From NCBI GenBank assembly GCA_026989095.1, contig JALSKA010000219.1, positions 1-46,521 on the forward strand: a stretch of 46,521 nucleotides of DNA, in the 5' to 3' direction. The position numbers and the translations under genes were made by a program. This document shows, piece after piece, positions 1 through 46,521 of the stretch. Positions within the stretch are counted from its first letter, which is position 1. Every line of letters starts with the position of its first letter. The notes under the pieces are model-generated. The model was given only the letters and a program-made list of their open reading frames with translations. It had not been told where the DNA came from and did not search any database. Origin of the DNA: Ardenticatenaceae bacterium. GTDB lineage: Bacteria > Chloroflexota > Anaerolineae > Ardenticatenales > Ardenticatenaceae.

Positions 1-2
1 GC

Positions 3-986
3 ACGGTGGAGGAGTCCTCGCCCTCGGTGCGCCTCCGGGCCAAATTGTTGTTGCGCCACGGGTGGTTCCTCTGGCGCCTGGGCCAATACGCCCGCGCCAG
101 GCGCGTGCTGCGCAAGGGCTTTGCGCTGGCGCGCCGGCAGCAGGACGAGGGCGAGATGGCCTTTGCCCTGGGCGCCCTGGGAATCGTGGCCCACAACACA
201 GGCCAGTACGAGACGGCCCGCCGCCTCTACCGGCAGAGCCTTGCCCTCTTCCGCCGCATTGGGGACGTGTGGAGCACCGTGCGGGTTCTCTCCCGCTGTG
301 GGCTCCTGGCCTACACCTTGGGCGAACTCGAGCAGGCCAAGGTGCTCTTCGAGGAGGCGTCACTTCTGGCTGGCTCCATCGGCGACCTCCGAGGAGAAGC
401 CTTCACCCTCGCCTATTTGGGCCTGGTGGCACGTGAGCTGGGCAATGCCCTGGAAGCGTGCCGGCGGTGTGAGTCGGCCCTGGCGTATTGCCGGGAGGTG
501 GACGATGAGTATGGCATCGCCCTCTGCCTGGCCTACTTGGGACGCGCGCTGGGCGAATCCGGCGCGCACGAGCGCGCCCTCAACGCGCTCCACGAAGCAC
601 TCGACCGGTTCCGGGAACTGGGAGACGGCCACGCCGTGGCCTACACGTTGGGCCAATTGGGCGAAGTCTGCCGGCTCCGGGGCGACCACGCGGCCGCCCG
701 CCAGTGGCACCGGGAGAGCCTGGCCGCCTACCGGGAACTGAACAGCTACGGCGGCATGGCCGAAGCCCTCGGCCACCTGGCCTACTTGGCCTTCCGACAG
801 GGCGACGACGACAGGGCACGGCAGCTTTTCCAACAGTGCTTGGAGTTGGTTGCCGACGAGGAGCACCGCGTCGCCCTCTTCACCAGGCGCTGGGGAGAGG
901 CCATGCGCGCCGTGGGCTGTGAGGTTGGAGAAAGGGGCGACGGAAAACGAACCCCTTCGGCCGCCGTGCGCGTCCGTTCGCCGTAA
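3..986 (+). CDS. TPR-repeat protein, 5' end cut by window
   Basis: The frame is open from the first bases of the window, so this is the C-terminal part of a longer protein. About 325 residues are visible. They are almost entirely tandem 40-residue helical hairpins of the tetratricopeptide type: seven or so units with the G-x-Y/h-x-x-A-x-x-h spacing, for example GQYARARRVLRKG and GQYETARRLYRQSL. Such arrays are protein-protein interaction scaffolds. In Chloroflexota and Actinobacteria they often form the C-terminal half of large AfsR/LuxR-type ATPase regulators, but no ATPase or DNA-binding part is visible here, so that role is only a possibility. The last 30 residues are a basic, disordered tail. 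A promoter for the next operon follows the stop codon. Confidence 0.75.
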   Translation, partial: TVEESSPSVRLRAKLLLRHGWFLWRLGQYARARRVLRKGFALARRQQDEGEMAFALGALGIVAHNTGQYETARRLYRQSLALFRRIGDVWSTVRVLSRCGLLAYTLGELEQAKVLFEEASLLAGSIGDLRGEAFTLAYLGLVARELGNALEACRRCESALAYCREVDDEYGIALCLAYLGRALGESGAHERALNALHEALDRFRELGDGHAVAYTLGQLGEVCRLRGDHAAARQWHRESLAAYRELNSYGGMAEALGHLAYLAFRQGDDDRARQLFQQCLELVADEEHRVALFTRRWGEAMRAVGCEVGERGDGKRTPSAAVRVRSP

Positions 987-1038
987 CGAGCCCTATCCCT
1001 GGCACCGCGTCCCGCTCGCCGACCCCTCGCTTTCGCGT

Positions 1039-1067
1039 TTGCTCTTCGGGGTACTTTGCAGTACTAT
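1039..1067 (+). promoter_or_regulatory. Promoter before the CpXC-his operon
   Basis: TTGCTC, a 17-base spacer and TACTAT lie about 55 bases upstream of the CpXC gene start. Seen in the sequence; the -35 box is weak. Because the CpXC gene overlaps hisB and the his genes are close-packed, this is the only promoter I can see for the whole his cluster. Confidence 0.5.
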
Positions 1068-1120
1068 TACCCAACCGAACCCACCCTCAGCCCGTTCAGA
1101 CTGCCGAAAGGAGCTCCTCG

Positions 1121-2460
1121 ATGAGCGCATTTTCGTCCCAAGCCCAAATCACGTGTCCCCAGTGTGGCACTTCGTTCGAGGCTCACCTGTACAGCGTTGT
1201 GGACGCCCAACGGCACCCCCACCTCAAGGACCTGTTGCTGAGGGGCCGGCTTAACCTGGTCGTCTGCCCCTCGTGTGGGGCCCAAGGGGCCCTCATGGTG
1301 CCCCTGGCCTACCACGATCCCGACAAGGAGCTGCTGATCGTCTTCGTCCCCTCGGAGCTCAACCTGCCCATGGAAGAAGAGGAGAAGCTCGTCGGCAAGC
1401 TCACCGCCTCGGTCATGGAGAACGTGCCTCCCGAGGCCCGCAAGGGCTATTTCCTCAATCCCAAGCGCGTGATGACCTTCGAGGGGCTGGTGGAGGCCAT
1501 CTTGGAGGCCGAGGGCATCGACCGTGAGGCCCTCCAGGAGGCCGTCCGGCGCCAGGGGGAGCGCATCCAACTCCTCCTCCAGATGCTGGAGGCCGTGGAG
1601 GACGATGAGGCCCTGGCCTCGCTGGTGGAGGAACACCGTGACCACGTGGACGCCCAGTTCTTGGCCCTCCTGGTGGGCATGGTCGAGGCGGCCGAGGAGC
1701 ATCAGGACAAGCGCACCGTACAGCGGCTCCAGCGCCTGCGCCAGCGGCTCATCGAGCTGGCCGGCATACCGCCCGAGGCGTTCCCCAGGGCGGCCCACGA
1801 GGCCATGTACGCCGACCTGCTGCGCCTGCTCCGCCAGACCCAGCCGGCCCACCTGCAAGCCGTGGTGAGCCAATATCGCTCGTTCCTGGACTACGGCTTC
1901 TTCCTCTACATGGCCGAGCAGATTGAGGCCAGCGAGGACCAGGAGGAGCGGAAGGAGCTGGAGGTCCTGCGCGATGCTCTGGTGGAACTCACCGAGCGCG
2001 TGGACCAGGACGCCCGTGAGGCCGTGGAGCGGGCCTCGAAGCTGCTCAACGACATCCTGCGCGCCCCCGACATGGACGCCGCCATTGCCCAGCACGCCGA
2101 CCAGTTCGACGAGGCCTTTCTCCTGGTGCTCTCGGCCAGCATTGAGTCGGCCTCGGAACAGAACCGCCCCGATGTCGTGGAGGTGCTCCAGCGCGTCTAC
2201 CGGCGCGTCATCGAGGAGGCGGAGAAACGCCTGCGCCCTGAACTCCAGATGGTCAACCGGCTGCTGCGTGCTGAGACGCCCCAGGAGCGGGAGGCACTTC
2301 TCCGGGAGGCGCTGACGACCTTCGATGCCGCCGGCTTCCTGGAGATTCTGGAGACGTTGGCGCTGGACGCTGAAGCCCAAGGGGTCAGCTCTGAGTTCCT
2401 GGCCCGTCTTCACACGATCCTCGACCAGGCCCGGTCGGTTCACGACGCCCTGCGCGCCCA

Positions 2461-2464
<4 letters not shown>
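1121..2464 (+). CDS. CpXC domain protein
   Basis: A 447-residue protein that begins with a CpXC-type zinc ribbon. The two pairs CPQC (about residue 12) and CPSC (about residue 49) frame a conserved segment ending around residue 130. The rest is a long, acidic, mostly helical region with repeated heptad-like Glu/Leu/Arg stretches and no motif I recognise. The CpXC domain has no established function; the cysteines suggest zinc binding. A good ribosome-binding site (GAAAGGAG) precedes the ATG. The stop overlaps the hisB start (ATGA), so the two genes are translationally coupled, which is odd for an uncharacterised protein and a biosynthetic enzyme. It is probably cytoplasmic, with no signal peptide or membrane segment. 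Confidence 0.8.
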
Positions 2465-3078
<614 letters not shown>

Positions 3079-3123
3079 GACAAGGAGCACCGGCCCAGCG
3101 CCCACCGCGATCAGGAGAGGGAA

Positions 3124-3771
3124 ATGGAAGAACGTGCGGTCTACAGCGCCCGCTACTTCCGGCGCCATTACGGTTCGCCCGTGTACCGCTTCTACTTGCG
3201 CATGAGGAATGCGTGCGTCTACCGGGCCGTGTGTGCCTATCAGCCGTCGGGGCGTATGTTGGAGATTGGCTTTGGCGACGGGAATTTGATCCGCGCCTTT
3301 TCCCGCCGCTTCGAGTGCTATGGCGTGGACATCTCCCCGGCCGCCCTGGAGGCCATACGCCGGCGGATGGGGACGGTGGACACGGAGCGCTTCCGGCTCT
3401 GCGACGTGGAGCAGGAGCCCGTCCCCTTTGCCGTCCGCTTCGACGTGGTGTGTGCCATGAACGTCCTGGAGCATTTCGTCAAGCCGCGCCTCGTGCTGGA
3501 GCGCGTCCACAGGGCACTGCGGCCCGGGGGCATTCTGGCCCTCTACCTGCCCACCCAGTCGAACCGCCTCTCGCGGTGGCTCTACCGCCGGTTCTACGAC
3601 GTGGACGAACACGTCTACCGGCCCTCTGTTTCCGACGTGCGGGCCCTGTTGTCCTCCTTGGGGTTTCGGGCGCGCTGCGAGCTGGCCGCCCACTTCTTCC
3701 CCCTCTTCATCTCCCTGGAAGAGGTCATGCGGGCTACGAACCTGTACTTCGGCATCTGGCAGCGGGGGTGA
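3124..3771 (+). CDS. Class I SAM-dependent methyltransferase
   Basis: A 215-residue protein with the Rossmann-type methyltransferase core. Motif I, MLEIGFGDG, lies near residue 42; the acidic residue that binds the SAM ribose is in YGVDIS near residue 64; NVLEHF is near residue 105; and the post-IV segment LRPGG is near residue 128. It fits the Methyltransf_11 group, whose substrates range from quinones to lipids and sugars; the substrate here cannot be read from sequence. An AGGAGAGG-like ribosome-binding site precedes the start. It sits inside the his operon, three bases ahead of hisH, so it is co-expressed with histidine enzymes without an obvious pathway link. Confidence 0.85.
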   Translation: MEERAVYSARYFRRHYGSPVYRFYLRMRNACVYRAVCAYQPSGRMLEIGFGDGNLIRAFSRRFECYGVDISPAALEAIRRRMGTVDTERFRLCDVEQEPVPFAVRFDVVCAMNVLEHFVKPRLVLERVHRALRPGGILALYLPTQSNRLSRWLYRRFYDVDEHVYRPSVSDVRALLSSLGFRARCELAAHFFPLFISLEEVMRATNLYFGIWQRG

Positions 3772-3774
3772 GCC

Positions 3775-4377
3775 ATGTCGGTGGTCATCGTGGATTACGG
3801 GGCCGGCAACTTGCGCAGCGTCCAGAAGGCCTTCGAGGCCGTGGGGGCCGAGGTGACGGTGACCGGAGACCCCCTCACTGTGCGCCGGGCCGACAAGCTG
3901 GTCCTGCCGGGCGTCGGGGCCTTTGGCGAGGCCATGGCGCGGCTGCGGGCCATGGGCTTGGTCGAGCCCCTGCGTGAAGCAGTGGAACGCGGCACGCCCC
4001 TGTTGGGCATTTGCCTGGGGCTCCAGTTGCTCTTCGAGGAGAGCGAGGAGCTGGGCCGCCACCGGGGGCTGGGCATCTTCCCCGGCCGGGTGGAGCGCTT
4101 CCGCGTGGACCTCAAGGTGCCCCACATCGGCTGGAACCAAGTGCGCGTTGTCCGCCGCCACCCGCTGGTTGAGGGGTTTCTCCCAGGCCAGTACGCCTAT
4201 TTCGTCCACTCCTACTACGTGCGGCCGGCCGACGAGGAGATCGTCTTGGCCGTCACCGAGTACGGCGTCGAGTTCCCCTGCATCTGTGGCCGCGATCACG
4301 TGATGGGCATCCAGTTCCACCCCGAGAAGAGCCAGGAAGTGGGGCTCCACCTGTTGCGCAACTTCGTGAACGTGTGA
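3775..4377 (+). CDS. hisH: Imidazole glycerol phosphate synthase, glutaminase subunit
   Basis: HisH is the class I glutamine amidotransferase that releases ammonia and channels it to HisF. The 200-residue length is normal. The nucleophile cysteine is in GICLGLQLLFEES (near residue 80). The catalytic His-Glu pair is in QFHPEKSQ (near residue 182). The N-terminal VIVDYGAGNLRSV is the usual family start. The gene begins three bases after the methyltransferase stop and is followed closely by hisA. Its partner HisF is encoded two genes downstream. Confidence 0.97.
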   Translation: MSVVIVDYGAGNLRSVQKAFEAVGAEVTVTGDPLTVRRADKLVLPGVGAFGEAMARLRAMGLVEPLREAVERGTPLLGICLGLQLLFEESEELGRHRGLGIFPGRVERFRVDLKVPHIGWNQVRVVRRHPLVEGFLPGQYAYFVHSYYVRPADEEIVLAVTEYGVEFPCICGRDHVMGIQFHPEKSQEVGLHLLRNFVNV

Positions 4378-4385
4378 GGTGACCG

Positions 4386-5171
4386 GTGACGCCCAAAGTC
4401 TTTCCACCCGAGGAGTTTTCCATCGCCGTCTTCCCCGCCGTGGACCTGCGCCGGGGGCGGTGCGTGCGCCTGGTGCGCGGTGATCCGCGGGCCGAGACGG
4501 TCTACGGTGACGACCCGGTGGCCGTGGCCGAGCGTTGGGCGGCCGAGGGAGCCGAGTGGCTCCACGTGGTCAACTTGGACGGCGCCTTCGGGGAGGATTC
4601 GCCCAACCCCAAGGCCGTGCAGGCCATTGTGCGGGCCGTGACTGTGCCCGTCCAGTTCGGCGGCGGCCTGCGCACCTTGGCCGACGTCGAGCAGGCCCTG
4701 TCGTGGGGTGTGGCCCGGGTGGTGCTGGGCACCGTGGCCGTGACCAACCCCGACCTGGTGCGCCACGCCGTGGAGCGCTTCGGGGCCGAACGCATCGTCG
4801 TGGCCGTGGACGCCCGTGACACCAGGGTGGTGACCCACGGCTGGCAGGCCGAGGCCGAGCTGGACATCTTCACCCTGGCAGAGCGCGTGAAACAGCTCGG
4901 CGTGGAGCGCCTGCTCTACACGGACGTAACGCGCGACGGCACCCTCAGCGGCCCCAACATCGCCCGCACGGGCGAGCTGGCCCACCGCAGCGGGCTGCGC
5001 GTGATCGCCAGCGGCGGCGTGCGCTCCCTGGACGACATCGTGCAGGTGCGCTGGCTGGCCGGCTACGGGGTGGAGGGCGTGGTGGTGGGCCAGGCCCTCT
5101 ACAAGGGGCTGGTCTCCCTCGCCGAGGCCGTCCGCGCGGCGCGGGCAGAGCCGGAGACCGACACGCCATAG
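4386..5171 (+). CDS. hisA: ProFAR isomerase (HisA)
   Basis: HisA is the (beta/alpha)8 isomerase that converts ProFAR to PRFAR. The frame has 261 residues with the first catalytic Asp in [14 protein letters not shown] (near residue 20) and the second in [13 protein letters not shown] (near residue 180). Phosphate-binding elements QFGGGLR and IASGGVRS are present. The start used is GTG at 4386, with a GAGGTGA ribosome-binding site overlapping the hisH stop. This gives about 15 extra N-terminal residues compared with most HisA proteins. It is followed 17 bases later by hisF, its paralogue. Confidence 0.95.
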
Positions 5172-5188
5172 CAAAGGGGACACGGACA

Positions 5189-5947
5189 GTGCTGGCCAAG
5201 CGCATCATTCCCTGTTTGGACGTGAAGGACGGCCGCGTGGTCAAGGGGGTCAACTTCGTGAACCTGCGTGACGCGGGCGACCCCGTGGAGCAAGCTCGCG
5301 TCTACGACCGCGAGCGGGCCGACGAGCTCGTCTTCCTCGACATCTCGGCCACCCACGAGGGGCGCGCGATCATGCGCGACGTGGTCCGCCGGGTGGCCGA
5401 CACGGTCTTCATCCCCTTCACCGTAGGTGGCGGCATCCGCACAGTCGAGGACATGCGCGCCATCCTCCAGGCCGGCGCCGACAAGGTCTCCATCAACAGC
5501 GCCGCCGTGCGCCACCCCGAGCTGATTTCCGAGGGGGCCGAGCGCTTCGGCAGCCAGTGCATCGTGGTGGCCATCGACGCCCGCCGCCGGCCCGAGGGCT
5601 GGTGGGAGGTGGTCATCAGCGGCGGGCGCATCCCCACGGGCAAGGATGCGGTCGAGTGGGCCGTGGAGGCCGAGCGGCGCGGGGCTGGCGAGATCCTGCT
5701 CACCAGCATGGACGCCGACGGCACCCAGGCCGGTTACGACATTCCCCTGACCCGAGCAGTCAGCCAAGCCGTCGCCATCCCCGTGATCGCCAGCGGGGGT
5801 GCCGGTGCCCCCGAGCACTTCTACCGCGTGCTCACCGAGGGGGGCGCGGACGCGGCCTTGGCCGCCTCCCTCTTCCACTACCGCCTGTTGAGCATTGCCG
5901 AGCTCAAGAGCTACTTGCGGGAACGCGGCCTGCCCGTGAGACCTTGA
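5189..5947 (+). CDS. hisF: Imidazole glycerol phosphate synthase, cyclase subunit
   Basis: HisF is the (beta/alpha)8 cyclase that forms imidazole glycerol phosphate and AICAR from PRFAR and ammonia supplied by HisH. The 252-residue length is standard. The catalytic Asp11 is in [15 protein letters not shown] and the second catalytic Asp is in VVAIDARR near residue 130. [10 protein letters not shown] and [11 protein letters not shown] bind the two phosphates. The start is GTG. It shares the barrel fold and spacing with hisA just upstream, the classic duplication, and hisI follows after 19 bases. Confidence 0.97.
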
Positions 5948-5966
5948 CGGGGACGAGGAGAGGCCA

Positions 5967-6305
5967 ATGGGAGCCTTTCGGGAGCAAGGTCTTCGCCTCG
6001 ACGAGTTGCGCTGGGACGCGCGGGGACTCATCCCCGTCGTCGTACAGGACGTGGCCGACGGCGCCGTGCTCATGCTCGCCTATGCCAACCGGGAGGCGCT
6101 GGAGCGCACCTTGGAGACCGGCCTGGCCCATTTCTGGAGCCGCAGCCGCCGGCGCCTCTGGCAGAAGGGGGAGAGCAGCGGCCACGTGCTCCACGTCGAG
6201 GAGATACGCTACGACTGTGACGGCGATGCCCTTCTCTACCGCGTGCGGCCCCGCGGGCCAACGTGCCACACGGGCGAACGGAGCTGTTTCTTCCGGCGCC
6301 TGTGA
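5967..6305 (+). CDS. hisI: Phosphoribosyl-AMP cyclohydrolase
   Basis: HisI opens the purine ring of phosphoribosyl-AMP. The 112 residues hold only the cyclohydrolase; the pyrophosphohydrolase (HisE) half found in many HisIE fusions is missing, so that step must be encoded elsewhere. Family motifs are [18 protein letters not shown] (near residue 53), [12 protein letters not shown] (near residue 77) and [13 protein letters not shown] at the C-terminus, which carries the zinc cysteines. A GAGGAGAGG ribosome-binding site precedes the ATG. It is the last gene of the his cluster; hflX has its own promoter just downstream. Confidence 0.96.
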
Positions 6306-6338
6306 GCCGCCGGGACGGGCCGTCGGCACGCGCCCCCC

Positions 6339-6368
6339 TTGACGGCCCTCACCTCTTCGGGGTATACT
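6339..6368 (+). promoter_or_regulatory. Promoter for hflX
   Basis: TTGACG and TATACT are separated by 18 bases, a near-consensus sigma-70 type promoter. The -10 box ends 47 bases before the hflX start. The spacer shares the 12-mer CTCTTCGGGGTA with the promoter region before the CpXC gene. Confidence 0.75.
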
Positions 6369-6415
6369 GCTGATGAGCAGCATGACTCGCGAGCGAAAAG
6401 CCGGTTCGAGCGCCG

Positions 6416-7747
6416 ATGAGCAGACAACCCCATACCCTCTCCAACCAACCCGAGCGCGCCTTCCTGGTGGGCGTGGAACGCAAGGGCAGCCGGAGCCTCT
6501 GGACGGTCCACGATTCGCTGGAGGAGCTGGCCCAACTGGCCCGCACGGCCGGCCTTGACGTCGTGGGGTCCACCTACCAGCGCCTCGACCACCCCAACCC
6601 AGCCACCTACATCGGCAAGGGCAAGGTGGAAGAGGTGAAGGCGGCCGTGGCAGCTCTGGGCGCCCAGACGGTCATCTTCGACGACGAGCTCTCGCCGGCC
6701 CAGCAGCGCAACTTGGAGCGGGCCTTGGGCGAGGACGTGAAGGTGTTGGACCGCACGGCCCTCATCCTGGACATCTTCGCCCAGCACGCCCGCACGCGCG
6801 AGGGGCAATTGCAGGTGGAGCTGGCCCAGTACGAGTACCGCCTGCCACGCCTGACCCGCATGTGGACCCACTTGGCCCGCCAGGCCGGTGGCCGCGCCGG
6901 TGGCGCGACGGGCGGCGTGGGCCTGCGTGGCCCCGGCGAAACCCAGCTCGAAGTGGACCGGCGTGAAATCCGCCGACGCATTGCCCACCTCAAGCGCGAG
7001 CTGGAGGAGGTGCGCACCCACCGGGAGCAGTACCGCCGCAAGCGCCGGCAGGCCGGCCTCCCTGTCGTCTCCCTCGTGGGGTACACCAACGCCGGCAAGA
7101 GCACCCTGCTCAACGCCCTCGCCCGTGCCGATGTCGTGGCCGAGGACAAGCTCTTCGCCACCCTGGACCCCACAACTCGTCGCGTGCGCCTGCCCGAGGG
7201 GCGCGAGATCCTCCTGACCGACACCGTGGGGTTCATCCAGAAACTCCCCCCGGATCTAGTGGCCGCCTTCCGCGCCACCCTGGAGGAAATCCACGAGGCA
7301 ACCCTCCTGATTCACGTGGTGGACATCTCCCACCCCATGGCCGAGGCCCAGATGGAGGCCGTGGAGCGCATTCTGGAGGAGTTGGGCGTGAGCCACAAGC
7401 CTGTCATCGTGGCCTGGAACAAGGTGGACCGCGTGGACGATCCCGCCGCCGTGCGCGAGCAGGCGGCCCGCTACGCCGACGTGGTGGTCCTCAGCGCGCT
7501 GACCGGCGAGGGGCTGGACGATTTGCTGGCCCGCATCGAACATGTGTTGAGGGCCCGGCTCGTGCCCGTCGAGGTGGAGCTCCCCTACACGGCCGGCAAC
7601 CTGCTCAGCCTGATTCATGCCCAGGGCACGGTGGAATCGGAACAGTACACCGGAGGTGGCACTCGCGTCCACGCGGCTGTGCCCCCCTGGCTCTTCCCCC
7701 AACTGGAACCCTATTTGGTGCGGCGGAGAACGACTCAACGGAAATAG
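6416..7747 (+). CDS. hflX: Ribosome-associated GTPase HflX
   Basis: HflX binds the 50S subunit and splits stalled ribosomes, notably after heat or antibiotic stress. The 443-residue protein has the N-terminal HflX domain (residues 10-180) with NPATYIGKGKVEE and the glycine-rich GGVGLRGPGETQLEVDRR segment, a coiled stretch, then the G domain: G1 GYTNAGKST (near residue 222), G3 DTVGF (near 269) and G4 NKVD (near 340). The C-terminal domain is short. The ribosome-binding site is weak. An upstream promoter makes it independent of the his operon. Confidence 0.96.
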   Translation: MSRQPHTLSNQPERAFLVGVERKGSRSLWTVHDSLEELAQLARTAGLDVVGSTYQRLDHPNPATYIGKGKVEEVKAAVAALGAQTVIFDDELSPAQQRNLERALGEDVKVLDRTALILDIFAQHARTREGQLQVELAQYEYRLPRLTRMWTHLARQAGGRAGGATGGVGLRGPGETQLEVDRREIRRRIAHLKRELEEVRTHREQYRRKRRQAGLPVVSLVGYTNAGKSTLLNALARADVVAEDKLFATLDPTTRRVRLPEGREILLTDTVGFIQKLPPDLVAAFRATLEEIHEATLLIHVVDISHPMAEAQMEAVERILEELGVSHKPVIVAWNKVDRVDDPAAVREQAARYADVVVLSALTGEGLDDLLARIEHVLRARLVPVEVELPYTAGNLLSLIHAQGTVESEQYTGGGTRVHAAVPPWLFPQLEPYLVRRRTTQRK

Positions 7748-7939
7748 CCCGGCTCCCTGTGGCGACGTGAACGTACTCGAAAGCGGCACCACGTGTTTGG
7801 CCGTGTCCCTTTTGGCCGTCGAGTGCCAGTCCGCCGGCGACTGTGGGTTGTGGTGAACCCAAACGCCCACGGCGTGAGGACACTGCCGGGCCGACGTGGA
7901 ACCCCGCCTGAGAGATGGTATCCCAACGGGAGGGTAGCC

Positions 7940-10900
7940 ATGCCGCCTGACATCGAAGGTGCTATTTGGCGTCCTTCGCCCAACAAAAACCCCCGCGGCC
8001 GTTTTAAGGTGGACACAGTCGTCCTCCACGCCACGGGCGGCCCCCTGCAACCGTCCCTCAACTGGCTCACCAACCCCAACAGCAAGGTCTCGGCCCACTA
8101 CGTCATCGCCAAGGACGGCACCCTCTACCAGCTCGTGGAGGAGAACATGATGGCGTGGCACGCGGGCCAGTCCAGAATGCCGCCGCCCGACAACCGGGAA
8201 AACGTCAACTGGTTCTCCGTGGGCATCGAGCTGGAGAACGCCAACACCGGGCGCGATCCCTACCCGGAAGCCCAACTGGAGACGCTGGTCCGCCTGCTCA
8301 AGCACCTGGTGACCCGCTACAACGTGCCCCGCCGGAACATAGTCACCCACCGGGAGGTTGCCGTTCCCAAGGGGCGCAAGAGCGATCCCCTGGGCCTGGA
8401 CGTGCAGGCCCTGCTCGACCGGGTGTACGGTAACGTGTCGGCCGAGACGGTGGGCACCCTCGTAGTCAACCGCCCGCTCGTCGGCCTCCACGCCCGCAAC
8501 GACCGCACCTTCACGGAGACCGACTACCGCATCATCGCCGAGGCCCGCATCGAAGCCCTCAAGATGCTGAGCATCACCGACGTGGAGGTGTACCGCCGGT
8601 GCCGGCAGATCAACCCCAACATGGAGTTCATCGTGCGGCTCTACAAACACATGCCGCGCAACGCCAACCCGCCCCGCCCCGATGACGGCCCCGTCTCCCC
8701 CCAGGCGTTCGCGGACGAGTTCCGCGACATCATCAACCGGCTCTACGAGACGTTGGGAGTGGTGAAGTTCGAGATTCACAACGAGCCCAACCACCTCACC
8801 GGCCTGGAGGGATGGGGCCAAGAAGAGCCCTTCGCGCGCGAGTTCACCAGGTGGTACAAGCGGGTTTTCGCCATCCTGAAGGAACGTCACCCCTTTGCCC
8901 TCTTCGGCTTTCCCGGCCTGGCCGTGCCCCACAAGGATCTGGAGTGGCTCGACTGGTGCCGCGAGGCCATTGAGATGAGCGACTGGCTGGGGTGCCACGT
9001 CTACTGGCAGACCCCTCCCCAGGCGCCGGAGACCTACAAGGACGACACGTGGGGCCTGCGCTTCAAACACTATCACACCAAGTTCCCCCACAAGCTCATC
9101 GAGATTACCGAGTACGGCAACTCCAACGGCCAGAGCAACCTGCCCCTCCCCCCCGAGGAGCAGGCCCGCCAGTACGTCTGGTGGCTCAACCACATCCAAC
9201 AGTACCCCTACCTCGGCTCGGCCCACGCCTTCATCGCCACCTCGCCCGACCCCCAGTGGGTGAACGACCTCTTCACGTGGGGCGACGACCGCTCAGGGCG
9301 CCTCTTTCCCGTAGTCCAGGCGGTGGGCACGCAGGTGCGCCGGCCGGCCGTGCCGCCCGAGTGGGGCGTGGTGTGGCGCGGCTTTCGCCCCGCCGAGGGC
9401 ATCACGGTGGGCGAGGCCGTTACCGTGTCGGGCACGGTCACCAACGCCGGCCGCCGGCCGTGGCGCCAGGCTGGCCCGAACCGGGTGATCCTCATCCAGC
9501 GCTGGCTGACGCCCGACGGCCGGCGCGTCGGCGATCCCCTCTACATCCTCCTGCCCCACGACGTGCGCCCTTCCGAGGAGGCGCGCCTGAGCCTGCGGTT
9601 AACGGTGCCCGCCGAGCCCGGCGACTACCGGCTCCGGTATGACATGTACGACGTGGGCGGCCGGCGATACCTGACGAGCGCGGGCGCCGTGCCCCTGGTC
9701 CACCGCGTGCGGGTGCGCCCCCGCGAGCCGGAGCGCCCCCTCCTGCTGGCCCAGTGGGGTGAGGTGGAAGTGCCCGACCGCGTGGAGGCCGGCGGGCGCG
9801 CCTCCATTACCGTCACGGTCAAGAACGCCGGCCGGGCGTCCTGGCGGGCCGGCGGCGAGCCCCTCAAGGGCGTGGTCCACCTGGGCTACCACTGGATCAC
9901 GGCCGACGGCCGCGAGATCGAGGGGCGCACGCGGGGCGTGTTGCCCCGCGATGTGGCCCCCGGCGAAACCGTCACGCTGCGGGGCGTCGAGGTGGTGGCG
10001 CCCGAGGCGCCGGGGGCGTACACGTTGCGCCTCGACATGGTGAGCGAGCTGGTGGCCTGGTTCCGCCAAGTGGGCGGCGAGCCCCTGACGGTGAACGTCA
10101 ACGTGGTGCCGGCCCGGCCGGCCCTGGCCTTCGAGTGGGTGGAGGTGGAGCTGCCCGCCCGCATGAGGGCCGGCGAGACGGTGACCGGCCGCGTGACCGT
10201 GCGCAACGTGGGCCGCGAGACGTGGGTGGCGCGCCGCCCCGACGGCCGCGGCATCGTGCGCCTGGGCTACCACTGGCGCACGCCCGACGGCCAGCCCGTG
10301 GCAGGGTGGGCCGACCTGCGCACGCCCTTGCCCCGCGACGTGGCCCCGGGCCAGCAGGTGACCTTCGAGGCCGTCCGAGTGGCAGCCCCGCCCCGGCCGG
10401 GCGAGTACCGCCTGGAGCTCAACCTGGTCAAGGAAGGCGTCGCGTGGTTCGACGCCCCCCCTGACGGCGCCGGCCGCCTCTTGGTCACCGTTGAGCCCCC
10501 GCCGGCCGAGCCCCGCGAGGCGCGGTACGGCGTCGAGTACGTGGCCCACACCGTGCCGGCCCAGATGCGCGCCGGCCAGAGCTATGTGGTGGCCCTCACG
10601 GTGCGCAACACGGGCACGCAGCCCTGGAGCCCGGAGTGGCCGGCGCCCGTTCACCTGGCTCACCACTGGGTGACTTCGGACGGCCACGTGGCCGGGTGGT
10701 GGGACGCCTTTCGGGTGAAGTTGCCCAAAGCCGTGGCCCCCGGCGAGGCCGTGCGCCTGGAGGGCATTGTCCTGCGCGCGCCGGAGCGGGCCGGGCAGTA
10801 CGTGGTGCGCTGGGACCTGGTGGAGGAGGGGCGTGCCTGGTTCAGCGACTTGGGGGCGCCGGCCTTGGAGGTGCCGGTCACCGTGGTGGCCCGCCCCGAG

Positions 10901-12391
10901 TGGGCCGTCACGTGGCTCGCCCACGAGACGCCCTCGACGCTGACGGCCGGCGTGACCGTGCGGGTGGGCTTGTCGGCCCGCAACGCCGGCACCAGGACGT
11001 GGCCCAAGGCAGGACGCCGCCCCGTGCGGGTGAGCTACCGGTGGTACGACGCCGAAGGCCGGCAGGTCGAAGAGGTCGAACAAATACGCACAGCCTTGCC
11101 CCACCCGGTCAAGCCCGGTGATAACGTGCGCCTGATGGCCGCGCTGGCGGTCCCCGGGACGCCGGGCGACTACCGCCTCGTGTGGGACTTGGTCCGCGAG
11201 GGTGTGGGCTGGTTCCAGGAGCTGGGCGGCAACCCCCTCGAAGTTGAGGTGCGCGTCGAGCCGGCTCGCCGGCGACCGTGGCAGGTGCGCGCCAGCCACA
11301 ATGCCGAGCAGGCCCCCCTGGCCGTAGACGGCAACCCCGAAACCTTCTGGGACAGCTTGGACGTTCAGGCCTCCGGCATGTTCTTCGAGCTGGACGTGGG
11401 CGAGGAGCGCACCCTGGACGGCGTGCTCTTCCGCAGCCCCGGCCGAGGGTACCCGGTGGGCTACCGAATTCTGGTGAGCCGCGACGGCGAGGCGTGGATC
11501 ACGGTGGCCGAGCGCCCCCAGAACTGGCGCGATGCTGCTGCCACCTTTGACGCCAGGCCCGTGCGCTTTGTGCGCATCGAACAGACCGGCACGCCCGGCT
11601 ACCGCGCCACGTGGCGCATCGCCGAGGTGGAAATCTCCGAAGCTCCACCGTGGCAGGCCACGGCCAGCCACAACGCCGAGGAGGCCGGCCTGGCCGTGGA
11701 CCGGGACCCGGACACCTTCTGGAGCAGCCAAGTCCGCCAGGCTCCCGGCATGTGGTTCGAGGTGGACATGGGCAAGGAGCGCGTCATCGAGGCGGTGCAG
11801 GTGCGCAGCCCCGGGCGGGGCTTTGCCGTCGGCTACCGGCTGCTCATCTCGGCCGACCGGCGGACGTGGGTGGTGGTCGATGAGCGGGCGCGCAACTGGA
11901 AGGACATCGAAGCCACCTTCACCCCTGTGGCCGTGCGCTACATCCGCCTGGAGCAGACTGGCTCTCCCTCCTACAACGCGCCCTGGCTCATCAGCGAGAT
12001 CGCCACCCGGCCGGCCCTGCCGTGGCGGGCCAATGCCAGCCACAACCCCCAACTGGCCGCCAACGCCCTGGACAACAGGCGCGAGACGGCCTGGACCACG
12101 GGAGAGCCCATGCGGCCCGGCATGTGGTTCATGGTGGACTTCCGGCGGGTGTTGGCGTTCGAGGGCCTGGTGCTGGACCACGGGGAGCGCCCCGACTACC
12201 CCCGGGGCGTCCGGGTGCAGACCTCATACGACGGCAAGACGTGGCGCACGGTGCTCGACGTGCCGGAACACGAGGGCACCTTCGACGTGACCTTCGAGCG
12301 GCCGGTGGCAGCCCGGTACGTGGCCGTGCGCCAGACGGGCCGCGCTGACAGGCCGTGGACCATTGCCCGCCTGCTCGTCAAACGCCCCTGA
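7940..12391 (+). CDS. Multidomain amidase / glycosidase-like / Ig / discoidin protein
   Basis: I place the start at the ATG at 7940, which has a GGGAGGG site; the frame runs 49 codons further upstream without one. The 1483 residues read as: an Amidase_2-type domain (about 20-165; VVLHATGG, SAHYVIAKDG, IVTHREVA), related to N-acetylmuramoyl-L-alanine amidases and T7 lysozyme; a TIM-barrel region (about 170-465) resembling clan A glycosidases, with HNEPNH (Glu282, candidate acid/base) and ITEYGN (Glu391, candidate nucleophile); five Ig-like repeats of about 120 residues (472-1107), each with a V-x-N-x-G core; and three F5/8 type C domains (about 1110-1235, 1236-1357, 1357-1483), each starting near W-x-A-x-A-S-H-N. 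This suits binding to and cutting of a cell wall or glycan. No signal peptide is visible, which is odd for such a protein. Activities are inferred, not shown. Confidence 0.8.
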   Translation: MPPDIEGAIWRPSPNKNPRGRFKVDTVVLHATGGPLQPSLNWLTNPNSKVSAHYVIAKDGTLYQLVEENMMAWHAGQSRMPPPDNRENVNWFSVGIELENANTGRDPYPEAQLETLVRLLKHLVTRYNVPRRNIVTHREVAVPKGRKSDPLGLDVQALLDRVYGNVSAETVGTLVVNRPLVGLHARNDRTFTETDYRIIAEARIEALKMLSITDVEVYRRCRQINPNMEFIVRLYKHMPRNANPPRPDDGPVSPQAFADEFRDIINRLYETLGVVKFEIHNEPNHLTGLEGWGQEEPFAREFTRWYKRVFAILKERHPFALFGFPGLAVPHKDLEWLDWCREAIEMSDWLGCHVYWQTPPQAPETYKDDTWGLRFKHYHTKFPHKLIEITEYGNSNGQSNLPLPPEEQARQYVWWLNHIQQYPYLGSAHAFIATSPDPQWVNDLFTWGDDRSGRLFPVVQAVGTQVRRPAVPPEWGVVWRGFRPAEGITVGEAVTVSGTVTNAGRRPWRQAGPNRVILIQRWLTPDGRRVGDPLYILLPHDVRPSEEARLSLRLTVPAEPGDYRLRYDMYDVGGRRYLTSAGAVPLVHRVRVRPREPERPLLLAQWGEVEVPDRVEAGGRASITVTVKNAGRASWRAGGEPLKGVVHLGYHWITADGREIEGRTRGVLPRDVAPGETVTLRGVEVVAPEAPGAYTLRLDMVSELVAWFRQVGGEPLTVNVNVVPARPALAFEWVEVELPARMRAGETVTGRVTVRNVGRETWVARRPDGRGIVRLGYHWRTPDGQPVAGWADLRTPLPRDVAPGQQVTFEAVRVAAPPRPGEYRLELNLVKEGVAWFDAPPDGAGRLLVTVEPPPAEPREARYGVEYVAHTVPAQMRAGQSYVVALTVRNTGTQPWSPEWPAPVHLAHHWVTSDGHVAGWWDAFRVKLPKAVAPGEAVRLEGIVLRAPERAGQYVVRWDLVEEGRAWFSDLGAPALEVPVTVVARPEWAVTWLAHETPSTLTAGVTVRVGLSARNAGTRTWPKAGRRPVRVSYRWYDAEGRQVEEVEQIRTALPHPVKPGDNVRLMAALAVPGTPGDYRLVWDLVREGVGWFQELGGNPLEVEVRVEPARRRPWQVRASHNAEQAPLAVDGNPETFWDSLDVQASGMFFELDVGEERTLDGVLFRSPGRGYPVGYRILVSRDGEAWITVAERPQNWRDAAATFDARPVRFVRIEQTGTPGYRATWRIAEVEISEAPPWQATASHNAEEAGLAVDRDPDTFWSSQVRQAPGMWFEVDMGKERVIEAVQVRSPGRGFAVGYRLLISADRRTWVVVDERARNWKDIEATFTPVAVRYIRLEQTGSPSYNAPWLISEIATRPALPWRANASHNPQLAANALDNRRETAWTTGEPMRPGMWFMVDFRRVLAFEGLVLDHGERPDYPRGVRVQTSYDGKTWRTVLDVPEHEGTFDVTFERPVAARYVAVRQTGRADRPWTIARLLVKRP

Positions 12392-12434
12392 CCAGAGGGG
12401 GCAGCCGGCTGCGGGCAGGTGGGCCCCGGACGGC

Positions 12435-13124
12435 TCACAGCGCGGTGGGAATGGCCTGGGCGATGGTGATCTCCTGCTCGGTGACGTGGCACGTGTAGGC
12501 GTGGACCTCCACGCCGGATGACACGGCCCGCCGCAGGGCGGCGCAGAACGCCGGGTCGGAGCGCTCGTGGGGGCGGAAGCGGAGGGCATCGTCCCGCTGG
12601 ACGATGAAGACGAGGGCAGCACGGTCACCGCGGGCCACGAGGCGCCGGAGCACCTCCACGTGGTGGCGCCCCCGCGCGGTCACGGCGTCGGGGAAGAGGG
12701 CCGTGCCCTCCTCCACCAGCGTCACCGATTTCGTCTCCACCCAACAGCGTCCCGTCGGTTCCTCCAACAGCACGTCGAGACGACACCCTTCTGCCCGGAC
12801 CTCGCGGCGAAGCGCCGTGGGCGGGGCAAACTCGGCCAGACGGCCCTGGGTGACGGCCTCGGCGAAGAGGGCCGGCGGAAGCCGCGCGTCCAGACAGACT
12901 AGGCGCTCCCCCACTTCGACCAGCACCAGGTCAAAGGAAGTTTTGCGGCCGGAAGAGGAGACGGGCCGCAGGCGCACGCGCCGCCCCGGCACGAAGAGCT
13001 CCCACAGCCGGCCCGAGTTGGGCACGTGGGCGGCCACGGCGCGGCCGTTCACCTCCACCAGCGCCCGAAAGCGGTTCTCGCGCCGCAGGAAAGTGCCCGC
13101 GACGAGGGGAGCGGACCACTTCAC
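12435..13124 (-). CDS. sfsA: SfsA family protein
   Basis: A 229-residue SfsA homologue, close to the family's usual length. The start is a GTG that overlaps the stop of the upstream hydrolase gene (GTGA); a longer open frame continues upstream but shadows that gene. Marks include the N-terminal beta domain with FLRRENRF and VAAHVPNSGRL, and a nuclease-like core with WVETKSVTL and FPDAVTARG. SfsA was named for an effect on maltose use in E. coli; it binds nucleic acid and has a restriction-endonuclease-like fold, but its role is not settled. The gene converges with the multidomain protein across a 43-base gap that holds a short CAGCCGGCTG palindrome and no T-run. Confidence 0.93.
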   Translation of the reverse strand: MKWSAPLVAGTFLRRENRFRALVEVNGRAVAAHVPNSGRLWELFVPGRRVRLRPVSSSGRKTSFDLVLVEVGERLVCLDARLPPALFAEAVTQGRLAEFAPPTALRREVRAEGCRLDVLLEEPTGRCWVETKSVTLVEEGTALFPDAVTARGRHHVEVLRRLVARGDRAALVFIVQRDDALRFRPHERSDPAFCAALRRAVSSGVEVHAYTCHVTEQEITIAQAIPTAL

Positions 13125-14257
13125 CCGTGGGGCTCCTGCTTGAGGGTGCGGTCGAAGAACTCGCGCGTGCGTTCCAGGAAGGCGAGCCACGCTTGGCCCC
13201 GAAAGGCGTGGCCTTGCCCCTCGTAGGCGTAGTATTCCACTTCCTTGCCGGCGGCGATCAGGGCATCCCGGATGGCCTCGGCCCACGCCGGCGGCGTCAC
13301 CCGGTCGGCAGTGCCCTGGTGGATCTGGACCGGCGCCGTCACCAGCTCCATGTAGTAGATGGGCGACGTCAGGCGCAGGAAGGTCGGGTCGTCCTGGGCG
13401 CGCTTGTAGGCCCGCCACACCTCGCGGGGGACGTTGGGCGGGCGTGGTCCCCCTCCCCAGCGCTCGATCACCTCCCGGTCGTTGGCGCTGACGGGCGCGT
13501 AGAGCACGGCCGCGCGGATGCGCGGGTCCACCACGATAGCCTTGGTGGTGATGCCGCCCCCCATGCTGTGCCCCCACATGCCCACGCGCTCGGGGTCGGC
13601 CTGGGGGAGGGAGGGGAGCGAGCTGATCAGGTTGAGCACGTCGATCACCAGGCCCGTGCGGAAGTAGTTGGGGCCGGCGTCGGAGCCGCCCCAGCCCCGG
13701 AAATCGGGCGCGATGGTCAGGTAGCCGTGTTGGACGAGGTACTCAGCCGCCCTGTTGGTGTCGGCCCCCGACCAGTAACGGGATGGGGGGATGTACCCGT
13801 GGTTGAGGATGACGACGGGGAAAGGCCCCTCGCCCCTGGCGGGCACATGCATCACGCCGGTGATGGTCAGCCCGTCGCTGGGATAGGCGATGAGGTAGCG
13901 GGTGTAGGTGTCGGTGCGCGCCAGGACAGACCGGATTTCGATGGTGCCGCCCGGATAGTCGCGTGAGCGGAGCCCCTCGATGGTGAAGGGAGCCATCGGC
14001 GAGGGGGTCGGCGACGGCGACGGAGTGGGTGAGGGGCGCGGCGTCGCGGTGGGGGCGGGGGTGGGCGAGGGCAGGAGCGTGGCCGTGGGCGGTGGAGTGG
14101 CCCTCCCCGGGTCGAGGACACCCGGCTGCTCCTGGGCCAAGGGGGCTGTGGCCGTCACTTGGACGCTCTGGGGGGGCGCTGCGGTGAGGCGCAGACAGCC
14201 CGCCAGGACGATCACCAGGCCGAACCACATTGGGAAGGCGAAACGTCTCGTGGGCAT
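13121..14257 (-). CDS. Lipoprotein alpha/beta hydrolase (S9-like peptidase/esterase)
   Basis: The 378-residue precursor starts with a lipoprotein signal (basic start, hydrophobic core, lipobox LAGC near residue 21), then a Pro/Thr/Ser linker of roughly 35 residues (about 52-88), then an alpha/beta-hydrolase domain. The nucleophile elbow is GHSMGGG (Ser near residue 230), the acid is probably Asp in GTADRVTPP (near 317), and the histidine is in GQGHAF. It resembles the dipeptidyl-aminopeptidase/acylaminoacyl-peptidase group or related esterases; the substrate is unknown. The mature enzyme would be anchored on the outer face of the cell membrane. It overlaps sfsA by four bases. Confidence 0.88.
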   Translation of the reverse strand: MPTRRFAFPMWFGLVIVLAGCLRLTAAPPQSVQVTATAPLAQEQPGVLDPGRATPPPTATLLPSPTPAPTATPRPSPTPSPSPTPSPMAPFTIEGLRSRDYPGGTIEIRSVLARTDTYTRYLIAYPSDGLTITGVMHVPARGEGPFPVVILNHGYIPPSRYWSGADTNRAAEYLVQHGYLTIAPDFRGWGGSDAGPNYFRTGLVIDVLNLISSLPSLPQADPERVGMWGHSMGGGITTKAIVVDPRIRAAVLYAPVSANDREVIERWGGGPRPPNVPREVWRAYKRAQDDPTFLRLTSPIYYMELVTAPVQIHQGTADRVTPPAWAEAIRDALIAAGKEVEYYAYEGQGHAFRGQAWLAFLERTREFFDRTLKQEPHG

Positions 14258-14296
14258 GGTTCCAAGCTCTCCATCGGCGCAGGTGAGGGGGCGGAG

Positions 14297-15484
14297 CTAC
14301 CCGTGTCCGTGTCCGTGTGCTTGTGGGAGCACGGAGCGCTCGACGAGGCGGGTGGCGAGCAGCGCGATGCCGGCCAGGACCACGGCGGCGGAGAAGAAGG
14401 CCACCCCTTCGCCGAAGAAGTCCAACATCCCGTTGCCCCAGACCGGGCCAACCGTGCGGCCCAAGCTCTCCAGCGCCCCGCTGACCCCCTGGATGCGCCC
14501 CTGTTCCTCGGGCGAGGCCGTGTGGCTGATGAGGGCGATAAGGGCCGGCTGGGAGAGGGCAGCGCCCACCGCGGCCGGCACCACGGCGACGACGAAAGCG
14601 GCGACGGAGTGGGTCAGCGAGGCCGCGCCGAGGCCCAGGGCGGCCAACAACAGCCCGCTCACCAGCGTGCGCGGCTCCCCAAAGCGGCGCGTGACCAGGC
14701 CGACGAGCCCTCCTTGCACAATGACCCCGATGACGCCGGCCAAGGCCAAGATGTAGCCCACCTCCGTAATGCCGAAACCGAAGCGGATCTTGCCGAAGAG
14801 GGCGAACGTGGTCTGGTAGACGGCGAAGGAGGCCCAGTAGAGGAAGTCCACGAGCAGCAGCGTGCCGATGGTCGGCCGGGCCAAGAGGTGGGGGAGCTCA
14901 CGCCACGGCGTGGCGACTGCGGCGCTGGCCCGCCGGCGGTGGGATTCGGGCAGGCCAACCCACGTCATGGCCAGCGCAAGGGCGGCCAAGCCGGCCGCGG
15001 CCCACGCCGGCGCCGAGTAGTCGAGCCGGCCCAACAGGCCGCCCAGGGCAGGCCCGAAGATGAAGCCCAGCCCGAAGGCCGCGCCGATGAGGCCGAACGC
15101 CTTGGCCCGGTCCTTGCGGTCGGTCACGTCGCTGATGTAGGCGCGCGCCGTGGAGATGTTGCCCCCCGAGAGGCCGTCGATGATGCGGGCCACGAAGAGG
15201 AGCCAGAGGGAAGTGGCCACGGCCAGCAGGGCGAAGCTGATCACCGTGCCCAACAGGCTGAGGAGCAGGATGGGACGCCGGCCGTACCGGTCGGAGAGGC
15301 TGCCCAGCACCGGGGCGGCCAACAACTGGCTCACGGAGTACGAGGCGAAGAGCAGGCCGATCTGGAAGGGAGTGGCGCCCACGTGGTCGGCGTAGAAGGG
15401 GAGCAGGGGGATGATAATGCCGAAGCCCAGCAGGTTGACGAAGATGATGAAGAAAATGATCAGCAGAGGCCGTTGGCTGCGCAT
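14297..15484 (-). CDS. MFS drug-type exporter (TetA/MdtG-like)
   Basis: A 395-residue, twelve-helix major facilitator transporter. I start at the ATG at 15484, preceded by GGGAGAG. The drug/H+ antiporter motif A, GSLSDRYGRRP, lies between helices 2 and 3, and the start LLIIFFIIFVNLLGFGIIIP is typical of the TetA/MdtG group. These export drugs or other small amphiphiles in exchange for protons, but the substrate cannot be named. The C-terminus is a short His/Gly-rich tail. It is separated from the upstream glycosyltransferase by 53 bases and from the downstream lipoprotein hydrolase by 39 bases, so co-transcription is possible. Confidence 0.92.
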   Translation of the reverse strand: MRSQRPLLIIFFIIFVNLLGFGIIIPLLPFYADHVGATPFQIGLLFASYSVSQLLAAPVLGSLSDRYGRRPILLLSLLGTVISFALLAVATSLWLLFVARIIDGLSGGNISTARAYISDVTDRKDRAKAFGLIGAAFGLGFIFGPALGGLLGRLDYSAPAWAAAGLAALALAMTWVGLPESHRRRASAAVATPWRELPHLLARPTIGTLLLVDFLYWASFAVYQTTFALFGKIRFGFGITEVGYILALAGVIGVIVQGGLVGLVTRRFGEPRTLVSGLLLAALGLGAASLTHSVAAFVVAVVPAAVGAALSQPALIALISHTASPEEQGRIQGVSGALESLGRTVGPVWGNGMLDFFGEGVAFFSAAVVLAGIALLATRLVERSVLPQAHGHGHG

Positions 15485-15537
15485 GGATCGCTCTCCCGGC
15501 GTAGAATAGCAAGATGGTACTCCATTGCCCCTGTCCG

Positions 15538-16704
15538 TCAAACGGCGGCAAGTTGCCGGTAAACGGCCAAGGTGTCGCGGGCCGTCCGCTCCCACGTGAA
15601 CTGGGCGGCCCGTTCCAGCCCCCGCGCGCGCAGCGTGGCCCGCAGGGCGGCGTCGTCCACCAGGCGCTCCAGGGCGACGGCCATTTCATCCACGTTGAAG
15701 GGGTTGAAGTAGAGCGCCGCGCCGCCGGCCACTTCTTGGAGGCTCCCTATGCGGCTACAGGCGACCGGCGTGCCACAGGCCATTGCCTCCAGGACCGGCA
15801 GCCCAAAGCCCTCGTAGAGCGAGGGGAAGACGAACCCCAACGCCCCGCCGTAGAGCCCCGGCAGCAGCTCCTCGGGCACCGGGCCCACGAAACGCACGTG
15901 GCGTGGCTCCAGGCCAAGCCGGCCGGCCAGGGCGCGGGGAGCCCCGTGGGCCGGCAGCCAGGCGCCGGCGATGGCGAGCACGACGCCCTCGGGGCGCACG
16001 GCGGCCCAAGCGCGCACGAGCCGGGACAAGTTCTTGTGGGGCTTGTTGGAGCCCACGTAGAGGACGTAGCGGTCCGGGAGGCCCACACGCTCGGCCGCGG
16101 CCCGGCGTGCCTCCGGCGGGAGGGGGCGGAAGCGTCGGCCGGCCGCCAGGGGCACGGTGCGGGCTTTGGCGGCCACGTGAGGAAAGGTGCGGAGCAGGTC
16201 GCGACGGGTGTGGTCGGAGATGCAGAGCACGGCGTCGGCCACGCGGAGGGCAGCGCCCAGGGTGAGGCGGAAGAGCAGGCGTGCCCGCCGCGAGACGGCC
16301 TTCGGCAGGCGCACGGGAATGAGATCGTAGACCGTGAGCGCTGTGGGCCGGCCGGGAAAGTAGGGCATGAGGTAGTAGGGGCTGTGGTAGACGTGGGCGC
16401 CCAAGGAGCGCAGCAGGCGCGGCAGGCGCCACTGCTGGGCAGGGCCAAAGGGCGATGTCCCCACGGCCACGCAGGCAGCCCGGCGCCACGGCCGGGGACA
16501 GAGGGCGTGGCGCCAGGCCGAGGCCGCCGGCGTGTAGAGGACGGCCATCCGCTCGTCCTCTGCCAACTGGGCGTCCAGCGCACGGGCCAGGTGGAAGACG
16601 TACCGCCCGATGCCCGGGAAGTGGTCGGTGGCCGTGCGGGCGTCGAGGGCGTAGAGGGACGTGCTCACTGTGCGGTCCGCTGGTTCCCGCCACGGCGATG
16701 TCAT
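15538..16704 (-). CDS. Glycosyltransferase family 4 protein
   Basis: A 388-residue GT-B fold glycosyltransferase of the GT4 group. The N-terminal half has PGIGRYVFHLARAL, which binds the acceptor side. The C-terminal half has YVGSNKPHKNLSRLVRAW (near residue 210) and the nucleotide-sugar site with the E-x7-E pattern in PSLYEGFGLPVLEAMACG (near residue 300). It transfers a sugar from a nucleotide donor to a lipid, polysaccharide or metabolite; the acceptor is not evident. The ATG overlaps the aceK stop (ATGA), so it is translationally coupled to aceK, an unexpected pairing. No membrane anchor is seen. Confidence 0.93.
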   Translation of the reverse strand: MTSPWREPADRTVSTSLYALDARTATDHFPGIGRYVFHLARALDAQLAEDERMAVLYTPAASAWRHALCPRPWRRAACVAVGTSPFGPAQQWRLPRLLRSLGAHVYHSPYYLMPYFPGRPTALTVYDLIPVRLPKAVSRRARLLFRLTLGAALRVADAVLCISDHTRRDLLRTFPHVAAKARTVPLAAGRRFRPLPPEARRAAAERVGLPDRYVLYVGSNKPHKNLSRLVRAWAAVRPEGVVLAIAGAWLPAHGAPRALAGRLGLEPRHVRFVGPVPEELLPGLYGGALGFVFPSLYEGFGLPVLEAMACGTPVACSRIGSLQEVAGGAALYFNPFNVDEMAVALERLVDDAALRATLRARGLERAAQFTWERTARDTLAVYRQLAAV

Positions 16705-18482
16705 GGCGTGGCGGTGGTCACGTGGTACGCCTCGGCGTATTTGTGGCGCAAGCGCTTGTGCTGTGGGTAGGGGAAGATGTGAATCACCTCACCCGAGTGG
16801 ATGCGCTCCTGCATGTGGCGCCAGAAGTCCACCTCGAAGAGATCGGCGTGGTGTTCCAGGAAGACCTCCAGCAGCCGGCCCCGCAGCCCCCAGAACCGCC
16901 GGAACTCCTCGGGGAAGATGTCGTGTTCGCCCACGTGGAACCAGGGGTCGGGGGCCAGCTCGTCTTCCAAGTGGCGCGCTTGGGGGAAGGTGCGGAAGCG
17001 GCACTCGGTCAGGAGGCAGAGCTCGTCGTAGTCGTAGAAGACCACGCGGCGGTGGCGCGTCACGCCGAAGTTCTTCAGCAGCATGTCGCCGGGGAAAATG
17101 TTGGTGGCGGCCAAGTCCTTGATGGCGTTGCCGTAGTCGATGATGGCCGCCTCGGCGGCCTCGTCGTCCGCCTCGCGCACGTAGATGTCGAGGGGGATGA
17201 CCCGCCGCTCCACGTAGGTGTGGCGGATGATGACGTGGTCATCGTCCACGTGAACGGAGCGGCCGGCCACGCGCAGGAGCTCGTCCAGCAGCTCGTCGGT
17301 GAAGCGGTGGCGCGCGAACTTCAGGTACTCGAACTCCTGGGCGTCCACGAGCCGGCCGGCGCGGTCGTGTTTGAAGACCAGGCGGTACTTCTCCTTGACC
17401 GCCTCCCGCGTGGTGCGCTTGGGAAAGGCGAAGCGGTCCTGGATGATCTTGAAGACGAGGTCGTAGGCCGGCAGCGTGAAGACCGTCATCACCATGCCCC
17501 GCTGGCCGGGCGCGATCTCGAAGCGGTCGTCGGTGGTGGCCAAGTGGTTGAGCATGTCCCGGTAGAGCTCCGTCTTGCCGTGTTTGTTGTAGCCAATGGA
17601 GATGTAGAGCTCGGCCACGCGCTTGCGGGGCATGATGGACTTGAGGAAGCGCACCAGGTCGTAGGGGCGCTCGATGATCACGTGGAAGTAGGAGCGGGCG
17701 AAACTGAAGAGAATGCTCACGTCGTTCTCGTCCAGCAGCACGGCGTCCACCACCAGCCCCTCGGGCTCGTGGAGCAGGGCGATCACGAAGGGGATGAGGT
17801 GGGAGCCGCTGAAGAGCCGTCCCACGAGGTACGCCGCCTGCCCCCGGTAGAAGACCGAGCGCACGATTTCGGCGCGTTCCACCACCTTCAGGGCGCCGAT
17901 GGCCTTCAGGTGGGCCTCAACTTCGCGGGCCACGAGGTGGGCGTCGCGGGTGAGATCGGCGAAGGGGATGTGGAAGGGCTCCCGCAGGGCGAAGTCGCGC
18001 AGGATTTGTTCCACCAGAGTCGCCGTGGTGACGGCGCGCCGGTAGGTGCGGTAGACCGAACGTCGGGGCGCCGTGGGGGGCAGCTCGAAGTCGGTGTCCA
18101 CGAACTCGATCTGTTCGTCCACGCCGATGGTGGTGAAGATGCGGCGCGTGACTGAGTTGAAGAAGGTCTCGGCCAACTCCCAATCGTCCCGGTCGGCGAT
18201 GAGCCCGGAGTAGACCGCCTTCATGCTGGCCCACACCAGCTTGTGGTGTACCCGGTCGCCCAGGAGCTCCCGCACGTCGGCCACGGTGCGGTCCACCACC
18301 CGCCGGTACAAGTCGAGCCGTTCGGCGGCGTCCGCCTGCATCCCGTGCCAGTCGCGCTGCTCGAAGCGGATGCGCGCGCGGCGGGTGATGGTCTTGAAGT
18401 CGGTGTGATACTCCTCGAAGCCCTGCAGGATGATTCGTGCGCCCAAGTTGGCCAAGCGGCTGTCGGTCAGGCGGTGGGCCAT
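16701..18482 (-). CDS. aceK: Isocitrate dehydrogenase kinase/phosphatase
   Basis: AceK phosphorylates and dephosphorylates isocitrate dehydrogenase to divert isocitrate to the glyoxylate bypass. The 593-residue product begins at the ATG at 18482, with GGAGAG upstream. It matches AceK along its length: regulatory half with FFNSVTRRIF, then the kinase half with the ATP-site segment FPKRTTREAVKEKYRLVF and the catalytic region DLAATNIFPGDMLLKNFG followed by VVFYDYDEL, which hold the catalytic and metal-binding Asp/Asn residues. Isocitrate lyase and malate synthase, its usual neighbours in proteobacteria, are absent here; a glycosyltransferase overlaps its stop instead. Its placement suggests transfer or a rewired context. 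Confidence 0.96.
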   Translation of the reverse strand: MAHRLTDSRLANLGARIILQGFEEYHTDFKTITRRARIRFEQRDWHGMQADAAERLDLYRRVVDRTVADVRELLGDRVHHKLVWASMKAVYSGLIADRDDWELAETFFNSVTRRIFTTIGVDEQIEFVDTDFELPPTAPRRSVYRTYRRAVTTATLVEQILRDFALREPFHIPFADLTRDAHLVAREVEAHLKAIGALKVVERAEIVRSVFYRGQAAYLVGRLFSGSHLIPFVIALLHEPEGLVVDAVLLDENDVSILFSFARSYFHVIIERPYDLVRFLKSIMPRKRVAELYISIGYNKHGKTELYRDMLNHLATTDDRFEIAPGQRGMVMTVFTLPAYDLVFKIIQDRFAFPKRTTREAVKEKYRLVFKHDRAGRLVDAQEFEYLKFARHRFTDELLDELLRVAGRSVHVDDDHVIIRHTYVERRVIPLDIYVREADDEAAEAAIIDYGNAIKDLAATNIFPGDMLLKNFGVTRHRRVVFYDYDELCLLTECRFRTFPQARHLEDELAPDPWFHVGEHDIFPEEFRRFWGLRGRLLEVFLEHHADLFEVDFWRHMQERIHSGEVIHIFPYPQHKRLRHKYAEAYHVTTATP

Positions 18483-18551
18483 GCGATCTCTCCGGTCACG
18501 TCGTTGCAGGTGGGCTGTTGTCGGCACGGGGGCGGGGACGAACGCGCCGGT

Positions 18552-18580
18552 ATCTTACTCCACGTGCAGGACGCCGTCAA
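18552..18580 (-). promoter_or_regulatory. Promoter for aceK
   Basis: On the minus strand TTGACG, a 17-base spacer and TAAGAT stand 70 bases upstream of the aceK start. The element abuts the stop codon of the next gene, so aceK and the overlapping glycosyltransferase gene form a unit of their own. Confidence 0.7.
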
Positions 18581-18581
18581 G

Positions 18582-19598
18582 TCATCTCTTGGCGCCGGAT
18601 GGGCTGTGGGAGGCCGGCTCTGGCCGTTCGGGTTCCTGCTGGAGGAGGGCGTCGGAGCGGGGCGGGAGCAGTTCCTGCACGGTGTGGGGCTCGTCGGGCA
18701 GGTAACGGGCCCGCCCGTGGGTGACGATCAGGTCGGCCAGGAGGCCCATCATGCCGATGAGCACGGCCACGACGAGGATGAGCACATCGCTCTCCCGAAA
18801 CCGGGAGTGGACCGTCAGGTCGAAGATGGTCTTGCCCAGCCCGAAGGCTCCCATGAGCAGGCTCACGGGCAGGAAGATCTTGAGGGGATTGAAGTAGGTG
18901 ATCGTGCGCAACACCAGGGAGAGATAGTTGTACGTGTCCCGCACGGGGTGAAACGAGGAGCGGCCACCGCGACGGGGGTAGTAGTCGATGGGGATGTAAT
19001 CCACCCGATAGCCGTTGGTCAACAGGGCCAGGGTGATGGTGCTCACCCAGGAGTGGGTGTTGGGCAGGATGGGGAGAAAGCGCAGGCCCACCTCCCGGCG
19101 CATGGCCCGGAAGCCGCTGTTGAGGTCCGGGATGTAAGACTCGGTCAGGTAGCTGGCCAGCCGGCGGATGAACTCCTTGGCCGGCACGCGCAGCCACCGC
19201 CACGAGCCGGCCTCTCGCCGGCGGGCGCCCACCACCATGTCCGCCCCCTGCAGAACGCCCTCGATGAGGCGGGGAAGATCGCGGTTGGGGTAGGTGCCGT
19301 CGGCGTCGCTCATGGCCACGATCTGCCCGCGGGCAAAGCGCATCCCCGTGGAGCGGGCCGCGCCGGTGCCCCGGTTGCGGTCATGGCAGATGACCCGCAC
19401 CCCGGGAAACGAGGCGGCGATCTCGGCCGTGCGGTCGGTGCTGCCGTCGTCCACCACGATGACCTCGAAGCTGTAGCCGCTTTGTTCCATCGTCTCCAGA
19501 ATGACCTGGAGGTCCTCTCCAATGGCGGCTTCTTCGTTGTAGGCCGGCAGGACGATGGAGACCAGTGGCCTCTCCGCTCCGGCGTCCGGGGAGCACAC
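18582..19598 (-). CDS. Glycosyltransferase family 2, DPM1-like, membrane-bound
   Basis: A 338-residue protein. The GT-A domain (residues 10-235) shows LVSIVLPAYNEE, VIVVDDGSTDRT and the acidic motif SDADGTYPN, as in polyprenyl-phosphate glycosyltransferases. Two hydrophobic segments follow (about 245-270 and 280-302), and the C-terminal tail is hydrophilic. It probably loads a sugar on a polyprenyl phosphate at the membrane. The start is GTG at 19598, just after a GAGGAGGTG site that overlaps the end of the ABC permease gene, so the two are co-expressed and probably belong to one surface-glycan pathway. Confidence 0.92.
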   Translation of the reverse strand: MCSPDAGAERPLVSIVLPAYNEEAAIGEDLQVILETMEQSGYSFEVIVVDDGSTDRTAEIAASFPGVRVICHDRNRGTGAARSTGMRFARGQIVAMSDADGTYPNRDLPRLIEGVLQGADMVVGARRREAGSWRWLRVPAKEFIRRLASYLTESYIPDLNSGFRAMRREVGLRFLPILPNTHSWVSTITLALLTNGYRVDYIPIDYYPRRGGRSSFHPVRDTYNYLSLVLRTITYFNPLKIFLPVSLLMGAFGLGKTIFDLTVHSRFRESDVLILVVAVLIGMMGLLADLIVTHGRARYLPDEPHTVQELLPPRSDALLQQEPERPEPASHSPSGAKR

Positions 19599-19601
19599 GG
19601 G

Positions 19602-20513
19602 TCACACCTCCTCGCCAAAGCGCCCGCTGTACCGGCGGAAGAAGAGCCAGCCCAGCACGAGCACGAGGAGCGCCGTGGCGCCCGTGCGCGCCATGAAGTC
19701 GATGGCGGGGGGCGCGGGCGGGTACCCCTGGACCGAGCCGTACAGCACGATCCGGTAGGAGTCGATGATGCTGGCCATGGGGTTGAGCCAGCGCACCAGC
19801 CGGTGGACCGGCAGGGTGAGGCCCATCACGGTCTTCGTGGCCGGAATGAACTCCATTGGGTAGAAGATGGGGGTCAGGAAGAACCAGGCCAACAGGCCCA
19901 CGTCCAACACCATCGCCGTGTCGCGGTAGAAGACGTTGAGGGTGCTGAAGAAGAAGGCCAGTCCTACGGTGAAGGCCACTTGAATGGCCAAGATCACGGG
20001 CAGCCACAGCGCGTGGCGGGTCAGCGGGATGCCGCTCAGCCACAGGATGGGGAAGAGCACGACCAGGGCCAGCAGGAAGTTCACCACATTGCTCAACACC
20101 ACGGCAATGGGCAGGACTTCGCGGGGAAAGTAGACCTTCTTGACCAAGTTGGCGTTGCTCACAATGCTGTAGGCGCTGCCCATGATGGACGCCTGGAAGA
20201 GGTTCCACGGCAGCAGCCCCGTCAGCACGAAGGCGGAAAAGTTGGCCACCTGGTTGTTGGGCCAGAAGACGGTGAAGACCACGGTGAAGACGATCATCAT
20301 GAGGAGCGGGTTGAGCAAGGACCACCCCACGCCCAGCACGCTGTTCTTGTAGCGCACTTTGATGTCGCGAACCACCAGGTTCCAGAGCAAGTTGCGGTAG
20401 TCCCAGAGCTCGCGCAACGCCTGGCGCGCCCGCCCGCCGGGCCTGAAGACCATCACCGGGCCGGCTGCAGGGGCCGAGAGGGCACTTGGTGGCTTCAAGC
20501 TTTCCCGCTCCAC
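19602..20513 (-). CDS. ABC-2 type permease for polysaccharide/polyol export
   Basis: A 303-residue, six-helix permease of the Wzm/TagG type that exports lipid-linked polysaccharides or teichoic-acid-like polymers. The segment before the first helix, VVRDIKVRYKNSVLGVGWSLLNP, is a family hallmark. I start at GTG 20513, which has a GAGGAGG site and lies about 30 bases after a strong promoter; the longer frame upstream would start before that promoter. The matching ATPase (Wzt-like) is not next to it, which is unusual because the two are normally adjacent. A DPM1-like glycosyltransferase follows directly. Confidence 0.92.
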   Translation of the reverse strand: MERESLKPPSALSAPAAGPVMVFRPGGRARQALRELWDYRNLLWNLVVRDIKVRYKNSVLGVGWSLLNPLLMMIVFTVVFTVFWPNNQVANFSAFVLTGLLPWNLFQASIMGSAYSIVSNANLVKKVYFPREVLPIAVVLSNVVNFLLALVVLFPILWLSGIPLTRHALWLPVILAIQVAFTVGLAFFFSTLNVFYRDTAMVLDVGLLAWFFLTPIFYPMEFIPATKTVMGLTLPVHRLVRWLNPMASIIDSYRIVLYGSVQGYPPAPPAIDFMARTGATALLVLVLGWLFFRRYSGRFGEEV

Positions 20514-20550
20514 GTCTGCCTCCTCTGCTCCGCGCTGTTGGGTGGTGTAG

Positions 20551-20579
20551 ACTATATCCGAAAACGAGGGCCTCGCCAA
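20551..20579 (-). promoter_or_regulatory. Promoter for permease-glycosyltransferase pair
   Basis: Minus-strand TTGGCG, 17 bases, TATAGT. The predicted transcript would start roughly 30 bases before GTG 20513, which decides the start codon of the permease. Confidence 0.75.
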
Positions 20580-20605
20580 ATCATTTCTCAGCTCGATGAT
20601 GAGCA

Positions 20606-22261
20606 TCATGCGATGTCGATCAGGGCGGCCAGCTCCTCATGCGTGTGTGCCACCCGCGCGAGGCGGAGCGCCCGGCTTGCCCGCACGGCCGGCGGCGGCT
20701 CCAGCCCGGCGCTCGCCAAGAGCTCATCGTCGGCCACCACTTGACGGGGCGGGGCGTCGGCCATCACGGTGCCACGGTTTATGATGACCACCCGGTCGGC
20801 CAGCTCGGCCACCAACTCCATGTCGTGGGTGATGAGCACAATGGTGCGGCCGGCCTCGCGCAGGGCGCGCAACAGGTGGCGCAGGCGCACGTGGTCGAAG
20901 CGGTCGAAGCCCCCCGTGGGCTCGTCGAGCACTAGGATGGGCGTCTCCATCGCCAGCGCGCCGGCCACCGTCACCCAGCGCCGCTGGTTGGGGAGCAAGT
21001 CGTAGGGATGTTCGCGGGCCAGGTGCTCCAGCCCGCAGAGGACGAGGGCCCGTTCCACGGCCTGCCCGAGGCGCTTCGTCGGAAAGCCCAAGTTGCGGGG
21101 GCCGAAGGCCACCTCGTCCCACACTGTGCGCTTGAAGATCTGGTCGGCCGGATTTTGGAAGACGTAGCCCACCCAGCGCGCCAGCCGGGCCACCGGGTGA
21201 TCGCCTGCGTCGTGGGGGCCGAGGCGCACCCGGCCCTCCGAGGGGCGGAGAAGGCCGTTCAACATCTTGCTCAAGGTGGTCTTGCCGGCGCCGTTGCGCC
21301 CCACGAGGGCCACGATCTGGCCGGGCTCGACGGCCAACGAGACGCCCCGGAGGGCCTCCGTGCCCGTTGGGTAGCGGTAGGCTACCCGCTCGACGCGGAC
21401 GGACAGCTCCTGGGGCAGGGCCAGCTCGTGGGCCGGGAGGGAGAAGGGCGGCGGCGTCGCCGACCAGGGAGCCCAGGTCCCGTGGGCCAGGGCGAGTTCC
21501 AGGGGAGGCGTGATGCCCCACGTGGGCCACTCGGACCGGGCCAGGAGGGCCGAGGGGGAATCTTGGCCGGCCACACGGCCTCGGTGGAGCACCATCCCTC
21601 GGGTTGCGAGGCGGTAGGCCGCCTCCACGTCGTGGGTGGCCATCGCCACCATGTGGCGCTCTGCGGCCAGGTGGCTCAGCAGGGCCAGCACTTCCCGTTT
21701 GCCCTCCGGGTCGAGTTGGGAGGTGGGCTCGTCCAAGGCCAGCAAGGTCGGCTCCAGGACAAGCACGCCGGCGATGGCCACCCGCTGCTGCTGGCCCCCG
21801 CTCAGGGCATAGGGGGAGCGCTCGGCCAGGGGCGTCAGGTCGAGCCGGTCGAGAATGGCGCTCACCCGCCGGCGGATCTCGTCGGGCGGGACGCCCACGT
21901 TCTCCAGCCCGAAGGCCACTTCCTCGAAGACGGTCAGCCGGGCGCCGCTGATTTGGTTGAACGGGTTGGCGAAGACGAGCCCCACTGACGTGACCCACTC
22001 GGCCAAGGGGGTGTGGCGCACGGAGCGGCCGTCGAGCACCACATCGCCCTCCAAGTGGCCGCCGAAGAAGTGGGGGGCGAAGCCGGCCAAGCAGGCCAAC
22101 AGCGTGCTCTTGCCGGCCCCGTTGGCGCCGGCCACCAGCAGCACCTCCCCGGCCTCCAGGGTGAACGTCACGTCCCGCAGGGCCGGCGTCGGCGCGGCCG
22201 GATAGGTGTACGTGACGTTGTGGACCGCGAGGTGACCGACAGTGTGCCCTTGCCCGTCCAT
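20606..22261 (-). CDS. ECF transporter ATPase, two fused ABC domains
   Basis: A 551-residue energizing subunit of an energy-coupling factor importer. Two ATPase domains are fused in one chain. The first (about 10-250) has Walker A GANGAGKST, signature ALSGGQQQR and LLALDEPTSQLD. The second (about 295-520) has GRNGAGKTT and ILVLDEPTGGFD, but where LSGGQ should stand it reads LLPNQRR, so only one of the two composite ATP sites looks canonical. I start at ATG 22261, whose A is shared with the TGA of ecfT; the longer frame upstream is a shadow of ecfT. With EcfT and the S component next door it would power vitamin-type uptake; context points to queuine or a queuosine precursor. Confidence 0.93.
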   Translation of the reverse strand: MDGQGHTVGHLAVHNVTYTYPAAPTPALRDVTFTLEAGEVLLVAGANGAGKSTLLACLAGFAPHFFGGHLEGDVVLDGRSVRHTPLAEWVTSVGLVFANPFNQISGARLTVFEEVAFGLENVGVPPDEIRRRVSAILDRLDLTPLAERSPYALSGGQQQRVAIAGVLVLEPTLLALDEPTSQLDPEGKREVLALLSHLAAERHMVAMATHDVEAAYRLATRGMVLHRGRVAGQDSPSALLARSEWPTWGITPPLELALAHGTWAPWSATPPPFSLPAHELALPQELSVRVERVAYRYPTGTEALRGVSLAVEPGQIVALVGRNGAGKTTLSKMLNGLLRPSEGRVRLGPHDAGDHPVARLARWVGYVFQNPADQIFKRTVWDEVAFGPRNLGFPTKRLGQAVERALVLCGLEHLAREHPYDLLPNQRRWVTVAGALAMETPILVLDEPTGGFDRFDHVRLRHLLRALREAGRTIVLITHDMELVAELADRVVIINRGTVMADAPPRQVVADDELLASAGLEPPPAVRASRALRLARVAHTHEELAALIDIA

Positions 22262-23064
22262 CACGCACCGAAGGTCAGGCGGGTGAACAGAGCGATGGCC
22301 CCGCTCAGCGCCACGATGCCCCAGCGGAAGGCCCGCTGGGCGGGCGAGTCGCACAGGGTGCGCAGGCTCGTCTTGGGCCGAGGGGCCCGGAAGGCGCGGG
22401 CCTCCAAGGCCATCGCCCGTTCCTCCACTTCCTGTATGGCGCCCAGCACCAGGGGAGTCACCAAGGGCAGCAAGGCTCTGGCCCGCTGCCAGAGGGACCC
22501 TTCCAAGGAGAGGCCACGGGCTTGCTGCGCGGCCACGATGGCTTGGGCGCGCGCCTGCATCCGGGGGAGCAGGTGAATGGCCGCCAGGATGAGGTAAGCG
22601 CCTTCGGGAGGAAGGCCGGCGTGGACCAACGAGGCCGTCAGGTCGGCGGGGTGGGTGGTGACGAGCAGCACCATGAAGGCGCCCACGGCCAACACCAGCC
22701 GGCCGCCGACCGTGGCGGCGAAGAGGAGCCCTTCGCGGGTGAGGGCAAGTGGGCCCGCGTGCCAGAGGGGCGTGCGGCCTCCCGGGTAGAAGAACCCCTG
22801 AACCAGCACCAGCGAGACGAGCACGGGCGCCATCAGCCAGAAGAGCCGCCTGGCCCACGCGGAGGCCGGCTGGCGCCCGTGAGCCGCCATCAGTGCCCCC
22901 AAGCCGGCCGTGAGCAGCGGCGGCACGGCCAGCCAGCGCGGCTCGCGTTCCCAGGGGACCAAGAAGAGGAGCAGGGCAGCTACAACCAAGGCCATCTTGG
23001 TCAGCGGATGCCAGCGGTAGAGGGGGCCCTCCCCGGACACGAAGAGCGTGGGAGCCATGGTCAT
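22261..23064 (-). CDS. ecfT: ECF transporter transmembrane coupling protein EcfT
   Basis: A 267-residue membrane protein with four to five hydrophobic segments in the first two thirds, then the cytoplasmic coupling helices. The coupling region contains AAQQARGLSLEG and EERAMALEARAF, the two Ala-Arg motifs that seat in the ATPase grooves. It links the substrate-binding S component to the ATPases. The ATG overlaps the S-component stop (ATGA) and its TGA overlaps the start of the ATPase gene, so the three parts of the transporter are translated as a coupled set. Confidence 0.9.
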   Translation of the reverse strand: MTMAPTLFVSGEGPLYRWHPLTKMALVVAALLLFLVPWEREPRWLAVPPLLTAGLGALMAAHGRQPASAWARRLFWLMAPVLVSLVLVQGFFYPGGRTPLWHAGPLALTREGLLFAATVGGRLVLAVGAFMVLLVTTHPADLTASLVHAGLPPEGAYLILAAIHLLPRMQARAQAIVAAQQARGLSLEGSLWQRARALLPLVTPLVLGAIQEVEERAMALEARAFRAPRPKTSLRTLCDSPAQRAFRWGIVALSGAIALFTRLTFGA

Positions 23065-23654
23065 TCGAGGAGCTGGGCACCTTGGGGAAAGCGGGCAATC
23101 TGCCGGCGGGGCATGGCCCGCAGGATGAGCCACACGACAACGTAGGTGATAGTTTTGTCGAGAGGGTCGCTCACGAGCCCTTGGCCCAAGGTTGCCTGGA
23201 GCACGTTGGCGCCCATGCTCTGGAAGAAGGCCACCAGGGCGTCTGTGCCGGCGCCCGTGACGCCCCCGAAGAGCACTGCCGCGATGGGCGCGCTCACCAC
23301 GGCGGCCACAATGCCGGTGACGAGGCCGGCCACGCCGGCCTTCACCAGCGCGCCGGCGGGGCCTGGGCGCAGCCAGCCGGCGCGGGCGAACTGGCCGGCC
23401 AACACGCCGATGACGAAGGCCGTGATGGCGAAGGGAATGATTGTGGGCCCGGTGAGCAGGCCCCACACGAGATTGGCCAGGGCGCCGGTGAGCCCGCCGG
23501 CCAAGGGCCCGGCCAGGGCGCCCACCAACACGGTGCCGATGCTGTCCAGGTAGAGGGGCAGCTTGAGCACCACGACAATCTGCCCCATCACGATGTTGAT
23601 GACCACGGCGACCGGAATCAAGGCCAAGGTCAACGTGTTGAACTGGCGTGACAT
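23061..23654 (-). CDS. ECF transporter S component, probable queuine/queuosine-precursor carrier
   Basis: A 197-residue integral membrane protein with about six hydrophobic segments and a start like that of ECF S components (ALIPVAVVINIVMGQIV, then YLDSIGTVLVGAL). S components bind the vitamin or precursor and dock on EcfT. Sequence alone does not name the substrate. It is inferred from context: the gene lies between tgt and ecfT and downstream of qng1, all enzymes or parts of queuosine salvage, and ECF uptake of queuosine precursors is known for the QueT and Qrt types. It has a clean GGAGGGAG ribosome-binding site 28 bases after tgt. Confidence 0.8.
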   Translation of the reverse strand: MSRQFNTLTLALIPVAVVINIVMGQIVVVLKLPLYLDSIGTVLVGALAGPLAGGLTGALANLVWGLLTGPTIIPFAITAFVIGVLAGQFARAGWLRPGPAGALVKAGVAGLVTGIVAAVVSAPIAAVLFGGVTGAGTDALVAFFQSMGANVLQATLGQGLVSDPLDKTITYVVVWLILRAMPRRQIARFPQGAQLLE

Positions 23655-23682
23655 GGGTGCACTCCCTCCTTCGCGGGTGGTT

Positions 23683-24933
23683 CTACGGGCCCAACCAGTG
23701 GGCCTTCAATGCCTCGAAGGTGCCCTCCTGCAGGGCAGCGCGGATGTCGGCCATCAGCCGGTTCATGAAGAAGAGGTTGTGGAGCGTGGCCAGGCGATAG
23801 GCCAGGAGCTCGTTGGCCCGGAAGAGGTGATGGAGGTAGGCGCGCGAGTAGGTGCGGCACGTGGGGCACGCACATCCTTCCACGGGCGGACGGGGATCGC
23901 GCCGGAAGCGGGCGTTGCGCATGTTGATGCGAAAGCGGGGCAGGCGCTCCCCGTCCAACGTGCGCGCCAACAGGCCGGCGTTGCGGGCCATGCGGGTGGG
24001 GGCCACGCAGTCGAAGGTGTCCACACCCCGCTCGACGGCCGCGAAGATGTCGGGCACCTCGCCGATGCCCAGCAGGTGGCGTGGCTTGTCGGGGGGCAGG
24101 TCGGGCACGGTCCACTCCAGCACGCGCCACATGTCGGCCTTGGTGCGGCCCAGGGAGCCGCCGACGGCGAAGCCGTCGAAGGGCAGCTCGGCGATGAAGC
24201 GCGTGCTCCGCCGGCGCAGGTCCTCGTAGGCGCCCCCCTGCACGATGCCGTAGAGGGCCTGGGGATAGCCGTGCTGTGGCCGGGTGGCGTGGAAAGCCTC
24301 CAGGGAGCGCAGGGCCCACCGGTGGGTGCGCTCCATCGCCTGCCGAGTGTACTCGTAGTCGTGGAGGGGGGAGGTGCACTCGTCGAAGGCGAGGATGATG
24401 TCCGCCCCGAGCTGGCGTTGCACGCGGATGGCAACTTCGGGCGTGAACCAGTGACGCGAGCCGTCCAAGTGGCTGCGGAACCGGACGCCCTCGTCCGTGA
24501 CCTCGACCAGCGAACGCCCCTCGGTCGGTTTGCGGCGGGTTGGGATCTCCGGTGTCTCGCCGGGGAAGATCGGGGCGATCTTGCCCACGCCTTGCTCGAT
24601 GCTGGCGCCCAAGCTGAAGACTTGGAACCCGCCCGAGTCGGTCATGATGGGCCGGTGCCACTGCATGAACTCGTGCAGGCCGCCCAGCTCGGCCACCACA
24701 TCGGCCCCGGGGCGCAGGTAGAGGTGGTACGTGTTGGCGAAGATGATTTCGGTGCCCACCTCGACCAAGTCGTCCGGCGTGAGGGACTTGACCGTGGCCT
24801 GGGTGCCCACGGCCACGAAGGCAGGCGTCTCCACGTCGCCGTGGGGGGTTGTCAGGCGGCCCACGCGGGCGTGGCCGTGCCGGTGAAGAACGCGGAACGC
24901 GAAGCCGGGCGTTTCCATGCCGGTATCACCCAT
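23683..24933 (-). CDS. tgt: tRNA-guanine transglycosylase, divergent queuine-type candidate
   Basis: A 416-residue Tgt, which swaps guanine 34 of GUN-anticodon tRNAs for a queuosine-pathway base. The start is ATG 24933, with GAGGGA at good distance. Visible: TDSGGFQVFSL, IILAFDECTS, the nucleophile Asp in DTFDCVAPTR, and the zinc site CACPTCRTYSRAYLHHL. Two departures from E. coli Tgt stand out. About 30 residues are inserted after the FSLG motif. The substrate loop GGLAVGEPK reads GGSLGRTK, one residue shorter and lacking the Glu that contacts the aminomethyl of preQ1. With Qng1 and an ECF importer alongside, direct use of queuine is likely; this is inference. Confidence 0.93.
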   Translation of the reverse strand: MGDTGMETPGFAFRVLHRHGHARVGRLTTPHGDVETPAFVAVGTQATVKSLTPDDLVEVGTEIIFANTYHLYLRPGADVVAELGGLHEFMQWHRPIMTDSGGFQVFSLGASIEQGVGKIAPIFPGETPEIPTRRKPTEGRSLVEVTDEGVRFRSHLDGSRHWFTPEVAIRVQRQLGADIILAFDECTSPLHDYEYTRQAMERTHRWALRSLEAFHATRPQHGYPQALYGIVQGGAYEDLRRRSTRFIAELPFDGFAVGGSLGRTKADMWRVLEWTVPDLPPDKPRHLLGIGEVPDIFAAVERGVDTFDCVAPTRMARNAGLLARTLDGERLPRFRINMRNARFRRDPRPPVEGCACPTCRTYSRAYLHHLFRANELLAYRLATLHNLFFMNRLMADIRAALQEGTFEALKAHWLGP

Positions 24934-24944
24934 CGGCACTTCCC

Positions 24945-25877
24945 TCAGTAGTAGATCGTCAACGTGCGGTGGTGGGGTGGAAGATGAGCCTCGTTGGCCT
25001 CGCCGTATTGCCACAGGTGCCAGTCCAGCTCGACGGGCAGGAGCGAGTGCCCCCGCTCGGCCAGGGCCAGGCACAGGTGCTCCACGGCCTGCACGGTGGC
25101 CGCCCGGATTTCCACTTCTTCCTCGGAGCCGGGCGCGATCTCCTCGCCCGCGTCGATCCGCCGGGCGAGGGCCGGCGCGTACCGGAGAATGCCCAAGGCG
25201 CGCAGCACCTGGGGAACCCGGTAGTCGGGGAAGGTGGTCACGTCGCCCACATCGCGGAAGGCGCCGAGCCCTCGCCGTTCGTAGGCCCCCCACAGGTCGC
25301 CGGCGAAGATCTGGGCCCGCTTGTAGAAGAAAATTTGCCGTCCCCGGTAGATGGCGTGATCCCTGAAGCCGGGGAACGCGGCGGCGACCAGGCCGACGAG
25401 CTGCGCGGCCGAGCCTTGGGCGGCCAGGATGAGGTTCACGGCATACCCGTCGAAGTGCTCGCGGAGCCCGTGGCCCACTTCGCGGAGCAGGCGCACTCGC
25501 TCGTCCATCAGGGGGAGATCGCGCCCGAGCCACGCCCGCAGGGTTTCGGCCGTGATCTGCTCCAGGCGGGAGGCCTCGAAGGCCCGGCGGTCGGCCTCAA
25601 TCACCTGCTTCAGGGCCATGGCCAACTCGTTGTAGCTCCACGTTGGGTCGGGCCAAAAGCAGAAGTTGAGGGCGTCCACCACCAGCAGGTACTGGGCCGT
25701 CAGCGGGTTGTCCTCGGCGTAGTGATGGTGGGTATCCCACGAGTGCGCGGGTGCCTCGGCCAGGGCTTGGGCCAGGGCGTCGGCCTCGCGGACGATGGCC
25801 TCGTCGTCGATGGTGACGTGCGTGGCCTGCGAGACAACCCACGCGGTCGTCTCGCGCACAGCAGCCAGAGGGTTCAT
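24945..25877 (-). CDS. qng1: Queuosine salvage protein, Qng1/DUF2419 family
   Basis: A 310-residue member of the queuosine salvage family (formerly DUF2419). Members cleave the N-glycosidic bond of queuosine 5'-phosphate to free queuine. Recognisable segments are NFCFWPDPTW near residue 90, the AAFPGFRDHAIYRG and FYKRAQIFAGDLWGAY block near 190-225, and FRDVGDVTTFPDYRVPQ near 230-247, which carry the conserved aromatic and acidic residues of the base pocket. The C-terminus LPVELDWHLWQYGE is also typical. The ATG overlaps the ttuA stop (ATGA), and tgt begins 11 bases after this gene, so the enzyme that frees queuine and the one that inserts it are made together. Confidence 0.93.
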   Translation of the reverse strand: MNPLAAVRETTAWVVSQATHVTIDDEAIVREADALAQALAEAPAHSWDTHHHYAEDNPLTAQYLLVVDALNFCFWPDPTWSYNELAMALKQVIEADRRAFEASRLEQITAETLRAWLGRDLPLMDERVRLLREVGHGLREHFDGYAVNLILAAQGSAAQLVGLVAAAFPGFRDHAIYRGRQIFFYKRAQIFAGDLWGAYERRGLGAFRDVGDVTTFPDYRVPQVLRALGILRYAPALARRIDAGEEIAPGSEEEVEIRAATVQAVEHLCLALAERGHSLLPVELDWHLWQYGEANEAHLPPHHRTLTIYY

Positions 25878-26851
25878 GCCCCCTCCACGAGCGTGAGCGG
25901 GACGAAGCTCTCGTGGGGCTGCTCCAGCACATCCTCGGGCCAGAGGCGGCAGAAGGCACAGCGCCCCGGCGCGCTCGTGGGTTGGCCACAGCGCTCACAG
26001 GCGTGGAGCTCCACGCTGGGTTCCTCCCAGTCGGCGAAGAGGCCCTCCTTCTCCTTGGCGCGCAGGAAGGAAAGGTAGAAGTGGAGCTTGGCGCCGGGCC
26101 GCTCTCTCTCCAGCGTGTTGAGCAGTTCCTTGTAGTAGATGGTGTTGGCCCCCACGGAGAAGGGGCATTCCTCGTACATGTAGTCAATGCCCCGGAGGAG
26201 GGCGTAGGCAGCCGTCTCCCGCTCGTAGAAGCGGCAGAAGGGCTTGACCTTGCGGGCAAAGCCCTCCCGGCCCGGCAGGACGGGGTACTGACGAGCCAAG
26301 TAGCCCACCTGCCAGTTGAGGGTGTTGGAGAAGAGCACCGCGGCCTCGTCGTCCAAGTTGTGGCCGGTGGCCAGGACGGGATAGCCCAGCTCGTAGGCCA
26401 CGCGGTTCATCTCGTGGCGCTTGATCAGCCCGCAGACGGAGCAGGGCTTGCCCCGCCCCCGCCGGACGCGGCGGGCGACTTCGGGGATGGTTTCGCCGTA
26501 GGTTTCCTTCACGTCCACCACGTGGAGCCTGGTCCCCGGGTGCTGGGCCACGAACTGCTTGATCTTGGCGTAGGATTCGTCGCTGTAGCCGATGCCCTCG
26601 TCGATGCCCAGCCGCAGGTAGAAGCCGTCGGCCCGGTAGCCGAGCTCGAGGAGCACGTCCCACAGGGCCAGGGAATCCTTGCCCCCGCTGACGGCCACCA
26701 GCACGGGCTCGTCCCGCCGGATCATCTTGTACTTCTTGATAGTGCGCGCGGTCTGCTGTTGGAACCACTCGACGTAATGGTCCCGACAGAGGGCCAGGCG
26801 GTGCTGGCGCATGTTGATGACGGCCTTTTGACGGCACTTGCGACAGCGCAT
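25874..26851 (-). CDS. ttuA: tRNA U54 2-thiouridylase TtuA
   Basis: TtuA makes 2-thiothymidine at tRNA position 54, which stiffens tRNA in thermophiles. The 325-residue protein has every expected element: N-terminal zinc ribbon (CRKC and CRDH), PP-loop SGGKDS near residue 48, cysteines in PCSVCGLIKR and ECPF that would hold the iron-sulphur cluster, and a C-terminal zinc ribbon (CERC, CAFC). The start shown is the ATG at 26851. A GTG three codons earlier has a better-placed ribosome-binding site and is an equal candidate. The sulphur donor TtuB is encoded just upstream. It overlaps qng1 by four bases. Confidence 0.94.
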   Translation of the reverse strand: MRCRKCRQKAVINMRQHRLALCRDHYVEWFQQQTARTIKKYKMIRRDEPVLVAVSGGKDSLALWDVLLELGYRADGFYLRLGIDEGIGYSDESYAKIKQFVAQHPGTRLHVVDVKETYGETIPEVARRVRRGRGKPCSVCGLIKRHEMNRVAYELGYPVLATGHNLDDEAAVLFSNTLNWQVGYLARQYPVLPGREGFARKVKPFCRFYERETAAYALLRGIDYMYEECPFSVGANTIYYKELLNTLERERPGAKLHFYLSFLRAKEKEGLFADWEEPSVELHACERCGQPTSAPGRCAFCRLWPEDVLEQPHESFVPLTLVEGA

Positions 26852-26886
26852 GGGCTTCACCTTCGTCCCTTCCTTGTGGTGAGCGG

Positions 26887-27096
26887 TCACCCGCCGGAGA
26901 TGACGGCCACGAGCCGGATGGTGTCGCCCGGCCGGATCACGGTGTCGTCGCTGATGAGCTCCCCGTCGCGGGTGACGAGATAACTCTCCGGGTTGAGGTT
27001 CAGGTGTTCGAGCAGTTGGCGGGCCGTGATGCCCGGCTCCACCTCCCACGTCTGGCGGCGGAGCACCACCTTCACCTTTTCTGCCTGCTCGCTCAT
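26887..27096 (-). CDS. ttuB: Ubiquitin-like sulphur carrier TtuB
   Basis: A 69-residue beta-grasp protein of the ThiS/MoaD type ending in Gly-Gly, the site that becomes a thiocarboxylate. Its place directly before ttuA identifies it as the sulphur donor for U54 thiolation rather than for thiamin or molybdopterin, although sharing among pathways is known in Thermus. I start at ATG 27096, which follows a GGGAGG site; the open frame runs nine codons further. An E1-like activating enzyme (TtuC type) and a desulphurase are not in the window. Confidence 0.88.
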   Translation of the reverse strand: MSEQAEKVKVVLRRQTWEVEPGITARQLLEHLNLNPESYLVTRDGELISDDTVIRPGDTIRLVAVISGG

Positions 27097-27111
27097 GGCA
27101 CAAACCTCCCA

Positions 27112-27120
27112 ATTATAGCA
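27112..27120 (-). promoter_or_regulatory. Extended -10 promoter candidate for ttuB operon
   Basis: The minus strand reads TGCTATAAT, a perfect -10 with the upstream TG of extended -10 promoters, and has no good -35. It ends only 15 bases before the ttuB ATG, so the leader would be very short. If real, it separates the ttuB-to-ecfA unit from larB-larE. Confidence 0.5.
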
Positions 27121-27138
27121 CATTTCTCCGGGAACCGG

Positions 27139-27987
27139 TCACCTGACCTGAACGGCGTCGAGGCTCACGGTCGCGCTGAGGCCGGCCCCGCTGAGCGAGC
27201 CGCTGCGAAAGCCGGCCAAGTCGAGGGTGACGAAGCGATACCCCACGGCGCGGATGCCCTCCACGATCTCGGCGTGGTGCTCCAGCACTTTGGAGAACTC
27301 CTCCACGGGCACTTCGATGCGGGCGATCTCGCCGTGGTGGCGCACCCGGAACTGGCGGAACCCCAGGGCCACCAACACGTCCTCGGCGGCCTCGATCCGG
27401 CGCAGCAGCTCGGGTGTGATGGGCGTGCCGTGGGGCACGCGGGAGGAGAGGCAGGCCATGGCCGGCTTGTCCCAGACGGGCAGCCCCAGGCGGCGGGCCA
27501 GCTCGCGCACCTCGGCCTTGGTGAGCCCGGCCTCGGCCAGGGGGGAGCGCACGCCCCGCTCGCGCGCGGCCAGGACGCCCGGCCGGTCGTCGTGGACGAG
27601 GTCGTCAGCGTTGGTGCCGTCCACAACGGTGTGCCATCCTTCCTCGCGGGCGATGGCCTTGAGGCGGTCGTGGAGCTCGGACTTGCAGAAGTAGCAGCGG
27701 TTGCTGGGGTTGGCCGCGTAGTTGGGGTCCAAGTGTTCGGCCGTGTTGACCAGCCGGTAGGGCACGCCCAGGCGCTCGGCGAGCTCGACGGCCTGGCGCA
27801 GCTCGCGGGCCGGGTAGCTGGGCGAGACGCCGATGCAGGCCAGCACCCGGCCGGCGCCCAGCTCCCGGTGGGCGACGGCCATCACCAGGGCGCTGTCCAC
27901 GCCGCCGGAGTAGGCCACGAGAACCGATTCACACGCGCGCACGATCTCGCACAACCGATGGTATTTGCGTTCCAGTTCCGCGTTCAT
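27139..27987 (-). CDS. larE: Sacrificial sulphur transferase LarE, three-cysteine type
   Basis: LarE adds sulphur to the nickel-pincer nucleotide precursor (P2CMN) made by LarB. The 282 residues start with the ATG at 27987 that overlaps the larB stop (ATGA). The PP-loop is AYSGGVDS near residue 26. Three cysteines stand out: NRCYFCK near residue 92 and AMACLSSR near residue 170. The last matches the single sacrificial Cys of Lactiplantibacillus LarE; the extra CxxC marks the variants thought to bind a [4Fe-4S] cluster and act catalytically. LarC, the nickel-inserting enzyme, is not in the window. Gene order is molybdenum hydroxylase-larB-larE. Confidence 0.92.
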   Translation of the reverse strand: MNAELERKYHRLCEIVRACESVLVAYSGGVDSALVMAVAHRELGAGRVLACIGVSPSYPARELRQAVELAERLGVPYRLVNTAEHLDPNYAANPSNRCYFCKSELHDRLKAIAREEGWHTVVDGTNADDLVHDDRPGVLAARERGVRSPLAEAGLTKAEVRELARRLGLPVWDKPAMACLSSRVPHGTPITPELLRRIEAAEDVLVALGFRQFRVRHHGEIARIEVPVEEFSKVLEHHAEIVEGIRAVGYRFVTLDLAGFRSGSLSGAGLSATVSLDAVQVR

Positions 27988-28769
27988 GGGGATGACCTCC
28001 TCGGTTCGTCGTCCGGGGGCGAGCACCGGACGTTGATGGTGGCGGCCAAGTACCCGGCCCCGAAGCCGTTGTCGATGTTCACCACGGCTACGCCGGTGGC
28101 ACAACTGTTGAGCATGGCCAGGAGGGGAGCCAACCCGCCGAAGTGGGCACCGTAGCCCACCGAGGTGGGCACGGCGATCACCGGGGCGTCCACCAGCCCG
28201 GCCACCACGCTGGGCAGGGCCCCCTCCATGCCGGCCACCACCACGATGGCGTTGGCCCGGCGCAGCGCGGGGATGTGGGGGACCAGGCGGTGAAGCCCGG
28301 CCACGCCCACGTCGTAAATGCGGTGGGCCTCGTGGCCCATGAGGTGGAGGGTGAGGGCGGCCTCCTCGGCCACGGGCAGGTCGCTGGTGCCGGCGGCCAC
28401 CACGATGACGCCCGGCCGGCGGGGGTGGTCCGGCTCGCGGTCCAGCCAGAGCGCCCGCGCCGTCTCGTGGTAGGCCAGGTCGGCCACGCGCGCGCGGGCG
28501 GCCTCGTACTGCTCCCGCGTGGCCCGCGTGCCCAGCAGGCGCGCGTGGCGCGCGGCCAGCCGCGCCACGATCTCGGCCACCTGCTCGGGCGTCTTGCCCT
28601 CACAGTAGACCACTTCGGGAAAGCCCCAGCGGAGCTCCCGGTGGTGGTCGATCACGGCGAACTCGAGGGCCTCGTAGGGCCAGGCGTGGAGCCGCTCCAG
28701 CGCCGCCTCCACGGAGAGCCGGCCCCGGGCCACGTCGGCCAGCAAGGCCCGCAGGGTGTGCTCATCCAT
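27984..28769 (-). CDS. larB: Nickel-pincer cofactor biosynthesis protein LarB
   Basis: LarB carboxylates the pyridinium ring of nicotinic acid adenine dinucleotide and hydrolyses the product, the first step to the nickel-pincer cofactor. The 261-residue protein has an N-terminal helical part and a C-terminal PurE-like core with VVAAGTSDLPVAEEA (near residue 125), VVVAGMEGALPSVVAGL (near 178) and VPTSVGYGAHFGG. The SD...E-type motifs are those of the NCAIR mutase fold. Its first bases overlap the end of the molybdenum hydroxylase gene by eight bases, and larE overlaps its end. Confidence 0.94.
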   Translation of the reverse strand: MDEHTLRALLADVARGRLSVEAALERLHAWPYEALEFAVIDHHRELRWGFPEVVYCEGKTPEQVAEIVARLAARHARLLGTRATREQYEAARARVADLAYHETARALWLDREPDHPRRPGVIVVAAGTSDLPVAEEAALTLHLMGHEAHRIYDVGVAGLHRLVPHIPALRRANAIVVVAGMEGALPSVVAGLVDAPVIAVPTSVGYGAHFGGLAPLLAMLNSCATGVAVVNIDNGFGAGYLAATINVRCSPPDDEPRRSSP

Positions 28770-31047
28770 CGGCGTGGCCCCTCCTGGCGCGCAGTGCTGC
28801 CAACACGCGGGGCGGCGTCATGGGCAGCTCGGTGAGGCGCACGCCCGTCGCGTCGGCCACGGCGTTGGCCACGGCCGCAGCCGTGGCGATGACCGGCGGC
28901 TCGCCCACGCCCCTGGCCCCAAGGGGGCCGTGTTCGGCCGGCACCTCGACGATGACCGTCTCCAGCCGGGCGGGCGCGTGGGAGACGTGGGGCACGGTGT
29001 AGTCGCTCCAGGAGGCGGTGAGGGGCTGTCCGGCCTCATCGTAGACCAGGGCCTCGTGGAGGGCCCACCCGATGCCCTGGAGGCTGCCGCCCATCATCTG
29101 CCCCTCGACGAGCAGCGGGTTGATGGCCCGGCCCACGTCCTGCACCACCACCAGCCGCTCCACGCGGACCTGGCCGGTGGCCTCGTCCACGCTCACCTCG
29201 GCGAGCTGGGCGCAAAAGCCCGGCGCGTTGGTGGTCTCGGCGTGGCGGCCGTGGCCGAAGACGGGGGCGTGTCGGCCGCCGAAGGCCATCGTCTTGGCGG
29301 CGATGCTCCCGAGGGAGATGGCCCGGTCTGGCGCGCCCCGCACCCGCACGGCGCCGTCGGCGATCTCCAAGTCGGCCGGGTCGGCCTCCAGCTCCTCGGC
29401 GGCGATGGCCAACACTTGTTGCCGGGCCTCCTCGGCGGCCTGCATCACGGCGGCGCCCACGGTGTAGGTGATCTTGCTGCCCCCGGTGGCGCCGGCGTAG
29501 GGGGCCGTGGCCGTGTCGCCGGTGACGATGCGCACTCGGTCGGGCGGAATGCCAAAGGCTTCGGCGGCCAAGAGGGCGAAGGCCGTGGTCGTGCCCGTCA
29601 GGTCCACGGAGCCCACGTGGACGTGGAGGGTGCCGTCCCGGTTGAGGGTACAGGCCGCTGCGGCCGGCTCCGTGCCGCCGGGCCATCCCCCGATGGCCAC
29701 GCCCACGCCCCGGCCGGCCCGGCGGGTGTCGTCCCGGCGCTGCCAGGCCGGGTGGCGGCTGAGGGCCTCCAACACCTCGGCCATGCCCATGCCCGGCCAC
29801 GGCTTGCCGTGAATCATGGGGTCCCCTGAGCGGCAGGCGTGGCGCAGGCGCAGCTCCAGCGGGTCCGCGCCGAGCCGGCGGGCCAGCTCGTCCAGGGCTG
29901 ACTCGATGGCAAAGGCCGCCTGGGGCGCGCCCGGGGCGCGGTAGGCGCCGGTGGAGGGTTTAAAGGTGAGCACTTCTACGCCCCGGATGTCCACGTGGGG
30001 GATGGTGTAGAGGCTCCCCAGGAGCACGGCGGCAATGCCCACCGGCGCGCCCGGGAAGCAGCCGGCGTCGAAGGTGAGCTCGGCCTGGAGGGCCGTGAGC
30101 GTGCCGTCCTTTCGGGCGCCCAGCCGCAGGTGAATGCGGCCGGCCGCGGCCGGGTTGGCGGCGATCATCTCCTCCAGCCGCGTCATCACGAAGCGCACCG
30201 GCCGGCCCACGGCGCGGGCTGCCAGGGCGACGAGGGGCTCGTAGAGCAGGAACTTGCCGCCGAAGCCGCCGCCCACGGGAGTGGCCACGACGCGCACGTC
30301 CGACTCGGGAACGCCCAGTACGGCGGCCACCTGCTCGCGCACGTAGAAGGGCGCCTGGGTGGACGACCAGACTGTGGCGCCCCCGGTGAGCGGGTCGGGC
30401 TGGACGACGACGGCGTGGGGCTCCAGGTAGCTCTGGTGGACCATGGGGGTGGTGAAGGTGCGTTCCACCACCACGTCGGCCTCGCGGAACCCTTGGGCCA
30501 CGTCGCCGCGCGAGAAGTGGACCCGGTTGGCCACGTTCGAGCGTTGGAGGGGGCGTTCCTCCCCGCCTACGTCGGCGCCGTGGGCCGCGGCCTCTCCCGT
30601 CTCGCCGGGCAGGCCCTCGGGCCAGACGAGGGGGGCGTCGGGGGCCAGGGCCTCGTCAACGGTCGCGGCGGCCGGCAGCGGCTCGTACTCCACGAAGACG
30701 CGCTCAGCGCCGTCCTCGGCCGCGGCCTCGTCGGCGGCGAGGACGAGGGCCACGGGCTGTCCGGCGAAGATCACCCGGTCGCGGGCGAGGAGCAGGGTGT
30801 GGCGGTGGCGCGCCGGCACGTCGGGCAGGTCGGCCGCGGTGAGCACGGCCACTACGCCGGGCACGGCGAGCGCGGCCGCCGTCTCCACGCCCCGCACGCG
30901 GGCGTGGGCGTGGGGGCTGGTCACCAGGCGGGCGTGGAGCATCCCGGGCACTTTGATGTCCGGCGCGTACCGCACGGCCCCCAAGACTTTGGCGCGGCCG
31001 TCGCGAAGCGGCGCTCGTTGTCCAATCCAGTGGAACGGTGCCGTCAT
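28762..31047 (-). CDS. Xanthine dehydrogenase family, molybdopterin-binding subunit (orphan)
   Basis: A 761-residue large subunit of the molybdenum hydroxylase superfamily. The start is ATG 31047 after a GAGGAGG site. Domain marks: an N-terminal a/b hammerhead (KVLGAVRYAPDIKVPGMLHARLV), cofactor loop VGGGFGGKF (near residue 255), GAYRAPGAPQAAFAIE (near 355), and catalytic Glu in GARGVGEPP near residue 720. The loop is not the Cys-bearing one of aerobic CO dehydrogenase, so a hydroxylase or aldehyde-type reaction is more likely; the substrate is unknown. The FAD and [2Fe-2S] subunits that normally accompany it are absent on both sides. It is instead coupled to larB and larE. Confidence 0.9.
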   Translation of the reverse strand: MTAPFHWIGQRAPLRDGRAKVLGAVRYAPDIKVPGMLHARLVTSPHAHARVRGVETAAALAVPGVVAVLTAADLPDVPARHRHTLLLARDRVIFAGQPVALVLAADEAAAEDGAERVFVEYEPLPAAATVDEALAPDAPLVWPEGLPGETGEAAAHGADVGGEERPLQRSNVANRVHFSRGDVAQGFREADVVVERTFTTPMVHQSYLEPHAVVVQPDPLTGGATVWSSTQAPFYVREQVAAVLGVPESDVRVVATPVGGGFGGKFLLYEPLVALAARAVGRPVRFVMTRLEEMIAANPAAAGRIHLRLGARKDGTLTALQAELTFDAGCFPGAPVGIAAVLLGSLYTIPHVDIRGVEVLTFKPSTGAYRAPGAPQAAFAIESALDELARRLGADPLELRLRHACRSGDPMIHGKPWPGMGMAEVLEALSRHPAWQRRDDTRRAGRGVGVAIGGWPGGTEPAAAACTLNRDGTLHVHVGSVDLTGTTTAFALLAAEAFGIPPDRVRIVTGDTATAPYAGATGGSKITYTVGAAVMQAAEEARQQVLAIAAEELEADPADLEIADGAVRVRGAPDRAISLGSIAAKTMAFGGRHAPVFGHGRHAETTNAPGFCAQLAEVSVDEATGQVRVERLVVVQDVGRAINPLLVEGQMMGGSLQGIGWALHEALVYDEAGQPLTASWSDYTVPHVSHAPARLETVIVEVPAEHGPLGARGVGEPPVIATAAAVANAVADATGVRLTELPMTPPRVLAALRARRGHADG

Positions 31048-31087
31048 AGTTGTCCTCCTCGGGAAAGCTGGGTCCTGTACCTCTGCA

Positions 31088-31115
31088 ATTATACTCAAAT
31101 CTCCCCACAGACGAA
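31088..31115 (-). promoter_or_regulatory. Promoter for molybdenum hydroxylase-larB-larE
   Basis: Minus strand TTCGTC, 16 bases, perfect TATAAT, about 35 bases before the coding start. The -35 is weak and the -10 is consensus. Confidence 0.65.
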
Positions 31116-31123
31116 CCGCGAGC

Positions 31124-32467
31124 CTACAGGAGCACGGCCGAGCCCAGCCCCAGGAAGAAGAAGAACCCACACACGTCGGTCACCGTGGTCACGAAGATGC
31201 TGGAGGCCAGGGCCGGGTCCACGCGCAGCACCTTCAGCGTCAGGGGAACCACCACGCCGGCCGCGGCGGCCGCGAGCATGTTGCCGATCATGGCCAGGGC
31301 GATCACGGCGCCGAGCATGGGGTTCGCCTTCCACGCCCAGGCCACCAGGCCGACGAGTGTGCCCACGGCCAGGCCGTTCAGCAGCCCAATCAGGAGCTCG
31401 TAGCGCAGGGCGCGCCACATGTCGCGGGTGTCCAGCTCGCCCAGGGCGAGGGAGCGCACCATGATGGTCATCGTCTGGGTGCCGGCGTTGCCCCCTTGGC
31501 CGGCCACGATGGGCATGAAAGTGGCCAGCACCGCGGCACGGGCAATGGTCTCCTCGAAGAGGGAAACCACGCCCGAGGCGAGGAAGGCGGTGAACAGGTT
31601 GACCACGAGCCAGGGCAGGCGGTTGGCCAGGGCTTGGCGGACAGGGCTGAAGACTTGGGAGCGCTCGCTCACTTGGGCCAGGCGGTAGATGTCCTCGGTG
31701 GCCTCTTCCTCAAGCACGTCCAACACGTCGTCTACGGTGACGATGCCCAGCAGCCGGTTCTCCTCGTCCACCACGGGCAGGGCCAGGAAATCGTAGCGGG
31801 CCAGGAGCCGGGCGACCTCCTCTTGGTCCATGTCGGCCCGCACGGTGATGACCTCGGGGTTCATGATCTCCTCGACCCGGCGGTCGGGGTCGGCCAGGAT
31901 GAGCCCCCGCAGGCTGACGACGCCCACCAGCCGGCCGTGGCGGTCGAGCACGTAGAGGTAGTAGAGCTCCCGCTCGTCCTTGTAGTGTTGGCGCAGGAAC
32001 TCCAGGGCCTCGGCCACAGTCATGTGCCGGCGCAGCATGGGGCCCACCCGGTTCATGATGCCGCCGGCCGTGTCGGGCGGGTACTCCAGCAACGGCGCCA
32101 CCTCGTCGGCGTCGGCCATGTCGGCCAGGAGGGTGGCCTGTTCGTCCTCCGGCATTTCGCCCAGCAGGTCGGCGGCGGCGTCGGGCTCCATGCGCTCCAG
32201 CACGTCCACGAGCCGGTCGTGGCCCATCTGCCTGGCGATGGCGGCCATGTCGTCCTCGTCCATGCGGTCGAGGGCATGGGCCAGCTCCTCCGGCGACAGA
32301 CGGCGGAGGATGGGGAGCCGCTCCTCGGGTGTCAGGCGCGCGAGCACCTCGGCGGCGTCGGCCGGGTGGATGCTTCGGATGTACTCGACGGCGTCGTCGA
32401 GCCTTTCTTGGCCCAGCATCAGGCGCACGGTTTCCACAGCGTCGTCCAGCACAAGGGCGTCAACCAT
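31124..32467 (-). CDS. mgtE: Magnesium channel MgtE
   Basis: MgtE is a Mg2+-gated Mg2+ channel. The 447-residue protein has the N domain of repeated acidic helices (residues 1-130; [18 protein letters not shown]), two CBS domains (about 135-260; [24 protein letters not shown]), a plug helix, and five membrane helices from about residue 280, ending with [16 protein letters not shown], whose Asp lines the pore. [14 protein letters not shown] is the usual pore motif. Mg2+ sensing sits in the N and CBS domains. A clear AGGAGGTGAGAC site precedes ATG 32467. The likely promoter is about 450 bases upstream, leaving a long leader. Confidence 0.96.
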
Positions 32468-32917
32468 GTCTCACCTCCTGGACATGTGGGATTGCCCTTC
32501 TCGCGCCGGCCTGAGAAGTCGAGACGGGGAAACGGGCTCCCGCACGGCGGCGTGAGATGCCCTGTGGGGAAAGGCTGGACGGGTCTGGCGGCAAGTGGGG
32601 GAACACGGGAAGACGCGGCAACCGGAACCGGCCCCGGCTGCCGCGCTTCGTCAGCGTGGGCCGGGAGCCGGACCGGCCGCGACCCCGTGCTGCTCCGCCG
32701 GGCGCGTGGCCCTGGGAGCCCACAGGGCCCTTCTCAGGCCGGACCGTATCCCGTTGTAGCGTGTGCCCTGGCTACTCTCGTCCATCGGGTGGTATCTCGA
32801 GTAGCACCTCTTGGTGTGAAGCTCTGTGCAGCTTGGGCCAAACGGCGCTCCCATACTCCACCCACAGCGCCATGTTCGTGGGGGATGGGCCCGCGGCCCA
32901 GTTTGCCGGAAGGCGTG
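32468..32917 (-). promoter_or_regulatory. Long structured 5' leader of mgtE
   Basis: About 450 bases lie between the mgtE promoter and its start with no convincing reading frame. Near the start codon CTTCTC and GAGAAG (32497-32502 and 32513-32518) form a local hairpin. The 13-mer at 32506-32518 is also perfectly complementary to 32730-32742, so two exclusive foldings are possible. I find no match to the M-box core. A cation-sensing role is inferred from the downstream gene only. Confidence 0.45.
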
Positions 32918-32923
32918 ACGAAT

Positions 32924-32952
32924 ATGATACCCCAGAATTCCCCTTTCGCCAA
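32924..32952 (-). promoter_or_regulatory. Promoter for mgtE
   Basis: Minus strand TTGGCG, 17 bases, TATCAT. The same -35 and spacing occur before the polysaccharide permease. It is divergent from and close to the era promoter. Confidence 0.6.
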
Positions 32953-32968
32953 CCGTGCGGCGTGGGCG

Positions 32969-32996
32969 TTGACAGAAGCGTGGCTCAGAGTACAAT
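32969..32996 (+). promoter_or_regulatory. Promoter for era
   Basis: Consensus TTGACA, 16 bases, TACAAT. The transcript would have a leader of about 65 bases before the era ATG. Confidence 0.75.
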
Positions 32997-33069
32997 TCCC
33001 GGGACCGTGCCAACTCTGTTTGGCGCAGCACACATTGTCATCGGAGAGGAGCAAGGACGGAAGGCAGGT

Positions 33070-34047
33070 ATGAGCACACAGGATCCGTCGAACCAGGAGG
33101 AGATGTCCGTTGACGAGGCGACCCAGGTGGACATGTGGGTCGAGCAGGATGTGCCCTCGGGCCACCGCTCGGGCTTCGTGGCCGTGGTAGGCCGGCCCAA
33201 CGTGGGCAAGAGCACCCTCATGAACGCCCTCATCGGCGAGAAGGTGGCCATCGTCTCCCCCAAGCCCCAGACCACGCGCCGGCGCATTCGGGGCATTCTC
33301 ACCCGCCCCGACGCGCAGATCATTTTCCTCGACACGCCCGGCATCCACAGGCCCCTGCACAAGCTGGGCGAGTTCATGGTGGAGACGGCGTACCGCACGA
33401 TCCCCGACGCCGACGTGGTGGTCTTCATGGTGGACGCCTCGACGTGGCCCACCGAGGAGGACCGGGAAATCGCCGATCACTTGCGCCGTGTCCGCCGGCC
33501 CAAGATCCTGCTCATCAACAAGGCCGACCTGATCACCCCCGCGGAGGCCAAGCCCCGGGCCGAGGCTTACTTGGCACTGGGCCCCTTCGACGAGTGGTTC
33601 CTCACCTCAGTGCTCGAGGGGCGGGACTTGGAGGCCATCCTGAAGGCTATCGTGCGCTTCTTGCCCGAGGGGCCCCGCTTCTACCCCGAGGACGTGATCA
33701 CCGACCAGACCGAACGGGAGATTGTGGCCGAGTTAGTGCGCGAGGCCGCCCTCCACTTCCTGAAGCAAGAGGTGCCCCACTCGGTGGAGGTACAGGTGGA
33801 CGAGTTCAAGGAGCGGGAGAACGGGGTGGTCTACATCGGCGCCACCCTTTACGTGGAGCGCGACTCCCAGAAGCGCATTGTGATCGGCCGGGGGGGCTCC
33901 ATGCTCAAGCAGATCGGCCGACACGCCCGCCACGAGATCGAGCGCTTCCTGGGCCGGCCGATCTACTTGGACATCTGGGTCAAGGTGCGCCCCAAGTGGC
34001 GCCGGAACGAGACAGTCCTGCGACACTGGGGGTACAAGCCCAAGTGA
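33070..34047 (+). CDS. era: Ribosome-assembly GTPase Era
   Basis: Era binds the 3' end of 16S rRNA and helps mature the 30S subunit. I start at ATG 33070; the frame stays open far upstream but the promoter lies between. The 325 residues hold a 35-residue acidic extension, then the G domain with GRPNVGKST (near residue 44), the effector loop QTTRRRIRGI, DTPG (near 91) and NKAD (near 157), and the C-terminal KH domain with VIGRGGSMLKQIGRHARHEI followed by LDIWVKVRPKWR. Its length is slightly above average because of the N-terminal extension. The MOSC gene follows after 11 bases. Confidence 0.96.
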   Translation: MSTQDPSNQEEMSVDEATQVDMWVEQDVPSGHRSGFVAVVGRPNVGKSTLMNALIGEKVAIVSPKPQTTRRRIRGILTRPDAQIIFLDTPGIHRPLHKLGEFMVETAYRTIPDADVVVFMVDASTWPTEEDREIADHLRRVRRPKILLINKADLITPAEAKPRAEAYLALGPFDEWFLTSVLEGRDLEAILKAIVRFLPEGPRFYPEDVITDQTEREIVAELVREAALHFLKQEVPHSVEVQVDEFKERENGVVYIGATLYVERDSQKRIVIGRGGSMLKQIGRHARHEIERFLGRPIYLDIWVKVRPKWRRNETVLRHWGYKPK

Positions 34048-34058
34048 GGAGGGCCACG

Positions 34059-34547
34059 ATGAACACGGTGGGACGCATTGCTTCCATCAACGTCTCCAAC
34101 GGCGGCGTGCCCAAGCGCCCGGTCGAAGAGGGCACGGTGGGGTGGCTGGGCCTGACAAACGACGCCCAGGCGGACACGGAGCACCACGGCGGCCCCGAGC
34201 GGGCCCTCTGCCTCTACTCCCTCGAGCGCATTCGGTCCCTCCAGGCCGAAGGGCACCCCATCTTCCCGGGCGCCATCGGCGAGAACATCACCGTCGAGGG
34301 GCTCGACTGGGAGACGGTGAGGCCGGGCGTGCGCCTGCGCTTGGGCGACGAGGTGGTGATCCGAATCACCCGTTACACCACGCCCTGCACGACCATTCGC
34401 CCCTTCTTCGCGGGCGGGGACTACGGCCGCGTCTCCCAGAAGCGCTACCCCGGATGGGCCCGCGTCTACGCCGGGGTGGTGCGGCCCGGCCGCATCCGGG
34501 TGGGCGACCGGGTGACCGTGCTGCAGGAGGGCGAGCAGGTGTCTTGA
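34059..34547 (+). CDS. MOSC domain protein
   Basis: A 162-residue stand-alone MOSC domain. These domains, named for MoCo sulphurase C-termini, are thought to carry sulphur or to detoxify N-hydroxylated bases with a molybdenum cofactor. The family cysteine is in TTPCTTIRPFF (near residue 109), and DAQADTEHHGGPERAL and PGAIGENITVEGL are typical. The ATG has an AGGAGGGCC site, 11 bases after era, so co-transcription is likely. It may relate to the molybdenum hydroxylase a few kilobases away, but nothing in the sequence proves that. A strong terminator follows. Confidence 0.88.
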   Translation: MNTVGRIASINVSNGGVPKRPVEEGTVGWLGLTNDAQADTEHHGGPERALCLYSLERIRSLQAEGHPIFPGAIGENITVEGLDWETVRPGVRLRLGDEVVIRITRYTTPCTTIRPFFAGGDYGRVSQKRYPGWARVYAGVVRPGRIRVGDRVTVLQEGEQVS

Positions 34548-34580
34548 GCCGCCGTGGAGCGGCGCGGGGGAACGCAGGAC

Positions 34581-34615
34581 AAAACGGCGCGGCCACGCGT
34601 GGGCCGCGCCGTTTT
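34581..34615. terminator. Bidirectional terminator between MOSC gene and sdhB
   Basis: A perfect 14-bp stem starting AAAACGGCGC and ending GCGCCGTTTT, with a seven-base loop. With A-run on one side and T-run on the other it can stop both convergent transcripts. Confidence 0.93.
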
Positions 34616-34634
34616 CGGGTGGTCAGCGGCCTGC

Positions 34635-35333
34635 CTAAAGCCGGCTGAAGATGAGCGCCTTCTTCACCTCGGCGATGGCCTTGGTGATCTCGATTTCCCG
34701 CGGGCAGGCGTTGGTGCAGTTGAAGATGGTGCGGCACCGCCACACCCCGTCGGGCGCGTTGAGGATCTCCAGCCGCTGGACCGCGCCCCGGTCGCGGCTG
34801 TCGAAGATGAAGCGGTGGGCTTGGACGATGGCGGCCGGCCCCACGTACTCCCCGCGCAGCCAGAAGGCGGGGCAGGAGGTTGTGCAGGCCGCGCAGAGGA
34901 TGCATTTCGTGGTGTCGTCGAAGAGCTCACGCTCCTCGGGGGATTGGAGGCGTTCCCTGGGGGGCGGCGGCTCGTCGTTGATGAGCCACGGCATGACGGC
35001 CCGGTAGTGGGCGAAGAAGGGCTCCATGTCCACCACCAGGTCCTTGATCACGGGTAGCCCCAGCAGGGGTTCGACGGTGATCACGGGGGCCACGTCGCGG
35101 ATGAGCACCTTGCACGCCAGGCGGTTGTACCCGTTGATGCGCATGGCATCGGAGCCGCAGATGCCGTGGCCACAGGAACGCCGGAACGTCAGCGTGCCGT
35201 CCTGGTACCACTTGATGTAGTGGAGCGCGTCCAACACGCGGTCGGTTTCGTCAACCTCCACCTTGTACTCGCCCCACCACGGTTCGCCGTCCTTCTCGGG
35301 GTCGTACCGTTTGATGCGCACCGTGACTTCCAT
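34635..35333 (-). CDS. sdhB: Succinate dehydrogenase iron-sulphur subunit
   Basis: SdhB passes electrons from the flavin to the quinone site of complex II. The 232-residue protein shows the [2Fe-2S] segment RRSCGHGICGSDAMRING, in which one ligand position is Asp as in E. coli SdhB, the [4Fe-4S] segment CILCAACTTSCP (near residue 140), and the [3Fe-4S] and last [4Fe-4S] Cys in CTNACPREIEITKAI (near 207). It is the last gene of sdhCDAB; the terminator follows within 20 bases of the stop. Confidence 0.97.
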   Translation of the reverse strand: MEVTVRIKRYDPEKDGEPWWGEYKVEVDETDRVLDALHYIKWYQDGTLTFRRSCGHGICGSDAMRINGYNRLACKVLIRDVAPVITVEPLLGLPVIKDLVVDMEPFFAHYRAVMPWLINDEPPPPRERLQSPEERELFDDTTKCILCAACTTSCPAFWLRGEYVGPAAIVQAHRFIFDSRDRGAVQRLEILNAPDGVWRCRTIFNCTNACPREIEITKAIAEVKKALIFSRL

Positions 35334-35387
35334 AGTTCCGCTCCTGGTCCGAGTCTCCTTGGCCGACGGGCCCGTTCCGGCCTCGGG

Positions 35388-37121
<1,734 letters not shown>

Positions 37122-37181
37122 CGTTACCCCTCCACCTGTGTGAAATTCTCCTCCTGTGGTGTGCGGCGTGCGTGGGGCCTC

Positions 37182-37571
37182 TCAGGGAGCCCGGAAAGTG
37201 AAGATCACGTAGGCCCCCATGCTGATGAGGGCGAAGTAGAGCAGGAGGAGCACGGTCTTCAGCGTGACGCGCCACCCCGGCGCGTGGACGTAATCTTCTA
37301 TAATGTAGCGCATGCCGTTCGCCCCGTGGGTCCAGGCGAAGATCAAGAGGAAGAGATCGTAGATGCGCCAGAGGGGGTTCTCCCACCGTTCGGCCACCAC
37401 GGCGAAGTTGATGTTCTCCACTCCGATGACGAAGTGCATCCAGAAGAGGTGGAAGAGGACCATCAGCAACAAAATGACCCCGCTCACGCGCATGAAGAAC
37501 CAAGCCCACAGCTCGAAGTTCCCCGACCGTTCGGCTTGATGGGCTGTCCGGGCTGCCAGTGACTCGAACAT
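37182..37571 (-). CDS. sdhD: Succinate dehydrogenase membrane anchor SdhD
   Basis: A 129-residue, three-helix membrane subunit. FMRVSGVILLLMVLFHLFWMHFV forms the first helix (split here by positions 27-48) with histidines at its end, and TWTHGANGMR-like AWTHGANGMRYI (near residue 79) carries the likely haem b ligand and quinone-site residues. It anchors SdhA and SdhB together with SdhC. The match HGANGMR to HALNGIR in SdhC shows the two anchors are related. Confidence 0.9.
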   Translation of the reverse strand: MFESLAARTAHQAERSGNFELWAWFFMRVSGVILLLMVLFHLFWMHFVIGVENINFAVVAERWENPLWRIYDLFLLIFAWTHGANGMRYIIEDYVHAPGWRVTLKTVLLLLYFALISMGAYVIFTFRAP

Positions 37572-37590
37572 GGGTCTCCTCCGTCCAAGC

Positions 37591-37980
37591 TCAGCTCAAC
37601 ATGCTCATGATGATCGCGAGCGCCGACGGCACAAAGAGAATCAGGAAGATGACCACCTGAACCCAGACCGCCTGCCGCTGATAACGCCACGCCGAGGGCC
37701 AGAAGTCCAAGATGGTCACCCGAATGCCGTTCAGCGCGTGGAAGAGAACGCCGAAGAAGAGAAAGATGTGGCCGATGCGCGCCCACGGCTGCTTGTAGAT
37801 GAAGAGCAACTCGTTGAAGACTTCTTCGCCAAACGACATGAGGAAGATGTCCACGATGTGGAGGGCGAGGAAGAGGAAAACACCGATGCCCGTCACGCGG
37901 TGCAGGAGCCACGACCACTGACCTTCGCGCCCCCGGTAGCGGAGACCTTCCCGTGCGAGCTGAAACGCACCTTGAGCCAT
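37591..37980 (-). CDS. sdhC: Succinate dehydrogenase cytochrome b subunit SdhC
   Basis: A 129-residue, three-helix anchor. WSWLLHRVTGIGVFLFLALH starts helix one with the conserved Ser/His/Arg of the quinone site; HIVDIF and LFHALNGIRV (near residue 83) carry candidate haem ligands. It is the first gene of the operon, with a GGAGGACTCCC-type site before ATG 37980 and a good promoter upstream. Together with SdhD it binds haem b and reduces a quinone, probably menaquinone in this group. Confidence 0.9.
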   Translation of the reverse strand: MAQGAFQLAREGLRYRGREGQWSWLLHRVTGIGVFLFLALHIVDIFLMSFGEEVFNELLFIYKQPWARIGHIFLFFGVLFHALNGIRVTILDFWPSAWRYQRQAVWVQVVIFLILFVPSALAIIMSMLS

Positions 37981-38048
37981 GGGAGTCCTCCTTGTGGTGG
38001 ATGCCGGTTCAGCACTTCTTGTGAAGCCAGGCGCAATCGGTGGCTTCC

Positions 38049-38077
38049 ATTATAGACCTGCTCGGTCAAGTTGGCAA
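38049..38077 (-). promoter_or_regulatory. Promoter for sdhCDAB
   Basis: Minus strand TTGCCA, 17 bases, TATAAT, about 70 bases before sdhC. It lies back to back with the promoter of the selenoprotein gene. Confidence 0.8.
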
Positions 38078-38100
38078 AAGTGCGGGCGAAGTCCGAAATG

Positions 38101-38109
38101 TGGTATAAT
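38101..38109 (+). promoter_or_regulatory. Extended -10 promoter for the selenoprotein gene
   Basis: TGGTATAAT is a consensus -10 with upstream TG and no clear -35 at normal distance. The start codon is 43 bases downstream of the box. Confidence 0.6.
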
Positions 38110-38151
38110 CAAAGGACACGCTGTTGGCCTAGACCTGGAGGAGGGAGCACA

Positions 38152-40098
38152 ATGCCCAAATCGACGCTGGCCGGCACCGTCCCGGCCCCTGAATTTCCGC
38201 CCGGCCTGGAGTGGCTCAACGTGCCGCGCCCCCTCACGCTCCGGGCACTGCGCGGCAAGGTGGTGCTGCTCGACTTCTGGACCTACTGTTGAATGAACTG
38301 CCTTCACATGCTTCCGCAGTTGCGGAAGTTGGAAACTCAGTTTGCCGACGAGCTGGTCGTCATCGGCGTTCACTCGGCCAAGTTCCCCGAGGAGCGCCTC
38401 ACGGCCAACATTCGGGAGGCCATTCGCCGGCACGGGGTGACCCACCCGGTGGTGAACGACGCCGAGATGGCCGTGTGGCGCATGTACGGCGTCTACGCCT
38501 GGCCCACGCTCGTGCTCATCGACCCGGAGGGCCGGTATGTGGGCCACCACGCGGGAGAGGTCTCGGCCGAACAGCTCGCGCCGGTCATCGAGCGCCTCGT
38601 CGCCGAGTTCGAGGCGCGCGGCACACTCGTCCGCCGGCCGGTGGAGCTGGAGCTGGAGCCCCCGCCCGCCACCCTGCTGGCCTACCCGGGCAAACTCTTG
38701 CCCGATGCGCGGGGCGAGCGCCTCTTCATCGCCGACACGAACCACCACCGCATCGTGGTGGTGCGCCTCGACGCCGATGGCCGGGCCGGCGAGGTGGAGG
38801 AGCTCATCGGGCGGGGCGTGCCGGGCATGGACGACGGCCCCTTCGAGCAGGCCACCTTCAACCACCCGCAGGGCCTGGCCCTGTTGGACGACACCCTCTA
38901 CGTGGCCGACGCGGAGAACCACGCTATCAGGGCGCTCCACCTACCCTCGCGCACCGTCCGCCGGGTGGCCGGAACGGGCCGGCTGGGGTGGCACCCCCAA
39001 CGGGGCCCCGGGCTCCACGTGGACCTCAACTCGCCTTGGGACCTAGCCGTGGCCCAGGGCAAGCTCTTCATCGCCATGGCCGGGCGCCACCAGATCTGGG
39101 TGTTCGACCCCGATTCCGGCGAGGTGGCCCCCTTTGCCGGCAGCGGCCGCGAGGATTTGGTGGACGGCCCGCCTCACCGGGCCTGCTTCGCCCAGCCGAG
39201 CGGTCTCGCCGCCGACGGCCACGCCCTCTACGTGGCCGACAGCGAGACCAGCAGCGTGCGCCGCGTCTCCCTGGAGGACGGACGGGTGGAGACCCTCGTG
39301 GGCGTGGGGCTCTTCGACTTCGGTGACGTGGACGGGCGAGGGCGTGCCGTGCGCCTCCAACATCCCCTGGGCGTCACGTGGGCCCACGGCCGGCTCTACG
39401 TGGCCGACACCTACAACCACAAGGTCAAAGTGCTCGACCCGGCCTCCTTGGAGGTGCGCACGTGGCTGGGCAGCGGGCGACCCGGGTGGCAGGACGGCGT
39501 GGGGCGCGCCGTCCGCCTGTACGAGCCGGGCGACGTGAAGGCGTGCGGGGACCTCCTCTACATCGCCGACACCAACAACCACGCCGTGCGCGTGGCCGAC
39601 GTGCGCACGGGCCAGGTCTCCACGTTGCTCATCCGCGGGCTGGAGCGCCTGACGCCGCCGGCCCCCGCGGAGGAGCAGCGCGCGCCGGCCGTCCGCTTGG
39701 CCGAGGGAGCGGGACGGCTGCTTGTGCGCCTCGAATTGCCCCGGGGCGTGCGACCGGTGCCCGAGGCACCCCCGTGGGCCGAGGTGAGAGCCGCCGACGA
39801 GCGCGTCGTCCGCCCCCTCCGATCCCGCTGTGACTTCTCCCAGGAGGGTGAAGGGGAGATCGCGCTGGAGACGCGCGCGGGCCACACGGAGATCGAGATG
39901 GTGCTCCACGTGTACGCCTGTGCCAAAGCAGGCCGGGCGCTCTGCGCTTTCCGCCGCCTTCGCCTGCGCGTGCCCGTTCACGTGGGGGCCGGCGGAGGAC
40001 ACGAGGCCCGTGTCAGCGTGCCCGTCTCCTTTCCGGGCGTGTGGGGGAACGACGATGACGACGGCGCACAATTCCCGTCGGACGAGGAGAGCCGATGA
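38152..40098 (+). CDS. NHLRC2-like thioredoxin/NHL-repeat selenoprotein (in-frame UGA = Sec47)
   Basis: The frame starts at ATG 38152 after GGAGGAGGG and is interrupted only by TGA at 38290-38292; it then runs 602 codons to 40098. Read through, it gives 648 residues: a thioredoxin domain (1-160), about six NHL beta-propeller repeats (165-470; [40 protein letters not shown]), and a C-terminal beta-sandwich (about 490-620) with [14 protein letters not shown]. Relatives carry FWTYCCINC; here the same place reads FWTYC-UGA-MNC, so UGA sits at the first Cys of the CxxC motif, giving Sec47-x-x-Cys50. A SECIS-like hairpin follows. Other genes here end in UGA, so it is not reassigned. Alternatives are a sequencing error, a broken gene, or re-initiation at the ATG right after the UGA, which would split the fold. 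selA, selB, selC and selD are not in the window. Confidence 0.85.
38295..38343 (+). promoter_or_regulatory. Candidate bacterial SECIS element
   Basis: Immediately 3' of the UGA at 38290. The inner stem CTTCCGC/GCGGAAG (38311-38317 with 38322-38328) closes an AGTT loop, with G as second loop base. An outer stem AACTG/CAGTT (38296-38300 with 38338-38342, plus a G-T pair) encloses it. The loop starts 25 bases after the UGA, within the range known for bacterial SECIS hairpins. Confidence 0.75.
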
Positions 40099-40454
40099 GG
40101 GGACGCCCTGCGCGCCGGACGAAGCGGGGAGCGTGGCTCCGGGGGTGTGCGCCCCACGTGATCTTGTTGACCATTCCCTGCTACTGCGCGGGATTCCTGG
40201 TGTTGCAGTGGAACACCGCGGTCATGCCCGCTGTGGAGCGCGTGGCCCCGCGCCTGGTGGAGTGGATACTTTCCCCCGTGGGCCTGGCCGTCGTGGCCGC
40301 CGTGCTCTTGGTGATCCTCACCGAGCCCTTCCACGGTGGCGTGAGCAGCGTGGGCGCCCATGCCGTTTCCGCCTTTGACCCCGGGGGCTGTCTGATCGTC
40401 GTGGCGTTTCTCTCCCTGGTGGCCATCGGCGTCTTGATCTGGCTGGGGATGTAA
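40095..40454 (+). CDS. Small membrane protein coupled to the selenoprotein
   Basis: A 119-residue protein of unknown family. Its ATG overlaps the stop of the selenoprotein gene (ATGA), so translation is coupled. After a basic start there are three hydrophobic segments: about 20-40, 58-77 and 98-118, the last reaching the C-terminus. Cysteines in the first segment (IPCYCAG) might be redox-active, which would fit a link with the neighbouring thioredoxin-like protein, but there is no direct evidence. No homologue is recognised. Confidence 0.6.
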   Translation: MRGRPARRTKRGAWLRGCAPHVILLTIPCYCAGFLVLQWNTAVMPAVERVAPRLVEWILSPVGLAVVAAVLLVILTEPFHGGVSSVGAHAVSAFDPGGCLIVVAFLSLVAIGVLIWLGM

Positions 40455-40536
40455 AACCCGATACCTCCGAACTTGGCATGGCTGTGAGCACAGCGCCTAG
40501 GAGTGACGCGCTCCCCCGTGGCCCTGCGGGAGAATG

Positions 40537-40575
40537 CCCGCACACCTTGACGTGCGGGGAAGCTTCGGGAAGCTT
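40537..40575 (+). other. Two adjacent hairpins in intergenic gap
   Basis: CCCGCAC/GTGCGGG (7 bp, eight-base loop) is followed at once by AAGCTT-CGGG-AAGCTT. Neither has a T-run, so they are weak terminators at best for the upstream operon. The second runs into the -35 of the next promoter. Confidence 0.4.
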
Positions 40576-40602
40576 GACGGCCGCAAACTCCTGTGTTATG
40601 CT
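40574..40602 (+). promoter_or_regulatory. Promoter for the PIG-L gene
   Basis: TTGACG, 17 bases, TATGCT, with the coding start 24 bases after the -10 box. Confidence 0.7.
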
Positions 40603-40625
40603 TGCCGGCGGAAGGGGGAGACCCT

Positions 40626-41390
40626 ATGCGCCCAACGCTGTGTGTCGTCGTGGCGCACCCTGACGACGAATCCTTCGGCTTCGGCGGCACTTTGGCCCGC
40701 TACGGCTGGCAGCGCGTCCACACTGTGGTGGTCGTGGCCACCGACGGCGCGGCCGGCCAAACGGGCGGACTCGTGCCCCCGGAGCGGCTGGCCGAGCGCC
40801 GGCGCCGGGAGCTCCAGGACGCGGCCTTCATCCTGGGGGTGGAAACCCTTTTCCACTGGGAGTACCCGGACGGTGCTCTGGCCGACGTGCCTGAGGAGGA
40901 GATCGTGCCCCGCCTCGTGCGGGTGATGCGGGCCGTGCGCCCCCACGTGGTGCTCACCTTCGGGCCCGAGGGCGGGGGCAACCGTCACCCCGACCACCAG
41001 GCCATCAGCCGTTTCACACGGGCCGCGTGGCACCACGCCGGTGAAAGCTCGGTGGTCACCCCGGGGCTCGCCCCCTGGCGCCCCCCGAAGCTCTTTTACG
41101 TCACGGCCAACCCGGCCGAACCCTCGGACGTGCCCTACCGGCCGGCCACGGCGCGGGTGGACATCAGCGCGGCCCTGCCCGTCAAGCGGGCTGCCTTCTT
41201 CGCCCACCGCACCCAGCGGGGCGACCGGCCCTACTACGAAGCCTACCAACGTGCCCAAGGGCCCTACGAGTGGTATCACGAAGTCACCTGTCCGGCGCCC
41301 GACAGGCCGTTGGCGGACGACCTGTTTGTGGGACTCGACGTCCGTCCCCCGGAGCCGCCGGTGAGCTTTCTCGTGGAGGAATGCCCATGA
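40626..41390 (+). CDS. PIG-L / LmbE family deacetylase
   Basis: A 254-residue zinc-dependent N-deacetylase of the PIG-L family. The metal ligands are in VVAHPDDESFGFGG (near residue 10) and in NRHPDHQAISRF (near residue 120). Members deacetylate N-acetylglucosaminyl compounds, including mycothiol and bacillithiol intermediates and antibiotics; the substrate here is not evident. I start at ATG 40626, with GAAGGGGGAG upstream. The stop overlaps the start of the next small gene (ATGA). Confidence 0.92.
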   Translation: MRPTLCVVVAHPDDESFGFGGTLARYGWQRVHTVVVVATDGAAGQTGGLVPPERLAERRRRELQDAAFILGVETLFHWEYPDGALADVPEEEIVPRLVRVMRAVRPHVVLTFGPEGGGNRHPDHQAISRFTRAAWHHAGESSVVTPGLAPWRPPKLFYVTANPAEPSDVPYRPATARVDISAALPVKRAAFFAHRTQRGDRPYYEAYQRAQGPYEWYHEVTCPAPDRPLADDLFVGLDVRPPEPPVSFLVEECP

Positions 41391-41800
41391 CGATCCAGGC
41401 CGATCTGGAAAGGTGTCTGCGGAGCCCCTACCTCTGGGAAGACGAGGCCAAGCGCAACGACGTCAGCCGCGAGCTGGAAGGGGCGCACGAGCTGCTGGAG
41501 CAGGCGCGCGTCTCCTTCCAAGAGGAGGACGAGGCCACCGGCCTCAAGCAGGCGTGGGGCGCCATGTTCCGCGCCGGCCGCGCCCTGGTCTACGCGGCCG
41601 GCTACGACGTGGACGGCCTGCGTTGTCTTGAAATCGTGCTCTGGGCCCACTACGTGGGACAGGGGCTGGAGGAGGAGGACATGCACGCCTTCCGACAGGC
41701 CCAACAACTTGTGGGACCGCCCGAGGCGGCCGTCGAGCGCGCCCAGAGCTTCGTCGAGAAGGTGGCCGGCATCCTGCAACAGGCGGCCACCGTCCGGTAA
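41387..41800 (+). CDS. Small helical protein, HEPN-like
   Basis: A 137-residue all-helical protein. The ATG at 41387 is chosen over one six bases upstream because the GGAGGA site is correctly spaced only for it; it overlaps the PIG-L stop. The pattern, with ARVSFQEEDEATGLKQAWGAMFRAGRALVYAAGYDVDG, resembles SAV_6107-like HEPN domains, but the RNase motif R-x4-H typical of toxic HEPN proteins is not visible. So a structural or nucleotide-binding role is as likely. This is a tentative fold call. Confidence 0.6.
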   Translation: MTIQADLERCLRSPYLWEDEAKRNDVSRELEGAHELLEQARVSFQEEDEATGLKQAWGAMFRAGRALVYAAGYDVDGLRCLEIVLWAHYVGQGLEEEDMHAFRQAQQLVGPPEAAVERAQSFVEKVAGILQQAATVR

Positions 41801-41831
41801 GGGCCAAAAATCCGCGTTCCAGGAGGCAAAC

Positions 41832-42242
41832 GTGCGCAACGAGTGGTTTTACGAACAGGAACCCCCCAGCCGATTCGTCATCCAGGAGCACCTGCGCCAG
41901 GCCCTGTGGCGCATGGGGCTCGGCATGGCGTGGGTGGAGGTCGAGCAGGAGAAGCCCCCCTACCGGGCCGTCATCTACTGGTACGACCGGCGCTGGACGC
42001 TGGAGTGGGAGCCCGCCAGGTACGCGCGGCTCACCCTGCCCGAGGAACTCCCGGACGTGGTCCGGGTGATGGAGCTGATGTTGGGCTTCAAACCCCTCGC
42101 GCGGTACCGGCAAGAGGGCCGGCTGGTCTGGGAGTGGTGGCGCCGGCGGGCCGAACGGGAGGCGCGCTGGCAGGAGCTCACCCAACAAGGGGAGCTCGAG
42201 GAGCTGGAACGCCTCTATCCGGCGTTGGCCGCCGCCGGATGA
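41832..42242 (+). CDS. Uncharacterised 136-residue protein
   Basis: I do not recognise a family. The start is GTG 41832, five bases after a perfect AGGAGG site and 31 bases after the HEPN-like gene. The protein is rich in Trp, Glu and Arg (for example RAVIYWYDRRWTLEWEP and LVWEWWRRRAER), with a beta-like middle and a charged helical C-terminus. No signal peptide or membrane segment is visible. It is likely to be in one operon with the PIG-L and HEPN-like genes. Confidence 0.7.
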   Translation: MRNEWFYEQEPPSRFVIQEHLRQALWRMGLGMAWVEVEQEKPPYRAVIYWYDRRWTLEWEPARYARLTLPEELPDVVRVMELMLGFKPLARYRQEGRLVWEWWRRRAEREARWQELTQQGELEELERLYPALAAAG

Positions 42243-42255
42243 GGAAACGCAACGC

Positions 42256-42284
42256 TTGACCCCCTTGTCAACGTGTGGTAGACT
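42256..42284 (+). promoter_or_regulatory. Promoter of the structured leader/small RNA
   Basis: TTGACC, 17 bases, TAGACT. It begins 13 bases after the end of the upstream gene and would drive the hairpin-rich transcript that ends in the terminator at 42472. Confidence 0.65.
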
Positions 42285-42331
42285 CCACAGGCGTGGCCGG
42301 ACGCCGAGTGGAACGGAAGGAGGAAGCAGGC

Positions 42332-42406
42332 ATGGACCGCAACCGAACACGCCGGCTCGAGCAGACCCTCGCACCAGGGGGAGGTATGCCTGCTTCCAGA
42401 TCATGA
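42332..42406 (+). CDS. 24-residue leader peptide candidate
   Basis: ATG with a strong GGAAGGAGG site 8 bases upstream. It codes MDRNRTRRLEQTLAPGGG and six more residues, then TGA. Four of the first eight residues are Arg. Its start lies in one arm and its last codons in the other arm of the 12-bp helix. Short ORFs in such a place usually act through ribosome position rather than as products. Confidence 0.4.
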   Translation: MDRNRTRRLEQTLAPGGGMPASRS

Positions 42407-42426
42407 TGGTGGCAGTGTGACACCGG

Positions 42427-42472
42427 AAACGCCGTGGGCACTCTCCCTCTGGTGAGGCCCACGGCGTTTTTT
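42427..42472 (+). terminator. Intrinsic terminator / attenuator
   Basis: AAACGCCGTGGGC pairs with GCCCACGGCGTTT across a 17-base loop, followed by a T-run. It ends the leader RNA 155 bases before the ABC ATPase gene. Confidence 0.9.
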
Positions 42473-42512
42473 CTTGGCGTGCCTCGGACCATTCTCCCGA
42501 CGAACCCGGCGG

Positions 42513-42547
42513 AGCCGTGGGCCAGCGTGAGGAGCCCACGGCTTTTT
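42513..42547 (+). terminator. Second intrinsic terminator in tandem
   Basis: AGCCGTGGGC pairs with GCCCACGGCT, then TTTT. Its stem core GCCGTGGGC is the same as in the first terminator, so the two look duplicated. It stands 80 bases before the ABC ATPase start. Confidence 0.88.
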
Positions 42548-42627
42548 CTTTGGTTCGCACCAGTCCCCGAGCTCGGGGTGGCAAGTCTGGGTACCATCCG
42601 ACGGATGTGGTAACCGGGAGGGAAGCC

Positions 42628-43491
42628 ATGCTACTGCTCAAGGACCATGACGTGGCCCTGCGGCTCGTGAACGTGAGCAAGGTCTTCAGGCGCGAGAAAC
42701 GCCGTAGCTGGCGCCGCCTCTGGCCCGGCAACGGGCCCTCGCTGGCGAGCGCCGTGAACGCCCTCGACGGGGTCACCTTGGAAGTGCGACGCCATGAAAT
42801 TTTCGGCATTCTGGGGCCAAACGGCTCGGGGAAGTCCACGCTCGTGCGGGTAGTTTCGACGCTCCTGTTGCCCGACGCCGGCCGGGCCGAGGTCTTCGGC
42901 TTCGACGTGGTGCGGGAGGAGAAGGCCGTCAAGCGGCTGATCAACCGCGTTTCGGTGGAGGCGGCCTTCTTCAAGAAACTCTCGGCTGTGGAGAACTTGA
43001 TGTTCGGAGCACGCCTCTACGGGCTGTCGGGCACCGAGGCCCGCGCGAGAATCGTGGCCGTCCTGCGCCGCCTGGGCTTGGAGGAGGAGGCCGCCTACCA
43101 GCCCGTCGAGAACCTCTCGCGCGGGATGCAGCAGAAGGTGGCCATTGCGCGTGCCTTCCTCACCCGCCCGATTCTGCTCCTCCTCGACGAGCCCACGACC
43201 GGCTTGGACCCCCGCTCCCGGCGGGAGGTGCAGGCCTTCGTCCGCGAGCTCCGCAACGAACACGACGCCACCATCGTCCTCACGACGCACGACATGCACG
43301 AGGCCGAGCAGTTGTGCGACCGGGTGGCCGTCATCGACCGGGGCCGCATCGTGGCCCTGGGAACGCCGGAGGCGCTCAAGGCCCGCGTGGCCTCCGAGGG
43401 CCTGCCGGAGCCCACCCTGGAGGACGTGTTCCTGGCCCTCACGGGGCGCCATTTGACGGATTCCCACCACGATCAGGAGGTGATAGCATGA
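42628..43491 (+). CDS. ABC exporter ATP-binding protein
   Basis: A 287-residue ATPase of the drug/antibiotic ABC-2 group (DrrA/NodI-like). Walker A GPNGSGKST is near residue 68, Q-loop region follows, signature LSRGMQQK near residue 160 (an S-R-G variant of LSGGQ), Walker B ILLLLDEPTTGLD near 184 and switch His in LTTHD. I start at ATG 42628 after GGGAGGG. The stop overlaps the permease start (ATGA). The N-terminal 40 residues include a basic insert RREKRRSWRRLW. The substrate is unknown. Confidence 0.94.
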   Translation: MLLLKDHDVALRLVNVSKVFRREKRRSWRRLWPGNGPSLASAVNALDGVTLEVRRHEIFGILGPNGSGKSTLVRVVSTLLLPDAGRAEVFGFDVVREEKAVKRLINRVSVEAAFFKKLSAVENLMFGARLYGLSGTEARARIVAVLRRLGLEEEAAYQPVENLSRGMQQKVAIARAFLTRPILLLLDEPTTGLDPRSRREVQAFVRELRNEHDATIVLTTHDMHEAEQLCDRVAVIDRGRIVALGTPEALKARVASEGLPEPTLEDVFLALTGRHLTDSHHDQEVIA

Positions 43492-44318
43492 GGGCGAACC
43501 AATGGGCCCACGAGGTGCGCGCCAGCTACGCCTTCGTGGAGCGCAATATCAACTTGATCAAACGGTACTGGGGATGGGAGGTGGTCTGGCTCTCTTACAC
43601 CATTGCCAACTCCTTGGCGATCACGTACATTGGTGCCGGCATGGAGCGCATCTCAGGCCAAGCTGTGGACACCCAATTCCTGGTGATGTACTTGCTCATC
43701 GGCACGCTGGTGTGGCACTTCCTCAGCGTGATCTTCGACATCGTTTCCGAGACCATTGCCTGGGAGCGCTGGGAGGGTACCATTGAATACACACTGATGG
43801 CACCCATCTCCCGCTTCACCCACCTGGTGGGGTCCACCTTGTTCTCCCTGGTCTACGGCTTTGCCCACACGGTCATCATCCTGTTGGCCGTGGTCCTCTT
43901 CTTCCGCTTGGACTTGAGCGGGGCCAACCTGGGGGGCGCGGCGTTGGTGCTCTTGGCCGGGAGCATGTCGTTCATCGGGCTGGGCATCGTGGCGGCCGTG
44001 TTACCCCTGCTCTTCCCGGAGCGGGGCGCGCAGATGACGCACGTGGTCCAGGCCCTGCTGCTCCTCGTCTCCGGGGTCTATTACCCTGTGGAGGTGCTGC
44101 CGGCGTGGCTCCAGGTGCTCTCCCGCCTCTCGCCGGCCACATACGTGCTGGAGGGAATGCGCGCGGCCATCCTCGACGGCGCCTCCTTCGCCCATCTGTG
44201 GGGCGAAACTGCCCCCCTGCTCCTGCTGGGAGGCGTGCTCGTCCCGCTGGGGGTCTTCGTCTTCCGCCAGGCGGAGCGCTTTGCCAAGCGCACGGGACGC
44301 CTGAGCCGGGACGGGTAG
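43488..44318 (+). CDS. ABC-2 type permease
   Basis: A 276-residue, six-helix permease, the partner of the ATPase directly upstream (four-base overlap). The ABC-2 signature region is visible around GVYYPVEVLPAWLQVLSRLSPATYVLEGMR (parts near residues 202-232). Such pairs export drugs, lipids or peptides; the substrate is unknown. It ends with a basic tail. It follows the attenuator-like leader, so expression may be conditional on translation stress. Confidence 0.93.
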   Translation: MRANQWAHEVRASYAFVERNINLIKRYWGWEVVWLSYTIANSLAITYIGAGMERISGQAVDTQFLVMYLLIGTLVWHFLSVIFDIVSETIAWERWEGTIEYTLMAPISRFTHLVGSTLFSLVYGFAHTVIILLAVVLFFRLDLSGANLGGAALVLLAGSMSFIGLGIVAAVLPLLFPERGAQMTHVVQALLLLVSGVYYPVEVLPAWLQVLSRLSPATYVLEGMRAAILDGASFAHLWGETAPLLLLGGVLVPLGVFVFRQAERFAKRTGRLSRDG

Positions 44319-44327
44319 CGGGCAGAG

Positions 44328-44355
44328 TTGACCGCGGCGCCGAAATGGGTAAGCT
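44328..44355 (+). promoter_or_regulatory. Weak promoter candidate before redoxin gene
   Basis: TTGACC, 16 bases, TAAGCT. The -35 is good, the -10 poor; a TATGCT further on is at 21 bases, too far. Tentative. Confidence 0.35.
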
Positions 44356-44362
44356 ATGCTCA

Positions 44363-44392
44363 CCCTCCCGTGGGCTTATGCCCGCGGGAGGG
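44363..44392 (+). other. 13-bp hairpin with TTAT loop
   Basis: CCCTCCCG-T-GGGC and GCCC-G-CGGGAGGG form a near-perfect stem around TTAT, just upstream of the redoxin ribosome-binding site. No T-run follows. It may be the end of the exporter transcript or a leader element of the redoxin gene. Confidence 0.5.
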
Positions 44393-44416
44393 ATGAGCGC
44401 GAGCAAGGAGGGCAAG

Positions 44417-44938
44417 ATGGGCGCACAGATTCACCAGCCGGCGCCGGACTTCGAGTTGTATGACGTGGAAGGCCGGCGGCACCGACTGCGGGACTACCGA
44501 GGGCGCATCGTGGTGGTGGACTTCTGGTCGGCCGAGTGTCCCATTTCCCGCGATTACGACCCGTATTTCAGCGAGTTCGCCGAGCGGTTTGCGGCCCACG
44601 GCGTGGTGGTGTTGGCCGTGGACTCCAACACCTACGAGGACGAGGGCGTTTTCCACGAGGCCGTGCGCACGAGGAACTTGAGTTTTCCCGTGCTCCGCGA
44701 CAAGGGCAACCAGGTGGCCGACCTCTACGGGGCTGAGACGACGCCCCACGTCTTCGTGGTGGACCGGGAGGGGCTCCTGCGTTACCGGGGCCACGTGGAC
44801 GACCGCTCTTGGCAGCAAAAACACCCCACAACTGATTACTTGGAGCAGGTGGTCCGGGCCCTCTTGGCCGGCGAGGAGCCGCCGGTGACAGAGCGCCCGC
44901 CCTTCGGGTGCACTATCAACAGGGCGTGGGACCTGTGA
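44417..44938 (+). CDS. Redoxin (thioredoxin-fold) protein
   Basis: A 173-residue thioredoxin-fold protein of the AhpC-TSA/redoxin group. The active-site stretch is DFWSAECPISRDY (Cys near residue 40), so there is one Cys where CxxC proteins have two; a second conserved Cys is in PFGCTIN near the C-terminus. The cis-Pro is in TTPHVFVVDREG. It probably reduces peroxides or disulphides in the cytoplasm, as there is no signal peptide. I start at ATG 44417, after AAGGAGG; an ATG 24 bases upstream lacks a proper site. The next gene overlaps by four bases (GTGA). Confidence 0.88.
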   Translation: MGAQIHQPAPDFELYDVEGRRHRLRDYRGRIVVVDFWSAECPISRDYDPYFSEFAERFAAHGVVVLAVDSNTYEDEGVFHEAVRTRNLSFPVLRDKGNQVADLYGAETTPHVFVVDREGLLRYRGHVDDRSWQQKHPTTDYLEQVVRALLAGEEPPVTERPPFGCTINRAWDL

Positions 44939-45564
44939 GACGGCATTTGGCGGCGCTGCAGGGGGGCGGGAAGCGGGCGCGGGGCGCCGTTGGCGTGCTG
45001 GCCGGGGTGCTGCTCCTCGTGGCGGGGTGTGGTGGGAGCACGCCGGCACAGGTGGTGCCCACCCCGGTCTCTTTTGCCTCTTCCCAACCCTCCACCCCGG
45101 CCGCAACGCCGGCGCTGCGCACGGCGGCGGCTCCCGGCGTCACCTTCGAGGGAGGGCGGACGGGAGCGCTCTGGGAGCTGGCCGGCTTTCGCCACGAGCT
45201 CCTGGCCGACCGGGTGCGGCTGATCTGGGAGATGGAGGGAGGCACTGCCTCTGTGCCCAGGTATGCCCTGCGCGCCGTGGACAACGGGGCCGAGCCTCAC
45301 CCGGTCGCTCCCGGCCCGTTGTGGGGGCAGGTGCGCGTGGACCTGATCTTCTTCGACCTGTACGCCCGGGAGTTCCCGCTGCGAGAGCACTTCCCCGTGG
45401 AGGCGTTTGACGCCACATCGCCCGTGGTGCGCGTGGGGCTCTATCCCACGTTCGACGACGCGGCCTTGGGCTTCTCGGTGGGGTTGCGCCGGCGTGCTCC
45501 CCTGGAGGTCTACGAGGTGGAGAACCCACCCCGCCTCGTCGTGGACGTGTTGCGCGAGCCGTGA
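44935..45564 (+). CDS. Lipoprotein with AMIN-like C-terminal domain
   Basis: A 209-residue predicted lipoprotein. The start GTG 44935 overlaps the redoxin stop; an earlier GTG is possible. The signal is a basic start, a Val/Leu/Gly-rich core and lipobox LVAGC (Cys near residue 34), followed by a Thr/Pro/Ala linker to about residue 75. The rest is beta-rich and ends with YEVENPPRLVVDVL, the pattern of AMIN-type domains that bind cell-wall or pilus parts. Function is unknown. It should sit on the outer face of the membrane. Confidence 0.75.
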   Translation: MRRHLAALQGGGKRARGAVGVLAGVLLLVAGCGGSTPAQVVPTPVSFASSQPSTPAATPALRTAAAPGVTFEGGRTGALWELAGFRHELLADRVRLIWEMEGGTASVPRYALRAVDNGAEPHPVAPGPLWGQVRVDLIFFDLYAREFPLREHFPVEAFDATSPVVRVGLYPTFDDAALGFSVGLRRRAPLEVYEVENPPRLVVDVLREP

Positions 45565-45593
45565 GCACGGCTCGCCAATCTAGGAGCGCGATT

Positions 45594-46517
45594 TCATTGG
45601 CCTCCGCTGTCCTCCTCCGCTGGGGTGTGCCGGCACAGCGACCACCGTCCGTATGGCTGAACCCTCACGGTGAGCTCCTCGGCGGTCACCCCGCCCGGCG
45701 CGTAGAGGACTTCTGTGTGGGCGAGGCGCCAGCCCCTGCCCCCGTTGTCCTGACGCTCCCACCCTGTCAACGGCTCCACCGGCCCGGAGATGGAGGGGAG
45801 AGTCTGATTGCCAACAGCGTGCGCGTGGGCTGTGAGCCTCTGTTGGCCGCGCACGGTCAAGTAGACCTCATCGCCGTCACACGTCCACGCATATCCCGAT
45901 GTCGTGGTGCTGTTCTCGGAACGCCGACAGCACGCCAACTGGATCCGACCCCACCCGTAGCCCCGCTCGCCGCCGATTTGCAGGCGCTGGAGGGCCTGCT
46001 CCCACTGCAGGGGAACGCTCGAACCGTTGACGTCGATGGTTGAGGGCATCCCCGTTTGAACCCACAGGTCGCCCACCAGGTAGACGGGCTGGCCCTCGCG
46101 GGTATAGGGTGAGATGAATTCGATTTCGTACAGCATACCTTCGGCCGCGGTGCGTCGGTCGGAAGCCAGCGCGGTGCGCGCGGTGCCGTCCAGGTAGAGG
46201 TAGTCCCAATAGGTGGGGTCGGGCCAGGGGAAGTGGGGTGCGGAGGGAGCTGTCCATGAGCCGTTGTCACCCTTCTCACCACGGGCTGGCCAGAGATAGC
46301 CGAAGCGGAAGTGCGATTGGAGGACTTCTCCCACGCGCTGATAGGCTTTCGCGTTGCTGCCCTGCCCCGCAAGCCAGACCAGGCGCTCGGTGAGCGCGGC
46401 CCAGAGGTTCTTGCCGGGCACGTAGCGGCGGGTTTGCATCAGGTTGCCCGCCTTGCGCCAGCCGATGTGCAGGGGGCTCTCCAGCCGAAAGACCAGGAGG
46501 TAGTGGGTCCAGGCCAT
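45594..46517 (-). CDS. RAMP-superfamily type III CRISPR-associated protein
   Basis: A 307-residue protein. The start FRLESPLHIGWRK, then TRRYVPGKNLWAALTERL, and the glycine-rich loop GGERGYGWGRIQL near residue 188 are typical of RAMP proteins (Cmr/Csm/Csx10 type) that hold crRNA or build the type III effector. Which subunit it is cannot be told. The start ATG 46517 is four bases from the window edge, so its ribosome-binding site and the rest of the operon lie outside. It is the last gene of that operon and converges with the lipoprotein gene across 29 bases; no terminator is obvious there. Confidence 0.8.
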   Translation of the reverse strand: MAWTHYLLVFRLESPLHIGWRKAGNLMQTRRYVPGKNLWAALTERLVWLAGQGSNAKAYQRVGEVLQSHFRFGYLWPARGEKGDNGSWTAPSAPHFPWPDPTYWDYLYLDGTARTALASDRRTAAEGMLYEIEFISPYTREGQPVYLVGDLWVQTGMPSTIDVNGSSVPLQWEQALQRLQIGGERGYGWGRIQLACCRRSENSTTTSGYAWTCDGDEVYLTVRGQQRLTAHAHAVGNQTLPSISGPVEPLTGWERQDNGGRGWRLAHTEVLYAPGGVTAEELTVRVQPYGRWSLCRHTPAEEDSGGQ

Positions 46518-46521
46518 GCTT

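Follow-up and report, generated by a model that had tools for sequence, protein, structure and literature searches.

The region directly upstream of an ABC exporter operon in the window (the whole 46,521-nucleotide stretch analyzed here) is very probably a translation-controlled transcription attenuator of that operon, operated by the stalling of ribosomes by ribosome-targeting drugs. This assignment rests on sequence comparison of its parts, their alternative pairings, the position of the leader stop codon, and an arrest motif that keeps a set spacing to one of the pairing segments. The grounds for preferring it are the mutually exclusive helices, the stop position, the fixed-distance motif, and the presence of this leader before other resistance-type genes at other loci. 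The short RNA would most likely keep an export pump switched off until an antibiotic blocks the bacterium's ribosomes. The preliminary description, which had likened the layout to ribosome-dependent attenuators, is borne out by this evidence; it did not include the second terminator, the antiterminator pairing of 42374-42384 with 42442-42452, or the R-x-R motif.

Architecture of the leader and exporter operon

The leader contains the parts of an attenuator (Table 1): a translatable open reading frame (ORF) behind a promoter and Shine-Dalgarno (SD) sequence, mutually exclusive helices that overlap this ORF and have segment 2 in common (1:2 and 2:3), and intrinsic terminators between the ORF and the exporter genes. 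As first described, the promoter is clear: it is the sole sigma-70-like site within 2 kb (chance expectation 0.1) and is kept in the congeners G001 and G002, and 34/41 family leaders reach a promoter score of at least 10 of 13, compared with 4.6% of shuffled upstream regions. The 24-codon ORF with its strong ribosome-binding site and the 12-bp helix joining ORF start to ORF end, a perfect inverted repeat of GGAAGCAGGCAT (42322-42333) and ATGCCTGCTTCC (42386-42397), likewise hold up, and the intrinsic terminator is present, except that there are two (T1 and T2) rather than one. The two terminator stems are alike (CCGTGGGC/GCCCACGG), which could reflect terminator duplication, shared ancestry, or a preferred terminator stem. 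Folding of the 292-nt RNA is more stable than that of shuffled sequences (z -2.5, 3/200), and P1, T1, and T2 are all present together in the full predicted fold. A repeat or mobile-element origin of the leader was rejected, as its own genome holds only one full copy.

Table 1. Leader elements and exporter genes, in window coordinates
Feature	Position	Strand	Details
Promoter, TG-extended -10	42256..42284	+	-35 TTGACC 42256-42261; -10 TAGACT 42279-42284; spacer 17
Shine-Dalgarno AAGGAGG of leader ORF	42317..42323	+	GGAGGA kept in three congeneric species
Segment 1, 5' arm of 12-bp helix, GGAAGCAGGCAT	42322..42333	+	Overlaps SD end and start codon
Leader ORF, 24 codons, MDRNRTRRLEQTLAPGGGMPASRS	42332..42406	+	ATG 42332; stop 42404-42406
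Segment 2, CCAGGGGGAGG (42374-42384) and ATGCCTGCTTCC (42386-42397)	42374..42397	+	Partner: segment 1 or segment 3
Terminator T1	~42427..42472	+	Segment 3 (5' arm and loop) 42430-42452; segment 4 (3' arm) 42457-42469; U-tract
Antiterminator part of segment 3	42442..42452	+	Pairs with 42374-42384: 11 pairs, 2 of them G-U
Terminator T2	~42513..42547	+	Segment 5 42513-42522; segment 6 42534-42543; U-tract
ABC transporter ATPase, DrrA-like	42628..43491	+	PF00005 5e-29; TIGR01188 265.9 bits, below cut-off 312.45
ABC-2 type membrane subunit	43488..44318	+	PF01061 4.7e-18; start overlaps ATPase stop codon

The ABC-2 exporter operon (42628-44318) lies directly downstream, and its domain assignments agree with the drug-type ABC exporter pair proposed at the outset. 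Identity with the DrrAB daunorubicin exporter is not supported by the NCBIfam models, TIGR01188 falling short (Table 1) as does TIGR01247 (48.3 against 223), and the permease gives only weak ABCG-like matches to solved structures. Beyond the operon, the window encodes an AhpC/TSA-ResA-like protein (44417-44938) with CPIS in place of the usual CxxC and, at its end (45594-46520), a RAMP-superfamily protein (PF03787, weakly Csx10-like) that probably marks the border of a type III CRISPR locus.

Conservation before the orthologous exporter

Promoter, SD, ORF, helix, T1, and T2 occur at the equivalent place in two congeners (G001 and G002). The ORF retains 24 codons in G002; in G001 it has 28 codons counting the stop and an unrelated N-terminus, while the helix shows compensatory changes (GGAAGCAG/CTGCTTCC to GGAGACAG/CTGTCTCC). 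The interval from T2 to the ATPase start is just ∼45 nt in either congener, and the exporter therefore most likely relies on read-through. Recurrence in relatives, which had been put forward as a check, extends to tens of other genera for the ORF and hairpins. The orthologous permease is present in 66/396 Anaerolineae genomes, and in ∼45 Anaerolineae genomes from ∼20 families the exporter is preceded by a promoter, a short ORF, and tandem CCGTGGGC-type terminators. The exporter's neighbor genes, leader aside, are unconserved outside the genus. No recognizable leader was found at the orthologous exporters of genus g130 in family f21 (L116, L118, L120-L125) and some others; the g130 operons form a natural contrast group.

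Some loci contain an extra gene, for example a GNAT acetyltransferase, between leader and exporter. GNAT-like reading frames, called by eye from the DNA in seven loci, lie just 5' of the exporter in G275 (L077), G015 (L050), G293 (L084), G337 (L079), G112 (L111), G131 (L115), and G027 (L056); those of G275, G293, and G027 sit between leader and exporter.

A leader family in front of unrelated genes

A covariance model spanning segment 2 (the ORF end) to T1 matches 219/396 Anaerolineae genomes at E ≤ 0.01, where the weakest matches may be bare terminators and the best ∼150 among the matches listed cover the whole model. At 1e-4, 55/400 genomes of the phylum (Chloroflexota) are matched, some outside Anaerolineae. 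The cultured Ornatilinea apprima P3M-1 is among the leader-bearing genomes (leader at L271:687-773), and its peptide is without R-x-R. Genes behind the leader include ABC-F proteins above the NCBIfam ribosomal-protection cut-off (L156, L176, L184), MFS pumps resembling TetA(P) that fall short of the strict exception cut-offs (L159, L162), half-ABC exporters, and many GNAT acetyltransferases. HAD-type hydrolases follow the leader in three genomes (L167, L175, L189) and possibly have an unrecognized drug-modifying or detoxifying function. L140 (G062) has a leader whose R-x-R keeps the usual spacing, and the second reading frame after it resembles the RtcB RNA ligase; drug-type attenuation of a repair gene would deserve attention.

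Searches of Rfam 15 with the window and 16 homologous loci, by gathering threshold and by E-value, returned zero matches, and a literature search found no publication on attenuators in Anaerolineae. On these searches, the leader family is apparently undescribed. Drug-inducible attenuators are known mainly in Firmicutes, Actinobacteria, and enterics, usually one gene at a time. In Anaerolineae, a single leader family is present in more than half of the genomes sampled, where it precedes ABC-F, TetA-like, GNAT, and ABC-exporter genes. It would make intrinsic antibiotic responses readable in the mostly uncultured Anaerolineae, with any gene behind the leader becoming a candidate resistance gene.

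Alternative pairings match within genomes

Segment 2, near the ORF end, typically reads GNAGUGCGCC and is complementary both to segment 1, in the start region, and to segment 3, which comprises the T1 5' arm plus loop. As a pairing control, partners were swapped between genomes, and own-genome energies were compared with those of pairings to other families; since many leaders come from related genomes, the permutation counts overstate independence, and family counts are given alongside. For 1:2 the mean is -25.6 kcal/mol with the own partner and -19.6 with other families (20/21 families; 0/2000 permutations), and for 2:3 it is -23.8 versus -20.1 kcal/mol (19/21 families; 0/2000 permutations). 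The promoter-region control gives no signal (592/2000 permutations). Segment 2 of the window pairs with its own T1 at -31.0 kcal/mol, better than with the T1 of every other family. With curated terminator arms, the T1 3' arm and T2 5' arm (4:5) also match best within their own genome (-19.4 versus -16.3 kcal/mol; 18/20 families; 0/5000 permutations), so that a relay disarming both terminators is possible.

These pairings bear on whether the region might instead be a stand-alone small RNA gene of ∼180-260 nt and only a chance neighbor of the exporter. Its own promoter, the two strong terminators, and the simultaneous presence of P1, T1, and T2 in the full fold are compatible with such a gene, but conserved alternative pairings would be senseless in a fixed RNA, and leaders precede resistance-type genes from unrelated families. 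The ∼45-nt gap in G001 and G002, which leaves scant space for a second promoter, and the location of 43/43 model matches with E < 1e-4 in the 80 named loci on the exporter strand make an independent small RNA very improbable.

The stop position is conserved and an arrest motif is spaced from segment 2

The leader stop codon follows the segment 2 core by 10-28 nt, except in family f40, where it falls just within segment 2. Although leaders differ in the frame in which they read the core, all three frames being used, the stop position is kept; before non-orthologous genes, 54/54 leaders have an ORF ending in the usual range at segment 2. This range across three frames implies that the site of ribosome exit is conserved and the peptide mostly is not: start, stop position, and length class of the ORF are maintained, and most of the peptide sequence varies. 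A conserved peptide as the main constraint was discarded, given that the RSAP-like C-terminus tracks the RNA segment and a UAG stop replaces RSAP in f40.

One element recurs at the peptide level. The window peptide contains R3-N-R5-T-R7 (42338..42352, + strand), that is, two overlapping R-x-R motifs (RNR and RTR, codons 3-7) with 40 and 34 nt between their A-site codons and the downstream segment 2 core. R-x-R (+X+) is the ribosome arrest motif of macrolides and ketolides (PMC8298421). R/K-x-R/K occurs within codons 2-16 of 24/42 peptides, compared with 9.4 ± 2.4 in shuffles, with RR, RxxR, RxxxR, and RxxxxR at background level in the same 42 peptides. In 21/24 motif-bearing leaders (null 2.5, maximum 8 in 3000 trials), 34-43 nt (median 40) separate the motif's A-site codon from the segment 2 core further downstream, and this distance is constant whether the ORF starts 49 or 88 nt from the core. 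The 34-43 nt window was picked after viewing this first set and held in an independent second one, where 17/22 motif leaders fall within it (null 1.95 ± 1.34; 0/5000). The motifs are encoded by 32 distinct 9-mers among 40, which indicates selection on the peptide; the middle residue is mostly Ile or Leu. In the ABC-2 set, the A-site falls at codons 4-7 of short leaders or 10-18 of long leaders, and in the latter a ribosome queued behind a stalled one would occupy the start codon.

About 40% of ABC-2 leaders have no R-x-R upstream of segment 2, and another stall trigger, or none, is therefore required there. An R-x-R within 34-43 nt occurs in 21/41 ABC-2 leaders versus 3/19 GNAT leaders (Fisher p = 0.011), a hint that leader peptides are fitted to different drugs.

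The leaders without a motif, the mostly unconserved peptides, and the conserved RNA segment GNAGUGCGCC could also fit a ligand-binding riboswitch or a protein-bound attenuator, to which the ORF would be incidental. Such an RNA gives no reason for 54/54 non-orthologous leaders to place the ORF end at segment 2 in three frames, or for segment 1 to contain the SD and start codon; moreover, the fixed-distance R-x-R enrichment operates on the peptide, Rfam matches are absent, and nothing resembling the conserved unpaired core of an aptamer was seen. This explanation carries a low probability. A classical amino-acid-starvation attenuator stalling at hungry codons would share the 1:2/2:3/3:4 logic of trp or his, but the peptides contain no single-amino-acid run, the arginines are spaced as R-x-R rather than RR or RxxR, and the downstream genes are of export and resistance types instead of biosynthetic; it is the least probable of the alternatives.

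Proposed mechanism of drug sensing

For the drug-responsive attenuator, we infer a drug as signal, masking by ribosomes, read-through as output, and a 4:5 relay. The off state would have 1:2, 3:4, and 5:6 paired, and the on state 2:3 and 4:5. Without drug, an untranslated leader would form helix 1:2, and a leader translated to its stop would have segment 2 covered by the ribosome; in both cases 3:4 would make T1, 5:6 would make T2, and RNA polymerase would halt. An early stall in the leader ORF, probably at R-x-R in many leaders including that of the window, would mask segment 1 or hold it off segment 2. The freed segment 2 would then pair with the T1 loop and 5' arm (2:3), the released T1 3' arm could pair with the T2 5' arm (4:5), and with neither terminator formed the exporter would be transcribed.

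A ribosome covers ∼15 nt on each side of its P site, so that in the window leader most of segment 1 would be hidden once codon 5 occupies the A site. The motif of long leaders is far downstream of segment 1, which a single stalled ribosome would therefore leave uncovered; there the model has to invoke queuing of ribosomes or steric hindrance. Exact quantitative predictions, testable in reporter strains, follow from the relay across two terminators and from the ∼40-nt spacing that separates motif from antiterminator.

It is an evenly balanced question whether all these leaders represent one modular drug sensor, in use across Anaerolineae and in portions of other Chloroflexota classes. The six-segment RNA scaffold with the above off and on states, its relay canceling both terminators, would then be a shared frame into which exchangeable arrest peptides are fitted ∼40 nt ahead of segment 2; placed before unrelated resistance genes, the leaders would form a distributed regulon for ribosome-targeting antibiotics.

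Comparison with known attenuators

Ribosome-mediated transcription attenuation of resistance genes is already known (ermK, mef/mel, bmrCD, tlrB). The closest parallels in logic, ermK and mef(E)/mel, are macrolide-inducible transcription attenuators with R-x-R leader peptides (MTASMRLR for Mef(E)L, MTHSMRLRFPTLNQ for ErmK) upstream of macrolide resistance or efflux genes; as proposed for the window leader, they combine a short R-x-R leader ORF, alternative inverted repeats, intrinsic terminators, and read-through upon ribosome stalling (PMC4335068). The R/K-x-R/K of the window peptide is that of RLR-class leaders. Unlike these Firmicutes systems, the Chloroflexota leaders (17-35 codons in Anaerolineae) share neither leader sequence nor segment layout, carry R-x-R at a set distance from segment 2 instead of near the peptide end, and have two terminators with interchangeable arms before an ABC-2 exporter. 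As the peptide is not of the MTxSMRLR type and the regulated gene is ABC-2 rather than erm or mef, descent from that family is not supported; judged by its sequence, the leader would work like ermK/mef(E) without being a member by descent.

Two Bacillus subtilis systems share other aspects. At bmrB-bmrCD, a multidrug ABC transporter is attenuated, as proposed here, through alternative stem-loops, leader translation is needed, and translation inhibitors induce; in contrast to the exporter here, bmrCD is a half-ABC pair and is additionally under AbrB control (PMC4191407). At tlrB (yxjB), transcription of a gene for resistance to ribosome-targeting drugs is freed from attenuation by a stall at R-x-R (RYR), as proposed for the window leader, whereas its leader has 9 codons with a C-terminal motif and adds translational control and RNA polymerase pausing, and no antiterminator was identified there (PMC6851288). 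Finally, the trp and his attenuators share the 1:2, 2:3, 3:4 logic and the translating ribosome as sensor. The Anaerolineae leader differs from them in having no run of regulatory codons and a second terminator coupled through 4:5, and its signal is most likely a drug rather than charged tRNA.
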